Assembly (NCBI GenBank): GCA_013334485.1
Contig: JAAXXL010000008.1
Location: 1-59,219 of the forward strand
Direction of reading: 5' to 3'
Length of the DNA: 59,219 nucleotides
Source: Chlorobiaceae bacterium
GTDB lineage: Bacteria > Bacteroidota > Chlorobiia > Chlorobiales > Chlorobiaceae
Shown: in pieces, positions 1 to 59,219 of the stretch
Layout of the letters: each line of letters begins with the position of its first letter
Numbering within the stretch: the first letter of the stretch is position 1
The notes under the pieces: model-generated
What the model was told of the DNA's origin: nothing
Database searches by the model: none
The model's input: the letters and a program-made list of their open reading frames with translations, nothing else
Translations under genes and position numbers: made by a program

Positions 1-1059
1 CAACACAAGAGTCGTATCGTCGGTCACTCCACCCGTCGTAACATTTCCTGTGATATAACCTGCGTTATCAGCAACTCCCGTCACTTCGGCTGTCGTCGCC
101 GGCGCTGCCGTGTCTACCAAGTAGCCCGCATTAGCGTCCACAGCAGCATAGGTCAAGACAGAGTCAATAAGTGTTGTTGTATCCTTTATAGTTCCGCCGT
201 TAAGAGTAATGCCATTAACATCTATACTGATACCGTCAACATCAGTCTGATCCGCAATAATAGTGTACTCAAACACTATTGTGGTGACATTGGTGGCATC
301 GCCTACATTATAAACAGCATTAACAGTGGCTCCGCCAATAGTTAGTGCCAGTTGCGGAGAACCAGTAACATCAACACCTGCATCAAACGTCACGGTAACA
401 CGGACAACATCACCTGCATTCAATGTGCTGTTTTGTATACCCGTAGCACCGGTTATAGCTACAGTCGATACGGTTGCCAGCGTATACCCGTAATCCAGAG
501 CGCCCGAAAACGGCACCGCCACAAATCCGCTTTGGTGAGAAAACACATCCGGTAACCAGCTTCCACCCTTGCTCTCAGCACCAACAAGACCACTGAAAGC
601 CGTAACAACCCCACCCAGAGCTTTTGCAACACCATCAACAAAAGCACGTCCTTTTGCACCAGCACCGGTCAAGCACGACCAGAAGTGAAGGGAAGGTGCA
701 CTTGCTGATTCGGATGCTGGCAATACGGTAAAGTCATCAACCCGGAGTGGTCGGCCACCGAGAGTAATTGCGCCAGGCTCTCCATGTCCCAAAAAGTGGA
801 GTCGGTCATAACCACCAGAGAGCGCTTTTTCAAGCAGACTCCCAACATCTGTAGATGACTCAATACGCCAGAGATCCGTTCCTGGTGCAAGCTGACCCAG
901 CAATAAATCGATATCTTCAACTCCTGTATCGGCTATAACAAGAGAGCGTTCTCTCCAGCTTTTCAGCGTTACCCGATCAGGCATCCATGAGGCACTCCTC
1001 AAAAAATCACGACCAGACAGAACCGTCAGGTTGACAGGATCAGATATCTCTTTATGCAT
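1..1059 (-). CDS. DUF4347-domain large surface/adhesin-like protein, N-terminal part (runs off the left edge)
   Basis: The reading frame stays open from ATG at 1059 to base 1 (353 codons) with no stop, so the gene continues outside the window. A GTG lies directly upstream after an in-frame stop, so the start is 1059 or 1062. Residues about 38-175 carry the DUF4347 pattern: LVIADTGVED, FLGHGEPGAITLGG and LHFWSCLTGAGAKG. Then come Ig/cadherin-like beta repeats rich in T, V, D and G, such as the segment VRVTVTFDAGVDVTG. Proteins of this type are usually very large, repetitive and exported by type I secretion through a C-terminal signal; no N-terminal signal peptide is visible. A role in adhesion or surface layers is inference. 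No clear Shine-Dalgarno sequence precedes the start. Confidence 0.85.
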   Translation of the reverse strand, partial: MHKEISDPVNLTVLSGRDFLRSASWMPDRVTLKSWRERSLVIADTGVEDIDLLLGQLAPGTDLWRIESSTDVGSLLEKALSGGYDRLHFLGHGEPGAITLGGRPLRVDDFTVLPASESASAPSLHFWSCLTGAGAKGRAFVDGVAKALGGVVTAFSGLVGAESKGGSWLPDVFSHQSGFVAVPFSGALDYGYTLATVSTVAITGATGIQNSTLNAGDVVRVTVTFDAGVDVTGSPQLALTIGGATVNAVYNVGDATNVTTIVFEYTIIADQTDVDGISIDVNGITLNGGTIKDTTTLIDSVLTYAAVDANAGYLVDTAAPATTAEVTGVADNAGYITGNVTTGGVTDDTTLVL

Positions 1060-1608
1060 CACTTATGGAGTTTTATGTGTTATATGATACCAGGGAAATC
1101 GACGTATTTATAAACAGATTAAAAACCGAAGAGAAGAGATTTTACCTCCTCATCTCCAACACAACAGCAAATCACTCTGACGTATATAACGCGTCAAAAG
1201 CAGCTCTTTTTTTCAATCATTGAAGGAGTTAAGGCAACAGCGAAAAAAGCGGAAAGGAGGCATGCACATACGTGGAGCATATAACAAATAAACATTAATG
1301 CTTATGTAAGACTATATTACGTATATAAATCGATTTTATAAAATTAAATAGTAGCAGCCAAAGAGTAGAAATGCCCACCACACACAACAACACTACCGCA
1401 TCTGAAAACACACCACCAATAAATTGCAGCAACTCCGGGAACATGCTACAATCCGAATTATTTCGAAGTATTATCGGAGCGACCTTCCTCTGAATCTGAA
1501 AGCTGAGATACCAATACAAACAAGGCTCGTATTCGCTAAAAACCATTTATTTGCGTACACTTTGCTTGCTACAGAGAAAAAGGAATAGAGAATCTTTTTA
1601 CTAACCCG
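1060..1608. other. Intergenic region between divergent genes
   Basis: This 549-base AT-rich spacer separates the leftward DUF4347 gene from the rightward queD-like gene and should hold both promoters. I see no tRNA, riboswitch or convincing small gene. One 83-codon leftward frame exists but has no ribosome-binding site or recognisable family. Confidence 0.4.
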
Positions 1609-2037
1609 ATGCGCATTTCACGAAAAATCGAAATTGATTACGGGCATACACTGCCGAACAGCTTCTCTTTCTGCAACCAGTTGCACGGTCACCGGGGCGT
1701 GGTTGTTGCCACCGTCGAAGGGCGGCTGATTGAGCGACAGGGAGATGGCGAGGAAGGAATGGTGATGGATTTCAAGTTTCTCAAAGAAGTGATGGTGGAG
1801 CATATCCACGACAAACTCGACCACGGTTTTGCTGTCTGGAAGCATGACCATGAGGATCTCGACTTTATTCTGAAACGAAATTCACGGGTACTTGTAACAG
1901 ATGAACCACCTACCGCTGAATGCCTTGCAAAATGGGCCTTCAACCAGATCCGCTCTCACCTGCCGGAAGGAGTCACACTCAAACAGATCCGGTGGTACGA
2001 AACTCCGAATAACTGGGCAGAGTACGAAGGGGAGTAA
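1609..2037 (+). CDS. queD: 6-pyruvoyl tetrahydropterin synthase / 6-carboxytetrahydropterin synthase (QueD family)
   Basis: The 142-residue protein matches the PTPS/QueD family in length and motifs. Zinc ligands are H13, H26 and H28. The catalytic cysteine C22 sits in the CxxxHGH pattern (CNQLHGH), which is typical of QueD-type members. The LDH triplet at 70-72, PTAE at 101-104 and E131 in the WYET segment are also family positions. QueD converts 7,8-dihydroneopterin triphosphate to 6-carboxytetrahydropterin in queuosine synthesis. A PTPS role in pterin cofactor synthesis cannot be excluded because no other queuosine or pterin gene is nearby. The gene stands alone and ends just before a strong hairpin. 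Confidence 0.88.
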   Translation: MRISRKIEIDYGHTLPNSFSFCNQLHGHRGVVVATVEGRLIERQGDGEEGMVMDFKFLKEVMVEHIHDKLDHGFAVWKHDHEDLDFILKRNSRVLVTDEPPTAECLAKWAFNQIRSHLPEGVTLKQIRWYETPNNWAEYEGE

Positions 2038-2047
2038 CTCGATGAAA

Positions 2048-2084
2048 AGACAAAAACCCCGGAAACAATCAGGGGCTTTTGTCT
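2048..2084 (+). terminator. Hairpin terminator after the queD-like gene
   Basis: Arms 2048-2060 and 2072-2084 pair over 13 bases with one wobble around an 11-base loop. The 5' arm is A-rich and the 3' arm T-rich, so it could work in both directions. It lies 11 bases past the stop codon. Confidence 0.65.
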
Positions 2085-2115
2085 GGCATATGATGGAAAC
2101 GGATTGACCAGGTTG

Positions 2116-2709
2116 TTAATATTTGGTTTTTGTCAAGAGGTAGGTACAGCGTTTGTTATTGATGTTGTCAATAACAATGACCTTGAAGGTAGAAGGTACA
2201 GCAACAGGTATCTCTATGGTATCACTGACCACAAAGACCCGATCACCAAAATCAGTCATTTGCGGAGCTACAGCTCTCTCTTCATGTTTAACAATGACTC
2301 TGTGCCGGGTTTTAACAACGGTTTTTGTTGTTTCATAAGCCGGAGGTGGCTCAATATAACTATGACCCTTTGAGCGGAAAAGAAGATTGCCTGATTGGTC
2401 GGCAATAATAAAGGTCCAGTTTGTTCCATTTGCCATTCTCCATTCAGCCCCAAGCAGCTCAACAACCAAAGCTCCTCCTTTTGGTACCTGGGAGAGAAAT
2501 ACATCCATTTTTTTACGAGAGAGTTGCTCACTGTTTGCCTGATCCTCGGCGTCCAGATAGCGCTCATCGTACGATTCATACTTGAAGCTTTTTACCCGTG
2601 CATGGTCTTCAACAGTCTCAACACTATAGTCTCCAAATTTGCTTTCAGCTCTCGCCTCCAACGCAATAAACACCATAAGCAAAGCAATACAAAGTGCCTT
2701 AAGTCTCAT
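2116..2709 (-). CDS. Secreted protein of unknown function
   Basis: The product has 197 residues. A clear signal peptide (MRLKALCIALLMVFIALEARA, cleavage after ARA near residue 21) predicts export to the periplasm or beyond. The mature part has no domain I recognise. It includes a basic stretch around TVVKTRHRVIVKHEER and a beta-rich C-terminal segment. The start at 2709 has a good ribosome-binding site (AGGGGAG about 4 bases upstream). The next gene leftward converges and the next rightward gene is on the same strand with its own hairpin between, so this is probably a single-gene unit. Function unknown. Confidence 0.7.
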   Translation of the reverse strand: MRLKALCIALLMVFIALEARAESKFGDYSVETVEDHARVKSFKYESYDERYLDAEDQANSEQLSRKKMDVFLSQVPKGGALVVELLGAEWRMANGTNWTFIIADQSGNLLFRSKGHSYIEPPPAYETTKTVVKTRHRVIVKHEERAVAPQMTDFGDRVFVVSDTIEIPVAVPSTFKVIVIDNINNKRCTYLLTKTKY

Positions 2710-2781
2710 GATCTCCCCTTTATTATTTAGTTTAACAACCCTTTACCTTTCAATAATTACACATTTTAAAACTGGCATGCA

Positions 2782-2809
2782 AAAAGCCGGGATGACCCTC
2801 CCGGCTTTT
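2782..2809 (-). terminator. Hairpin terminator after the N/D/R-rich secreted protein gene
   Basis: Arms 2782-2791 (AAAAGCCGGG) and 2800-2809 are a perfect 10-base inverted repeat with an 8-base loop, followed by a T-tract on the minus strand. It lies about 47 bases past the stop of the leftward gene that ends at 2857. Confidence 0.7.
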
Positions 2810-2856
2810 GCTTTTGTCATAAAAGGAAACGCATACCGGTCATCGATTACCTTCTG

Positions 2857-3471
2857 TTAACGACGGTTATCGTTGTTACGATTGTTTCCATCCGGCTGGC
2901 GGTTATCGTTGTTGCGATCATTTCCGTTCGGCTGAAGGCCACCGCCGTTGGGATTATTCCGTTCCAACTTACGATTGTCGTTATTCCTGTCATTTCCGCT
3001 CGGCTGACGGTTTTCATTGAACCTGTTGTCATTCCGATCGAATCTACGGTTATCATTGTATCGGTCATTCCGACCGAACCCACGATTGTCGTCATGCCGG
3101 CGATCATATCTTCTGTACTCAACGTCACGATATCTTCTTATATCATCCATGCGATGGCGTCTGATCCCGTAGGGAAGATTGTGATCCCTGACAATGACCC
3201 ATGGACCTCGATAACTCGGAGAATTATACCAGTAACCATCCTGGTAAATGTAGTAGACATTCCCGAAAGAGATGATGTCATAAGGGATACCTACCGATAC
3301 AGAAAATCCGCGGCCTGGCAGTGCAATAAAACTTGGACGCCTGTCAATAGCAAAAGCCGGAATCCTCTCCCCTGCACTGATATTGATACTTACTGCTGCT
3401 TTTGCTTCCGTAACGGGTTGAGCCAAAAGCATGCCTGCAATTCCTGCCGCCAGCCAAATCTGTTTTCTCAT
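2857..3471 (-). CDS. Secreted protein with N/D/R-rich repetitive C-terminus
   Basis: The product has 204 residues with a signal peptide ending near TEAKA (residue 25). Residues about 26-110 are an ordered, aromatic-rich region with the motif VYYIYQDGYWYNSP, which resembles short YXW-type secreted proteins found beside stress or envelope genes. From about residue 115 onward the chain is low complexity: arginine-rich, then repeats of the type NDRNNDNR. The coding DNA is correspondingly repetitive. A weak AGGAA site precedes the start at 3471. A structural or nucleic-acid/polyanion-binding role for the basic tail is inference only. Confidence 0.7.
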   Translation of the reverse strand: MRKQIWLAAGIAGMLLAQPVTEAKAAVSINISAGERIPAFAIDRRPSFIALPGRGFSVSVGIPYDIISFGNVYYIYQDGYWYNSPSYRGPWVIVRDHNLPYGIRRHRMDDIRRYRDVEYRRYDRRHDDNRGFGRNDRYNDNRRFDRNDNRFNENRQPSGNDRNNDNRKLERNNPNGGGLQPNGNDRNNDNRQPDGNNRNNDNRR

Positions 3472-3757
3472 AGTGATGTTCCTGTTTACAAATGATTGAT
3501 TAATGCGAACAACGGTTTTCCTTCGAGTCTGAGTGTGTCATAAACCAAGCTGTTCCGGGTCTATACCAGCTATGACGCTCTTTATCATCTATTTCCTGCG
3601 CACCTGTTTCAAAAAAATGAATCTGAAGCTTTCGATAAACCGATTCAATAGAAACATATACGCGGGGTTGTTCCCGGATTTTTCTTAATTATCGCTATCG
3701 GCTATCTGTACGTTTATATGATTATTCAACAGTAACCTGAAATCCATGGAGTTTATT

Positions 3758-3973
3758 ATGAAGAAAATGCTGGCGATCACTCTGCTTTTATCATTAACTG
3801 GCTGCAGCGCCTACTGGTATGATGACTATGGCACGCGTCATCACAGGGATTCGCGCCGTTATGAAGAGCACAGGGAGTCTGGAAAGCGAAAAGATTATGA
3901 TAAAAGAGGTCGGGAGCATGAGAAAGATGCCAATAACAGAGGCAGAGAGAACGAGGAAAACAATTACCGGTAA
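3758..3973 (+). CDS. Small charged lipoprotein
   Basis: The frame is open from an ATG at 3746, but the ATG at 3758 is preferred because GGAG sits 6 bases before it, giving 71 residues. The N-terminus is a lipoprotein signal: MKKMLAITLLLSLTGC with the lipobox LTGC, so C16 should be lipidated. The remaining 55 residues are almost all charged (R, K, E, D, H) and probably disordered. It is likely anchored in the outer membrane facing the periplasm. Like the leftward gene that ends at 2857, it is a basic, low-complexity envelope protein, and the two are divergent. Function unknown. Confidence 0.65.
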   Translation: MKKMLAITLLLSLTGCSAYWYDDYGTRHHRDSRRYEEHRESGKRKDYDKRGREHEKDANNRGRENEENNYR

Positions 3974-4018
3974 AGCAGAGGAGAGTCCATATATGCAACG
4001 CTCTCTATAAATTGAGCT

Positions 4019-4042
4019 GCCCGGCATGGCACCGGGCTTTTT
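4019..4042 (+). terminator. Hairpin terminator after the small lipoprotein gene
   Basis: Arms GCCCGG (4019-4024) and CCGGGC (4032-4037) surround a 7-base loop and are followed by TTTTT. The hairpin overlaps the end of the convergent radical SAM gene by two bases. Confidence 0.65.
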
Positions 4043-4988
4043 ACTCTCCACTCAGCCCTTTGATCATCCAGTAACTCTCTCCTGCATGCTCGACAATCGT
4101 GAAGGTTCCGGTTTCAAGCAGTTCATCCATAACCCTGCCCGCTTTGTCACTGTCGCCCTCAAAACAGTCGGCAATGGCTTTGTGCAGTTCTCGCTGCTGC
4201 ACAGGATGGCGTGAAACGATAGCTGTAATCGCATTGAAAAGATCGGGAGCACTCTGCAGGTTCATACTCCCTTTTACTGGATCAACAACAGTCACAACCT
4301 CCGAAAGAATGGCGATAGCGCGCTGAATCCTCTCCGGTGAGGGTAGAAGGACCTCCTGCTCGGGAGCAGGACGGGTTGGAAGGACGAGATGAACCATATC
4401 GGGATTGATCTCCTTGATGACAGCCGCCAGATCATGAAGCGCTTCATCAGAATCATTGATCCCGCCAAGGAGCATCACCTCAATCCAGAGACGGCCTTTA
4501 TACTCAGTTCTGAACGCAGCAAGCCCCTCAATATGCCGCCGGAAGGTAAAACCTGGAGCCGGTCTGTCGATCTGTTCATGCAGCACTTCTGAACCCGCAT
4601 TGAGTGAAGGGAGGACTGCGTCTGCGTCAAGCAGCTCCTGACGTACTTCCGGCAGATAGAAGAGCGATCCGTTGGTAATGACCGCTACGGGAACTGTTGT
4701 GAGTTTTTTAACCTCTGCAATAAGCCAGCCAATACCTTTGTAGAGCATGGTTTCACCGGAACCGACAAAGGTGATCCAGTCAAGCGAGGTATTGACTTCA
4801 AGCGCCCGGCGTATCTCCTCAAGAACCTCTTCACGCGGAAAAAACTCCTGGCGGTCTGTGGAAAATGCTTTGGTTTTGCCCAACTGACAGTAGACGCAGC
4901 TCCATGTACAGCTTTTCGGGGGAAGCAGATCAACACCAAGCGATTGGCCAAGGCGTTTAGACGATACCGGTCCAAAAACGTATTTCAT
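4041..4988 (-). CDS. Radical SAM protein, COG0731 (TYW1-like) family
   Basis: Starting at ATG 4988 the product has 315 residues and opens with MKYVFGPVSSKRLGQSLG, the usual N-terminus of COG0731 proteins. The 4Fe-4S/SAM motif CxxxCxxC is C27, C31 and C34 (CTWSCVYC). A longer open frame runs to 5228 but would overlap pucC by over 200 bases, so the shorter start is chosen. The family is related to wyosine synthase, but bacterial members have no settled substrate. The C-terminal 80 residues look like a small winged-helix-type domain. The gene begins 22 bases after pucC and is probably cotranscribed with it. Confidence 0.85.
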   Translation of the reverse strand: MKYVFGPVSSKRLGQSLGVDLLPPKSCTWSCVYCQLGKTKAFSTDRQEFFPREEVLEEIRRALEVNTSLDWITFVGSGETMLYKGIGWLIAEVKKLTTVPVAVITNGSLFYLPEVRQELLDADAVLPSLNAGSEVLHEQIDRPAPGFTFRRHIEGLAAFRTEYKGRLWIEVMLLGGINDSDEALHDLAAVIKEINPDMVHLVLPTRPAPEQEVLLPSPERIQRAIAILSEVVTVVDPVKGSMNLQSAPDLFNAITAIVSRHPVQQRELHKAIADCFEGDSDKAGRVMDELLETGTFTIVEHAGESYWMIKGLSGE

Positions 4989-5010
4989 GATTGGTGACTC
5001 CCTTGTTCCA

Positions 5011-6369
5011 TCAACCGGCATTGGATGCATTGGCGAACTCCGACATTTTCGCTTCGCTCTCGGCTTCGAAAGCCTCTTTGGAAATATGGGGCAGCACAAC
5101 GCTCGATGCCGTGAAGGCAATGATCTCAATAACAAATATGGCGGCATAGGCCCACATGTGGTTACCGGAGAGGGTATAGACCACATCGCGGATAACGCCT
5201 GCACCGGAATGACCGATAAAAATGGCAAGGCTCTGGGCAGTGCCCCAGAGGCCGATATAGATACCGCTGCGACCCGCTGTCATGTTCATCATCATCGAGA
5301 TGTTGGAAACACTTGCCGCACCGAGGCCCATACCGGTCACAACAAGGCCAATGCGAAGCAGCGTCTGGTCGAGCGTGAAACCGGCGGCGATAATGATGCC
5401 AAAACCGATTGCACTGAAAATATTACCGAAATAGGCGCCCCGCTTGAAGCCGATCCGTGAAAGCAGAAAACCGGTAATAACCATAAAAATGAGCTGGGTT
5501 CCGCCCATCATCGGCTTGAAAAGCTTGGTGGTGGCGGAAACCGGCATCCCGAATACCTCCGCCCCAAAAGGATCCATGACCACGTCATTGGCAAAAAGCG
5601 CAAAAATGGAGATGAAAATGTAGAAGGCAAACTGAAGGGTCCTCGGCGATGAGGAGAGCAGACGTATCGACTGAGCAAAGCTGATGCTGTGCTTCCCCTT
5701 GCCTTCACTGGCTTCTGAGTTGCGGTTTTCTACGCCAAGTATGGCTACCAGACCGAAAAAGAGGGTAATGAGACCACCGATTTCAGCCACCTGTGTCAGC
5801 CGTTCAGGAGTATAGACCGTCAGATAGTTGCCGATGTTCCAGTTTGAAATGATTGCCGTAAGAACCATGAGGGTCCAGCTCGCTCCGGTTACCTTGCCGA
5901 TATGCTCTTCGGGCACAACATCGGCAATAAGAGCGTAATAAGAGGTGGTCGCAACCTGCAGACCGAGACCGAACATAAGGAAGATGAAGGCAAGCTTCCA
6001 GAGACCAACATCGGTCAACAGAGCAGGCAGCATCTCCGAGAATGCTGTGCCGCCTATCTTCACTTCATAGGCCGCCGCAGGTGAAAGTATAAACGCAACA
6101 ATGCAGGTCAACAGCCCGAGCAGAATGTACGGTGTTCTGCGGTAACCGAAAAGACTCAGCCGGTCAGAAAGATTGCCGATCCATACCTTGACACCGAAAA
6201 TGGCCAGAAGCTCTTTCAGGCTGATAAGCCCCAGCGCAATCGTTGCCGGAAGGAGAAGTTCCTTGATCATGACCCGGTTCAGAATATCCTGAATGAAGCC
6301 AAGCATGAGTCCTAAACCCATCTGGAACATGGAGAGACGTACCAGATTGAATGTCTTCAATGTCTTCAT
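5011..6369 (-). CDS. pucC: PucC/BCH2-family major facilitator protein (photosynthetic pigment/antenna assembly)
   Basis: The product has 452 residues from ATG 6369. About twelve hydrophobic segments fit the major facilitator superfamily. N-terminal segments such as LSMFQMGLGLMLGFIQDILNR and the RTPYILLG loop are typical of the PucC/BCH2 branch found in phototrophs. These proteins aid light-harvesting complex assembly or (bacterio)chlorophyll delivery in the inner membrane. In a green sulfur bacterium the partner would be the reaction centre or chlorosome baseplate, which is inference. A longer frame to 6435 exists, but MKTLKTFNLVRLS is the more natural start. It appears to lead a two-gene unit with the radical SAM gene. 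Confidence 0.88.
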   Translation of the reverse strand: MKTLKTFNLVRLSMFQMGLGLMLGFIQDILNRVMIKELLLPATIALGLISLKELLAIFGVKVWIGNLSDRLSLFGYRRTPYILLGLLTCIVAFILSPAAAYEVKIGGTAFSEMLPALLTDVGLWKLAFIFLMFGLGLQVATTSYYALIADVVPEEHIGKVTGASWTLMVLTAIISNWNIGNYLTVYTPERLTQVAEIGGLITLFFGLVAILGVENRNSEASEGKGKHSISFAQSIRLLSSSPRTLQFAFYIFISIFALFANDVVMDPFGAEVFGMPVSATTKLFKPMMGGTQLIFMVITGFLLSRIGFKRGAYFGNIFSAIGFGIIIAAGFTLDQTLLRIGLVVTGMGLGAASVSNISMMMNMTAGRSGIYIGLWGTAQSLAIFIGHSGAGVIRDVVYTLSGNHMWAYAAIFVIEIIAFTASSVVLPHISKEAFEAESEAKMSEFANASNAG

Positions 6370-6480
6370 AAAACAGCGCTGATTATTTCGGAAATACCTG
6401 ACAGATAAAGTACTCACTCCTGAACCGGATAACACGGGGACACAATATAATAAAAAAGGGTGACGATAATGCCCAGGGTG

Positions 6481-8688
6481 TCATCCGGAAGCGGCCGAAA
6501 TCATAGCCGTCAAGCCTGTCAGCCGCTCGGAGGAGCGTTTGTTACCGATGGCCGTGGCAATGGCTCTGGGGTCACCGATAATCATCACCAGCTTCCTCGC
6601 TCTGGTGACCGCCGTATAGATCAGGTTTCGTTCAAGCATCGAAAAGTGCTGCATAGAGAGCGGTATCACCACTGCCGGGTACTCCGACCCCTGACTTTTG
6701 TGGATAGTGATGGCATAGGCAAGAGCGATTTCGTCAAGTTCTCCGAATTCGTAGAGCACCTCCCTGCCCTCATAGAGCACACAAAGAGAATCATCCTCGT
6801 CGTTTACACTGCAAACAACTCCGATATCTCCATTGAACACCTCCTTATCATAGTTGTTGACCATCTGGATCACCTTGTCCCCTTCTGCATAGGTGGTTCC
6901 AAACCGTACGATTTTTCTTTGGGCATTCGGATTCAGTGCCTTCTGGAGAAGGGTGTTCAGTGCTTTCGTACCAAGAGTCCCCCTGTTCATGGGGGTCAGC
7001 ACCTGGATATCTTTCATGGGATCAAGATTGAAACGCAGCGGGATACGATCAACTACAACCTGAAGGATGCGACGATTAATATCTTCGGTGCTTACCGCCG
7101 GAACCACGTAAAAATCAGAAAGTTCATCCCCGCCGGGCTCTCCGGCCCTGTTTGCAGGAAGTGTCAGCTCACCCCTGTTGATACGGTGAGCATTGACAAT
7201 GATCATAGAGCGCTGTGCCTGACGGAATATCTCGGTAAGCCGCACAACAGGCAGCGCTCCACAACTGATCATGTCTGCCAGCACAAATCCGGGTCCGACA
7301 GGAGGAAGCTGATCGACATCACCGGCAAGCATAAGAGCTGCATGATCCGGAATAGCTGCAAGCAGCTTGCTCATCAGCACAATATCAATCATGGAGGCTT
7401 CATCAACTATCACCACATCAACCTGAAGCGGATTACCGATGCTGCGTTTAAAGTCGCCGGCATGGGGATCAAAATCGAGAATCCGGTGAATGGTTTTTGC
7501 CTCACGGCCGGTTGCTTCCGAAAGGCGCTTGGCAGCTCTGCCGGTTGGAGCACAGAGCATGAATGTCAATGACCCTCTACCAAGAATTTCAAGAATTGAG
7601 TTGATAATAGTGGTTTTTCCCACACCGGGGCCACCGGTAATAACGATCAGCTTGCTGGTGAGGGCAAGCGCTACAGCACTTCGCTGGGAGTCTGACAATT
7701 CGATACCCGACTGCTCCTCAACTTCCCTGATGGACCCCTCCGGCTCAATGGTTCCCCAGGGCAGCTTCCCTTTGAGAATGCGGTGAATACTGTCGGCAAC
7801 CCATCGCTCTGCTCGAAAAAGTGCTTCAAGGTAAAAACTCCTCTCACCCTCATTACCAACGGCAACAAGAGTACCGATGGAGAGTTCTTGCTTAAGAGCA
7901 TCTTCAAGCACCTGAAGAGGAATTGAGAGAAGACGCTGTGCCGCATCAAGCAGCATCGATTCCGGAACCCGGCAATGCCCCTCCAGGGAGAGTTCCTGAA
8001 GAACATGGGCAAGCCCCGCACGCGCCCGGAGCGGAGAATCTGAAGCTATGCCGATGTTACGGGCAATCTGGTCTGCTGTTTTGAACCCGACCCCCTGGAT
8101 ATCAAGGGTAAGCCTGTAGGGGTTGGAAGAGACCACTGAGATCGCCTCTTCGCCATAGGTTCGATAGATCTTGACGGCACGGGCTGTTCCGACTCCGTGA
8201 GACTGCAAAAACACCATAATCTCCCTCACAACCTTCTGCTCTGCCCAGGCTGCCACAACCTGCTCCAGCCGCTTTCTTCCGATTCCGGGAAGCTCGAGCA
8301 ACCGTTCGGGATACTTCTCTATAACCGAAAAAACATCCATGCCATAGGCCTGAACAAGCACTTTGGCAAAATGGGGTCCAATCCCCTTCACCATACCGGA
8401 GGCAAGATATTTACTCACCCCTTCAAGGGTATCGGGAGGAATAACCGTGAGTCTGCTTGCCTTGAACTGCAACCCCCAGTTTTTATCATTCTGCCAGAGG
8501 CCGAACGCCTCAACATGCTGGCCCTCTGTCACTGAAGCTACAACCCCGACAACCGTCACCGCATCACGCTGATTATTTACAAGAAGTCGAAGAACTGCAA
8601 ATCCTGATGCCGGGCTAAAAAAACTCACCTTTTCAACCACACCGCTCAAGCGTTCCTCTCCGGAATTGGCGGCATTGCTTTCGCTCAT
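6481..8688 (-). CDS. recD2: ATP-dependent RecD-like DNA helicase (RecD2)
   Basis: The 735-residue length is typical for RecD2. The N-terminal 300 residues include helix-hairpin-helix signatures (GMVKGIGPHFAK, ELPGIGRKRLEQ). Walker A is GGPGVGKTT (352-360), Walker B is VIVDEAS (D429, E430), and motif III is AGDVDQLPPVG. The late motif VI region includes AITIHKSQGSEYP, and the C-terminus has the UvrD/RecD Q-fold ending. RecD2 is a 5'-3' helicase acting outside RecBCD in bacteria; its exact repair role varies by species. The gene stands alone between pucC and an orphan antitoxin. Confidence 0.95.
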   Translation of the reverse strand: MSESNAANSGEERLSGVVEKVSFFSPASGFAVLRLLVNNQRDAVTVVGVVASVTEGQHVEAFGLWQNDKNWGLQFKASRLTVIPPDTLEGVSKYLASGMVKGIGPHFAKVLVQAYGMDVFSVIEKYPERLLELPGIGRKRLEQVVAAWAEQKVVREIMVFLQSHGVGTARAVKIYRTYGEEAISVVSSNPYRLTLDIQGVGFKTADQIARNIGIASDSPLRARAGLAHVLQELSLEGHCRVPESMLLDAAQRLLSIPLQVLEDALKQELSIGTLVAVGNEGERSFYLEALFRAERWVADSIHRILKGKLPWGTIEPEGSIREVEEQSGIELSDSQRSAVALALTSKLIVITGGPGVGKTTIINSILEILGRGSLTFMLCAPTGRAAKRLSEATGREAKTIHRILDFDPHAGDFKRSIGNPLQVDVVIVDEASMIDIVLMSKLLAAIPDHAALMLAGDVDQLPPVGPGFVLADMISCGALPVVRLTEIFRQAQRSMIIVNAHRINRGELTLPANRAGEPGGDELSDFYVVPAVSTEDINRRILQVVVDRIPLRFNLDPMKDIQVLTPMNRGTLGTKALNTLLQKALNPNAQRKIVRFGTTYAEGDKVIQMVNNYDKEVFNGDIGVVCSVNDEDDSLCVLYEGREVLYEFGELDEIALAYAITIHKSQGSEYPAVVIPLSMQHFSMLERNLIYTAVTRARKLVMIIGDPRAIATAIGNKRSSERLTGLTAMISAASG

Positions 8689-8827
8689 GAAATGGCAGGG
8701 TTAGGTGATAATATGTTAGCGCCCGGCGAACGAGCGGAGTACGGGGGAGAATATACCGCTTATTGCAGTCTGGCAAAAAGAGTTTCGACGGATGGTTGTA
8801 TAGGGCAAAAGCTTGTTCAGTGATTTA

Positions 8828-9217
8828 CTAATCAACTTGAATAACAATATCATCAAGAGTTACTTTCAGGGCTTTGGCGACAGCCAACAGTACTTCAGTG
8901 GTCCCTGTTCGTTTACCGGTTTCGATTTGAGAGAGATATGGCGTACTTATTTCTGCCACTTCCGCTAATTGCTGTTGCGTTAATCCGCGATATTCACGCC
9001 AGACTTTTATCGCATTTTCACCATCCATTAAAGCAAAAGTAACATCACCGGGAATAAGCTCTTCCTTGCCTTGCTCAATAGTCGTTTTTACAGAATCATA
9101 ATCGCGAATATCCTGCAACATTTCAGCTTCTTCAGCAAGTTGCACATAGAGATCATAGGGCAAAACAGCCCATTCCGGCTTGCCATCGCGTTCGATTACC
9201 TGACCAGGTGCGTTCAT
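8828..9217 (-). CDS. XRE-family antitoxin with N-terminal Phd/prevent-host-death-like segment (orphan)
   Basis: The product has 129 residues. The N-terminus (about 1-45) reads like a short Phd-type segment: ERDGKPEWAVLPYDLYVQL. The C-terminal half is a Cro/C1 helix-turn-helix: YRGLTQQQLAEVAEISTPYL followed by SQIETGKR. This is the antitoxin layout usually paired with a RelE toxin encoded immediately upstream. Here the upstream position is occupied by a substrate-binding protein gene that overlaps by 4 bases (ATGA, 9214-9217) and whose last codons read like a RelE tail. The antitoxin therefore appears to be an orphan, perhaps retained as a regulator or anti-addiction gene. Confidence 0.85.
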   Translation of the reverse strand: MNAPGQVIERDGKPEWAVLPYDLYVQLAEEAEMLQDIRDYDSVKTTIEQGKEELIPGDVTFALMDGENAIKVWREYRGLTQQQLAEVAEISTPYLSQIETGKRTGTTEVLLAVAKALKVTLDDIVIQVD

Positions 9218-9261
9218 CGGTAAACATCTCCCCGTTGCCCTGTTTTCAGCTTAATTTGCTT
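9214..9261 (-). pseudogene. RelE-toxin 3' remnant fused in frame to the upstream gene
   Basis: The last codons before the antitoxin encode KQIKLKTGQRGDVYR. Many RelE-family toxins end in a strand of the form (V/L)KIGHRGDVYR and overlap the antitoxin start by ATGA, exactly as here. The second substrate-binding paralogue ends before this stretch, so the extra tail is not part of that family. I infer a deletion that removed most of relE and joined its tail to the substrate-binding gene. The call rests on a short match and pattern memory, not a search. Confidence 0.6.
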
Positions 9262-10269
9262 TCCGCAACAGGAATTCACCTGTTTTGAAGCAAAACTGGA
9301 ATCCACCAGCCCATCAACAACCCGGTTCATCTCACTTCCTTGTTCGACCAGCTCCTCTTTCACCAAAATCGGAGCTGCATCCTTCAATAACTGTATATCA
9401 TCCGGGCCAGGAACCGGTCGCGAAAAATCCACCCTGCTCAGTATCACTCTTGCAACCTGCAAAGAGAGTCCTGATTCATCAGCGTAAATAATTGCCAGCT
9501 CATCAGGATGTCTGATCGCCCACCTGCGAACCTGTTCATAGATCTTGATGACTCGTAAAACCACATCGGGATATCGAGCTGCAAATGATTCCGTTATGTT
9601 CAAAAAGCCATTGCTGTTGAATGCCTTGTTGCGGTATATCACACGGGAACCGCTCTCCAGTTGGCTTGAAGCACTGTAGGGATCACCTCCAGCCCAGACA
9701 TCCACCTCCTGATGTTCAAGGGCAGCACGCCCATCCTCATGCTGCAAAGGTAGAAGAGTTATATCGCTCTTCTGTAAACCAACCGAAGCCAATGCACGCA
9801 ACAGAAAATAATAGGGGTCGGTGAGCGGGGTAGCAGCTATTGTTTTGCCCTTTAGCTCCAAAATTGAACTGATGGGTGAATCGCGACTGACTACAAGGGA
9901 AATCCACTCGGGATGAGAAAAAACATACACCGCCCTGATCGGGTTACCATGCGCTCTGCTTGACACAGAAGCAAGCCCGGCTGCGGATGCAAAATCGATT
10001 TTTCCACTGTTCAAATGTTCCAGCGCATAGTTGCTCCCACTGCTATAGATCCACCTTACCTCAACATTTTCATACTGAAACTCCTTTTCAAGCCAGCCGA
10101 ATTTTTTCAGCACAAAACTGAGAGGATTATAATCGGCGTAATCAACCCTCAGTGCTGAGGGCTGTTGAGCAGCCCGAAGAACCGGTGATACATGCAAAGC
10201 ACATAGTACGCTTATACAGGTCATAATCCTGCCGATGTGTCTGTTTATTAGTCTGAACGCTGCATTCAT
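9214..10269 (-). CDS. Periplasmic substrate-binding protein, SsuA/TauA/NMT1-like, with foreign C-terminal tail
   Basis: The product has 351 residues with a signal peptide ending near VLRAA (residue 34). The mature N-terminus ALRVDYADYNPLSFVLKKFG and the patterns SGKIDFASAAGLASV and LKGKTIAATPLTDPYYF are typical of SsuA/NMT1-type binding proteins for sulfonates, nitrate-like ions or pyrimidine precursors. The ligand cannot be told. It is clearly paralogous to the gene at 10452-11447. No permease or ATPase gene is nearby. The last 21 residues after SFASKQ are absent from the paralogue and look like a RelE toxin tail. The stop overlaps the antitoxin start by 4 bases. Confidence 0.8.
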   Translation of the reverse strand: MNAAFRLINRHIGRIMTCISVLCALHVSPVLRAAQQPSALRVDYADYNPLSFVLKKFGWLEKEFQYENVEVRWIYSSGSNYALEHLNSGKIDFASAAGLASVSSRAHGNPIRAVYVFSHPEWISLVVSRDSPISSILELKGKTIAATPLTDPYYFLLRALASVGLQKSDITLLPLQHEDGRAALEHQEVDVWAGGDPYSASSQLESGSRVIYRNKAFNSNGFLNITESFAARYPDVVLRVIKIYEQVRRWAIRHPDELAIIYADESGLSLQVARVILSRVDFSRPVPGPDDIQLLKDAAPILVKEELVEQGSEMNRVVDGLVDSSFASKQVNSCCGKQIKLKTGQRGDVYR

Positions 10270-10304
10270 CTATTTATACCTTTTGTGATTGACTCACCTT
10301 TAAT

Positions 10305-10451
10305 CTAAAGCTGCACGATGGGACGATTCAGCCCTCCAAACGGTTTCCAGTTACGGTAGATGCCTGCATAGATCTTTCGGATTTGTTCGAGAGTCAAGCC
10401 CGTAAGGGGATTGCCAGGATGAACAATAATGGAGATGGCATCCTGTGCAGA
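10305..10451 (-). pseudogene. Fragment of a PstS-like gene
   Basis: Directly after the stop of the next gene upstream, the same frame continues for about 48 codons. It encodes DAISIIVHPGNPLTGLTLEQ and then IRKIYAGIYRNWK, ending at TAG 10305-10307. Against the intact PstS-like protein at 13238-14113 I count 35 identities in 45 aligned residues. The match covers only the middle of that protein; both ends are missing, so this is a remnant. Because it is in frame with the upstream gene, readthrough of one TGA would give a hybrid protein. Confidence 0.8.
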
Positions 10452-11447
10452 TCACTTGCCGGGAAGAAAACGGGAATCAACCAGTTCATCAATCACACTG
10501 TTCAAATCAGTACCTCTATTGACAAGATTTTCTTCCACCAAAACATGTGCCGCATCCTTCAATATCATGAGATCATGTGCATCTGGAATTGGTTTTGACA
10601 AGTCAACCCTGCTCATCACCAATTGAGCTACCGGCAATGATATCCTTGATTCATCAGCATAAATCATCTCCAGCTCATCAGGATGCCGGATCGCCCACCT
10701 GCGCACTTTTTCATACACCCTGATGACACGCGACACCACTTCAGGGTACTTGGAGGCAAATGAGTCCGTAGTATTCAATAAACCACAACTGTTGAATGCA
10801 AGGTTACGATAGATCACCCGGGATCCCGTCTCCAACTGGTTCAATGCAGAATAAGGATCAACACCCGCCCATGCGTCAACCTGGCGCCGGCCAAGTGCGA
10901 CACCCCCTGCTGCGTGCTGCAGCGGAACAATTACCACATCGCTCTTCTGTAAACCTGCTTCATGCAGTGCCCGAAACAGAAAAAAAGAGGGGTCGGTCCC
11001 GGAGGTTGCAGCAACTCGCTTGCCCTTTAAATCCAGAACTGAATTTATTGGTGAATCACGAGGAACAAGCAGCATAGCCCACTCCGCATGGGAAAATACG
11101 TAAACACCCTTGATCGGTTTTTCATTTGCCTTGAAGAGAACAGAAGCAAAACCCGCTGTAGAAGCAAAATCAATAGTACCAGCCATCAGATTTTGCAGCG
11201 CAAGATTACTTCCCCCGCTAAACACCCACCGAACAGGCACCTTTTCAGCTTCAAACTCCCTCTCCAACCAGCCGAATTTTTTCAGGACCAGACTCAATTG
11301 ATTGTAATCAGCGTAATCAACCCTCAGTTCGGAGGGCATGGGAGTCGAGGCGGAAAGATTGGAAACAAAATGCAATACAAGAAAAAGGCTGCTGCAATAA
11401 ACAATTCTGAGAATATTTTGACAGCTTATTCTGAACCGGGTATTCAT
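10452..11447 (-). CDS. Periplasmic substrate-binding protein, SsuA/TauA/NMT1-like (second paralogue)
   Basis: The product has 331 residues with a signal peptide ending near LSAS (about residue 33). The mature start ELRVDYADYNQLSLVLKKFG, GTIDFASTAGFASVL, LKGKRVAATSGTDPSFFLFR and RWAIRHPDELEMIYADESR closely follow the paralogue at 9214-10269. This points to a tandem duplication. It ends VDSRFLPGK, which I take as the natural end of this family. A PstS fragment follows in frame after the stop. As with its partner, no transport permease is encoded nearby, so it may deliver ligand to a distant transporter or act as a sensor; this is inference. Confidence 0.82.
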   Translation of the reverse strand: MNTRFRISCQNILRIVYCSSLFLVLHFVSNLSASTPMPSELRVDYADYNQLSLVLKKFGWLEREFEAEKVPVRWVFSGGSNLALQNLMAGTIDFASTAGFASVLFKANEKPIKGVYVFSHAEWAMLLVPRDSPINSVLDLKGKRVAATSGTDPSFFLFRALHEAGLQKSDVVIVPLQHAAGGVALGRRQVDAWAGVDPYSALNQLETGSRVIYRNLAFNSCGLLNTTDSFASKYPEVVSRVIRVYEKVRRWAIRHPDELEMIYADESRISLPVAQLVMSRVDLSKPIPDAHDLMILKDAAHVLVEENLVNRGTDLNSVIDELVDSRFLPGK

Positions 11448-11556
11448 GGCTTCATTTCTTACATGGGTTATTCTTGAATATTAATACATTCATTCGTGCT
11501 ATCCCTTAAAAAAATCTACCTGCCCGGCATTGCCTGTTTCGCAGAGGTTACACAGA

Positions 11557-13074
11557 TCACTGTCTCTCTTCTGTTTTAGGAAACAGCAGGTTCTTGAAGA
11601 ACATTTGAGCAAGTTCCGGGTTGAGCCGCTTCAAGCGGAAATAGACCTCCCGAGCCGGCTCCCGCTCACTGTGTTCCAGATAATCCTGACCCAGGTTGAA
11701 GAGTGCCGTATTGTGTTCCGGATTAATGCGCAGTGCTTTCAGATAGGCCTCCCGCTCCTCAGCGGCCCTGCCTGTAGTTCCATAGAAGACCGCAAGGCTG
11801 ACCAGAGCATCAGCATAATCCGGCTTGATGCGAAGAGCCTGATTATACGCATTGAGCTGTTCAGGTCGCTGATCAGCCAACCCGTAAACCTCACCCAGGT
11901 TTAACCAATATTGTGCATTGCCGGGCATGAGTTGAACCGTATGCAGGAACGCCTCAACAGCTTTTGGGAACTGCCCGGCATCGCGACTGGTAATCCCCAA
12001 ATTGAACCAGGATGAAACATCAGTCGGATTAATGCGCACCGCCTGCTCGTATGCTTCAACGGCCTTTAATAACTCACCTCTCTGGTAATAGGCGATACCA
12101 AGATTGATCCAGCCCAGTGCATAATTATTATTGACCCTCACTGCCTGACGATACGCTTCTATCTGCCGGGCCGTCTCCCCTTCACGGCTGTAGGCAACTC
12201 CCAGATCAGCCCAGTAGTGGGCGTAATCAGGACGAATCCGAATTGCTTTCTGATAGGCGTCAATGGACAATGCCAACTCACCTTTCTGAAGATAGGCAAA
12301 GCCTAAATATCCCCATGCATCGCCACTTCCCGGCATCTGTTTTGACCAGTTCAGGCATAACTGGATTATGCCTTTCCAATCCTGCTTCTCCTCAAGAGAT
12401 ATAACGTTGTACACCCACTCTGATTCAGCCGGATTGGATTGCGACTGCTTGATATGACGATTTTGCAAATCAACAATCCACTCGACAGGCAGGGCAAAAT
12501 TCAACTGCTGACCCTGGTTGAAAAAATAGGTAGGCAATCCTATCAGATGGGCATTTTCATCAAAAAGTCCCCCACCGCTCGAACCAAGAGAAATCGGAGC
12601 TGTGGTCTGGATATAGTGGCCCTTGTCAACATCGCGCAATGCGGAGATAATACCATCAGAAAAAGTGAGTTCAAGCCCATGCGGCGCTCCTATCGCATAG
12701 ACTTTTGAGCCAACCTTCAGTTGATTTGTGTTACCCATGACGATTTGTGAACCCTGTAAACCAGGTACTACAAGAGAGCATACATCCCGAAACCGGTCAA
12801 AGTAACCGACAGTGGCAAGATACTCCCTGCCCTGTGAGCTGAGCGTCAACTTTCCGGCTTTTTCAACGACATGATAATTGGTCGCAATCTGACCGGATGG
12901 CAGGAGAATTCCGCTGCCAATGCTCTGTACCTTTCCTTTGTTATCATAGTTATGGATCAAAACCACGCTTCCGGAAACCTCCTGGAACACCTCATCCGCA
13001 GTTTTAGCCGAGGCGAAATTCGCGGTTGTAACCACAACAAGAAAAACAGAGCACAATGAACAATTGAGTCGCAT
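11557..13074 (-). CDS. Secreted trypsin-like serine protease with C-terminal TPR repeats
   Basis: From ATG 13074 the product has 505 residues and a clean signal peptide (MRLNCSLCSVFLVVVTTANF, cleavage near ASA-K24). Upstream in-frame ATGs at 13167 and 13266 are possible, but the latter overlaps the neighbouring gene. Residues 24-220 form a trypsin/HtrA fold with H68 (NYHVV), D97 (FRDVC) and S166 (GSSGG). From about 230 to 490 there are some eight tetratricopeptide repeats with spacing near 34 residues, for example AWGYLGFAYLQKGELALSID. No PDZ domain is visible. It sits in a cluster of periplasmic binding proteins, suggesting a periplasmic processing or scaffold role (inference). Confidence 0.85.
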   Translation of the reverse strand: MRLNCSLCSVFLVVVTTANFASAKTADEVFQEVSGSVVLIHNYDNKGKVQSIGSGILLPSGQIATNYHVVEKAGKLTLSSQGREYLATVGYFDRFRDVCSLVVPGLQGSQIVMGNTNQLKVGSKVYAIGAPHGLELTFSDGIISALRDVDKGHYIQTTAPISLGSSGGGLFDENAHLIGLPTYFFNQGQQLNFALPVEWIVDLQNRHIKQSQSNPAESEWVYNVISLEEKQDWKGIIQLCLNWSKQMPGSGDAWGYLGFAYLQKGELALSIDAYQKAIRIRPDYAHYWADLGVAYSREGETARQIEAYRQAVRVNNNYALGWINLGIAYYQRGELLKAVEAYEQAVRINPTDVSSWFNLGITSRDAGQFPKAVEAFLHTVQLMPGNAQYWLNLGEVYGLADQRPEQLNAYNQALRIKPDYADALVSLAVFYGTTGRAAEEREAYLKALRINPEHNTALFNLGQDYLEHSEREPAREVYFRLKRLNPELAQMFFKNLLFPKTEERQ

Positions 13075-13237
13075 CAAACAGCGATTCGAACGCACGGCAG
13101 TATCAATCAGAGTCAATACTGCATTCGAAACTGAGCGCGACAGAAACAGTTTTTTGCTCTCTTTCATGTAGAGTGTATCAGTACCGCCTGGATTAAATAA
13201 TGTAGTATGAATTACAAGTGTAATCGACTCCAATGAA

Positions 13238-14113
13238 TCAATCGTAAGGGATAAAACCGTTTTCACTCAGAGCACTCTGCCCCTGATGAGTTCTTGAGTA
13301 TTCGACAAATTGTTTGAGAACAGCAACCGGCTGACCATTGGTATACATATAGAGTTTTCTGCACAGTGGATACGTTCCATCATTTATGTGCTGCGCTGAT
13401 TGATCTGCACCATTAACCAAAAGAGCTTTTATTGATCTATCAACAAAGGAATGCCCAACAAATCCTATAGCATCAGGCATATGGCTTACGCAACTTCTTA
13501 CCCCGCGAATGCTAAGCCCTGTCAATGCTCTCTTTGAGATGGGCCGATTCTTCATGATCACCTTATGAAACATCTCCTGCGTACCGCTCGTAGGCTCACG
13601 CTGCAACAGCTCAATAGGGCGATTCATGCCACCAACCTGTTTCCAGTTCGTGTAGGTTCCGGCATAGATTTTGCGAATTTGTTCGAGAGTCAATCCAGTC
13701 AAGGGGTTAGCGGGATGGACAATGATGGCGAGAGCATCATTTGCAACAATATGTTCAACGGGTGTAACCCCGTGTTTTTTTGCATCCGCCAGCTCTTTGC
13801 GATTAATGCGCCTTGTTGAACCGGCAATGTCGCTTAAACCGCAGATCAAGCTGTAGAGACCCCGCGTTGCATCACACTCCTTCACCTTAACGATAACCCC
13901 TTCAGTTTTAAGGAATTCAAGTGCGAATATATCCGCAATAAGAGCTACTGAAGCCGCACTTTCAATGGTAATGGTATTTTCAGAAATCAGACCTGTAGGG
14001 GAAGCAATTCCCGTATCTGTTACATCGGCCGCATAGAGAATACCCGAAGCAAAAGTGCTGACCACCGAAATAATCAGCAGTATCTTCGTTACTCTGTTTA
14101 ATACTCTTGCCAT
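13238..14113 (-). CDS. PstS-like phosphate/oxyanion-binding periplasmic protein
   Basis: The product has 291 residues from ATG 14113; an open frame extends 20 codons upstream, but MARVLNRVTKILLIISVVST starts a normal signal peptide ending near LYAAD. The mature protein follows the PstS-like type II binding fold: NTITIESAASVALIADIFAL, SDIAGSTRRINRKEL, NDALAIIVHPANPLTGLT, and the ligand-loop motif QREPTSGTQEMF. Family members bind phosphate; a related oxyanion is possible. No pstCAB genes follow. A 48-codon fragment of a close paralogue lies at 10305-10451, so the cluster once held two copies. It precedes the protease-TPR gene on the same strand. Confidence 0.8.
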   Translation of the reverse strand: MARVLNRVTKILLIISVVSTFASGILYAADVTDTGIASPTGLISENTITIESAASVALIADIFALEFLKTEGVIVKVKECDATRGLYSLICGLSDIAGSTRRINRKELADAKKHGVTPVEHIVANDALAIIVHPANPLTGLTLEQIRKIYAGTYTNWKQVGGMNRPIELLQREPTSGTQEMFHKVIMKNRPISKRALTGLSIRGVRSCVSHMPDAIGFVGHSFVDRSIKALLVNGADQSAQHINDGTYPLCRKLYMYTNGQPVAVLKQFVEYSRTHQGQSALSENGFIPYD

Positions 14114-14302
14114 TATCGTATAGATTTCGTCTATAATCGAAAAAAATACGCAAATAAATACACATTCCTCCAATTAATCGACTTCATTATATAAAGTTAC
14201 TGTTCAATAACCGATCAACAGAGGTCAACCTTTAAGCTCTGATCAAAGGGTTTTACCTGATTTGTAAAATATGCCGGATTTAACTATTGTGCCGGTAGAT
14301 TC

Positions 14303-14410
14303 TCATCTTGGGGGTGCTCTATCTTTTTCCTGATCATTGAGAGAAAAAGAGCCGGCTGAGATCAAACCCTTTTAACTTGATACAGATAATGCTGACACAA
14401 GAAAAGATGA
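14303..14410 (+). promoter_or_regulatory. TPP (THI-box) riboswitch upstream of thiC
   Basis: The stretch contains the conserved THI elements in order: GGGGTGCTC (14311-14319), GGCTGAGATCAAACCC (14354-14369), TTGATACAGATAATGCTGA (14377-14395) and a closing arm. These correspond to P2/J2-3 pyrimidine-binding and P4/P5 pyrophosphate-binding parts of the TPP aptamer. It lies about 75 bases before the thiC start, so thiamine pyrophosphate should repress thiC. I do not see an obvious rho-independent terminator between aptamer and start, so control may be translational or through an anti-terminator I have missed. Confidence 0.9.
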
Positions 14411-16171
<1,761 letters not shown>

Positions 16172-16197
16172 AAAGATTCTGTATTATGGATTTCGCA

Positions 16198-16272
16198 TTG
16201 GTGCAGGGGCAATCCCTTATGGTTACCCTTCCATTTCTCTTCGTCCCTGATGTCCCTGTAGTCCTTTAAGTC
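16198..16272. repeat. Dispersed intergenic repeat, copy 1
   Basis: The sequence beginning GGTGCAGGGGCAATCCCTT, with an ATTTCTCTTCGTCC block about 30 bases on, recurs at 40925-40999 with a few changes. Both copies lie in tail-to-tail intergenic gaps next to a convergent gene end. It is not inside any gene and no open frame of note uses it. Confidence 0.75.
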
Positions 16273-16285
16273 CTTTTCTGCCAAC

Positions 16286-16317
16286 AAAAAAAGGCGCCAC
16301 CGTGTGCGCCTTTTTTA
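16286..16317. terminator. Bidirectional terminator between thiC and tpiA
   Basis: An A-run followed by GGCGC (16293-16297), a short loop and GCGCC (16306-16310) then TTTTTT forms a hairpin with A/T flanks on both sides, suited to ending both convergent genes. Confidence 0.75.
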
Positions 16318-16339
16318 TTGTATTGAACTTCGATTACTC

Positions 16340-17092
16340 TCAGGAAGCCGCCTTGATAATTGCTGCAAAATCAGCAGCATTGAGGCTCGCACCGCCAATA
16401 AGACCACCGTCGATATTCGGCATGGCAAAGAGTTCAACTGCATTTGAAGGCTTGACGCTTCCACCATACTGAATGCGAAGCTTGCCTGCTGCAGCGTCGC
16501 CGTACAGAGTGGTGATGGTGTTGCGGATAAGAAGATGTACCTCTTCAGCCTGGAGAGAGGACGCAGTTTTACCGGTTCCGATAGCCCAAACAGGCTCATA
16601 GGCAATAACGATATTACTGATATCGGTGATACCGGCAAGACCTTCCGTAACCTGTGAGGAGACTACGGAGGAAGTAACCCCGGCTTCACGCTCTTCAAGG
16701 GTTTCACCCGCACAGAGAATAACCTTCAACCCTTCTGCAAGCGCCTTTTTGATCCTGAGATTAACGGTAGCATTGGTTTCACCGAAAAACTGGCGACGCT
16801 CCGAGTGACCGATAATGACGTATGAACAACCGACTGCCTTCAGCATTCCTGTCGATATCTCTCCGGTAAATGCTCCATCATTTTCGTAATGGCAGTTCTG
16901 GGCAACGAGCTGAACTGCGCTCCCTGCTATAATCTTTCCTGCTTCCTGCAGGGCAACATAGGTTGGAGCAATTCCGATTTCGCAACCTGAGAAGCCTTCG
17001 CCAAGCGTGGAAACCAGTTCCGAAGCAAGGAGAGCAGATTCGGCAATGGTATTGTTCATTTTCCAGTTGCCGACAACAATTTTCTGACGCAT
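16340..17092 (-). CDS. tpiA: Triosephosphate isomerase
   Basis: The 250-residue protein interconverts dihydroxyacetone phosphate and glyceraldehyde-3-phosphate in gluconeogenesis/glycolysis. Catalytic residues are K11 (GNWKMN), H96 (IGHSERR) and E166 ([11 protein letters not shown]). The phosphate-binding GGSVKP and the [11 protein letters not shown] ending are present. The length is normal. It follows a small conserved gene by 9 bases and probably shares its transcript with that gene and perhaps greA. thiC converges on it across a bidirectional terminator. Confidence 0.98.
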
Positions 17093-17101
17093 AAGCTGAG
17101 T

Positions 17102-17326
17102 TTAATAATTCGTTTTGATATCACAATATATCCGCTCAATCTGATCAACATTGAAACGATGTTTTCCTGAACGGGCATCCTTTAGCTCAACATCGTTGCT
17201 GCCGACAGCAATAATATTACCGTGCCAAACTCTTGCCTCTTTGGTCACCAGATTGACTTCGCGATTCAGCAGCTCCTGATTGCCACCGATACGATCCTGA
17301 CGATAGATTACTTGACGTTTCCCCAT
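17102..17326 (-). CDS. Small conserved hypothetical protein
   Basis: The product has 74 residues, no signal peptide and no membrane segment. The C-terminal part (EARVWHGNIIAVGSNDVELK, then RFNVDQIERIY) resembles a small SH3/PRC-like or Sm-like beta barrel, but I cannot name the family. It ends 9 bases before tpiA and starts 24 bases after greA, all on one strand, so it is likely a real cotranscribed gene. Confidence 0.65.
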   Translation of the reverse strand: MGKRQVIYRQDRIGGNQELLNREVNLVTKEARVWHGNIIAVGSNDVELKDARSGKHRFNVDQIERIYCDIKTNY

Positions 17327-17350
17327 TGGATAGCTGATTTTAGTTGGACT

Positions 17351-17830
17351 TTATTTAACAAATATTTCAAGGATCTCATAATGCAGAGTTCCTTTCGGCA
17401 CCATGATCTCAACTTTTTCACCAACAGCTTTTCCTATTAATGCTCTGCCGACTGGTGAACGTACTGAAATTTTTCCGAGATCGGTATCCGCCTCTTCGGA
17501 AGAGACCAGCGTATATTCGATAATCTCCTTCTCATCATCAAGATTGCGCAGCTTGACGGAAGTCAGAATATAAACCTTGTCTGTCTTGACCTGTTTTGGA
17601 TCAAGAATGGTGGCTGAGGCAAGCTTGTTTTCAAGATCGGCAATTCGAGCTTCAGTATGTGACTGCTCCTCTCGTGCTGCATCGTATTCTGCATTTTCAC
17701 TCAAATCACCATGCGCCCTTGCTTCTGCTATTTTTTCCAGAACTTCCCTTCTGGTTTCATGAACCAGCACATAGAGCTCCTCTTTAAGCCGGTTATAACC
17801 ATCTCTCGTCAGGTAAATTCTGTCACTCAT
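17351..17830 (-). CDS. greA: Transcription elongation factor GreA
   Basis: From ATG 17830 the product has 159 residues, the family length; an open frame extends 31 codons upstream but has a non-GreA sequence. The N-terminal coiled coil carries the tip motif [16 protein letters not shown] (acidic residues D and E that assist RNA cleavage), and the C-terminal FKBP-like domain has [18 protein letters not shown]. GreA rescues backtracked RNA polymerase by stimulating transcript cleavage. It heads a short unit with the small gene and tpiA. Confidence 0.96.
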
Positions 17831-17921
17831 CTCTTGTGCTGTTTTTGTTGATAATAAGTAGAAAACAACCTCATATACACATATACTCAATCCGCAGGGC
17901 AAAGGGGAGAGCAAGGCAAAC

Positions 17922-17964
17922 AAAAAAAAGTAAAGTCAGCTTACGGCGCTGCTGACTTTACTTC
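17922..17964 (-). terminator. Strong terminator after htrA
   Basis: On the minus strand, GTAAAGTCAGC pairs with GCTGACTTTAC around a 10-base loop, followed by a run of eight T. It lies 41 bases after the htrA stop. Confidence 0.85.
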
Positions 17965-18004
17965 AATGCAATGTACAACTCTTAAACCTTCAGGCAAAAA
18001 AACT

Positions 18005-19519
18005 TTACACATTAAAAGCAAAATAGATCCGGTTCCCGCCCCGTTCAACGAGCAGAAAAAGCAGATTGCCGGCTTTGATATTTCTGACGATCGCAGTGTA
18101 CTGGGCAAAAGTGGTTACACTCTGGCGGTTGACCGAGAGTATGAGATCTCCACTGCGCAACCCTGCTGTGTAAGCACTTGAAGAGGGATCAATGGCCGTG
18201 ATGATCACCTTGCCTGCCCCCTGCCTCAGATTCAGCCGCGCCGCCAATGCAGCGGTCAGCTCTTCGGCATTGAAACCAAGTGCGGCAGTTACCTTCTGCT
18301 GCTCTGCGGGAGTTGAGGAAGCAACCTCTTTTACCGGTTGCGCTTCAAGGCGAAGCGAAACAACTCTGATAGTTCCATCTCTCTCTACCCTCAGTTTCAC
18401 CACACTACCGGGAGTCTCTTTTGCGATGGCATTACGAAGTTCAACACTGCTTTTAACCTTCAGATTGTTGAAATCAAGAATGACATCTCCGGTTCTTATA
18501 CCGCTTTTTGCTGCAGGGCTTCCATCAACCACCGTTCCGACAAGAACACCTTCACCCATCTTCAGGTTCATGGCCTTTGCAAGATTTTCATCAATATCCT
18601 GAATGGTTATGCCAAGATAACCCCTTATGACCTTTCCCGAGTTAATAAGCGAAATCAGAACTGCCTTGGCCATATTGGAAGGAACAGCAAATCCGATGCC
18701 CTCAAACCCTCCTGTGCGGCTCGCAATGGCCGTATTGATTCCGACAAGATCACCATTGATATTGACCAATGCACCACCGGAATTACCCGGATTGATCGCC
18801 GCATCGGTCTGTATGAAATCCTCGTAATCTGCAAGGCCGACATTAGCCCGGCCTTTAGCGCTCACAATACCCTGGGTTACGGTTCTGGCAAGATTTTCGC
18901 CAAGAGGACTCCCTATTGCAATAACCCACTCCCCAACCCTGAGCTTGTCACTGTCACCAATCAGGATAGGCTTCAACCCTTTCGCATTGACCTTGATCAC
19001 TGCCAGGTCGGTTTTAGGATCTTTACCGATAACTTTCGCTTCGATTTTCCGGTTGTCAAAGGTTCGAATGTAGACAACATCAGCACCATCGATAACATGA
19101 TTATTGGTCAGAATATAGCCGTCATCGGTAACAATAACCCCTGAACCGAGACCACGCTGAACCTCTTTACGACCATTCTGCATCCCGCGCTTCGGCATAC
19201 CGAAAAAGTCATCAAAAGGGGCACCGAAAAAACTGAAGGGGGAAAGCAACTGCTGATTTACCGTCTTTTCAGTAAATATAGTCACTACAGAAGGGGTTGC
19301 CGACTCTGCAATCTGAACAAATGCTTCGTTGAAGCTCTGCAGCGACTGGATCGGATAGCTCTCGATACTATTTTTAGCGGTAGCAAATCTTGGGCTGTTG
19401 GAGAAGCTGTTGCCGTTGAGTGAAAAGTTGAACTCAACATTTGAAAAAACAAGTGCGCCAACAACAGTACCTGCAAAAATTAGCAGCAGGTATTTCAGGA
19501 ATGATTGTTTCTTGCTCAT
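18005..19519 (-). CDS. degP: HtrA/DegP-type periplasmic serine endoprotease
   Basis: The product has 504 residues. One N-terminal hydrophobic segment (about 9-25) exports or anchors it. The trypsin domain has the triad H141 (NNHVIDG), D171 (KTDLAV) and S247 (GNSGGAL). Two PDZ domains follow, at about 280-375 (GYLGI start) and 405-500. This is the Do/DegP layout with roles in degrading or refolding damaged envelope proteins. Its gene stands alone, with trpE 26 bases upstream on the same strand and a strong terminator downstream. The Q-linker between protease and signal segment is typical. Confidence 0.95.
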   Translation of the reverse strand: MSKKQSFLKYLLLIFAGTVVGALVFSNVEFNFSLNGNSFSNSPRFATAKNSIESYPIQSLQSFNEAFVQIAESATPSVVTIFTEKTVNQQLLSPFSFFGAPFDDFFGMPKRGMQNGRKEVQRGLGSGVIVTDDGYILTNNHVIDGADVVYIRTFDNRKIEAKVIGKDPKTDLAVIKVNAKGLKPILIGDSDKLRVGEWVIAIGSPLGENLARTVTQGIVSAKGRANVGLADYEDFIQTDAAINPGNSGGALVNINGDLVGINTAIASRTGGFEGIGFAVPSNMAKAVLISLINSGKVIRGYLGITIQDIDENLAKAMNLKMGEGVLVGTVVDGSPAAKSGIRTGDVILDFNNLKVKSSVELRNAIAKETPGSVVKLRVERDGTIRVVSLRLEAQPVKEVASSTPAEQQKVTAALGFNAEELTAALAARLNLRQGAGKVIITAIDPSSSAYTAGLRSGDLILSVNRQSVTTFAQYTAIVRNIKAGNLLFLLVERGGNRIYFAFNV

Positions 19520-19545
19520 CGGTTCTCTTTGAAAGGTATTGATCG

Positions 19546-21036
19546 TTACAAAAATGCCTCAATATTTTCAACGGCAGTAAGCCCTGCCTTCATTTTATTC
19601 ATTGTCTCTTCATATTCCGATTCAGGTTTTGAGTCGGCAACAATACCGCCAGCCGCCTGAAAATAGATGATATCATCAGCAACCACCATAGTGCGAATGG
19701 CTATTGCCGTCGTAAGATTGCCCTTGAAATCAAGAAATCCAACCGCACCGCCGTAAAGTCCGCGCTTCTCTTTTTCAAGTTCGTAGATGATCTCCATCGC
19801 ACGAACCTTCGGTGCACCGGTAAGTGTGCCTGCCGGAAAACATGACCAGAATGCATCCATGGTACCAAGATCATCCCGAAGCTCACCCCTGACGTTACTG
19901 ACAATATGCATCACATGCGAATATTTTTCAACAACCATCATCTCATTGGTCTCGACAGTCCCGATTTTTGCGATACGACCGATATCGTTCCGGCTAAGAT
20001 CAATAAGCATGAGATGCTCAGCCCTCTCTTTTTCATCGGCAAGCAGCTCAAGCGCTATCTGTTCATCCTCCTCAAAACTGCTTCCCCTATGCCGGGTACC
20101 GGCAATAGGACGGGTATCAACCATGCGACGGCCATTGCTGTCACGCTCAACCTTGACGAGAAGCTCAGGTGATGAACCGACAATCTCGAACTCCTTCATA
20201 TTAAAGTAGTAGAGATAGGGCGAGGGGTTGATTGTTCTCAGCATCCTGTAGACATCGAACGGACGGGTATTGAGATGGCGACGAAGTCTCTGGGAGACCT
20301 GTACCTGGAAAATATCGCCCGCTAAAATGTGCTCTTTGGCAATGTCAACTTTTCCAAGATACTCTTCCCGCCCGGTGTTCGAAACAATCGGTTCCGGATG
20401 TTCAGGCCTGAACACTATCTCATCGCGCTGAAGCGGACGGAACATCTGTTCGGCAATAAGCTCAATTTTCTTGAGAGCTGAGGGTTTATCACTCTCATGC
20501 AGGTAGTTGGAAACGATAAAGACCTTTCGAAGAATATTATCGAAAACAACAAGGGTATCACAGAAAAGCAAAAAGATATCGGGCAATCCTGCTGGATCAG
20601 CCTGTTCCGGCTTTGGAATTCTTTCGATAAGATGCATGGCATCATAGCCGAAATAACCAAAAACACCCGAGGTGATCATCTGGGGAGAACCGTTCTTTTT
20701 CCGGGGTATCTCTTCGGTATCAAATGCTGCAAGAGTGACGTCAATCTTCCGGCGAAGATCTGGCTCCTCGGCGGCGATCCTGCTGAGGTCACTGAATTTT
20801 TCATCAAGAATCTCAATACCGGACTCACCATCAACAGAACCTCTCAGAATAGCTACGGGGTCAATAGCGATATAGGAGAAACGGGCAAGAAGCTCCTCAC
20901 CCTCTACCGATTCAAGCAGGCAGGAAAATGGTCGCTGAAGTTTGAGATAGACTGAAACCGGTGTCTCTGTGTCGGCATGAACCTCCTTGAAGAGCGGCTT
21001 GAGAAGATAGGGCGCATGCCGTTGATCTGCTTGCAT
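19546..21036 (-). CDS. trpE: Anthranilate synthase component I
   Basis: The 496-residue protein is the chorismate-using subunit that makes anthranilate for tryptophan with TrpG. Chorismate-binding signatures are present: LKVERDSNGRRMVDTRPIAG with RHRG, LIDLSRNDIGRI, FPAGTLTGAPKVRAMEII and AGGIVADSKPESEYEE. The N-terminal regulatory region has the LLESVEG segment associated with tryptophan feedback binding. No trpG is in the window and no leader-peptide attenuator is visible upstream. Strand and 26-base spacing suggest possible readthrough into htrA. Confidence 0.95.
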   Translation of the reverse strand: MQADQRHAPYLLKPLFKEVHADTETPVSVYLKLQRPFSCLLESVEGEELLARFSYIAIDPVAILRGSVDGESGIEILDEKFSDLSRIAAEEPDLRRKIDVTLAAFDTEEIPRKKNGSPQMITSGVFGYFGYDAMHLIERIPKPEQADPAGLPDIFLLFCDTLVVFDNILRKVFIVSNYLHESDKPSALKKIELIAEQMFRPLQRDEIVFRPEHPEPIVSNTGREEYLGKVDIAKEHILAGDIFQVQVSQRLRRHLNTRPFDVYRMLRTINPSPYLYYFNMKEFEIVGSSPELLVKVERDSNGRRMVDTRPIAGTRHRGSSFEEDEQIALELLADEKERAEHLMLIDLSRNDIGRIAKIGTVETNEMMVVEKYSHVMHIVSNVRGELRDDLGTMDAFWSCFPAGTLTGAPKVRAMEIIYELEKEKRGLYGGAVGFLDFKGNLTTAIAIRTMVVADDIIYFQAAGGIVADSKPESEYEETMNKMKAGLTAVENIEAFL

Positions 21037-21149
21037 AACTACGGGTTGCTGAATTGGTTATTTGTTACAACGCAATAAAGAAAAATATTTTGTATCGTAA
21101 AAAGTAAAAGCAACATACCAGTAAAAACCGCTCGTAAGTCAGAGTCGTC

Positions 21150-21578
21150 ATGAACCCCCGATTTCCCCACAAAACTTTCGCAATAAACTGGCTTAAAGCA
21201 CTCATGCTCTCCCCCGGCATACTTTTTCCGATGGGGTATCTGTTGCTTTATCTCTCCACCAATATCTTTCTTAACGATAAGTATAAAAAAGATCTGACCC
21301 GGTCGTTCAACCATGAAACAGGGAATTCACGGCAAATCAGCATAAAATCGCTGAAAGCCGGTTTCATTTTCGATTCGGTTACACTCAATCAGATTGAACT
21401 CACCTCTACCGCACCCTCTCATGCAACAACGAGTCGTACCGGTGAGAAAACCACAATCAACTGCATGAAGATCCCCTCCCCAAACCTCCAAAAACTTCTC
21501 TACAGCCGGAGTGCGATCCAGGCATCAACAAAAAATATCTGCAAATTAATTCTTGCCGAGGAACATCGCAATCAGTGA
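21150..21578 (+). CDS. Small hypothetical protein with N-terminal membrane segment
   Basis: The 142-residue frame starts at ATG 21150, divergent from trpE, and ends 7 bases inside the convergent lepB gene. The N-terminal 40 residues include a strong hydrophobic helix (ALMLSPGILFPMGYLLLYLS). The following region (ISIKSLKAGFIFDSVTLNQI) is amphipathic and could be a beta domain, like small periplasm-facing anchored proteins. I recognise no family. Composition and position support a real gene, but no clear ribosome-binding site is present. Confidence 0.5.
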   Translation: MNPRFPHKTFAINWLKALMLSPGILFPMGYLLLYLSTNIFLNDKYKKDLTRSFNHETGNSRQISIKSLKAGFIFDSVTLNQIELTSTAPSHATTSRTGEKTTINCMKIPSPNLQKLLYSRSAIQASTKNICKLILAEEHRNQ

Positions 21579-22408
21579 ACCATCAGCCCTGAACGCTGCC
21601 AGCGGATCGAAGCAAGCTTGCCTATTGGATCGGTAAAAATCGAGAGATCCGGATTCCATGACCAGTAGACAATGAGTGCTTCACCAACAACATCCTTTTC
21701 CGGCAAAAATCCCCAGAAACGGCTGTCAAGACTGTTGTCACGATTATCCCCCAGCGCAAAATAGTAGTTGGACTGGACGGTATATGCCGAAGCCGGTGCC
21801 CCGTCAATAAAAACCAGCCTGCCCTGAAGGCTTACATCATGCCCTTCATCGGCAACAAGCGAAGCGTATAGTGGATATGTCTGAGCATTCAACTCAATGA
21901 CATCTCCTTTTCGTGGAACGCGTATCGGACCGTAGTTATCCTTGTTGAAGCTTGAAAACTGGGGGAAAATCATCTCATCGCCAATACCGGGAGGTATAAG
22001 AGTGGAGATAAACTGTCCGTGGGGAGGCAGTGCGACCACCTTTTTATTGATGGAAAGCTGCCGATTATGAATCTCAAGGGTATCTCCGCCGAGAGCGACA
22101 CAGCGCTTGATATAGTTCATCGACCGGTCTTTGGGAAACTTGAACACAATGATATCGCCGCGCTTGACCTCGTCAACCCCCGGAAGGCGGATGTCAGTAA
22201 AAGGGAGTTTCGGCCCGTAAACATATTTATTGACAAACAGAAAATCACCGGCAAGCAATGTATTCTCCATTGATCCGGTTGGGATACGATAAGATTCAAC
22301 AACGAAAACACGAAGCACAGTCGCAAATATCGCCGCAATAATAAGTGCTTCAAACCACTCCTGTGAATGTTTTTTTTCGGGTTTACCCTTTTGAGTACTC
22401 AATGCCAT
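21572..22408 (-). CDS. lepB: Signal peptidase I
   Basis: The product has 278 residues with one N-terminal membrane helix (about 20-37). The Ser-Lys dyad is S46 (PTGSMENTL) and K101 (YIKRCVALGGD), and the late box GDNRDNSLDSRFWG is intact. It cleaves signal peptides of secreted preproteins at the periplasmic face of the inner membrane. It lies downstream of lepA on the same strand, an old and common pairing. The 150-base gap suggests its own promoter is possible. Confidence 0.97.
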   Translation of the reverse strand: MALSTQKGKPEKKHSQEWFEALIIAAIFATVLRVFVVESYRIPTGSMENTLLAGDFLFVNKYVYGPKLPFTDIRLPGVDEVKRGDIIVFKFPKDRSMNYIKRCVALGGDTLEIHNRQLSINKKVVALPPHGQFISTLIPPGIGDEMIFPQFSSFNKDNYGPIRVPRKGDVIELNAQTYPLYASLVADEGHDVSLQGRLVFIDGAPASAYTVQSNYYFALGDNRDNSLDSRFWGFLPEKDVVGEALIVYWSWNPDLSIFTDPIGKLASIRWQRSGLMVH

Positions 22409-22557
22409 ATCGTGTTTTGGTTGTCATAATCCCCTCTTTCGAAAAGACTCATTTTGATTATCTGACGTTCTCACCTGCCAAATCCAGCGCTTTCTCTTCT
22501 TAAATTATCTATCTCACCAATGCGCCCCTAAAAATCGTAGTGAGCGGAACCTACCCT

Positions 22558-24375
22558 CTATTCGTCGATGTTCAACAGTGCGAGGAAAGCCTCCTGCGGA
22601 ACCTCTACCCTTCCAACCTGTTTCATGCGCTTCTTGCCCTCTTTCTGCTTTTCGAGCAGCTTGCGTTTACGGCTGATATCACCACCATAACATTTGGCCA
22701 GCACGTTTTTGCGCATTGCTGATATGGTTTCACGCGATATCACCTTGCTGCCGATTGCCGCCTGAATGGCAACTTCGTACATCTGCTTGGGAATAATCGC
22801 TTTCAGCTTTATACAGAGCTTTTTACCCCAGTCGTAAGCTTTTGAACGGTGAACAACAATCGAGAGCGCATCAACCGTATCACCGTTAAGCAGCACATCA
22901 AGCTTGACCAGTTCGGACTCACGGTACCCGATGTACTCGTAATCCATCGAAGCATAGCCTTTGGAAATCGATTTGAGGCGGTCATGAAAATCAAAAACAA
23001 TCTCGGCAAGCGGAAACTCGAAGTGCATGATCACCCTCAGGGTGTCAAGGTAATCGGTATTCTTGTACTCTCCGCGCCTCTCCATACCGAGCTTCATGAT
23101 GTTACCGATATAGTCGGCAAGCGTAATGATCTGCATGCTGACATAGGGCTCTTCCACCAGGCTTATCCGTCCGGGTTCGGGCATCTTGGATGGATTGTCC
23201 ACAATAACCATCTCGGAGTTGCTCAGCATAACACGGTACTCAACGTTTGGAACCGTAGTAATGATGTTGACGCCGTACTCCCGCTCAAGCCGCTCCTGGA
23301 TAATCTCCATGTGGAGCAGGCCGAGAAAGCCGCAGCGGAAGCCGAAGCCGAGTGCAACCGAAGTTTCCGGAGTATAAACCAGCGAGGCGTCGTTCAGGGC
23401 AAGCTTTTCAAGTGACTCGCGCAAATCCTCAAACTCATTGGAGTTAATCGGATAGAGGCCGCTGAATACCATCGGTTTGACCTCCTTGTAGCCCGCAAGA
23501 CGCTCTTTTGCCGGATTGTCGGCAAGCGTGACGGTATCGCCGACCTTGGCATCCTTTACATCTTTGATGGAGCAGATGAGATAGCCGACATCCCCGGACT
23601 CAAGAATATTTTTCGGCTGCCGCTTCATACTCATGGTGCCGATTTCGTCCGCAAGAAAGAGCTTGTCGTTGGCGAAAAACTTGACCCTGTCACCCTTTTT
23701 TAGGGAGCCCTCAACAATACGCAGATAGATCACCGCGCCCCGGTATGCATCAAAAACCGAGTCAAAAATCAGCGCCCTGAGCGGCATATGATTGTTGTCG
23801 GCAGGTGCAGGAATCCGTTTGACAATAGCTTCAATGAGTACGTCAACTCCGATACCGGCTTTGGCCGATACGGGAATAATATCCTCACGCTCGACCCCGA
23901 TCAGATCAATAACCTGACGGGCAACACCTTCAACATCCGAAGAGGGCAGATCGATTTTATTGATGACCGGAATAATGTCGAGCCCGGCATCAATGGCAAG
24001 ATAGAGGTTGGCAATAGTCTGTGCTTCAACGCCCTGTGTAGCATCAACAACGAGCAGCGCGCCTTCGCAGGCAGCAAGAGAGCGTGACACCTCATAACTG
24101 AAATCGACATGACCCGGAGTGTCAATCAGATTCAGAGTGTACTCGATACCATCCTTGGCCTTGTACTTCATCTGGATGGCATGACTTTTTATGGTAATAC
24201 CACGCTCCCGCTCCAGATCCATGTCATCAAGAACCTGTGCAGAAGACATCTGGGTACGGTCGAGGGTATTGGTTATCTCCAGCAGGCGGTCAGCCAGTGT
24301 CGATTTTCCGTGATCAATATGAGCGATAATGCAGAAGTTCCTGATACGGTTAACTTCTGTACTGGGCAGAGCCAT
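22558..24375 (-). CDS. lepA: Elongation factor 4 (LepA)
   Basis: The 605-residue GTPase has G1 [10 protein letters not shown]2 with [12 protein letters not shown]3 DTPGHVDF and G4 NKIDLPS. EF-G-like domains follow, and the family-specific C-terminal domain includes KRQKPN-like and [11 protein letters not shown] segments. The ending has the [19 protein letters not shown] pattern. LepA binds ribosomes and affects translocation or initiation under stress. Length and all motifs are normal. Confidence 0.98.
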
Positions 24376-24782
24376 AGAACGAGCGTTTTATTCTGGTAAA
24401 AATTTCAAGGTGAGGAATATAAGCAAATAATACGATTGTGCCGACCCGGAGTCAAGAGAGAAGCTCTGAAGCTGTTTTGAATCGTATTCAAGCTCCATAG
24501 GTGCGAAAAGTTGGTAGCAACGCAGGGGTCTGGGATCCTCACCTCACCCTCTTTTCCTCTTTTATTTTTGCTCATAAGATTTCACCTCTCAGAATTTTCT
24601 TGGTTCATAGATCGTATCAGGATACCGAAAACAGCTTTTGATATCCCAGACAAATGGATAGGCATCTCATTCCTCCGCCCTCGAACGGGAAATAGTGTTT
24701 GTCTCCTATTCTTCTCTTTATTTTTCGTAAGAGAATCGGCACGCCCTTTAAATTCCAGGTTTCCGCACTAATTGGCGAAAAT
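24376..24782. other. Degraded intergenic region upstream of lepA
   Basis: About 400 bases without a supportable gene. Several short open frames occur on the plus strand, but they lack ribosome-binding sites and family resemblance. Given the transposase remnant just to the right, this may be eroded mobile-element DNA. Confidence 0.4.
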
Positions 24783-24902
24783 CGAAATTACCTTTACCCG
24801 TCAGGTCTTAAAGTCAGCGACAAGGAGTTTGAGAAAACCCGGATCACACGACATAAATTCCATGATGAGTGGAACTATAGAACTGAACCTCGTGATGTCT
24901 GA
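24783..24902 (+). pseudogene. ISAzo13-type transposase, C-terminal remnant
   Basis: Forty codons end at TGA 24900-24902 and encode LYPSGLKVSDKEFEKTRITR then HKFHDEWNYRTEP. ISAzo13-family DDE transposases end with a closely similar pattern (YPTGxKVxD, then HxFHGEWNYTIxP). Nothing of the N-terminal three quarters remains in the preceding bases. This is a dead insertion-sequence scar beside the accessory cluster at 25-29 kb. Confidence 0.7.
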
Positions 24903-24989
24903 ATATGTTCTCCTTATATTTTAACGGCTCATGATAAGTCAGATTTTTAAAAATCCGATTGAAATAGCACTGGGGGAACCACCTTATCG

Positions 24990-25280
24990 TCAGCATGGAT
25001 TTTCAGCAATCAGTGAACTTGATTCGGCTTCAAGCGCAATTTTTATTGCTGAGAGCTTCGGCACATTGTAAGTCCGCGTAAAAGATTCGCCATGCCATGG
25101 TGTCCAATATATGGTAGCCACCATGCACTGATCACAGCGATTCACCAGGGTCAGCGTCTTTGTAATGTTATCTACACCACCATAATAGACACATTTGAGG
25201 CGTAGCAGCTGCTGTAATTCTTCATCCTTAACAGCAGATACCACTTCACCTGCAGGTTGTTGATCTTCATGTTCTTTCAT
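24990..25280 (-). CDS. Small hypothetical protein
   Basis: The product has 96 residues. The start at 25280 is backed by a strong ribosome-binding site (GGGAGGA about 8 bases upstream), the best in this accessory stretch. There is no signal peptide. The protein has a charged N-terminus (MKEHEDQQPAGEVVSAVKDE) and a compact region with paired cysteines (VNRCDQCMVATIYWTPWHG). I cannot assign a family. Confidence 0.6.
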   Translation of the reverse strand: MKEHEDQQPAGEVVSAVKDEELQQLLRLKCVYYGGVDNITKTLTLVNRCDQCMVATIYWTPWHGESFTRTYNVPKLSAIKIALEAESSSLIAENPC

Positions 25281-25373
25281 TGCTTTTATCCTCCCTGTTC
25301 TGAGTTGTTGATAATCAGCGTCAGTTAGCGGTTCAAACTAAATACCTTTTCTGAAACATCCTGACTGCGAAGC

Positions 25374-25668
25374 TCACCAGCGCAAGCCATTAGCGCGAAG
25401 TGCCGTGTACAGCACATTGTCAGGTATGGTTTCTACCTGCACCATATCTTCAATGATAGTTTCTGGGGCAATATCCTGTTCGTGCGGCCAGGTAACAGCG
25501 CAAAAAAGAATACCAACCTGATTGAATATAATGCACATCTCTGAGTTCCCGGAAGACACCGCGATCAAGGTAATGCTTCATATCAAAAACACCCTGACGA
25601 CCATCTTCAATTTCAACATAAATGCGATAATCAGATAACGGTTTGACAACTTTTATATTCCAAAACAT
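25374..25668 (-). pseudogene. DUF2442 protein gene, frameshifted
   Basis: From ATG 25668 one frame gives MFWNIKVVKPLSDYRIYVEI and then FDMKHYLDRGVFRELRDV, the N-terminal two-thirds of a DUF2442 protein. The C-terminal third (IFNQVGILFCAVTWPHEQDI then APETI) continues in another frame from about 25540. A normal DUF2442 protein would read across both, so the gene carries a frameshift near 25535-25545. DUF2442 genes often pair with DUF4160 genes in toxin-antitoxin-like loci, and a broken DUF4160 frame lies directly upstream. Confidence 0.75.
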
Positions 25669-25676
25669 ACCAGACC

Positions 25677-25880
25677 TCACAGTGGTGTAATTTTATATGG
25701 TTCTTCGCCATTAACCGCTAACGTCCAATCAGCCATTAATTCATCCCGATGTAACTCAATCCATGTTTATTCCAGTCGCAATTGCTTGCGAGGCAGATTA
25801 CCAGCCAGAATCTCTCCATCATCGATACCCAATGACGCTTCAAATTCAGCGTATCTCGCATGGAAGTTGTGGATGCTCAC
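25677..25880 (-). pseudogene. DUF4160 protein gene, 5' truncated and frameshifted
   Basis: From GTG 25880 the minus strand encodes SIHNFHARYAEFEASLGI then EILAGNLPRKQLRLE before a stop. In another frame it continues TWIELHRDELMADWTLAVNG and EEPYKITPL to TGA 25677. Together these match the C-terminal two-thirds of DUF4160. The family N-terminus is missing, replaced by the end of the BrnA-like gene. The locus is a two-gene ruin with the frameshifted DUF2442 gene. Confidence 0.75.
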
Positions 25881-26095
25881 TCACTCCAATTGAAATTCGG
25901 CTTTCTGTGGGTTGATACACAATCTCTCAGGTAGAGATTTATCAATGACTGGTAAGGGAGGCCCATTTCATCAGAAAGTGATTTGAAGTAATCAACAACA
26001 TCTTCACCAAGCCGGATTGTTACCGGCTTTTTCAATTTTGCAACGTACGGATTTTTTTTACGCTGCATTTTTGAGAGATCGTATTCTTCTTTCAT
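25877..26095 (-). CDS. BrnA/CopG-type antitoxin (toxin deleted)
   Basis: The product has 72 residues. It opens MKEEYDLSKMQRKKNPYVAK, the usual start of BrnA-like antitoxins. A ribbon-helix-helix part follows (LKKPVTIRLGEDVVDYFKSL, then GLPYQSLINLYLRDC). Such proteins neutralise BrnT RNase toxins and repress their own promoter. The BrnT gene should lie immediately upstream; only scraps remain (26099-26176). A GGGG site lies 8 bases before the start. It ends against a truncated DUF4160 gene. Confidence 0.8.
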   Translation of the reverse strand: MKEEYDLSKMQRKKNPYVAKLKKPVTIRLGEDVVDYFKSLSDEMGLPYQSLINLYLRDCVSTHRKPNFNWSE

Positions 26096-26098
26096 CAG

Positions 26099-26176
26099 TT
26101 ACCCCTGTAGAATTTGGTTTCGCAGAAGGAAGCGATCCTGGCTTTGTTTTTCATCCCATTGAAATTCGATAGCCAT
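26099..26176 (-). pseudogene. brnT toxin remnant
   Basis: From ATG 26176 the frame reads MAIEFQWDEKQSQDR, the standard opening of BrnT toxins (MxIEFEWDExK). It then runs only ten more codons before TAA, 3 bases upstream of the antitoxin ATG. In the neighbouring frame the last codons read ETKFYRGN, which resembles the usual BrnT C-terminus. I infer an internal deletion of some 60 codons with frameshift that removed the RNase core. The antitoxin and its translation signals remain. Confidence 0.6.
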
Positions 26177-26328
26177 AACTGTAACCATAAATTATGTACA
26201 AAGGAAGCCCCATAACCTGGGCGGCAAACCTGTGCTGAGCCAGGCTTGCATCTGCTCCATCCGGGACTGTGTTTTATCCTGATTTGCAGGGAACTCTCCA
26301 ACTTCACTTCCGACCTTATTTTGAACGG

Positions 26329-27768
26329 TTACGAAGGAATAGCCCAAACTGAAGTTGTTTTTGGCGTCTTGGTGTTCGCATTTACGGTCACAATGCATGC
26401 ATTTCCATGGGTTCCATCGGTACCGAAAGACATCACCACATTCGGATTGTCGACCGGATAAGCCAAGATGTACATCAAGGGAACGTAGATGATGCTGTTC
26501 ATGTTCGTTCCGTTGTAGGTCACACTGTTATCATTGTTAACCGTCAGCTTATCGCCGTTACTGTTAGTCATAGGTACCCCCTCGAATACAGATAATGGTA
26601 CCGGATTAAACAGAGTAAAGCCGCTAATTGTCTGGCCATTAATCGTCCCGCTCATTGAAACCAAAGAGCCGATCTGCGGATTATACTCTCGAGTCAGTCT
26701 CAGAATAATTCCCTGTTGTGGCATGTTCAGAGTTTCACCGTCAAAACTCATGGTGAAAGGGTTGAAATAGTATCCCTGAGAATTGACCCCATCCAGTGAC
26801 ACACTGATCATAACAAAATTAAGGTCCCAGTTGGTATTCGGAAGTAGAGTGGCATATTGCGCCTGGATGGACACAAAAGCTAGGGAAGAAGCTGCATTCT
26901 GAATCGGGTAATATCCGCTGAAGTCGGCTAATTGACAACTGCTGAGGTCATACAGTTCAGGTGCAGGCTTCTGCGCATTAGGAATAGTTACCAGTGACCT
27001 TGCCACAAGAGAATTTCCCGACCCTGTCGTCATGTTGTTGCAAGCAAAACCCTGCTCGGCGGCCGTACCCATGATGAAGCGCACAGTATCACTGCCCTGC
27101 ATGAAAGTGAAGTAGTACATGTTCATGTTGTACATATAGGTAGTCACGGGATGCAACTGTCCGCTGTTGCTTCCGTTGTCGTAGTACAACTGGTTGTCCG
27201 AACCGATGCTCATAACCTTGATTGTACCTGTGTTTCCAGGGGCTGAACCATAATAGTCCCCAGCAAAAAGTGAGGCCGGGATTGGATTGTTGTATGTTGT
27301 TCCAGAAACATTTACAGCAGATTGACCTGGAAGTGCTATGCTACCTGAGCATGTTGCAACTGGGCCATAGCTTTCTACCGTGCGAGTAAAACCCAGGATG
27401 ATTGAAAGTCCCGAGGTTTCCCAGTCTTGAGTTAGAGTTGTGCCATCAAATGTGCCTGTAAACGCATAACGAGTAGCACTTTTCCCGTCCAGCGAAATAA
27501 TCAACGTAAGATTGAAGACAGGTTCAGGTGATTTTGGATTGACCACCATATTGGTATCCACAGCGAAAAATGCTCCCGTGGCGTTGCCAAGCGTGTAGTA
27601 GCCATTGTAGGGCATCAGTTTGGGAGTATCAGGATTGGCTGGTATCAATAAGGAGTGTTGTTGGTCGATTTTATCAATTAGCTGATGATGGTAGGCTTCA
27701 GTTTCTTTCATGGAAACAGAACGCTGTACAGACGACAGGATGTTGTTTTCTATTAGCAGTTTGTTCAT
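26329..27768 (-). CDS. Two-repeat beta-rich protein of unknown function
   Basis: The product has 479 residues. After a 50-residue helical lead without a signal peptide, two homologous halves follow (about 52-275 and 283-475). Each begins with a GYY motif (YNGYYTLGNATGAFF and FSGYYPIQNAASSLAF), then ISLDG, TFDGTTL or SFDGETL, a hydrophobic strand with LGFTR or LRLTR, NPIPASLFAG or NPVPLSVFEG, and a final strand on MGT or FGT. The halves look like beta barrels or sandwiches, but I cannot name the fold. AGAGG lies about 8 bases before the start. The gene stands between degraded toxin-antitoxin loci. Confidence 0.7.
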   Translation of the reverse strand: MNKLLIENNILSSVQRSVSMKETEAYHHQLIDKIDQQHSLLIPANPDTPKLMPYNGYYTLGNATGAFFAVDTNMVVNPKSPEPVFNLTLIISLDGKSATRYAFTGTFDGTTLTQDWETSGLSIILGFTRTVESYGPVATCSGSIALPGQSAVNVSGTTYNNPIPASLFAGDYYGSAPGNTGTIKVMSIGSDNQLYYDNGSNSGQLHPVTTYMYNMNMYYFTFMQGSDTVRFIMGTAAEQGFACNNMTTGSGNSLVARSLVTIPNAQKPAPELYDLSSCQLADFSGYYPIQNAASSLAFVSIQAQYATLLPNTNWDLNFVMISVSLDGVNSQGYYFNPFTMSFDGETLNMPQQGIILRLTREYNPQIGSLVSMSGTINGQTISGFTLFNPVPLSVFEGVPMTNSNGDKLTVNNDNSVTYNGTNMNSIIYVPLMYILAYPVDNPNVVMSFGTDGTHGNACIVTVNANTKTPKTTSVWAIPS

Positions 27769-28130
27769 GATGAGCCTCTTTTGTCTTTAGAAGGATAGGA
27801 ATTTCAATCGGTGTCACATATCAACAGTAAAAATGCCACTAACTTCAAGCATGAAATGCAGTTGTTGCATATAGTCGATATTATTACTTTTGCATCACGG
27901 GGTGCATATGATGATAAAATACACAGGAATCCGGAGTATTCCACGGTTGGTGACGTATTTTTCAATTATTGGGGATTGAGTCAGGATGGATGTACAGGAG
28001 GCACTAAGTATTATGTGATTCGCGGGTGAGGGTCATCCGGGTTTACCTGACGGGGCAAACTCCATTACTCTCCACCGCTTCAATGCGATACCAGCTCTCC
28101 AGCAAAGAAATAAATTGTAAAAGTGGGCAC
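27769..28130. other. Intergenic region, no clear gene
   Basis: About 360 bases hold the promoter of the leftward two-repeat gene and that of the rightward toxin-antitoxin pair. A 72-codon plus-strand frame from GTG 27811 lacks a well-placed ribosome-binding site and is not called. Confidence 0.4.
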
Positions 28131-28160
28131 TCATGCTGTATCTTTCTGGATACAGCATGA
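28131..28160 (+). promoter_or_regulatory. Perfect palindrome over the toxin start codon (candidate operator)
   Basis: TCATGCTGTATC (28131-28142) and GATACAGCATGA (28149-28160) are 12-base perfect inverted arms with a 6-base spacer. The right arm contains the ATG of the toxin gene. Type II toxin-antitoxin operons are repressed by the antitoxin binding such palindromes, so this is the likely operator. It could also form an RNA hairpin hiding the start codon. Confidence 0.7.
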
Positions 28161-28495
28161 GCGAAATAATCACCATAAAAGCCACTGGCGTTTTTGAGCG
28201 CTGGCTCAAGTCGTTAAAGAACATGACGGCTCGCTCAAAAATTTTAGCTCGAATTAAAAGTGCCGGAAAAGGAAATTTCGGGGATTGCAAACCGGTCGGA
28301 GAGGACGTTTCGGAAATGCGCATTCATGGCCGATCAGGATACAGAATTTATTACATTCAGCACGGTTTGACGGTTTATATCTTGCTCGTCGGGGGAAATA
28401 AGGCGACACAAAAGCATGATATTATTCGAGCTAAAGAACTTGCCCGTGAAATTAAGGAAGGAAACTATGAACACTCTGACAATCCGGGATTTTGA
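28157..28495 (+). CDS. RelE/ParE-family toxin (HigB-like addiction module killer protein)
   Basis: From ATG 28157 the product has 112 residues. It reads as a family toxin: TGVFERWLKSLKNMTARSKI, LARIKSAGKGNFGDCKPVGE, then EMRIHGRSGYRIYYI and a final strand VYILLVGGNKATQKHDI. Family members cut mRNA on the ribosome. An upstream in-frame ATG (28133) lies within the palindrome and is less likely. The gene overlaps the antitoxin by 29 bases, so the two are translationally coupled. Confidence 0.88.
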   Translation: MSEIITIKATGVFERWLKSLKNMTARSKILARIKSAGKGNFGDCKPVGEDVSEMRIHGRSGYRIYYIQHGLTVYILLVGGNKATQKHDIIRAKELAREIKEGNYEHSDNPGF

Positions 28496-28757
28496 CCCTG
28501 CGAACTATCTCGACAATGATGAAATGATTATCGAATACCTCAAGGCAACAGCAGAAGACCCGAATCCAGAAATCTTCCTTGGGGCATTGGGCGATGTTGC
28601 AAGGGCAAAGGGGATGGCTGAGATAGCAAAAAAAACAGGCCTTGGCCGTGAGAGCTTGTACAAGGCATTACGTCCGGGAGCACATCCTCGCTATGAGACC
28701 GTGAAGGCTGTACTCATGGCTCTTGGTTTAGAAATGACTTTCAAGGCGGTTTCGTGA
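28467..28757 (+). CDS. Helix-turn-helix addiction module antitoxin
   Basis: From ATG 28467, preceded by AAGGAAGG, the product has 96 residues. It opens MNTLTIRDFDPANYLDNDEM, then a Cro-like helix-turn-helix: EIAKKTGLGRESLYKALRPG followed by HPRYETVKAVLMALGL. This is the antidote family paired with the upstream RelE/ParE toxin. It neutralises the toxin and probably binds the palindrome at 28131-28160. The pair looks intact and functional. Confidence 0.9.
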   Translation: MNTLTIRDFDPANYLDNDEMIIEYLKATAEDPNPEIFLGALGDVARAKGMAEIAKKTGLGRESLYKALRPGAHPRYETVKAVLMALGLEMTFKAVS

Positions 28758-29166
28758 TGCAAAAACAATTTGGCATTCTGAATATTCGGCGCAATACCGG
28801 CCGTGTAGCAAGGTCTGAAAAAACCTGGAGGGGCAGCCAAACGACTACTGGATGTGATCGACCGGAAAGGAATTGCGGTACTCGGCTGATCGAAATGCCT
28901 AAACAGAGATTCCTCTCTACGTTCGGAATGACAAGGATTCAGATTCGGGGACGTCAGATTCGGGGACGTAAGTGAGAGAGGTAAGTTGATCAGAAGAAAA
29001 AACAGGATTCCTCTCTTCGTTCGGAATGACAAGTGAGAAGGTTAGGAATGACACATAAAGGGGTTCGGGATGGCAAGTAAAGGAATTCGGAATGGTAAAA
29101 ATGAGGGTGGTTCTACACTGCCAGTACGATTTTTCGGGTTCTGTAGGGGGCGTGGTGACACCGCCC
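28758..29166. repeat. Intergenic region with short direct repeats
   Basis: A block around TCCTCTC(T/A)CGTTCGGAATGA occurs at 28907-28935 and 29005-29033. CAGATTCGGGGACGT is repeated head to tail at 28940-28954 and 28955-28969. Degenerate TTCGGAATGG or TTCGGGATGG units follow to about 29095. No gene is supported here. These resemble dispersed intergenic repeats that spread by mobile-element activity. Confidence 0.7.
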
Positions 29167-30111
29167 TTAGACAAAACAGATCGTATCCCTGTCGTGGCGA
29201 AAACCGCGGAGGAACTCGGCGGCTTCCATTGGTTTGCGGCCTTCGAGTTGCAGGGAGAGCAGTTCAATCCAGCCGTCGGAGCCTTTGGCATAGAGGTGGC
29301 CATCTTTGACCTGAATGGTGCCGGGAGATTCGAATGAAGATGCATTTTCGGATGCAGCCACAGTTGCCTTGAAGATCTTCATGGTTTTACCCTCGAAAGT
29401 GGTCCATGCCGAGGGTCTCAGGGCAAGACCCCGGATAAAATCATGGATCTCATCTGCCGTTTGCGACCACTTAATCCGGGTGTTCTCTCTGGTGAGTTTG
29501 GGCGCACGTGACGCGAGCGAGTCATCCTGACCTGAAACAGGAACGTTGCCGGATGCAATCAACCGGAGGGTATCAACAACTACTCCAGCACCAATCAGCG
29601 AGAGGCGACGGGCAAGATCGGTGGCATTTTCTTCAGGAGCAATGGGGGTTTTGGCGGTAAGAATGATGTTTCCTGTATCAACACTCTTCTGGAGAAAGAA
29701 TGTTGTCACACCGGTCTCCTTCTCTCCCCGGATTATAGCCCAGTTAATCGGTGCAGCTCCCCGATAGGCGGGAAGGATTGATGCATGAAGGTTAAACGCG
29801 CCAAGTCGAGCCTGTTCATAAACCGCTGGAGGCAGAATGCGGAAAGCTGCAACAACAATCGCATCCGCTTCGCATGCGGCAACACGCTCAGCAAACTCCG
29901 AACTTGAAACGTCATCGGTTTCGTAAACCTGCAGGCCAAGTGCAAGCGCAGCCTGTTTTACAGGGCAGGGCTCCGCTTCGGCATTTTTTTTTCTTCGCGG
30001 CTTGTCGGAACCGGTGACCACCAGTACCAGCTCAAATTCACTCTTCAACTCAGCTATAGCCTGCAAGGCGGGAACGGCAAATTCGGGCGTTCCCATAAAA
30101 ACAATCTTCAT
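29167..30111 (-). CDS. fmt: Methionyl-tRNA formyltransferase
   Basis: The 314-residue protein formylates Met-tRNAfMet for translation initiation. The catalytic region carries [18 protein letters not shown] with the N-H-D arrangement, and [16 protein letters not shown] holds the aspartate. The folate-binding N-terminal start [16 protein letters not shown] and the C-terminal tRNA-binding domain ([20 protein letters not shown]) are complete. It follows def by 22 bases; the pair makes and removes the formyl group and is almost surely one operon. Confidence 0.97.
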
Positions 30112-30133
30112 ATCAATTAAATATCAATTTGAC

Positions 30134-30694
30134 TCAACCCTGAGCAGCAACATTAGTTGGAGAGACAACCGGATACTCCGCGTCGATAATACCCGAGGCA
30201 ATATCCGTCAGCTCTTTCTGGATTTTTTTCCGGCTGCGCTTTTCCATCCGGTCAACAAAGAGTGTCCCGTCAAGATGATCAATTTCATGCTGCAACGCTC
30301 TGGCCAGCATGCCGGAAAACTCACGTGTCCGCTCCAGAAAATGCTCATCACGGTATTTAAGCGAGATGACGGCCGGACGCTCCACATCCCCGTTTACCCC
30401 CGGGATGCTCAAACACCCCTCTTCCATAACATTACAGCCGCTGACAGCAAGGATATGCGGATTGATGACCACCATCGGCTTTTCATTGGCATAGTTGTCG
30501 ATACAGGAGAGATCAAGCACAAGCAGGCGAAGCGATTGGCCAACCTGGGGTGCAGCAAGACCAATGCCCTCAGCGTTGCGCATCGACTCGAACATTGAGG
30601 CAATAAGCTCCTCAATCGCGCTGTCAATGCCTTTCAAAGGCTTCGCTTTCTGTCGAAGAATATCATCACTATAGACGTTAATCGGTAAAATCAT
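30134..30694 (-). CDS. def: Peptide deformylase
   Basis: From ATG 30694 the product has 186 residues; an upstream extension of 33 codons has no family resemblance. All three motifs are present: GIGLAAPQVG (43-52), EGCLSIPG with metal ligand C94, and HEIDHLDG with H136, E137 and H140. It removes the formyl group from nascent peptides at the ribosome using ferrous iron. It leads the def-fmt unit. Confidence 0.97.
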   Translation of the reverse strand: MILPINVYSDDILRQKAKPLKGIDSAIEELIASMFESMRNAEGIGLAAPQVGQSLRLLVLDLSCIDNYANEKPMVVINPHILAVSGCNVMEEGCLSIPGVNGDVERPAVISLKYRDEHFLERTREFSGMLARALQHEIDHLDGTLFVDRMEKRSRKKIQKELTDIASGIIDAEYPVVSPTNVAAQG

Positions 30695-30837
30695 ACGCTT
30701 TACTGCTTTTCTTTCAGGGACACAATCCACAATATTGCAAAAAAACCTTTTCTGCTTGATAAAAGTGCCGGACCGACAAGGGTAGAGAGTCAAAACACGG
30801 TGGACAAATTAAGGAATATCCATCAGATTTCATTCTC

Positions 30838-33033
30838 TCATGCCGTGCCATCATTCGGGGGTGATTCAGTTTTTTTTCTTTTAAAAGCCGCATCAACCCT
30901 GTCAAAAACTTTTTTGAGCCCCTGAAACCTTCCAAGGGTTTTTCTGACCGACTGAACCGAGCTATCATCACCGATATCCTCACCGCTGCCACTCTGTACA
31001 GGGTAAATAAGGATAAAGCTGTTTTTCCGAAAATACCGATTAAGATAGAGCGGAATTCTGGCCATTTTGCTGTGATAGGAGAGATGGTTTTTCCGGCTCA
31101 TCACAACGATGAGGTTATCATCATTTTTTATCTCTCTTGAAAGCACAAGAAAATCATTCCAGTCAATGAAAACCTTGTACTCGGCATCGGAAAGGGTTTC
31201 CGGATAACTCTCCTTCAGAAAAGCATGGGTTGGCTGTGATGCGTAAAGCAACAGCCTGCTTCCTGTGTTTTTCAGAATGATGCTCAGCTTCTGCAACCAG
31301 TGATCAAAACCGATTTCCTCCTCAGCTCTTGCAGGAATAACAACAATAGTCCGCCTGATTGTTGCCAGAGGCTGAACAGATTTGTAGATAAAGGTTGTAA
31401 CGTTGCACCGTCCGAGTATGTTCTCCGATGCGCTACCAAGAATAGTGTCGGTAAGCGGGCTTTTGTGATGCAAACCCATAATCAGGTCGGTGATCTTCTG
31501 CTCCCTGATCACACCGGCAATGCCGTTGACCAGATCACTGTCATAGCGGATCAGCGGAATCAGCTCATGATCGGTTGAGGAGGCTGAAACAGCGGCTTTT
31601 TCCAGAATTTTACCGGCATTCCTGGCGGCAGCATTATCGCTCATGCTGTTATCGGCAACATGCAGGGCATAAAGGGCATTGCGGGTTTTATGCGATTTGA
31701 TGGTAATGCCGAGATTGACCAGTTCATCGACCGTAGTAAGATCGTTCATCGGAATAAGTATCCGTTCTTCAGCAGTCAGAACTCCTGTTTCAGTAACATC
31801 TTCGTCTGCTTCAGCAAGTGCAATATTCTGAGCCCCTTTCTGGCCGATAACGGTAGCAAGTGTACAGGTGACCAGAATAAAGAGAATCGTACCGTTCAAT
31901 ACACTTTCATCAAGCAGTCTGACGGGATTGCCCTCAAGGGTATAGCCGGTAATAATGTTGTATCCAATCAAAACCGTTGCAAGAGCCACCGCTGCATGAG
32001 CGCTGATGAGACCAAAAATCAGCCTGCGCTGGTCAACTGAAAAGCCAAAAAGCTTCTGGGTTATCCATGCCGAAAGATACTTGGCCACGGTGGCGGCAAC
32101 AGTAATAATTGCAGCAACTTTAATGGTCTCATAATCCTTGAAAAAAGCTCTGATGTCAATCAGCATGCCAACACCAATCAGAAAAAATGGAATAAAGATG
32201 GCGTTTCCGACAAACTTGATCCGGTTCATGAGCGGCGAAGTATTCGGAATCAGACGGTTAAGAACAAGTCCGCCAAGAAAGGCGCCGATAATTGCGTCAA
32301 CACCTGCCATCTCGGCAAGAAAGCCTGCGAAGAAGACCATCGCCAGTACAAAAAGGTACTGCTGAACACTGTCTTCAAAACGCTTGAAAAACCATCGGGC
32401 AATGACCGGAAAAAGAAGCAGAACAACAAGACCAAACAGGGTAATTGAAACCAGAAGCTTGATCCAGAAGAGGGTTGTCAAAACTCCGGAGCTCATACCG
32501 GCAACCACTGCAAGAACAAGCAGGGCAAGGGTATCGGTTATAATTGTGCCACCAATTGAAATATTGACCGCTCTGTTTTTTGCTATACCAAGCTTGCTGA
32601 TAATAGGGTAGACCAACAGAGTATGGGATGCAAAAATACTGCCGATAAGAATTGAGGAGAGAAGTGAAAAATCAAGAATATAGAACCCGACGACAATACC
32701 GAGAACGATGGATATTAAAAAGGTGTAGAGCCCGAAAATGATGCTGTTACCGCTGTTTTTACGAAAATCGGCAACATCAATCTCCAGCCCGGCAAGAAAC
32801 ATGATATAGAGCAGACCAACCGTTCCGAAAAGGATAATACTGCTGTCACGAAGCATCAGATTGAGTCCGTGCGGCCCAACAAGAGCACCGGCAAGAATAA
32901 GACTTACCAGGCTCGGAATTTTCAGGCGGTTAAGGAGTAGCGGCGCAAAAAGAATGATAAACAGTATCAGTGAAAACTGTAGTACCGGATTTTTCAAAGG
33001 CAGAGATATATCCAACAGGCTCAGCAGCATCAT
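30838..33033 (-). CDS. CPA2-type cation:proton antiporter with C-terminal universal-stress-protein domains
   Basis: The 731-residue protein has about twelve membrane helices in residues 15-400, with the KefB/NapA-like patterns GALVGPHG, FLAGLEIDV and GAFLGGLVLNR. The soluble C-terminus (about 430-710) looks like two Usp-type halves: ERILIPMNDLTTVDELVNLG to the ILGSASENIL phosphate-loop-like pattern, then TIVVIPARAEEEIGFDHWLQ. Such proteins exchange K+ or Na+ for H+ at the inner membrane, with the Usp part sensing nucleotides or stress. The substrate ion cannot be told. It is transcribed alone. Confidence 0.85.
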   Translation of the reverse strand: MMLLSLLDISLPLKNPVLQFSLILFIILFAPLLLNRLKIPSLVSLILAGALVGPHGLNLMLRDSSIILFGTVGLLYIMFLAGLEIDVADFRKNSGNSIIFGLYTFLISIVLGIVVGFYILDFSLLSSILIGSIFASHTLLVYPIISKLGIAKNRAVNISIGGTIITDTLALLVLAVVAGMSSGVLTTLFWIKLLVSITLFGLVVLLLFPVIARWFFKRFEDSVQQYLFVLAMVFFAGFLAEMAGVDAIIGAFLGGLVLNRLIPNTSPLMNRIKFVGNAIFIPFFLIGVGMLIDIRAFFKDYETIKVAAIITVAATVAKYLSAWITQKLFGFSVDQRRLIFGLISAHAAVALATVLIGYNIITGYTLEGNPVRLLDESVLNGTILFILVTCTLATVIGQKGAQNIALAEADEDVTETGVLTAEERILIPMNDLTTVDELVNLGITIKSHKTRNALYALHVADNSMSDNAAARNAGKILEKAAVSASSTDHELIPLIRYDSDLVNGIAGVIREQKITDLIMGLHHKSPLTDTILGSASENILGRCNVTTFIYKSVQPLATIRRTIVVIPARAEEEIGFDHWLQKLSIILKNTGSRLLLYASQPTHAFLKESYPETLSDAEYKVFIDWNDFLVLSREIKNDDNLIVVMSRKNHLSYHSKMARIPLYLNRYFRKNSFILIYPVQSGSGEDIGDDSSVQSVRKTLGRFQGLKKVFDRVDAAFKRKKTESPPNDGTA

Positions 33034-33375
33034 AATGCAATCCAGAAGTTATTCACTAACCTGCCGGTATTATCAGCCGGACTCCTCATGTCACCATGCA
33101 AAAAAAGAGGCCCGCATGGACAATGAGTGGTATAAAAGTGCCGAAAGGGTATGAACAGGAAAAGGCCACCATCATTGATGCGCGCCTGTTTTCTCTTTTC
33201 TGCGAAGGCCCTCTCCGGAAGCAAATATGCATATCTTTTCAGTTGAACACAAACCGCCACGTAACAACATACCGTAAAAGCAATGCGCTATACCGCTATT
33301 GTACTGTGCTGTAAGTAATTATATTAGGAACACGGCCATAGAAAGGGCTTTCTCAAACTCTATTCCTGCACTCCT
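33034..33375. other. Intergenic region between divergent genes
   Basis: A 342-base spacer between the leftward antiporter and the rightward SMR-proBA unit. It should hold both promoters. I see no RNA gene, strong hairpin or credible small gene. Confidence 0.4.
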
Positions 33376-33702
33376 ATGCACTGGCTCTATCTGATCATCG
33401 CAATCCTCTTTGAAGTCTCCGGCACCACCTGCATGAAGTTCTCCTTTGGGTTCAGCAAACTTGTGCCGACACTTTTTATCTTTATTTTCTACGCATTGAG
33501 CTTTACCTTTCTTTCGCTGGCACTCAAAGTATTACCCGTCGCATTGACCTATGCTATCTGGTCAGGGGTCGGAACTGCGGCAATTACCGTTATCGGCATA
33601 CTCTGGTTCGGAGAAGGGATCAATGCCATTAAACTTATCTCCCTCTTGCTGATTATTATCGGCGTTGCAGGGTTGCATTTTGGTCAGGAACAGGTTCACT
33701 AA
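33376..33702 (+). CDS. Small multidrug resistance (SMR) family transporter
   Basis: The product has 108 residues with four membrane helices. The essential membrane glutamate is E13 (ILFEVSGTTCMKFS), and the signature helices include ALTYAIWSGVGTAAITVIG. SMR dimers exchange cationic drugs, guanidinium or polyamines for protons. The drug-type (EmrE) or Gdx-type specificity cannot be settled by eye. It ends only 3 bases before proB, so it is probably cotranscribed with proline synthesis genes, which is unusual. Confidence 0.92.
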   Translation: MHWLYLIIAILFEVSGTTCMKFSFGFSKLVPTLFIFIFYALSFTFLSLALKVLPVALTYAIWSGVGTAAITVIGILWFGEGINAIKLISLLLIIIGVAGLHFGQEQVH

Positions 33703-33705
33703 CAG

Positions 33706-34791
33706 ATGAAGCATCAACAGCCTATCTACAGAAAAATTGTCGTAAAAGTCGGCACCAACGTCATTACCGGTAAAAACGGTCAGCTTGACCTTGAGATTCT
33801 CGGCAGCCTCACCAGGCAAATTGCCGAGCTACAAAAAAAAGGAATACAGGTAATTCTGGTCTCCTCCGGCGCTGTTGGTGCAGGCCGATCGGTGGTAAAA
33901 CTCTCCGGAACACTTGCTCCTGTTGCTGCCCGACAAGTACTGTCATCAACAGGACAGATAAAGCTGATCAGCACCTACAACGATCTCTTTCTGCAGCACG
34001 GCCTGATCACTGCCCAGATACTGGTAACCAAGGGGGATTTTCGTGACCGGCAGCATTATCTGAATATGCAGACCTGTTTTACATCCCTGCTTCATCAAAA
34101 TATTATCCCAGTCGTCAACGAAAACGATGCCGTTGCAGTGACAGAACTGATGTTTACCGATAACGATGAGCTCTCAGGGCTCATTGCATCAATGATGGAT
34201 GTTGAGGGCTATATCATTCTCTCTCATGTTGACGGGCTGTTCGATCTTAAAACAGGCAATGGCAGCATCATCAGCGAAATCGATCCCTCGACAAAGCATT
34301 TCCACCAGTATATCAATCCGGGGAAATCGGAGTTCGGACGCGGCGGAATGCTGACCAAATGCCATATAGCACAGAAACTTTCGCGACTCGGAATAACCGT
34401 TCATATTGCCAACGGGCGGACTCCCGACATTCTCCTCTCGATTCTCAACGGAGAAAAAACCGGCACAAAATTTCTGGCACAAAAGCCGACCCACGGGCCA
34501 AAACGATGGATCGCCAACAGCGAAGGGCTTGAAAAAGGGGCCGTCAGTGTCAACAAGGGAGCTGAAGCTGCTCTTGTTGGTGATGAGCGGGCCAACAGCC
34601 TCCTCCCTGTCGGTATTGAATCGGTTGAGGGACCCTTCCTCAAGGGTGACATTATCAAGGTCTGCTCGATTGAGGGTGACGTGATAGGGTACGGAATGGC
34701 ACAATACAGCTCCGAAAAAGCCCTCCAGCTCATGGGTCAGAAAGACCAGAAGCCTTTGGTACATTACGACTACCTTTACATTATACCCTGA
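33706..34791 (+). CDS. proB: Glutamate 5-kinase
   Basis: The 361-residue protein phosphorylates glutamate as the first step of proline synthesis. The amino acid kinase domain shows [34 protein letters not shown] with [11 protein letters not shown] and the Lys-rich [15 protein letters not shown]-terminal PUA domain begins near residue 275 ([16 protein letters not shown]). Feedback inhibition by proline is known for the family. proA follows after 13 bases. Confidence 0.97.
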
Positions 34792-34804
34792 AACCAGCCT
34801 ATAC

Positions 34805-36061
34805 ATGCAGGAAACCATAATTCGACATCTTGAAGCCGTCCGGAAGGCAAGCAGGGAGATCGTCACCCTCAGCGATGAGTGCATCAATCAGGTACTCTCC
34901 GACCTTGCCCTCAGGATTCCGGCTCATCACGAGGAGCTGCTCAGTGCCAACATGAAAGACCTTGAACGGATGGATCCAGCCGATCCGATGTTTGACCGGC
35001 TTATGTTGAACGCTTCACGTCTTCAGGGCATTGCCGATGATATTGGCAATGTTTCTTCACTCCCCTCTCCTCTTGACCTGGTGCTTGAAGAGCGGGAACT
35101 GCCCAACGGTCTCGGACTAAAAAAAGTGACCGTGCCCATGGGAGTGATCGGCATCATCTATGAAGCTCGCCCGAACGTCACCTTCGATGTTTTTGCGCTC
35201 TGCCTGAAATCCGGCAATGCAACCGTGCTGAAAGGTGGAAGTGATGCACTGCATTCAAATATTGCCATTGTCAAGCTGATCCACTCCGTCCTCAAAGAGC
35301 ACAACATCAATCCAGATCTGCTCTATCTGCTTCCTGCCGAGCGGGAAGCGGCAGCTGTCATGCTCAATGCGGTCGGCTATATCGACATGATCATTCCCCG
35401 TGGAAGCCAGAAACTGATCGATTTTGTCCGCAACAACGCCAAGGTTCCGGTTATCGAAACCGGTGCCGGAATTGTGCACACCTATTTCGATAAAAACGGC
35501 AATCTTGAGATCGGCAAAAAGATCATCTTCAATGCCAAAACCCGCCGCCCGAGTGTCTGCAACGCCCTCGATACGCTGATAATTCATATCAATCGTCTTG
35601 ATGACCTTTCCTTACTGGTGGAGCCGCTCATAGAGAAACAGGTGGTGCTGTTTGCCGATGAACCGGCCTATAGTAAACTGCAAGGGCGCTATCCTGAAGC
35701 ACTGCTGCAAAAGGCTGAGCCGGAACACTTCGGCACCGAGTTTCTTTCGCTCAGGATGTCGGTTAAAACCGTCTCATCCCTTGATGAAGCCCTTGAGCAT
35801 ATTGCCCGCTACAGCTCCCGCCACAGTGAAGCAATCATAACAGACGACCCTACAGCAAAAACCACATTTCTGAAAAGGGTTGATGCCGCTGTGGTCTACG
35901 CCAACACCTCAACCGCGTTTACCGACGGAGCACAGTTCGGCCTTGGCGCCGAAATCGGCATCAGCACCCAGAAACTGCATGCAAGAGGCCCGATGGCCCT
36001 CAGAGAGCTTACCACCTACAAATGGATCATCGAAGGAAACGGGCAAGTGAGGCAGGGGTGA
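34805..36061 (+). CDS. proA: Gamma-glutamyl phosphate reductase
   Basis: The 418-residue protein reduces glutamyl 5-phosphate with NADPH, the second step to proline. It has the aldehyde-dehydrogenase fold with the family patterns [20 protein letters not shown] and [13 protein letters not shown], and the catalytic cysteine in [12 protein letters not shown]. The C-terminal [20 protein letters not shown] with ARGPM is intact. It ends the SMR-proB-proA unit; proC is not in the window. Confidence 0.97.
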
Positions 36062-36092
36062 TAATAAATCACCTTTTTCGCACTTCTATTCT

Positions 36093-36109
36093 TGCGAAGA
36101 GATATCGCA
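36093..36109 (+). promoter_or_regulatory. Small inverted repeat upstream of hicA (possible operator)
   Basis: TGCGA and TCGCA form 5-base arms with a 7-base spacer, 18 bases before the hicA start. Its position suits autoregulation by HicB, but the arms are short and chance is possible. Confidence 0.3.
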
Positions 36110-36127
36110 TTTAGTATCATACACCTT

Positions 36128-36352
36128 GTGAGCAAAGCAGATAAAATCTTCCAGCAGATGCAAAACAATCCCCTCGACTGGCGGATTGAAAGTCTGAAAA
36201 CCGTTGCCAGCGCTTACAACATCGAATGGCGGCAACGAGGTACAAGCCACGTCGTTTTTGTTCGCGCTGATGGTCGGACGTTACCTGTCCCAGCTCATAA
36301 GCCAATTAAACCGATATACATAAAGAAATTTGTTGATTTTGTAATGGAGTGA
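36128..36352 (+). CDS. hicA: HicA-type mRNA interferase toxin
   Basis: From GTG 36128 the product has 74 residues. The sequence KADKIFQQMQNNPLDWRIES and GTSHVVFVRADGRTLPVPAH with KPIKPIYIKKF is the double-stranded-RNA-binding-like HicA fold. The catalytic histidine is in SHVVF. HicA cuts mRNA when free of HicB. An open frame extends upstream to 36092 through a TTG, but family members start at (M/V)SK. hicB follows after 3 bases. Confidence 0.9.
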   Translation: MSKADKIFQQMQNNPLDWRIESLKTVASAYNIEWRQRGTSHVVFVRADGRTLPVPAHKPIKPIYIKKFVDFVME

Positions 36353-36355
36353 GCT

Positions 36356-36712
36356 ATGAAAGATTTAAGCAAATACCCATTTGAAATTCGTCCTCTTTCA
36401 AAAGAAGAGGGTGGTGGTTATATGATTTCATTTACTGACTTTTCTGAATGTATTTCAGATGGCGAAACAATAGCAGAAGCAATTGAAAATGGAATGGATG
36501 CCTTACAAGAAACAATTGCCGCCCTGGAAAGCTTGAACATGCCTCTTCCAGAACCAGATAGTGGTGGCACACACAGTGGCAAGTTTATTCAGCGGGTTCC
36601 TAAAAGCATTCATTCCCGATTGGTTATGAGAGCAAAACAAGAGGGTGTCAGCATGAACTCTCTCGTAACATCCATTTTGGCAGAGAGCTTAGGCAAACGC
36701 GAAACGGTGTAA
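36356..36712 (+). CDS. hicB: HicB-type antitoxin
   Basis: The product has 118 residues. The N-terminal degraded RNase H-like fold is clear: YPFEIRPLSKEEGGGYMISF then FSECISDGETIAEAIENG. The C-terminal ribbon-helix-helix DNA-binding part has VPKSIHSRLVMRAKQEGVSM and NSLV. It neutralises HicA and represses the operon. The pair is intact and sits between proA and lolD on the same strand, in a spot where core genes surround it. Confidence 0.92.
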   Translation: MKDLSKYPFEIRPLSKEEGGGYMISFTDFSECISDGETIAEAIENGMDALQETIAALESLNMPLPEPDSGGTHSGKFIQRVPKSIHSRLVMRAKQEGVSMNSLVTSILAESLGKRETV

Positions 36713-36762
36713 CGAAAAGTTGACAACGTATCAGGAAACGGCCAAACCAGACCTTAAACTCA

Positions 36763-37455
36763 ATGCTTGAAGCCAGAAACATCACCAAGAGTTATACCCT
36801 TCCGGGTCAGCAGGCAATTCCTATCCTCAGGGGAATTGATCTCAACATCGGTGAAGGAGAGATGGTGACCATTGTGGGGGCATCAGGAAGCGGCAAAACC
36901 ACGCTGCTCAATGTGCTCGGCACACTTGACACACCTGACAACGGAGAGATCCTCTTTGACAAAGAGCAGCTCTTCAGGGATAAAAAATACACCCTATCGC
37001 CAAAAGCCCTCGCAAAGTTCAGGAACCAGAAAATCGGATTTGTTTTCCAGTTCCACCACCTCCTGAGTGACTTCACTGCCATTGAAAATGTGGCGATGCC
37101 GGAGTTTATCGCTACGGGTAAACTCCCGCCGGCAAAACAGCGTGCCGCTGAGTTGCTTGCAAGCCTCGGACTCTCTGAACGGCTCGACCACCTCCCTTCG
37201 GAGCTTTCCGGAGGAGAGCAGCAGCGGGTTGCTATTGCCCGCGCCCTGATGAACCGGCCAAAGCTTGTGCTTGCCGACGAGCCAAGCGGCAACCTCGACA
37301 GCAAAAACAGCCGCATGCTCTACGAACTGATGGCCAAACTGAGCAAGGAACGCAAAACCTCCTTTATCATCGTCACCCACAATGAGGAGTATGCCGCACT
37401 CGCTGACCGCTGCCTCCACATGCAGGACGGATTGCTGCATAATTTTGGGAAGTGA
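36763..37455 (+). CDS. lolD: ABC transporter ATP-binding protein, LolD/MacB type
   Basis: The 230-residue ATPase has Walker A GASGSGKTT, Q-loop FVFQFHHLLSDFTAIENVAM, signature LSGGEQQRVAIARALMNRP, Walker B LVLADEPSGNLD and the switch H in ITHNEE-like TVTHNEE (IIVTHNEE). The QFHHLL and NVAMP patterns are typical of LolD, which powers release of lipoproteins from the inner membrane with LolC/E. No LolC/E permease gene is in the window, so MacB/FtsE-like alternatives remain. Confidence 0.88.
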   Translation: MLEARNITKSYTLPGQQAIPILRGIDLNIGEGEMVTIVGASGSGKTTLLNVLGTLDTPDNGEILFDKEQLFRDKKYTLSPKALAKFRNQKIGFVFQFHHLLSDFTAIENVAMPEFIATGKLPPAKQRAAELLASLGLSERLDHLPSELSGGEQQRVAIARALMNRPKLVLADEPSGNLDSKNSRMLYELMAKLSKERKTSFIIVTHNEEYAALADRCLHMQDGLLHNFGK

Positions 37456-37569
37456 GAATCATGGCGATCTTTCCCTGATAAATTACTTCTTATATTTCAG
37501 AAGATGCCCTATGCTAACGAGCAGACCGATAATTAAAATCGTTCTGTAGTTTTTAACTATTATAAAACC

Positions 37570-38103
37570 ATGCCTCACGCTCTCGAACTAAAATATGGCC
37601 TGACAGCCCAAGAGTTGCTTGATGCCATTGACAAGCGATTTCGCCTGAAGGTAGCTCTGGAAGGTGCTGTGGCAGAAGTTCACTTTGAAAGAAAACTCCG
37701 TGTCGCAAGCAGAGAAGGTTGGTTGACCTGTTATGAAAGCCATGATGTGGATGGAATGCATGACTTCACTGTTATAACTCTGACAGGAATGACAATCCGG
37801 GTTGAAGTCAAGACCATACGCAATGGTCCAAAACCCCAGGTTGAACTACAGAAAACACGCACAGCTAAAGGCGATCCGAGTAGCCGTTACTACGACCGTA
37901 ATCACTTCGATGTTGTCGCAGTTTGTGTTGGTCGCCTCACTTCTGATTGGAGTCAATTCCGATATGCATTGGTAAGAGACCTGCCAAACCATCGGCTACA
38001 CCCCAATAAAATTCAGATCATGCATCCTATTCCAGAGAGAGAAGAAACCGTACCCCGATGGTACTCACGTTTTCAAGATATTATTGACGCTTATGCAACC
38101 TGA
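37570..38103 (+). CDS. Putative type II restriction endonuclease (PD-(D/E)XK-like)
   Basis: The 177-residue protein lies directly upstream of, and overlaps by 11 bases, a PvuII-like methyltransferase gene. It contains a candidate nuclease core: D65, then a strand with E79-V80-K81 ([17 protein letters not shown]), fitting D-x13-E-x-K. Further on are [20 protein letters not shown] and a C-terminal [10 protein letters not shown] do not recognise it as a PvuII homologue. The role as restriction partner is inferred from the core and the neighbour. Confidence 0.6.
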
Positions 38104-39016
38104 ACCTATCTACAAGACTACGTTTGGGGCATTTTTCTGCGCTGACAGCCTTGAACTTATGCAACAAATGGCTGATGACTCCGTTGATCTCGTTGTTACC
38201 AGTCCACCATACGCTCTCCACTTTAAAAAAGAGTATGGTAACGCAAATCAACAAGATTACATTGCATGGCTTCTTCCTTTTGCCCGAGAAATCAAACGGA
38301 TCATCAAACCTTCCGGTTCATTCGTTCTGAATCTTGGTGGTGCCTGGCAACCTGGTTTACCAATTCGTAGTTTGTACCATTATCGAGTCTTGCTCTCTCT
38401 TGTTGACGAAGTTGGATTTGATTTGGCTCAAGAATTTTTCTGGTTCAATCCGGCAAAAATGCCTGCACCCGCCGAATGGGTAAATGTTCGCCGTATTCGG
38501 GTAAAAGACAGCGTAGAATACATATTCTGGTTTGTAAAGGATCCGATGGCAAAGGCTGATAATCGAAAAGTCCTCCAACCATACAGTGAGGATATGAAGC
38601 GCCTGATCAAACGCGGAGTCAAACAGACTATCAGACCAAGCGGTCATGTAATCACCGACACTTTTGCAACTGATCGAGGTGGTTCAATTCCATCAAATCT
38701 TATCCAATGTGGGAATAACGAATCGAACAGCGCATATATAAGGAATAGTAAAATTGCTGGTAATAAAATCCATCCTGCTCGATTCCCTGCTGAGCTACCA
38801 AGATTCTTCATTGAATTTCTGACTAATCCCGGAGATTTGGTACTTGATCCATTTGCAGGTAGTAACACCACTGGATACGTGGCAGATGGTCTGAAGCGAC
38901 AATGGATTGGGGTGGAGCTAAGACTGGACTATGCCCAGGAAAGCCGATTACGCTTTGAGGGTTTGCCGGAAGAGGTCATTTTGGCTCAGGACCAACAAAC
39001 GCTACAATTTGACTGA
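38093..39016 (+). CDS. Type II DNA methyltransferase, PvuII-like N4-cytosine class
   Basis: From ATG 38093 the product has 307 residues. The order of motifs is beta class: catalytic TSPPY (36-40) early, SAM-binding [10 protein letters not shown] (252-261) late. Long stretches recall M.Pvu[62 protein letters not shown] and [19 protein letters not shown].PvuII methylates cytosine N4 in CAGCTG; SPPY also favours N4-cytosine. The actual target here is unknown. It overlaps the candidate nuclease gene, as in tight restriction-modification units. Base composition is a little more AT-rich than flanking housekeeping genes. Confidence 0.88.
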
Positions 39017-39141
39017 ATGAAAATAGTTTGATATCACCGATCATGAGTTGTGGGTGAATGGATAGATAATCACGAATTTGCTTTACTCCAGATCGATTAC
39101 TAACATCAAACCAACCCTTCTTTTTGGAAAAGCAGAGCACT

Positions 39142-39396
39142 ATGGAACAAATCCGAGTCAGAAAAAGACTTCAGATTACTATTCCCTGGCGTATTGCTGA
39201 ATTGGCTCATATAAAGCCGGACGACATGCTTGAGGTTTCATTCAATAACGGAGTGGTCACTCTGATTCCGGTATCACGTAAAATACGGAATGATTCGCCA
39301 ATGACTTATGCGGGAATCGCTCGTGGAATTTGGGGTAAAACAACTCAGGAAATTGAAGCAGAACATCAGAAAGCCCATGAATCCTGGCAACTTTAG
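39142..39396 (+). CDS. AbrB/MazE-type antitoxin
   Basis: From ATG 39142 the product has 84 residues; a TTG extends the frame to 39124. The swapped-hairpin DNA-binding part is RVRKRLQITIPWRIAELAHI with KPDDMLEVSFNNGVVTLIP. The acidic C-terminus (GIWGKTTQEIEAEHQKAHES) is the type that caps PIN-domain toxins. Its expected toxin would follow downstream, where only the last part of a PIN domain can be read (39439-39555). It is therefore an orphan antitoxin. Confidence 0.8.
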   Translation: MEQIRVRKRLQITIPWRIAELAHIKPDDMLEVSFNNGVVTLIPVSRKIRNDSPMTYAGIARGIWGKTTQEIEAEHQKAHESWQL

Positions 39397-39438
39397 CGAA
39401 CTAACTCAATCACTAATAGTGCAATAAGCTATTGCTAA

Positions 39439-39555
39439 AGAGGAAAATCGAATGCAATTCTTGCAGGATGTAAATTTATCATTACCAACGACAGCGGCAT
39501 CAAATCAAACAACCTCATTGAGGTAATCCATCTTTCCGCATTGCTGGCCAAATAA
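39439..39555 (+). pseudogene. PIN-domain (VapC-type) toxin C-terminal remnant
   Basis: The frame ending at TAA 39553-39555 reads AILAGCKFIITNDSGIKSNN then LIEVIHLSALLAK. This is the end of a PIN domain, with the last active-site motif TND and the closing beta strand. An in-frame stop lies at 39436-39438 and no start is present, so the N-terminal two-thirds with the first three acidic residues is lost. It lies where the toxin of the AbrB-type antitoxin should be. Confidence 0.7.
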
Positions 39556-39566
39556 ACTGATGATCT

Positions 39567-40889
39567 ATGAACGAACGACCTTCGATCCATAAACTCGGGC
39601 CGGTTACCCTTGCGCCTTCGGTTCTCCCCCATCATGCCTGGACCTATCTCTTTGCGGCTTTTTTTTCTATCGGACTGGTCACCTTCGTCTCTATCGGGCA
39701 GGCCTACATCCTCAACGAGCACCTGAAAATTCCTGTTTCTGAACAGGGAACCATCAGCGGCAACCTGGTCTTCTGGACCGAAATCATCACTCTGCTTTTT
39801 TTTGTCCCCGCAGGGGTGCTGATGGATCGTATTGGCCGTAAACCGGTCTATAGCGCAGGATTCGTCATCGTTGCTCTCGCATACGCCCTCTACCCGTTCT
39901 CCCGCTCTATTGAAGAACTGACCCTCTACCGAATGATCTATGCTCTCGGCATAGTCGCCCTGACCAGTGCACTCTCGACAGTGATGATTGACTACCCTGC
40001 AGAGCGCTCAAGGGGAAAACTTATTGCCATTACCGGATTTCTCAACGGCCTTGGAATTGTTGCATTGAACTCGTTTTTCGGGGGACTGCCGCATAGGCTT
40101 GTGGCAAAAGGATTCAGTGGTATCGATGCCGGAATCTACACCCATTTTGCTATCGCCGGAGTGGCGATTATGGCAGCGGTTGTTGTCGGGTTCGGTCTAA
40201 AAGGCGGCACTGAAGTACGCAAGGAGGAGCGTCCTCCGCTCCGCAATCTTCTCTCAAGCGGCATCAGTTGTGCGAAAAACCCGAGAATCCTGCTCTCCTA
40301 CGGTGCAGCATTTGTTGCACGGGGAGATCAGTCAATTATCGGAACCTTTCTGCCTCTCTGGGGTACAACAGCGGGTATCGCCATGGGCATGGAGCCTGCC
40401 GAAGCAGTGAAAAAAGGGATGATGATCTTTATTATCTCCCAGGGAGCAGCGCTGCTCTGGGCTCCGGTTATCGGGCCGCTGATTGACCACTGGAACCGGG
40501 TAACGGCACTGATTGTCTGTATGGGACTTGCAAGCATCGGCTATCTTTCGCTTGGGTTGATCGGCAATCCGCACGAACCCGGCTCAATCATCTTTTTTGT
40601 TCTTCTCGGCATCGGCCAGATCAGCTCCTTTCTCGGTGCGCAGTCGCTTATCGGTCAGGAGGCACCAAAAGCGGAACGGGGATCGGTAATCGGCATGTTC
40701 AATATCTGTGGTGCGGCAGGAATACTGGTTATCACAACCATCGGAGGAAGGCTCTTTGACTCCATGAGCCCGAAAGCGCCGTTCATTGTTGTCGGCGCCA
40801 TCAATTCACTTGTTATGCTTGCTGCGATCTATGTCCGAATAAAACATCCGGGCAAAGGCTTTAACATAGGTCCAAATGCTGAGGTCTGA
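39567..40889 (+). CDS. Major facilitator superfamily transporter
   Basis: The 440-residue protein has about twelve membrane helices. The MFS loop motif is GVLMDRIGRKPVYSAGFVIV between helices 2 and 3. The second half starts near residue 235 (LLSYGAAFVARGDQSIIGTF). An unusual N-terminal lead PSIHKLGPVTLAPSVLPHHAW is present. The substrate is not evident; the general pattern is that of drug or metabolite exporters. It ends near a dispersed repeat, facing a sugar aminotransferase gene. Confidence 0.85.
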   Translation: MNERPSIHKLGPVTLAPSVLPHHAWTYLFAAFFSIGLVTFVSIGQAYILNEHLKIPVSEQGTISGNLVFWTEIITLLFFVPAGVLMDRIGRKPVYSAGFVIVALAYALYPFSRSIEELTLYRMIYALGIVALTSALSTVMIDYPAERSRGKLIAITGFLNGLGIVALNSFFGGLPHRLVAKGFSGIDAGIYTHFAIAGVAIMAAVVVGFGLKGGTEVRKEERPPLRNLLSSGISCAKNPRILLSYGAAFVARGDQSIIGTFLPLWGTTAGIAMGMEPAEAVKKGMMIFIISQGAALLWAPVIGPLIDHWNRVTALIVCMGLASIGYLSLGLIGNPHEPGSIIFFVLLGIGQISSFLGAQSLIGQEAPKAERGSVIGMFNICGAAGILVITTIGGRLFDSMSPKAPFIVVGAINSLVMLAAIYVRIKHPGKGFNIGPNAEV

Positions 40890-40924
40890 GTTCTTGGGGA
40901 AAAGAAACGGGAAGTTGTTGGATC

Positions 40925-40999
40925 GGTGTAGGGGCAATCCCTTGTGGTTGCCCAGATATTTCTCTTCGTCCTTGCCTTCCCTGATCTCCTTGTATTTCA
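40925..40999. repeat. Dispersed intergenic repeat, copy 2
   Basis: Begins GGTGTAGGGGCAATCCCTT and shares the ATTTCTCTTCGTCC block with copy 1 at 16198-16272, differing by a few substitutions and small gaps. It again lies between two genes that converge, and its end overlaps the stop of the aminotransferase gene. Confidence 0.75.
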
Positions 41000-42109
41000 A
41001 CCGAGCAGCACTGAACAGATCTTCTCAAGCTCCTCCTCCTTGAGGTAAGGATGCATCGGTAGTGAGAAAACCTTGCTGCTCATATCCTCTGAAACCGGAA
41101 AGTCACCCGTTTTATAGTTGAGGAATTCGTAAGCTTTCTGGAGATGAAGCGGAATTTTATAGTAGATCATAGTTGGAATCCCCTCTTTCTGCAATGCCTG
41201 CATAAGCTCGTCACGCTCCGATGATGAAGCAGCAAGCACCGAATACTGGGCCCATGCCGAACGATACCCTTCAGGAATCCGGGGAACTGCCAACCTGCCC
41301 TGAAGCCTCATGCTGTAGGTATCGGCAACGCGCTGGCGGGCATCAAGCTCATCGTCAAATATGGCAAGTTTTTCAAGCAGCACTGCGGCCTGAAAAGAGT
41401 CAAGCCTGCCGTTAATACCGATCCGTTCATTGTTGTACTTGTCAACACCGCTACCATGTATCCTGACCGAGCGAAGCAGAAGATCAAGCTCATCGTCATC
41501 AGTGAAAATGGCGCCGCCATCACCATAACAGCCAAGCGGTTTGGCAGGGAAAAACGATGTCGCCCCGACAAGACCGAAACTACCGGCCTTACACCCGTTG
41601 AAACTGCCACCAAAACCCTGAGCTGCATCTTCAAGAATCCAAAGATTAAATGATGCTGCAACAGCCTCAAGGCGATCATAATCAGCAGGCAGTCCGAAGA
41701 GATCAATGGGAATAAGTGCTTTGGGCTTTAACCCTCTCGACAAAGCCTCCTCAACTGCACGTCCGACAAGTTCCGGGTTGATATTGAAGGTGTCAGAACA
41801 AACATCAACAAACACCGGAGTAGCTCCAACAAGGCTGATCACTTCAGCGGTTGCAAAAAAGGTAAATGGCGTGGTAAGCACGGCATCACCGGGGCCGATC
41901 CCTTTGGCAAGCAGAGGCATAAGCAGTGCGTCGGTACCTGATGAACAGGAGACACAATGCTTTGAGCCGACCCAGGAGGCCAGACGTGTTTCAAGCTCTG
42001 TCACCTCAGGCCCCATGATAAACTGGCAACTGTCAACAATGCGCTCAAGACGTTTGAGCAGTGGTGTGCGAATCCGCTCTTTCTGGGTAAGGAGATCGAT
42101 AAATTGCAT
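40997..42109 (-). CDS. DegT/DnrJ/EryC1-family PLP-dependent sugar aminotransferase
   Basis: The 370-residue protein has the family patterns VGSKHCVSCSSGTDALLMPL, TPFTFFATAEVISLVGATPV, EDAAQGFGG and the PLP-lysine loop SFFPAKPLGCYGDGGAIF. Such enzymes transaminate nucleotide-linked keto sugars for lipopolysaccharide or other surface glycans. The specific sugar cannot be told, and no other glycan gene is adjacent. It is transcribed leftward alone; mpl, a cell-wall gene, diverges from it. Confidence 0.93.
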   Translation of the reverse strand: MQFIDLLTQKERIRTPLLKRLERIVDSCQFIMGPEVTELETRLASWVGSKHCVSCSSGTDALLMPLLAKGIGPGDAVLTTPFTFFATAEVISLVGATPVFVDVCSDTFNINPELVGRAVEEALSRGLKPKALIPIDLFGLPADYDRLEAVAASFNLWILEDAAQGFGGSFNGCKAGSFGLVGATSFFPAKPLGCYGDGGAIFTDDDELDLLLRSVRIHGSGVDKYNNERIGINGRLDSFQAAVLLEKLAIFDDELDARQRVADTYSMRLQGRLAVPRIPEGYRSAWAQYSVLAASSSERDELMQALQKEGIPTMIYYKIPLHLQKAYEFLNYKTGDFPVSEDMSSKVFSLPMHPYLKEEELEKICSVLLG

Positions 42110-42318
42110 GGTCGCAAGAAGGTTAAGATCAATTAAAAATTATGAATCAAAATACAGCTTCATTTCATACTTTCAAGGTCTGCCGATATTTCCTTCACTA
42201 CCGCAGAAAAGGGAGCTGAATATCAATTGTCGCTTTTGCGCTACATCCGATTTTTACGTATATACAGGAACATGGCGTTTTACATGCCTCACAGCAATTT
42301 GAAGACAATCTTCCCAAG

Positions 42319-43749
42319 ATGAGCTCCTTCTACTTTATCGGTATCGGCGGTACGGCCATGGCATCTGTAGCCGTTGCGCTCTCGCATGCAGGTCATGCAG
42401 TAACCGGCTCGGATACGCAGCTCTATCCACCCATGAGCAGTTACCTCGAAGAGCATAATATCCCCTACTTCAACGGCTTCTCTGAAAAAAATCTGCATCA
42501 TGCACTCCCGGATTTTGTTGTTGTCGGCAATGCAATAAGCCGTGGCAACCTGGAGCTTGAATATGCCCTTGACCAGCATCTCGAACTGATCTCCATGCCG
42601 GATCTGGTACGCCAGCATCTGATCAGGAAAAATACCTCGATTGTCGTTTCGGGTACACATGGCAAAACAACCACAACCTCACTTGTTGCTTGGCTGCTTG
42701 AGCATGGAGGGCTTAAACCGGGATTTCTTGTCGGCGGCATTCCGGAAAACTTCTCAATGGGATGCAGGCCGTCAGGCAGAATTGAAGCGGGATTTTTTGT
42801 AAGCGAAGGCGACGAGTACGATACCTCTTTCTTCGACAAGCGAAGCAAGTTCCTGCTCTACCGACCCGATATTGCCATAATCAACAATATTGAGTTTGAT
42901 CATGCCGATATTTTCAACTCGCTTGAGGATATCAAACGCAGCTTCCGGCTCTTTGTCAATCTCATACCCCGAAACGGCACCCTGATCGTCAACAGCGACG
43001 ACCCGATAGCCATGGAGATAGCTTCCAGAGCATTCTGCAAGGTTGAACGGTTCGGGCTGAACACGGAAGCGGAATGGAGCGCCAGGAACATATCGGTAGC
43101 AGATGAGAACTCAACCTTTGAGCTGTACTACAACGGTGCAATGCTTGGACCAATCAGTGTTCCTCTCTTCGGAAACTACAATATCATGAATGCCCTTGCC
43201 GCAACCGCAGCAGCAGCATCGGCAGGACTTCCGTTTGAAGCCATTGCAAATGCCATGCCCCTCTTCCTGAGGCCGAAACGGCGTATGGAGATTATCGGCA
43301 CATATCCCGAAAACATAACCCTGATTGAAGATTTTGCCCATCATCCAACGGCAATAAGGGTAACGCTGGAAGCTATCGCAGAACGCTTCTCTGGCAGAAG
43401 GGTTATCACCTGTTTTGAGCCCCGCTCCAACACCACCACCCGCAATATTTTTCAGCAGGAGCTCTCGGAGTGTTTCGGACCGGCATCAATTGTTATTATG
43501 GGGAAAGTTCACCGTCCGGATCGCTACAAGCCTGAAGAGTGCCTCAATACCTCACTATTGCAGGAAGAGCTTCAAAAACAGGGTAAAACCGTTTTTCTTT
43601 CCGGTGAAGAGGCCGGAAGTTATCCGGAAAATATCGTCGGGTTTCTCAAGCAACACCTCAGAAATGATGATGTTGTTGTTGTGCTGAGCAACGGCAGTTT
43701 TGGCAACCTCAAAGCTCTTTTAACGGAAAGTTTTCAAAAAAGTTCCTGA
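42319..43749 (+). CDS. mpl: UDP-N-acetylmuramate:L-alanyl-gamma-D-glutamyl-meso-diaminopimelate ligase
   Basis: The 476-residue Mur ligase has the N-terminal nucleotide-binding IGIGGTAMASVAVALSHAGH, ATP loop SGTHGKTTT (111-119), central EGDEYDTSFFDKRSKFLLY and C-terminal EDFAHHPTAIRVTL. The EYD-SFFDKRSKF pattern separates Mpl from MurC. It recycles the tripeptide from old peptidoglycan onto UDP-MurNAc in the cytoplasm. The length is normal. It is transcribed alone, ahead of gap. Confidence 0.94.
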   Translation: MSSFYFIGIGGTAMASVAVALSHAGHAVTGSDTQLYPPMSSYLEEHNIPYFNGFSEKNLHHALPDFVVVGNAISRGNLELEYALDQHLELISMPDLVRQHLIRKNTSIVVSGTHGKTTTTSLVAWLLEHGGLKPGFLVGGIPENFSMGCRPSGRIEAGFFVSEGDEYDTSFFDKRSKFLLYRPDIAIINNIEFDHADIFNSLEDIKRSFRLFVNLIPRNGTLIVNSDDPIAMEIASRAFCKVERFGLNTEAEWSARNISVADENSTFELYYNGAMLGPISVPLFGNYNIMNALAATAAAASAGLPFEAIANAMPLFLRPKRRMEIIGTYPENITLIEDFAHHPTAIRVTLEAIAERFSGRRVITCFEPRSNTTTRNIFQQELSECFGPASIVIMGKVHRPDRYKPEECLNTSLLQEELQKQGKTVFLSGEEAGSYPENIVGFLKQHLRNDDVVVVLSNGSFGNLKALLTESFQKSS

Positions 43750-43838
43750 ATATTTCAATTTTCATATTATACTCAACAGACATTTATTAAATACAAAACA
43801 GGTTCCTCTCCACAGATTTTTTTGACATCTAACATTAA

Positions 43839-44864
<1,026 letters not shown>

Positions 44865-44887
44865 CCCTTCTCTCAAGAGAGGCATAC

Positions 44888-44922
44888 AAAAAAAAGGCGC
44901 TCCAACAGGGCGCCTTTTTTTA
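44888..44922 (+). terminator. Terminator after gap
   Basis: An A-run then GGCGC (44896-44900), a 9-base loop and GCGCC (44910-44914) followed by seven T. Confidence 0.85.
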
Positions 44923-45031
44923 TGGCAACAACACGGAAAGCGAAGAGCGCTTTCTTGGAGTTGACCGGCTGATTATATTATTTTACTCATAGCTTCAGAC
45001 GAGCAATTGACTGCAACAACTCTTTTTTCCC

Positions 45032-45511
45032 ATGACCAATAAAGCATCCATGCCAATGAAAGCCCTCATCCTTTTTGACAGCCGGACTTCCGGAGGATCA
45101 ACCGAACAGCTCATCGATGCAATCGGTCAGGAACTTGCCGCAACAGGCGCCATAGTGGAAAAAGCAAAGTGCAAAAGCCGGGGGGACTACAGCTTTGTTG
45201 CTGATTTTGACGTAGTGATCATGGGTGCTCCAATTTACTATCTGATGGTCTCTTCAGAGCTGCTCGGCGCACTCCTGCAGAGCAACCTGAAGCAGTTTCT
45301 TCAGGGCAAGAAAGTTGCTCTCTTTCTCACCTGCGGCAGCCCCGAGCTGATGGCAAACATACTCTATCTTCCCCAGCTCAAGCTCAATCTCGCAGGAACA
45401 ACAACACTTGCCGAAAAGATTTTTGCTCCTGATCAGACCTCCAACCCTGATGTCATAAAAAACTATGTAATGGAGCTGGTTGATGCATACAAAAAGGCAG
45501 AGGCCAAATAA
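45032..45511 (+). CDS. Flavodoxin-like protein
   Basis: The product has 159 residues; ATGs at 45050 and 45056 are possible alternative starts, the last giving MKALILFDSRTSGGSTEQLI, a typical flavodoxin strand with a phosphate loop. The middle has DFDVVIMGAPIYYLMVSSEL and KKVALFLTCGSPELM, matching the flavodoxin-fold FMN site. It could carry electrons or act as an NAD(P)H-quinone or menaquinone-linked flavoprotein; the partner is unknown. It meets dnaJ tail to tail at a perfect hairpin. Confidence 0.78.
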   Translation: MTNKASMPMKALILFDSRTSGGSTEQLIDAIGQELAATGAIVEKAKCKSRGDYSFVADFDVVIMGAPIYYLMVSSELLGALLQSNLKQFLQGKKVALFLTCGSPELMANILYLPQLKLNLAGTTTLAEKIFAPDQTSNPDVIKNYVMELVDAYKKAEAK

Positions 45512-45564
45512 AGATCTGACAATATTGCACTTTTCCAGAGATAAAAAAGAAAAGTAACCCTATA

Positions 45565-45596
45565 CAGAAAAACCCCGACTCGTCGGGGTTTTTCTG
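45565..45596. terminator. Bidirectional terminator, flavodoxin-like gene / dnaJ
   Basis: A perfect 14-base inverted repeat (CAGAAAAACCCCGA and its complement) with a 4-base loop. The A-run and T-run make it suited to both convergent genes. Confidence 0.9.
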
Positions 45597-45616
45597 TTTC
45601 AAATTCAGGCCTGTTT

Positions 45617-46819
45617 TCACGAAAAAATATCGCGGGCTTTTTCAAAAAAGCTCTTGGCATGAGGGTCGTTATGTGCGTCAGGTGAAATCCCCTGAGATTT
45701 CTTCAGATCCTTCAGAAGCTCTTTATCCTGATGGGAAAGATCTTTCGGAACATAGACATTGACTTTCACATACTGGTCACCCCTTGATGATCCTTTCAGA
45801 TGCCCGATGCCATAACCCGGAATGCGAAGCATGGTCTCTGGTTGCGTTGAGGGAGGAATGGTCAGCTTCACCGCGCCATCAAGCGTTGGAACGTCAACTT
45901 TCGTTCCAAGCACAAGATCAGGAAAGCTGACTGCAAGGGAATAGACAACATCGTCACCATTGCGTGAGAACAGCTCATGCGGAATCTCCTCAAGCACAAC
46001 AATCAGGTCTCCTGCAGCACCACCTCTCGGCCCGGTATTACCCTGACCGCGAAGGGTCAGATAGTTACCTTCCTGAACACCCGCCGGAACTGTAACCTTG
46101 ACGGTAACATCTCCCAGCTTGATCCCCTCTCCGTAACATGATGTACAGCGATCCTTTATGATACGGCCCTCACCTCCGCATGTTGGACATGCTGCAATGT
46201 TGACAAATTGACCGAACATTGTTTTTTGAGCCTGACGAACCTCTCCTGTGCCGTTGCAGGTCTTGCAATTTTCGGTTGCGCCTGATTTGGAGCCGCTGCC
46301 GTTACACTCTTTGCAGGCAACCTGCTTTTTGATCTTCAGTGTTTTTTCAACGCCTTTTGCAATCTCCTCAAGAGTCAGCTTCAACCGTATTTTCAGGTCA
46401 GTTCCCTGAATACCTGCAGAAGCCCGCCCTTTTCTGCCGCCACCGCCACCGCCGCCGAAAAACTCTTCAAAACCGAACGGGGCACCACCGCCGCTTCGTG
46501 CCCTGCCGCCACCAAACATATCGTTGACTGCACTGAAAATATCACTGAAGTCACTTGCTCCGCCATACTGGCCGCCACTGCCTGAAGCCGCTGAAGAGCC
46601 TACTCCTGCATGACCGAACTGATCATAACGGCGACGCTTGTCGTCGTTGCTCAATGCTTCATAGGCCTCATTGACCTCCTTGAAGTGCTCCTCGGCATCC
46701 TTGTTATCGGGATTTTTATCAGGATGAAACTGTACCGCAAGCTTTCTGTATGCCTTCTTTATTTCGTCCTTGGTTGCCGAACGGCCAACACCAAGAACCT
46801 CGTAGTAATCTTTCTTCAT
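45617..46819 (-). CDS. dnaJ: Chaperone DnaJ (type I Hsp40)
   Basis: The 400-residue protein has all type I parts: J domain with HPD at 32-34 (FHPDKN), a Gly-rich linker (about 75-135), four zinc CxxCxGxG motifs ([32 protein letters not shown]) and the C-terminal substrate domain ([14 protein letters not shown]). It stimulates DnaK ATPase in the cytoplasm. It is last in hrcA-grpE-dnaJ, 54 bases after grpE. dnaK is elsewhere. Confidence 0.98.
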
Positions 46820-46873
46820 AATATTACCAGCAAATTTGCTTCTCTTTTGTTCATTGTTAAAAATCGGGAACTG

Positions 46874-47467
46874 CTATCTGGCCACAATGACCTTGGCATG
46901 CCGGATAACCTTTTCACCAATGAGATACCCGGTCTGATACTCTTCGATAATGGTGTCCGGTTCCGCTTCAGGATGATCAATCTGGGAGATCGCTTCATGA
47001 AAATTGACATCAAGCTTTTCTCCTATCGAATCGATTGCCTTGACACCTTTCTCTTCAAGCCACTTTTCAAGACTTTTTTTGACAAGTTCAACTCCGGCAA
47101 TGTAGGGTGCAGCTTCACGTGCCGCTTCGGCATTCAACGGAGCATGTGCAAGAACGCGCTTGACATCATCAACAACCGGCAAAAGCTCCCTGATAATATT
47201 CTCCAGTGCACGCGAAGAGGCCATCATTGATTCGCGCTCCTTCTGCTTGCGGAAATTCTCAAAATCCGCAGCTCTGCGAAGCAACTCGTCACGAAACTTG
47301 TTTACCTGCTCCTGCTGACGACCCAGCTCAGCTTCAAGTTCTGCCACTCTGTCTACCGGCAGCTCATTTTCTGTTACTGACTGCTCCTGAAAGATCTCCT
47401 CCTCCGAAGATGCGGTTTCAGGATTCTCCTTATAACTCTCGTTTTCATCTATTGCACTCTTTGTCAT
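46874..47467 (-). CDS. grpE: DnaK nucleotide exchange factor GrpE
   Basis: The 197-residue protein has a long N-terminal coiled coil ([19 protein letters not shown] then [17 protein letters not shown]) and the C-terminal wing with signature [20 protein letters not shown] and [16 protein letters not shown]. It exchanges ADP on DnaK and senses heat through the coil. It sits 15 bases after hrcA and before dnaJ. Confidence 0.97.
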
Positions 47468-47482
47468 AAATATATTTTCTGT

Positions 47483-48556
47483 TTAGTTAACATCTGAAAG
47501 TTTTGCTGACAGTGAGTCAGCCATATAGTTGATAACACGCACAGCGTGCTCGTAATCCATTCGTTTCGGGCCAAAAATCCCGATTTTACCGACCATATTG
47601 CCTACATAATAGGGCGTTGAAACAACAGTCAGCTCTTCAGCCTGCCGTTCACTGTTCTCCTTACCGATACTGATGGAGATATCCATGCCGGAGGGCCTGA
47701 TAACATCAATCAACGGCCCGCTGTTTTCAACAAGCTTGGCCATGCTGAACTTGTCCTCAATCATCGTAATAAGATCCCGTACCTTTTCCGGCTCCTTGAA
47801 CTCCGGCTGATCGACAATGTACTCTGTTCCGGAAATATAGAGCCTTTCAACAATGGGCGACTCATCAAAAAGAGCCCCTGCAGAACGCACAATAAGATTT
47901 GTCAGCGCACTGTCACAATCACAGTCATAAAGCCTTCTTGCAATGCTTTGACGGATTTCGACAAGGGTCAATCCCGAAAGCCTCTCATTGATGACATCAA
48001 CAACATCATCAACACTCTGTCGTGAAACCGCAATATCGAGTTCCATAACAATAGTCTTGACAAAGAGTGACTGGATGGAGAGAATAACCATCATCCGTGT
48101 TGAGCTCAAAAGCACGATGTCGAGCTTTTCAAAGATCGCATTTGAAAGTGTCGGGGATAACACAACACTCAGCTTTCTTGAAATTGAGCCCAGCACTTTT
48201 GCCGCCGAGAGCAGCACATCAGCCGAAGTACCCTTGCGCTCGCTATTGAACTGTCCGATATTGGTATCAATCCGCTTCTTCTCCTGTTCATCAAGAGACT
48301 GAACCGTCATAATCAGGTCAACATAATAACGGTAACCCTGATCAGTAGGAATTCTTCCTGCCGAAGTGTGGGGCTGACTGATATACCCTTCATCTTCAAG
48401 CTCGGCCATGACATTGCGGATCGTCGCATCAGAGAGACCAAGGTTGTAGTTCCGGGCAATAGAGCGCGAACCTACCGGAGCTGCGGTTACAACATACGAC
48501 TGAATAATAATGCCGAGTACCTGCCGCTCCCTCAGATTAAGATCACGAGATGCCAT
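47483..48556 (-). CDS. hrcA: Heat-inducible transcription repressor HrcA
   Basis: The 357-residue protein has the N-terminal winged helix ([67 protein letters not shown]) and the C-terminal GAF-like domain ending [19 protein letters not shown]. HrcA represses chaperone genes at CIRCE operators and is kept active by GroEL. It leads hrcA-grpE-dnaJ, but no CIRCE-like inverted repeat is visible upstream, so this operon may not be directly autoregulated. Confidence 0.97.
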
Positions 48557-48629
48557 TAACGTATACCATAGTTATTGCCTCTAAAACCATCAGATGAATG
48601 TAAAAAAAACAACATTCACCCCAATCCCC

Positions 48630-48652
48630 GAATTTGCGGGGTCACACACATT
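48630..48652 (-). terminator. Possible terminator after prmC
   Basis: CCCCG and CGGGG form a short hairpin with a 6-base loop (core 48634-48649) about 105 bases past the prmC stop. A T-rich tract follows on the minus strand, but about 20 bases further on, so the call is weak. Confidence 0.35.
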
Positions 48653-48756
48653 GCGTAACAATATAGCGTAGTGAAAACGTTTTTACGAAAAAAACGCAAA
48701 GTTGAAAGAAACTCTCCGGAGCTTGTTCCTCGACACACCTCACCGGTTAGATATTC

Positions 48757-49650
48757 TTATCCGCCATAGCTTCCCGAGATAACCCGATCATGTCCGGAGT
48801 AATCCTTATGTACCTTTATTGAAGCAAAGCCGTTAGCTGTCATGATCTCTGAAACCAGAGGTGCAGCATCGGCATGCAGTTCAAAAAAGAGCTTTCCTCC
48901 TGCGGTCAACAGCTTGCCTGCCTGCCCTGCAACGGCCCGGTAACACTCAAAGCCATCCGGAGTGGTCAGCGCAAGTTTCGGTTCATACTCCCGAACCTCC
49001 CGCTGAAGAGTCGCCCACTCAACTTCCGGAATATAGGGAGGATTGGAAAGGATGAGATCAAACGGCCCGGTGGTGATCCTTTCTGAAAAACAGTCATCAA
49101 GCATATCCGCCATAACAAATGTAATACGCGACTCAACGCCATGGCGCGCGGCATTGCATCGGGCAACCGCAAGCGCATCCAAAGAACAATCAACTGCTGT
49201 GGCATGAAGCGACGGACAGAGTTTTGCCATAGTCACGGCTATGCAGCCACTGCCTGTACCGATATCAAGAATGTTCGCCTCACCCCGGCCTCCCCTGCCG
49301 GAAAAACCGAGTAATTCAAGCGCATACTCCACAAGCAGTTCGGTTTCCGGTCGGGGAATGAGAACCCGCTCATCAACACTGTAATCCAGCCCGTAAAAAC
49401 ACTGTTCTTCAAGTATATACTGCACCGGACGCCCCTCAAGTCGCTGGCGGCAAAGTTGCCTGAAGCGCTCAAGCTCATCCTCATAAACCGGCCTGCTGTA
49501 GTGCAGATAGAGTTCAAGACGACTCTTGCCGATAACGCGTCCAAGAAGCAGCTCCGCAGTTAGCCGGGCTTCATCAACCTGTTTTTCAATAAAAAAGTCG
49601 GCCGTTTTTTTGAGCAGTTCGACTACCTGCCACTCTTTGCGCTCTTCCAT
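48757..49650 (-). CDS. prmC: Peptide chain release factor N5-glutamine methyltransferase
   Basis: From ATG 49650 the product has 297 residues; a TTG lies three codons upstream. The SAM site is ILDIGTGSGCIAVTMAK and the catalytic motif is NPPYIPE, with the N-terminal helical domain containing QYILEEQCFYGLDYSV and LIPRPETELLVE. It methylates the glutamine of the GGQ motif in RF1 and RF2. It ends upstream of hrcA on the same strand with a 200-base gap. Confidence 0.96.
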   Translation of the reverse strand: MEERKEWQVVELLKKTADFFIEKQVDEARLTAELLLGRVIGKSRLELYLHYSRPVYEDELERFRQLCRQRLEGRPVQYILEEQCFYGLDYSVDERVLIPRPETELLVEYALELLGFSGRGGRGEANILDIGTGSGCIAVTMAKLCPSLHATAVDCSLDALAVARCNAARHGVESRITFVMADMLDDCFSERITTGPFDLILSNPPYIPEVEWATLQREVREYEPKLALTTPDGFECYRAVAGQAGKLLTAGGKLFFELHADAAPLVSEIMTANGFASIKVHKDYSGHDRVISGSYGG

Positions 49651-49782
49651 CCCGATCAATTCAATATCAGTTCGTGAACAAATCCAGCCACGTGAACATT
49701 ACAAAATTTACATTAGCTTTAAGCAATGATAACCAAAGGCGCGAAAAAACCGACACCCTGACACACTTAACTCCACGATACG

Positions 49783-50520
49783 ATGAAAAAACTCCTGCTT
49801 CTCCTCTTCATGCTCCTCTCTTTTACCGGAGCTACTGCTTCAGCCGCAGCGAAATTTACCGGCATCATGGATATGTCGCTAAAACTGCCGAGTGGGTCCG
49901 CACTGGTAACCTACACCTTCGGCAGCGGCACCCAGCGCATGGATATGCTCATGCGGATGAATAAAATACCTGAACCGCTGAAAACCTCCGTCATCACCAG
50001 AGCATCAAGCCCCGACCAGGCTTATATCATCAATCATGAAGCAAAAAACTACACAATAGTCAATCTCAAAACTGCTGCTGAAAACTCACTGCTGCTTGAT
50101 TTTGACACCAACTATAAACTTGCAAGGCTTGGAAAGCAGGTTATAAAAGGGTACACCTGCGAACATATCAGCCTGACCAGCACAACCGAAAAGCTCGAAC
50201 TCTGGGTAACACGCGACCTTGGTGATTTCTCGACATTCAGAATCCTTCAGTCCCAGAACCCCAGGCTCTCCAACACCTCACTCTCTCAAACCCTCAAGAG
50301 TTCGGGCATAGAGGGATTTCCCGTCAGGATAATCCAGAAGAACGATAACGGCCTCTATGTGCTGGAGCTCATCAAGATTCAGCCAAAAGCAGTTGCCGCT
50401 TCCGAATTTGCAGTCCCGAAAGGATACGTAAAGGTTGAAAACAACCAGAAACCCCTCGGCACGCAGCAGAAAGCGCATCTCAAAAACCTTATGGAAAAAA
50501 TGAAAAAGTTTGAAAAGTAG
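49783..50520 (+). CDS. Secreted DUF4412-type protein
   Basis: The product has 245 residues with a signal peptide MKKLLLLLFMLLSFTGATAS ending AAA. The mature protein has the pattern of LolA/DUF4412-like beta proteins: KFTGIMDMSLKLPSGSALVT, TFGSGTQRMDML, INHEAKNYTIVNLKTA and QVIKGYTCEHISLTSTTEKL then ELWVTRDLG. Such proteins are periplasmic, and function is not established. It lies divergent from prmC and stands alone. Confidence 0.75.
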   Translation: MKKLLLLLFMLLSFTGATASAAAKFTGIMDMSLKLPSGSALVTYTFGSGTQRMDMLMRMNKIPEPLKTSVITRASSPDQAYIINHEAKNYTIVNLKTAAENSLLLDFDTNYKLARLGKQVIKGYTCEHISLTSTTEKLELWVTRDLGDFSTFRILQSQNPRLSNTSLSQTLKSSGIEGFPVRIIQKNDNGLYVLELIKIQPKAVAASEFAVPKGYVKVENNQKPLGTQQKAHLKNLMEKMKKFEK

Positions 50521-50671
50521 GGTTTTGCGCTCTTGCTTGTCAGGAATGTAGCCGGGAACGCTGAGCCCCAGCTCGGCAAAAAAAGAATACTATGCGGAAC
50601 CGAAGAGCAATGAAATGGCGTAACAAGTGCAATTTGTTATGACCGTCCCGTCGGTAATTGGACAGGGCTGA

Positions 50672-51004
50672 CTACTCTGATTTTGGTTTAACCATTTGAA
50701 TAACCAGTTTCAACCCGCATGCAGTTGCATACCTGCGCAAGGTGTTGAGCGAAGGCGAATGATCCTGCTTGCCAAGACTGGATTCAATGCGAGCAAGAAC
50801 CGGCTGCGACACACCCATTCGTGATGCGACTTGTGCTTGCGTTAGTCCTGCCTGTAACCGGGCATCCAACAGCGCAGCCAGAGCAGCAAACTCATCTTCA
50901 AGCGCATCATATGCCACCCTGAATTCAGGATCATTGGCACATTTTTCGGCTGCTTCTTTACCCGGATTAAGCCGTACAGGTTTGTATGTGTTATCAACAC
51001 TCAT
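50672..51004 (-). CDS. HTH antitoxin of a HigBA-like pair
   Basis: From ATG 51004 the product has 110 residues. The N-terminus is MSVDNTYKPVRLNPGKEAAE. A Cro/C1 helix-turn-helix follows: GLTQAQVASRMGVSQPVLAR then IESSLGKQDHSPSLNTLRRY. The C-terminal strand LKLVIQMV is usual for these antitoxins. The start overlaps the toxin stop by ATGA (51001-51004). It sits just downstream of the TIR-protein cluster on the same strand. Confidence 0.9.
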   Translation of the reverse strand: MSVDNTYKPVRLNPGKEAAEKCANDPEFRVAYDALEDEFAALAALLDARLQAGLTQAQVASRMGVSQPVLARIESSLGKQDHSPSLNTLRRYATACGLKLVIQMVKPKSE

Positions 51005-51324
51005 GAGCTGATCTCTTTTTGCCTTTTTCTGGCAAGGTTTAATTCTCTGACAGGGGTTTTCTGTGTCTTTTTGACAAACCCGTGTAAAATGACGACATGA
51101 CGGCCTGTAAGCGAGCAAAAAAATGCTCTCCCTATTCCTTCAGGGCCTTTTGCTCTGATTTCAAACAATCCATTCCCGAAAGGTCGAGTATAGGGAAGAC
51201 CAAGATTAGGTCCAGTCTGCTCAATTTGTTTGGTAATCCTGAAAAAACAAGCATGTATGCCTTTCGGCCACCCATCGATATCCTTCTTGACGGAACTATT
51301 GTAATAATCTATCACATAATTCAT
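51001..51324 (-). CDS. HigB/RelE-like toxin (phage Gp49-type)
   Basis: The product has 107 residues. It fits the Gp49/HigB family: IHACFFRITKQIEQTGPNLG, LPYTRPFGNGLFEIRAKGPE, GIGRAFFCSLTGRHVVILHG then FVKKTQKTP. The conserved ending KTQKTP and ELNLARKRQKE is typical. These toxins cut mRNA at the ribosome. It leads an intact pair with the antitoxin, overlapping by 4 bases. Confidence 0.9.
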   Translation of the reverse strand: MNYVIDYYNSSVKKDIDGWPKGIHACFFRITKQIEQTGPNLGLPYTRPFGNGLFEIRAKGPEGIGRAFFCSLTGRHVVILHGFVKKTQKTPVRELNLARKRQKEISS

Positions 51325-51398
51325 ACCTAATTATACCCTGTATGCTATTAACATGCAAGTTAAATATATTGAGACACCCTAACCCTCATGTCTGATCA

Positions 51399-52400
51399 TC
51401 AAGCTTTCAAATCCCGCAAGAGGCGATTGAATGCCTTTTGGTAGGTATCGTGCTGTTTCCATTGGGTAAAGTCGCCGATATGCCGCTGGCGCTTCACGTT
51501 TCCTGCCCATCCGGTTGTGCTCTCCATTATCTCTTCATCAATGCGTACCGGGAAGAGAACCGTTTTCTTTCGCTCTGTTTCAAGGCTGAGGGCATGCTCG
51601 ACTTCATGCTCAACCCAATCGCTTTGCACGGAGTGTTCTGACAGGATCAAAAGAAGCTTGTCATGAACACGGATTGAATCGTCGATTGAGGGGCGAATTT
51701 TATCGCCGATCTTCAAATCATGCGGAGCAAACCAGCAGCGCACACCTTTTGCCTGCAAATCATTATGCAGCCGCTTTGCAAACTCTTCATCCAAGTGGCT
51801 ATAACTGATAAAGCATGAATAGTATTCAATACCTTTGCCGATCAGAGAGGGGATATAGGCAATAAACTCATTCGACAAGCCGCAACCTCTAAGAAAGACT
51901 TCAGGAATGTTGCCTTTGGAGTTGTACAGGGTGTCGATACCAATAGAGGAAGGACCTTTATGTTGGACTGTGTCAAGACCTTTTACCAGTTGAAAATCAA
52001 CATCATTAAAAGTCGAAAAAGCAACTATTGATCCACTGAAATCGCACTTATCTAACTTAGCTCCTTTGAAGCAAGTCCCATTCAAATCTGCATTTATCAA
52101 ATCTGCCCCATTCAATTTTGTTCCTCGTAAGTAGGCTCCCCTCAACAAAGCATTTTTTAAATCCGATCCACTTAAATCGGCAGCAAACAGATTCGCACCA
52201 CATAAATTAGCTGCTTGAAGATATGCACCACACAAAATCGCACCTTTCAAATCTGTATTTTGTAAAGCACTTCTGTGAAGATTTTCATTGCTGAAATTAG
52301 CCTCGCTTAAGTTCGGAATTATATACGGATGCTCTTTTCTCCATTCATTCCAAATCCCAACACCCTGCTTCAGTATTTCGAGATGCTCTTGATTCGCCAT
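51399..52400 (-). CDS. Pentapeptide-repeat protein with C-terminal TIR domain
   Basis: The product has 333 residues, no signal peptide. Residues about 31-137 are pentapeptide repeats A(D/N)LxG (for example LQAANLCGANLFAADLSGSD), forming a square beta helix. A linker with EVFLRGCGLSNEFIAYIPSL follows. Residues 192-330 are a TIR domain: YSCFISYSHLDEEFAKRLHN, DLQAKGVRCWFAPHDLKIGD, LLLILSEHSVQSDWVEHEVE. E266, four residues after W262, matches the catalytic glutamate position of TIR NADases. Bacterial TIR proteins often act in antiphage defence by NAD degradation or signalling. It lies between two toxin-antitoxin pairs. A defence role is inference. Confidence 0.88.
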   Translation of the reverse strand: MANQEHLEILKQGVGIWNEWRKEHPYIIPNLSEANFSNENLHRSALQNTDLKGAILCGAYLQAANLCGANLFAADLSGSDLKNALLRGAYLRGTKLNGADLINADLNGTCFKGAKLDKCDFSGSIVAFSTFNDVDFQLVKGLDTVQHKGPSSIGIDTLYNSKGNIPEVFLRGCGLSNEFIAYIPSLIGKGIEYYSCFISYSHLDEEFAKRLHNDLQAKGVRCWFAPHDLKIGDKIRPSIDDSIRVHDKLLLILSEHSVQSDWVEHEVEHALSLETERKKTVLFPVRIDEEIMESTTGWAGNVKRQRHIGDFTQWKQHDTYQKAFNRLLRDLKA

Positions 52401-52574
52401 TTTGATTGATTAGGTCAGTTTATCGTGTTGACAATCCATTCCCTTTAAAAACAGCAAGAAAACGAGCAATGAAGAAACTGTTCATTGCTAAATATAACGT
52501 ATTAGCCGGAATCTGGGGATGAAGCTCAGGGTATTGCTTTTTTTTTCGTCCACGAACAGGGCTCTGTTCAATGT

Positions 52575-52856
52575 TTATTGCGGAAACTCCTGGGCAGTGT
52601 GAAAAACAGTAAGAATCGTCACGGTGTTCTGGCGAACCGTGTAGACGACAAAATAGGGGCTGTCGGAAAAGAGCAGCTCACGTGTACCCACAAGACGTCC
52701 CGGTTTTCCGCTGTCAGGATAGGTGGAGAGCTGGGTTGCAGCTTTATTGATAATTGAAAGCGTTATCTCTTTTGCCGCAGCCGGATTCTCCTGGGCGATA
52801 TAGGCCTCAATCTCTTCGAGACGTCTCTTTGCTTTTTCAGTCCACTGTACCTGCAA
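52575..52856 (-). CDS. ParE/RelE-family toxin
   Basis: The 93-residue product starts at TTG 52856, which overlaps the antitoxin end by 20 bases; no ATG or GTG is available. It fits ParE/RelE: VQWTEKAKRRLEEIEAYIAQ, NPAAAKEITLSIINKAATQL, YPDSGKPGRLVGTRELLFSD, PYFVVYTVRQNTVTILTVFH. The family includes gyrase poisons (ParE) and mRNA cutters (RelE), not separable here. It pairs with the upstream antitoxin. Confidence 0.9.
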   Translation of the reverse strand: MQVQWTEKAKRRLEEIEAYIAQENPAAAKEITLSIINKAATQLSTYPDSGKPGRLVGTRELLFSDSPYFVVYTVRQNTVTILTVFHTAQEFPQ

Positions 52857-53109
52857 CCTTACCCTCCCAGAGTTTGGTCATCTCTTCCTGCGGGATAACG
52901 TTACCCGCATCAAGGTCATCAAGCCCTGCCTGAATGCTTTTGATCTGCCATTCATTTATTGAGAGGTAATGGTTGATGGCCTCTTCGATAACAAAGGTTT
53001 TTGATCTTCTGGTTGCCTGAGCAAGTTGTTCAATCCGTTGTTTCGTGTTCGCTGCAATTTTGAAACTGACCTGCTCCCGAACGTCCTTTCTCTTTGCTGC
53101 TGGTACCAT
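52837..53109 (-). CDS. Ribbon-helix-helix (CopG/RelB-type) antitoxin
   Basis: The product has 90 residues with a good AGGAG site before ATG 53109. The ribbon-helix-helix part is EQVSFKIAANTKQRIEQLAQ and SKTFVIEEAINHYLSI. The acidic C-terminus (IQAGLDDLDAGNVIPQEEMT) would wrap the toxin. It overlaps and precedes the ParE/RelE toxin, and a small palindrome lies 31 bases upstream of the start. Confidence 0.9.
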   Translation of the reverse strand: MVPAAKRKDVREQVSFKIAANTKQRIEQLAQATRRSKTFVIEEAINHYLSINEWQIKSIQAGLDDLDAGNVIPQEEMTKLWEGKVAGTVD

Positions 53110-53140
53110 CCCTACTCCTGCAATTAGTTTGTATTTCGAC

Positions 53141-53157
53141 GTATTTCACTAAAATAC
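53141..53157 (-). promoter_or_regulatory. Palindrome upstream of the ParE/RelE antitoxin (candidate operator)
   Basis: GTATTT-N5-AAATAC forms 6-base arms, with a further GTATTT half-site 10 bases away at 53131. Ribbon-helix-helix antitoxins bind such short, phased half-sites, so this is a likely autoregulatory operator. Confidence 0.45.
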
Positions 53158-53379
53158 CGAAAACAAGAAAAGTAACAAAGGGTTCTTTCGGAATCGGAGC
53201 GTATGCCCTGCAAATAATTATACGAACCTGAAGTTCAGGTTTTTTTGCATCCAAGAGTCTGCTTTTTTGTATGTTTAGCAACAGGTTTTGCTGCTCGTCT
53301 GTGACTTTTTGCAAATGATCGGCGGCAAAACCATGACAAAATGTTTCTCTCCTGTTAACTCATTCAACTGTATAAAGAA

Positions 53380-54825
53380 GTGGCAGATAAAATCACAACA
53401 AGAACCGAGGACTACTCCCAGTGGTATATTGACCTTGTCCGCTCAGCAAAACTGGCTGACTACTCCGATGTACGGGGCTGTATGGTCATCAGACCGAACG
53501 GCTACGCGATATGGGAGAAGATGCAGGTCGCCCTTGACCGGATGTTCAAGGAGACCGGGCACGTCAACGCATACTTTCCGCTCTTTATTCCTGAAAGCTT
53601 TATCGCCAAGGAGGCCGAACACATTGAAGGATTTGCTCCCGAATGTGCGGTTGTTACCCATGGCGGGGGCGAGGAACTGGCCGAAAAGCTCTATGTACGA
53701 CCAACTTCTGAAACCATCATCTGGTCATCCTATAAAAAGTGGATACAGTCCTACCGTGACCTGCCGATACTGATCAACCAGTGGGCAAACGTTGTACGCT
53801 GGGAGATGAGAACACGGCTCTTCCTCAGAACAACCGAGTTTCTCTGGCAGGAGGGCCATACCGCACACGCCACCCCTGAAGAGTCACAGGAGGAGGTAAT
53901 GCGTATGATCAACGTTTACAAAACCTTTGCCGAAGAGTATATGGCCATGCCTGTCATTATGGGAAAGAAAACCAACAGCGAAAAGTTTGCCGGAGCGGTT
54001 GAAACCTACTGCATTGAAGCGATGATGCAGGATACCAAAGCTCTCCAGGCAGGCACCTCCCACAATCTCGGCCAGAACTTCGCCAAGGCCTTCGACTGCC
54101 AGTTCCAGACAAAGGAGAGCACGCTTGACTATGTATGGGCAACAAGCTGGGGAGTCTCGACACGGCTGATCGGCGCATTGATCATGGCCCATTCAGACGA
54201 CCGTGGTCTGGTGCTGCCTCCAAAACTTGCTACCCGCCAGGTTGTAATCATCCCGATTCTCAGAGGCGACAAAGCTGCTGTGCTTGCAAAGGCCGAGGCT
54301 ATTGCCGACTTGCTGAAACAGAGCGGCATACCAACCTTTGTTGACGGAAGTGAACAGAACTCCCCCGGCTGGAAGTTTGCTGAGTATGAGCTTCAGGGCA
54401 TTCCGATCCGTATTGAGCTCGGCCCGAGAGATATCGAAAACAACATCTGCATTGCCGCACGCCGCGACACGCTTGAAAAAACAGAACTTTCGCTGGACGA
54501 CACCCTGCCGCTGAAAATCAGTGAAATCCTTAACGGCATTCAGCAGAACCTTTATGACCGGGCGCTCATCTTCCGTGATGAAAACACCTTTGAAGTTGCA
54601 AGTTACGATGAGTTCAAGGTTGCCGTTGAAAAGGGATTTGTGATCGCGTACTGGGACGGCACAGCGGAGACAGAAGCAAAAATCAAGGAGGAGACGAAAT
54701 CAACCATTCGTGTGCTCCCTGAAGAGGCCGACTATATTGAGCGCTACAATATGCGCACACCGGGAACCTGTATCTATTCAGGCAAACCCGCCGCACAGAA
54801 AGCGGTCTTCGCCAAAGCCTACTGA
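53380..54825 (+). CDS. proS: Prolyl-tRNA synthetase
   Basis: The 481-residue enzyme starts at GTG 53380 and is of the shorter, eukaryote/archaeon-like ProS class that lacks the bacterial editing insert. Class II motifs are seen: motif 2 [20 protein letters not shown], motif 3 near [18 protein letters not shown] with the C-terminal anticodon domain (VVIIPILRG). The N-terminal [20 protein letters not shown] is typical. It charges tRNAPro. It converges with the peroxiredoxin gene at a strong hairpin. Confidence 0.96.
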
Positions 54826-54850
54826 AGCATTCTTTCCTTTACGCACAAAT

Positions 54851-54890
54851 AAAAATCCCCCGCTCTGGATGACAGAACCGGGGGATTTTT
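54851..54890. terminator. Bidirectional terminator, proS / peroxiredoxin
   Basis: AAAAATCCCCC (54851-54861) pairs perfectly with GGGGGATTTTT (54880-54890) around an 18-base loop, serving both convergent genes. Confidence 0.85.
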
Positions 54891-54933
54891 TATTCCATCG
54901 AACACGGAATAGATCGATAGCCGAGCCTGAAGC

Positions 54934-55524
54934 TTAAGCCTCCTTGAAAAACTCCTTCAATCCATCATCCGTCGGCTTCATGGTTTTGTCACCCTTGTTC
55001 CAGTTTGCAGGGCACACTTCGCCATGCTCTTCGGTAAACTGTAATGCATCAACCAGACGAAGCACCTCATCAACATTGCGCCCAAGCGGCAGATCGTTAA
55101 CAACCTGATGGCGTACAACACCCTCCTTGTCGATCAGAAACAAGCCTCTGAGAGCAATACCTGCGCCTTCAAGAAGCACATCATAGTCAGCGGAAATGGT
55201 TTTGTTGATATCGGAAAGAAGCGTATAGGTTACACCCTGAATACCGCCCTTGCTTCTCGGGGTCTGCAGCCATGCGAAATGGGAGAACTTTGAGTCAACC
55301 GAAACACCAATCAACTCAACATTTCTCTTCTTGAACTCATCCAGTTTCTCCTGAAATGCGTGCAGCTCTGTCGGACAGACAAAGGTGAAATCAAGCGGAT
55401 AGAAAAAAAGCACAACATACTTTCCGTGGTATAAGGATAGCTTGCATGAATCAATAAACTGCGAACCATTAACAACTGCTGCAACATCAAAATCCGGCGC
55501 CTTGCGGCCGACTAAAACACCCAT
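54934..55524 (-). CDS. 2-Cys peroxiredoxin (AhpC/Prx1 type)
   Basis: From ATG 55524, with AAGGAG 7 bases upstream, the product has 196 residues. The peroxidatic C50 is in FYPLDFTFVCPTEL and the resolving C171 is in HGEVCPANWNKG. It reduces hydrogen peroxide and organic peroxides, forming a disulfide between subunits; the reductant is thioredoxin or AhpF-like, not encoded here. Such defence matters to anaerobic phototrophs exposed to oxygen. Start choice is firm because of the ribosome-binding site. Confidence 0.96.
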   Translation of the reverse strand: MGVLVGRKAPDFDVAAVVNGSQFIDSCKLSLYHGKYVVLFFYPLDFTFVCPTELHAFQEKLDEFKKRNVELIGVSVDSKFSHFAWLQTPRSKGGIQGVTYTLLSDINKTISADYDVLLEGAGIALRGLFLIDKEGVVRHQVVNDLPLGRNVDEVLRLVDALQFTEEHGEVCPANWNKGDKTMKPTDDGLKEFFKEA

Positions 55525-55884
55525 GGTATTCTCCTTGTCTGATATAAAGTTATGTAAAAACAATTAAATTGGACTAATTTTATCCAAGATAAGATTTCCA
55601 TACAATCCACGCAAGTAAAAAGAGCTTAACGCCCTTAAAAAGTTCACGCGGATGATCCATATCCATTGATACTCTCGATACGAGATTGCGTATGGCGGAA
55701 TCTGCTTTTTTGGCGAGTTAAGTTATCCATGCAAAAATAATGAAATATCAAATATAAGAGCACTCAAGAGAACGTAACAGCAAAAGTCTGTACCTGCGGT
55801 GTTATCGCTTAAACTTCACCATTTTCATTCTTTATGTTTATCTTTATGCAAAAGTAGAACCGCTCCCCTAAACATGCACAGCTC
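55525..55884. other. Intergenic region between divergent genes
   Basis: A 360-base spacer between the peroxiredoxin and purine-permease genes. It should hold both promoters. I see no purine riboswitch, RNA gene or credible small frame. Confidence 0.4.
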
Positions 55885-57186
55885 ATGCAATCCTACTTCA
55901 ACTTCAAGGAGCATCGCACCAGTTACCGGCAGGAGACGCTGGCAGGCGTAACCACCTTTTTTACACTCGCCTATATCATTGTTGTCAACCCGGCAATTCT
56001 TGCCGCAGCGGGCATCCCGAAAGGGGCGTCAATGACCGCAACCATTCTCACCTCCATCTTCGGCACGCTTTTGATGGCGGTTTACGCCAAGCGCCCGTTT
56101 GCGGTTGCCCCCTACATGGGAGAGAATGCCTTTATCGCCTATACGGTTGTCCAGACCCTCGGCTACTCATGGCAGACCGCAATGGCTGCTATCTTTATCG
56201 GCGGCGTTCTCTTTACCCTGATCACTATCGGCGGGCTTCGCCAGTGGCTGGCTGAAGCCATTCCCGGTTCTCTCAAGCACAGCTTTTCTGCCGGCATCGG
56301 TCTCTTTCTCGCCTTTCTGGGCCTCGGCGAGATGGGCATTGTGGCGCTCGGTGTTCCCGGTGCTCCAGTACAACTTGGCAATATTGCTCAACTCCCGGTA
56401 CTGTTAAGTATTGGCGGGCTCTTCCTTACCGCCGTTCTTCTCATCCAGAAGGTAACCGGGGCCATTCTGGCCGGTATGGTGGTCACAACAACTCTCTTTG
56501 TTTTGACCGGTCTGGTGCCCCTTCCTGCAACGGCCTTCAGTATGCCGCCCTCCATCGAGCCGATCTTTATGAAAATCGACCTGCAGGGAGCGATGACCTG
56601 GGGATTTGCCTGCGTGATCATCAGTGTGCTGGTGATGGATTTTGTCGACACCATGGGCACCCTTTTCGGCCTCTCGTCGAGAGCCAACCTGCTTGATGAA
56701 AAGGATAACCTCCCCGAGATTGAAAAGCCGATGCTGGTCGATGCACTCTCCACGATTGCCGCGTCACTTTTCGGAACCACTACAGCGGGGGTCTATATTG
56801 AGTCAGCCGCCGGTATTGAGCAGGGAGGAAAAACCGGATTTACGGCGCTGGTTGTGGCCGCGCTCTTCGCTCTTGCCCTCTTTTTTTCACCCGTTCTGAC
56901 CATTGTTCCGCCCTTCGCCTACGGGCCTGCGCTGGTTGTTGTCGGCATGTTCATGCTGCAATCGGTAACGAAAATGGATTTCACCGACTACAGTGAGCTC
57001 CTGCCGGCCTTTCTGACCATTGCTCTCATGATCTTCACCTTCAATATCGGTGTTGGAATGACTGCCGGATTTATTGTTTATGTTCTTCTGAAACTCTTTA
57101 CCGGAAGGGCTCGTGAGGTTCGCGGCGGCATGTGGATACTTGCCCTGCTCTCCTTTACCTTCTATCTTTTCTACCCCTACCATTAA
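55885..57186 (+). CDS. NCS2/AzgA-family purine permease
   Basis: The 433-residue protein has about 13 membrane segments. Family signatures are SYRQETLAGVTTFFTLAYII, VVNPAILAAAGIPKGAS, PFAVAPYMGENAFIAYTVVQ, FSAGIGLFLAFLGL, and the substrate helix FVDTMGTLFGLSSRANLLDE with TTAGVYIESAAGIEQGGKTG. AzgA-type proteins bring in hypoxanthine, guanine or adenine with protons. It is followed after 14 bases by a nitrilase-family gene, probably on one transcript. Confidence 0.9.
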   Translation: MQSYFNFKEHRTSYRQETLAGVTTFFTLAYIIVVNPAILAAAGIPKGASMTATILTSIFGTLLMAVYAKRPFAVAPYMGENAFIAYTVVQTLGYSWQTAMAAIFIGGVLFTLITIGGLRQWLAEAIPGSLKHSFSAGIGLFLAFLGLGEMGIVALGVPGAPVQLGNIAQLPVLLSIGGLFLTAVLLIQKVTGAILAGMVVTTTLFVLTGLVPLPATAFSMPPSIEPIFMKIDLQGAMTWGFACVIISVLVMDFVDTMGTLFGLSSRANLLDEKDNLPEIEKPMLVDALSTIAASLFGTTTAGVYIESAAGIEQGGKTGFTALVVAALFALALFFSPVLTIVPPFAYGPALVVVGMFMLQSVTKMDFTDYSELLPAFLTIALMIFTFNIGVGMTAGFIVYVLLKLFTGRAREVRGGMWILALLSFTFYLFYPYH

Positions 57187-57200
57187 ATTTGGAGCTGACG

Positions 57201-58058
57201 ATGCTGACCGCAAAACTGCGAATAGCCCAGAGTGACTGCACCCTTGCCAATTTCGACGAGAATCTTGTGCGCCACTGCACACTGACCGAAGAGGCCATAA
57301 GGGATGGCGCCGATGCAATCGTTTTTCCGGAACTTTCGCTGACAGGCTACAACGTCCAGGATGCGGCGCAGGATATCGCCATGCATATTGAAGATGCAAG
57401 GCTTGCTCCGCTTCGGGAACTGAGCCGCAAAATCACAATCATCTGCGGAAGCATTGAACTGAGTGAAGATTATGGAGTCTACAACTCGGCTCTCATGTTT
57501 GAGGAGGGCGAAGGAAAGAGTATCCATCGCAAAATCTATCTGCCAACCTACGGCATGTTTGAGGAGTTGCGCTACTTTTCGGCAGGTCAGCAGATCAATG
57601 CGGTTAATTCAAAAAGGCTTGGAAGAATCGGCGTGGCAATATGCGAGGATTTCTGGCATGTGTCGGTACCCTATCTGCTTGCCCACCAGGGAGCGAAACT
57701 CCTTCTGGTACTTATGTCAAGCCCGCTCAGGCTCTCTCCGGGAAGCGGTAATCCGGCAATTGTAACCCAGTGGCAGACCATCGCATCCACCTATGCGTTC
57801 CTCTTCAGCAGCTATGTTGCCTGTGTCAACCGTGTGGGTAATGAAGACAGTTTCACCTACTGGGGCAACTCATCCCTTACCGGACCAGACGGCAACGTGA
57901 TAGGTGCCGCTCCGCTTTTTCAGCCGCATATTCTTGACACGGTACTCGATTTTGCGGAGATCAAGCGCACCCGGCTGCACTCATCCCACTTTCTTGATGA
58001 AGATCTCCGCCTGATTGCCGCTGAACTGAACGATATCATTGTACAGAGGCCGCAGTAA
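57201..58058 (+). CDS. Carbon-nitrogen hydrolase (nitrilase superfamily)
   Basis: From ATG 57201, with GGAG 7 bases upstream, the product has 285 residues. The catalytic set is E44 (FPELSLTGY), K111 (HRKIYLPTYGMFEE) and C148 (VAICEDFWH). The LPTYGMFEE and CEDFWH patterns recall the glutaminase domain of NAD synthetase and related amidases. The substrate is unknown; an amide or ureide from purine breakdown would suit the upstream purine permease, but this is inference. Confidence 0.9.
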   Translation: MLTAKLRIAQSDCTLANFDENLVRHCTLTEEAIRDGADAIVFPELSLTGYNVQDAAQDIAMHIEDARLAPLRELSRKITIICGSIELSEDYGVYNSALMFEEGEGKSIHRKIYLPTYGMFEELRYFSAGQQINAVNSKRLGRIGVAICEDFWHVSVPYLLAHQGAKLLLVLMSSPLRLSPGSGNPAIVTQWQTIASTYAFLFSSYVACVNRVGNEDSFTYWGNSSLTGPDGNVIGAAPLFQPHILDTVLDFAEIKRTRLHSSHFLDEDLRLIAAELNDIIVQRPQ

Positions 58059-58073
58059 TTACCAGGCGGGCAA

Positions 58074-58937
58074 CTACTGCGCCATGGTAAAGCCTGGAGG
58101 GGTAAGGCTCTTGCGGTAGTTTTCGGGAAGCCGCTTCATGGCTTCGAGCGCATCACGCTCCTCTTCAAAAAGTCCGAACACGGCAGATCCACTGCCGGAG
58201 AGTGAAGCATAGAGGCTTCCGGCATCAAGCAGTGAATCCTTGACTGCGCGAACAGCAGGAAAATGGTCAAACACAGCCGGTTCAAAATCGTTCTCAAACA
58301 GCGGAAACACCGCTTTATTTCCACCGAGACAGAGATCTGAAACACTCTTTTTCAGGTCAGGAATCCGGCGATCAAAGCGCTTGTAGAAGTTCCTGTATGC
58401 CCAGACGGTTGAGATGTGCTCTTCGGGAAAAACCGTTACTACATGATATGGCAGGCTGAAACCAAGATCTTCAAGTTCATCACCGATCCCCCTTGCATAG
58501 GCGAGCCCTTTCATGGCGAGAAAATAGGGAACATCTGCGCCAAGTTTCACAGCGAGCGTGTGCAGGTCAGATTGAGAGATGTTGAGCTGCCAAAGCTCGT
58601 TGAGTACCCTGAGTACGGTTGCGGCATCACTGCTGCCTCCTCCGAGCCCTGCGCCGAAAGGCACCTGCTTGAGAAGCGTCATAGCTATACCTTTCGTTGT
58701 GCCGGAGAAGTGCTGAAGCGACCTTGCCGCCCTGATACAGAGATTATTGTCGTCAACCGGAAGATCAACGTTCGAGCAGCTCATCGAGAGCGTCTCCGAT
58801 TCGGTAAACTGAATAGTGTCGTACCAGTTGATTGGCGCAAAAATGGTCTCAAGTGTGTGGTATCCGTCATCGCGTTTACCGGTGATAAGCAATCCGAGAT
58901 TGATTTTAGCAAAGGAGTTGACCGAAACAGTATGCAT
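58074..58937 (-). CDS. ispE: 4-diphosphocytidyl-2-C-methyl-D-erythritol kinase
   Basis: The 287-residue GHMP kinase acts in the non-mevalonate isoprenoid pathway, which feeds chlorophyll, carotenoid and quinone side chains. It has FAKINLGLLITGKRDDGYHT, the ATP loop PFGAGLGGGSSDAATVL, ADVPYFLAMKG and the late SGSGSAVFGLF. The length is normal. It converges with the nitrilase-family gene (15 bases apart) and stands alone on its strand. Confidence 0.97.
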   Translation of the reverse strand: MHTVSVNSFAKINLGLLITGKRDDGYHTLETIFAPINWYDTIQFTESETLSMSCSNVDLPVDDNNLCIRAARSLQHFSGTTKGIAMTLLKQVPFGAGLGGGSSDAATVLRVLNELWQLNISQSDLHTLAVKLGADVPYFLAMKGLAYARGIGDELEDLGFSLPYHVVTVFPEEHISTVWAYRNFYKRFDRRIPDLKKSVSDLCLGGNKAVFPLFENDFEPAVFDHFPAVRAVKDSLLDAGSLYASLSGSGSAVFGLFEEERDALEAMKRLPENYRKSLTPPGFTMAQ

Positions 58938-59114
58938 GACGTGTGCTTGATTTATTGAAGCTCAAGGATATCCGTAAATGACTCTATTGTTATTTGATAA
59001 TGCCCAGGTGGTTTTATTGGAATTCCCTTTATATCGAAAATATTTGGCATATTAATCTACCGTGATGGAAAAAGCAGACCAATACTGAATACTGAACAAG
59101 AAGAACCGAAAACC

Positions 59115-59219
59115 ATGTCTTTTGACTACGCAACGAGACGGCCACGAACAACCATTCTGCTGCAAGGTGTCGCGCTATTTACCCTGCTTCTCTTCCCCTC
59201 TCTCCTGTATGCCCTGGAA
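59115..59219 (+). CDS. Exported protein, N-terminal fragment (runs off the right edge)
   Basis: From ATG 59115 the frame stays open for 35 codons to the edge. It encodes a basic lead (MSFDYATRRPRTT) and a hydrophobic core (ILLQGVALFTLLLFPSLLYA), a likely signal peptide with cleavage near LYALE. The rest lies outside, so no family can be named. Confidence 0.55.
   Translation, partial: MSFDYATRRPRTTILLQGVALFTLLLFPSLLYALE

What the first reader, a model, noticed from the sequence alone, without database searches (positions are those of the whole stretch)
50672..53109. Pentapeptide-TIR protein between two intact toxin-antitoxin pairs: candidate defence unit
All five genes lie on one strand within 2.4 kb: RHH antitoxin-ParE/RelE toxin, pentapeptide-TIR, HigB-HigA. 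The TIR domain keeps the glutamate expected of NAD-consuming enzymes. A square beta-helix sensor joined to TIR suggests recognition of a DNA-like or protein surface, since some pentapeptide proteins mimic DNA. The mechanism would differ from the well-known STING-, Thoeris- and SIR2-linked systems. This is the best candidate in the window for a poorly described system.
Basis: partly seen in the sequence, partly recalled or inferred. Interest (0 to 1): 0.65.

Follow-up and report, generated by a model that had tools for sequence, protein, structure and literature searches.

The report
Pentapeptide-TIR receptor with swappable sensor
A green sulfur bacterium carries a one-gene, phage-defence-like protein whose NAD-destroying end is strongly conserved while its repeat 'sensor' end differs almost completely between relatives; the two toxin-antitoxin pairs beside it look like neighbours in a crowded insertion hotspot, not partners.

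Summary
In detail: five minus-strand genes at 50672-53109 (HigA, HigB, pentapeptide-TIR, ParE/RelE, RHH), with E266 at the TIR catalytic position (equivalent to AbTIR E208) and invariant in 23/23 homologues. The 'unit' is not supported. The closest relatives have an empty site (DUF4412 and proS about 52-56 bp apart), and this junction holds different TA or defence genes in four other Chlorobium genomes. The RHH-ParE pair was not seen beside any other copy. HigBA is independently widespread but is near 4 of 14 Chlorobium copies. New here: (1) the repeat domain is hypervariable (36% identity, 70-180 aa) against TIR (80%); a core repeat protein of the same genus does not show this (76%). (2) In one MAG, two tandem copies share a TIR tract with almost no synonymous differences but different sensors. 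(3) In three Chlorobium genomes the gene starts 43-47 bp after a type ISP restriction-modification gene; all nine readable ends of that enzyme clade are followed by the gene or its 3' remnant. (4) Copies occur on phage contigs. The DNA-mimic idea fails here (net charge 0); defence-gene enrichment was not seen across 37 loci. Best reading: a single-gene, probably NAD+-consuming abortive-infection receptor, like SpbK in logic. Activity is untested.

The parts
50521..53379 (.). Whole insertion between DUF4412 gene (49783-50520) and proS (53380-54825)
   Evidence: Closest relatives G169 and G221 have DUF4412 and proS 52-56 bp apart with no insert (L090/L091)
50552..50577 (+). Copy of a dispersed palindromic repeat at the left edge of the cluster
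   Evidence: 8 copies in own genome with up to 3 mismatches, 0 for the reversed-control pattern; also near pTIR copies and 3' remnants in other Chlorobium genomes
50672..51004 (-). HigA-type antitoxin (XRE/HTH_3, 110 aa)
   Evidence: orthologues at 71-90% identity in about 20 of 65 Chlorobium genomes, most not near pTIR
51001..51324 (-). HigB-type toxin (Gp49/DUF891, 107 aa)
   Evidence: full-length Pfam Gp49 match 2e-24; same pTIR-HigB-HigA order in G185
51399..52400 (-). Pentapeptide-repeat-TIR protein (pTIR), 333 aa
52317..52400 (-). pTIR N-cap (aa 1-28): conserved 'MANQEHLEILKQGVxxWNxWR' two-helix cap
   Evidence: alignment A1, AF2 helices 4-11 and 14-23
52017..52316 (-). pTIR pentapeptide-repeat sensor (aa 29-128, 20 repeats), hypervariable between relatives
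51837..52016 (-). pTIR conserved linker (aa 129-188), no Pfam family; invariant L142, H147, S151, F169, L170, G174
   Evidence: in 296 genomes of the phylum it is essentially confined to pTIR or truncated pTIR-like proteins
51402..51836 (-). pTIR TIR domain (aa 189-333)
   Evidence: TIR_2 2e-25; 80% mean identity between Chlorobium copies
51603..51605 (-). Codon of E266, predicted catalytic glutamate
   Evidence: PMC10022894
52575..52856 (-). ParE/RelE-family toxin, 93 aa
   Evidence: ParE_toxin 3e-16, RelE_StbE 4e-10 above cut-off
52837..53109 (-). Ribbon-helix-helix antitoxin, 90 aa, overlaps the toxin gene by 20 bp
   Evidence: RHH_1 1e-5; RelB-like family below its cut-off

Best explanation
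pTIR is a self-contained sensor-effector. The two-helix N-cap and square pentapeptide beta-helix recognise an infection-associated protein. The conserved linker transmits binding, and the TIR domains assemble and use E266 to consume NAD+ (or make a cADPR-type product), stopping the infected cell. Sensor variety is generated by fast divergence and by recombination in the conserved TIR/linker part, which puts different repeat arrays on the same effector. The gene moves by horizontal transfer, in Chlorobium often next to a type ISP R-M gene. HigBA and RHH-ParE are separate addiction modules that share the DUF4412-proS hotspot and at most help retain the island. Shown by sequence: architecture, catalytic residue, divergence pattern, R-M linkage, empty site. 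Inferred: NADase activity, phage trigger, abortive outcome.
For: E266, W262, W223 and S254 invariant in 23 homologues from several phyla; E266 aligns with AbTIR E208. AF2: rigid beta-helix, structured linker, TIR of lower confidence. Sensor 36% identity and pN 0.45 against TIR 80% and pN 0.12, with a control PPR protein at 76% and pN 0.16 at similar pS; repeat surface positions i+1/i+2 are 20-23% identical against 54-60% in the control. The tandem pair in G297 has 6 of about 90 synonymous differences in TIR against 38 of about 80 in PPR, Fisher p=6e-10. Patchy: full-length in 11 of 65 Chlorobium genomes, remnants in others. ISP R-M directly upstream in three genomes, and 9/9 ISP clade-A 3' ends followed by pTIR or its remnant. 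On viral contigs with capsid, terminase or tape-measure genes. The hotspot elsewhere holds Cas1-like, WYL, PemK, HicA and HigB genes.
Against: No biochemical or phage data. Across 37 homologous loci the neighbours are mostly housekeeping and PADLOC hits are no denser than in 20 random regions of the same genomes. Two copies in one genome and up to three per genome in Chlorobaculum-like relatives could mean a housekeeping or stress role. The R-M linkage may be one ancestral event inherited and decaying. Part of the sensor variation can come from repeat slippage. The tandem-copy tract is from a MAG with 7% contamination and could be an assembly artefact.
Confidence: 0.55

Rival explanations
1. 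The five genes form one functional defence unit in which the TA pairs are controlled by, or guard, the pentapeptide-TIR protein.
For: All five genes on one strand in 2.4 kb. pTIR-HigB-HigA in the same order in G185, and a HigA orthologue 0.8-1.2 kb downstream in G117 and G280; 4 of 14 Chlorobium copies near HigA where 0.008 are expected at random.
Against: RHH-ParE not seen beside any other copy. HigA orthologues are mostly far from pTIR. Most pTIR loci have neither pair. The linkage is explained by shared hotspots rich in TA genes and by common ancestry of the insert.
Confidence: 0.08
2. pTIR is an R-M companion (PrrC-like guard): it watches the type ISP enzyme and fires when phage anti-restriction proteins block it. 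The window copy is a detached descendant.
For: pTIR starts 43-47 bp after the ISP gene in three genomes, and 9/9 clade-A ISP 3' ends are followed by pTIR or its remnant. An HsdR gene ends 4 bp upstream in an Anaerolineales copy. Own genome has a full ISP gene on another contig.
Against: The window copy and most distant homologues have no R-M neighbour. The own-genome ISP gene belongs to a clade followed by other genes. pTIR decays while ISP stays intact in several loci.
Confidence: 0.15
3. Not a defence gene: a regulatory or scaffold pentapeptide-TIR protein in housekeeping physiology, as for the core pentapeptide-membrane protein of the same genus.
For: Neighbours mostly housekeeping and no PADLOC enrichment; several copies per genome in a sister genus; a related N-cap/PPR module is fused to a membrane domain in most Chlorobium genomes.
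Against: Patchy distribution, frequent decay, phage-borne copies, extreme sensor divergence not seen in the core relative, invariant catalytic residues.
Confidence: 0.17
4. A stand-alone toxin or addiction gene: TIR NADase kept in check by a cognate partner, with the repeat domain as an antitoxin docking surface.
For: It lies among TA modules, and TIR NADases are toxic when active (PMC10022894).
Against: No conserved small partner gene next to pTIR across loci.
Confidence: 0.05

Closest known systems
SpbK (Bacillus subtilis ICEBs1; PMC12847820)
   Same: Single-gene protein with an N-terminal recognition domain, flexible linker and C-terminal TIR NADase; abortive infection after binding a phage protein (portal YonE)
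   Different: Recognition domain not described as a pentapeptide beta-helix; pTIR trigger and activity unknown; no hypervariable sensor family was described in the passages read
AbTIR (Acinetobacter baumannii TIR NADase; PDB 8g83/7uxu)
   Same: Closest solved TIR by sequence (8e-11); catalytic Glu and the preceding Trp are at the same positions
   Different: No pentapeptide domain
Thoeris ThsB (capsid-sensing TIR; PMC12578639)
   Same: TIR NADase acting as infection sensor; Pfam ThsB_TIR matches weakly (1e-7)
   Different: Needs a ThsA effector gene; no ThsA was found next to pTIR; no sensor solenoid
Swarozyc / DUF4062 (PMC13174449, preprint)
   Same: TIR-like NADase with an auxiliary sensing domain, triggered by phage portal; about half have a defence neighbour
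   Different: TIR family and auxiliary domain differ
PDC-S66 (PADLOC candidate)
   Same: Best PADLOC match (3e-15)
   Different: Match covers only aa 192-285 (TIR); the rest of the model is unmatched
MfpA/Qnr pentapeptide proteins
   Same: Same right-handed quadrilateral beta-helix (fold search)
   Different: Those act as DNA-like gyrase inhibitors or protectors (general knowledge); this sensor has no net charge and is fused to TIR
PrrC/EcoprrI (R-M guard)
   Same: A lethal effector gene placed at an R-M locus (from general knowledge)
   Different: PrrC is an anticodon nuclease inside a type I hsd locus; pTIR is a TIR after a type ISP gene, and the link is only by position

Membership tests
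TIR-domain NADases | TIR fold domain recognised by curated profile | tested here: met
   TIR_2 90 bits against cut-off 28; AF2 alternating strand/helix TIR layout aa 195-332
TIR-domain NADases | Catalytic glutamate at the AbTIR E208 position, conserved in the family | tested here: met
TIR-domain NADases | NAD+ cleavage in vitro or in cells | not testable with these tools
   needs protein
Pentapeptide-repeat proteins | Tandem A(D/N)LXX repeats forming a square beta-helix | tested here: met
   20 repeats in register; pLDDT 95-98; PDB beta-helix hits
DNA-mimic pentapeptide proteins (MfpA/Qnr type) | Strongly acidic, DNA-like surface | tested here: not met
   net charge 0 over the window's repeats; -14 to +1 per 100 aa in relatives
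Thoeris | ThsA effector gene next to the TIR gene | tested here: not met
   no SIR2/SLOG or other ThsA-type gene among the window's neighbours or recognised in the related loci examined
SpbK-like single-gene TIR defence | Sensor domain plus TIR in one protein, no required partner gene | tested here: met
   no conserved neighbour across loci
SpbK-like single-gene TIR defence | Recognition domain homologous to the SpbK N-terminal domain | not tested
   no direct comparison run; the N-terminal part is classified by Pfam as pentapeptide repeats
Defence-island gene | Neighbourhood enriched in defence genes over random regions | tested here: inconclusive
   not enriched across 37 loci (ORFs over 1200 aa left out); strong type ISP R-M link within one Chlorobium subclade
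Type II TA modules (HigBA, ParDE/RelBE) | Adjacent overlapping toxin and antitoxin genes with family profiles | tested here: met
One functional TA-TIR-TA unit | Same gene set conserved around pTIR | tested here: not met

The most novel reading that the evidence does not exclude
A bacterial innate receptor family that diversifies by swapping hypervariable pentapeptide sensor arrays onto a shared TIR NADase through gene conversion, and that occupies an exchangeable 'companion slot' behind type ISP restriction enzymes, firing when restriction is blocked or a phage protein is sensed.
Probability: 0.17. Interest if true: 0.8.

Novelty: new variant of a known kind. Interest (0 to 1): 0.5.

Why it matters
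Single-gene TIR receptors are known, but a family with a constant TIR and linker and a rapidly changing solenoid sensor, together with a same-genus control showing this is not a general trait of such repeats, would give a natural set of variants for asking what bacterial TIR receptors recognise. The R-M linkage also makes a guard hypothesis directly testable.

Tried and rejected
Five-gene unit: rejected by context in other genomes. DNA-mimic sensor: charge test negative. Family-wide defence-island enrichment: tested with 214 neighbours against 139 control proteins and not seen; ORFs over 1200 aa were left out there, which hid the ISP enzyme, and this was found later by reading the loci. Thoeris-type ThsA partner: none recognised. 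Conserved linker as a shuffled module: it was found only in pTIR or in truncated pTIR-like proteins. Short 3'-end copies were first suspected to be integron-like cassette sites; they read as decayed pTIR 3' ends, often beside a palindromic repeat. Plasmid and phage-genome collections gave no full-length copy; a plasmid TIR piece (Skermanella) follows two IS256 genes and a separate pentapeptide gene. Literature searches found no paper on pentapeptide-TIR defence in the held library.

Full report
What is there. The window is part of a Chlorobium genome (G000, 2.59 Mb in 130 contigs; the genus is inferred from its closest relatives). Five minus-strand genes lie between a DUF4412 gene and proS: HigA 50672-51004, HigB (Gp49) 51001-51324, the pentapeptide-TIR gene (pTIR) 51399-52400, a ParE/RelE toxin 52575-52856 and an RHH antitoxin 52837-53109. 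Both TA pairs overlap as TA genes normally do and match their families over full length or above cut-off.

The protein. pTIR has four parts: a two-helix N-cap (aa 1-28, motif WNxWR), 20 pentapeptide repeats (aa 29-128), a conserved linker (aa 129-188) without a Pfam family, and a TIR domain (aa 189-333). AF2 on 23 homologues gives pLDDT 95-98 for cap and solenoid, 91-98 for most of the linker and 56-93 for TIR. The PDB fold search returned pentapeptide solenoids only in its top 50; the TIR relation rests on sequence (Pfam 2e-25, AbTIR 8e-11). E266 aligns with AbTIR E208, shown to be catalytic in the literature (PMC10022894), and is invariant in 23/23 homologues, as are W262, W223 and S254. NADase activity is therefore likely but inferred.

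The neighbours. In the two closest genomes, G169 and G221 (proS 97% identical), DUF4412 and proS are 52-56 bp apart, so 50521-53379 is an insertion. In 16 genomes examined the junction is empty (gaps up to about 330 bp). In others it holds different genes: a PemK/MazF-type pair (G024), HigB plus a HTH/ImmA-type gene (G117), WYL, exonuclease, Cas1-like and HicA genes (G010), and pTIR-HigB-HigA plus R-M pieces in opposite orientation relative to proS (G185). This is a hotspot. The RHH-ParE pair was not found beside another pTIR. HigA orthologues at 71-90% identity occur in about 20 of 65 Chlorobium genomes and mostly far from pTIR, though 4 of 14 pTIR copies have one within about 1.2 kb. Common descent of an insert or shared hotspots explain this; a functional unit is not needed.

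Distribution. pTIR is patchy: full-length copies in 11 of 65 Chlorobium genomes, with 3'-end remnants in several more; 25 of 296 genomes of the phylum, in 6 of 139 genera; and scattered members in Acidobacteriota, Chloroflexota and Verrucomicrobiota. Six viral contigs carry relatives; two of them also carry capsid genes with a terminase or tape-measure gene, and a third carries integrase, primase and SSB genes. Across 37 loci, neighbours within 3.5 kb are mostly housekeeping and PADLOC hits are not more frequent than in 20 random regions of the same genomes.

R-M linkage. Reading the Chlorobium loci showed what that scan had excluded by length. In three genomes (G117, G311, G302) pTIR starts 43-47 bp after a 1,600-aa type ISP R-M gene on the same strand (Type_ISP_C, ISP_coupler, Mrr_cat_2, ResIII, N6_Mtase; PADLOC type IIG). 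The G117 ISP gene carries a frame break, and the G302 pTIR copy is frameshifted. All nine ISP 3' ends of that clade with downstream sequence are followed by pTIR (3) or by a pTIR 3' remnant 0.7-1.3 kb away (6), with other small genes in between in several. In G185 a C-terminal remnant of the enzyme also sits right before its intact pTIR. A more distant ISP clade, including the window genome's own copy on contig C105, has other genes downstream. An Anaerolineales copy lies directly after HsdR. The link is real in one subclade but may be one ancestral arrangement; it suggests an exchangeable slot behind the R-M gene.

Sensor hypervariability. Among nine Chlorobium copies the repeat domain averages 36% identity (pN 0.45) and varies from 70 to 180 aa, against 80% (pN 0.12) for TIR, 65% for the linker and 63% for the N-cap. 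As a control, a core pentapeptide-membrane protein with the same N-cap in the same genus keeps 76% identity (pN 0.16) in its repeats at similar synonymous divergence and nearly constant length. In pTIR the outward positions i+1 and i+2 are 20-23% identical against 54-60% in the control, while the central residue stays 71% identical. In several pairs the TIR is also younger at synonymous sites than the sensor (p = 6e-10, 6e-5, 2e-3 and 3e-4). The sharpest case is a tandem pair in G297 with zero synonymous differences over about 125 codons of linker end and TIR, flanked by pS about 0.5. This indicates recombination putting different sensors on one TIR. For the window copy itself the contrast is nonsynonymous only (p = 0.13 and 1.0 at synonymous sites). 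Caveats: repeat slippage, saturation, and a possible assembly artefact in a MAG with 7% contamination.

Mechanism. The best-supported reading is a single-gene receptor: the solenoid surface binds an infection-associated partner, TIRs assemble, and NAD+ is consumed or converted to a signal, halting the infected cell, in the manner of SpbK with phage portal (PMC12847820) or Swarozyc (PMC13174449). Shown: anatomy, invariant catalytic residue, divergence pattern, mobility, R-M linkage in a subclade. Inferred: enzymatic activity, trigger and outcome. A nucleic-acid-mimic sensor is not favoured for this copy, because its repeat domain has net charge 0.

Verdict. The TA pairs are most likely passengers. 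The new and more interesting features are the constant-effector, variable-sensor pattern and the type ISP R-M linkage. It is a new variant of a known kind (single-gene TIR immune receptors), with activity untested.

Noticed in passing
L017 3386-3505, L011 5547-5690, L026 8001-8358, L028 7050-7181, L030 3187-3306: Isolated 3' ends of pTIR (40-120 codons, also shorter pieces) are scattered in Chlorobium genomes next to TA modules and downstream of type ISP genes, often beside a palindromic repeat; they look like remnants after cargo replacement.
   Followed up: partly
window 50552-50577 and G000 contigs C67, C71, C77, C98, C46, C89: Dispersed palindromic repeat CCGGGAACGCYGAGCYCCAGCTYGGC, eight copies in the genome; marks the left edge of the inserted cluster.
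   Followed up: partly
G000:C46:12-953 (L184): Second pTIR copy in the same genome (about 70% identical, different sensor) at a contig edge, upstream of unrelated genes and a HicA-like gene.
   Followed up: partly
L003 and orthologues L161-L173: Core Chlorobium protein of about 357 aa: the same WNxWR N-cap and pentapeptide repeats fused to a membrane domain; conserved, function unknown.
   Followed up: partly
L180 4410-8714: Three pentapeptide genes in tandem in G297; two have nearly identical TIR domains, the third has no TIR match.
   Followed up: yes
L108 2559-5104: In G010 the DUF4412-proS hotspot region carries a Cas1-like gene, a DEDD exonuclease and a WYL regulator in a row.
   Followed up: no
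L011 11-2320: Two genes directly upstream of a pTIR; the first has a partial ADP-ribose glycohydrolase-like match (2CompARG, 6e-9), of possible interest beside a TIR NADase.
   Followed up: no
window 51330-51335: Perfect TATAAT in the 74-bp gap before HigB, suggesting HigBA may have its own promoter; the promoter scan did not list it because its -35 is weak.
   Followed up: no
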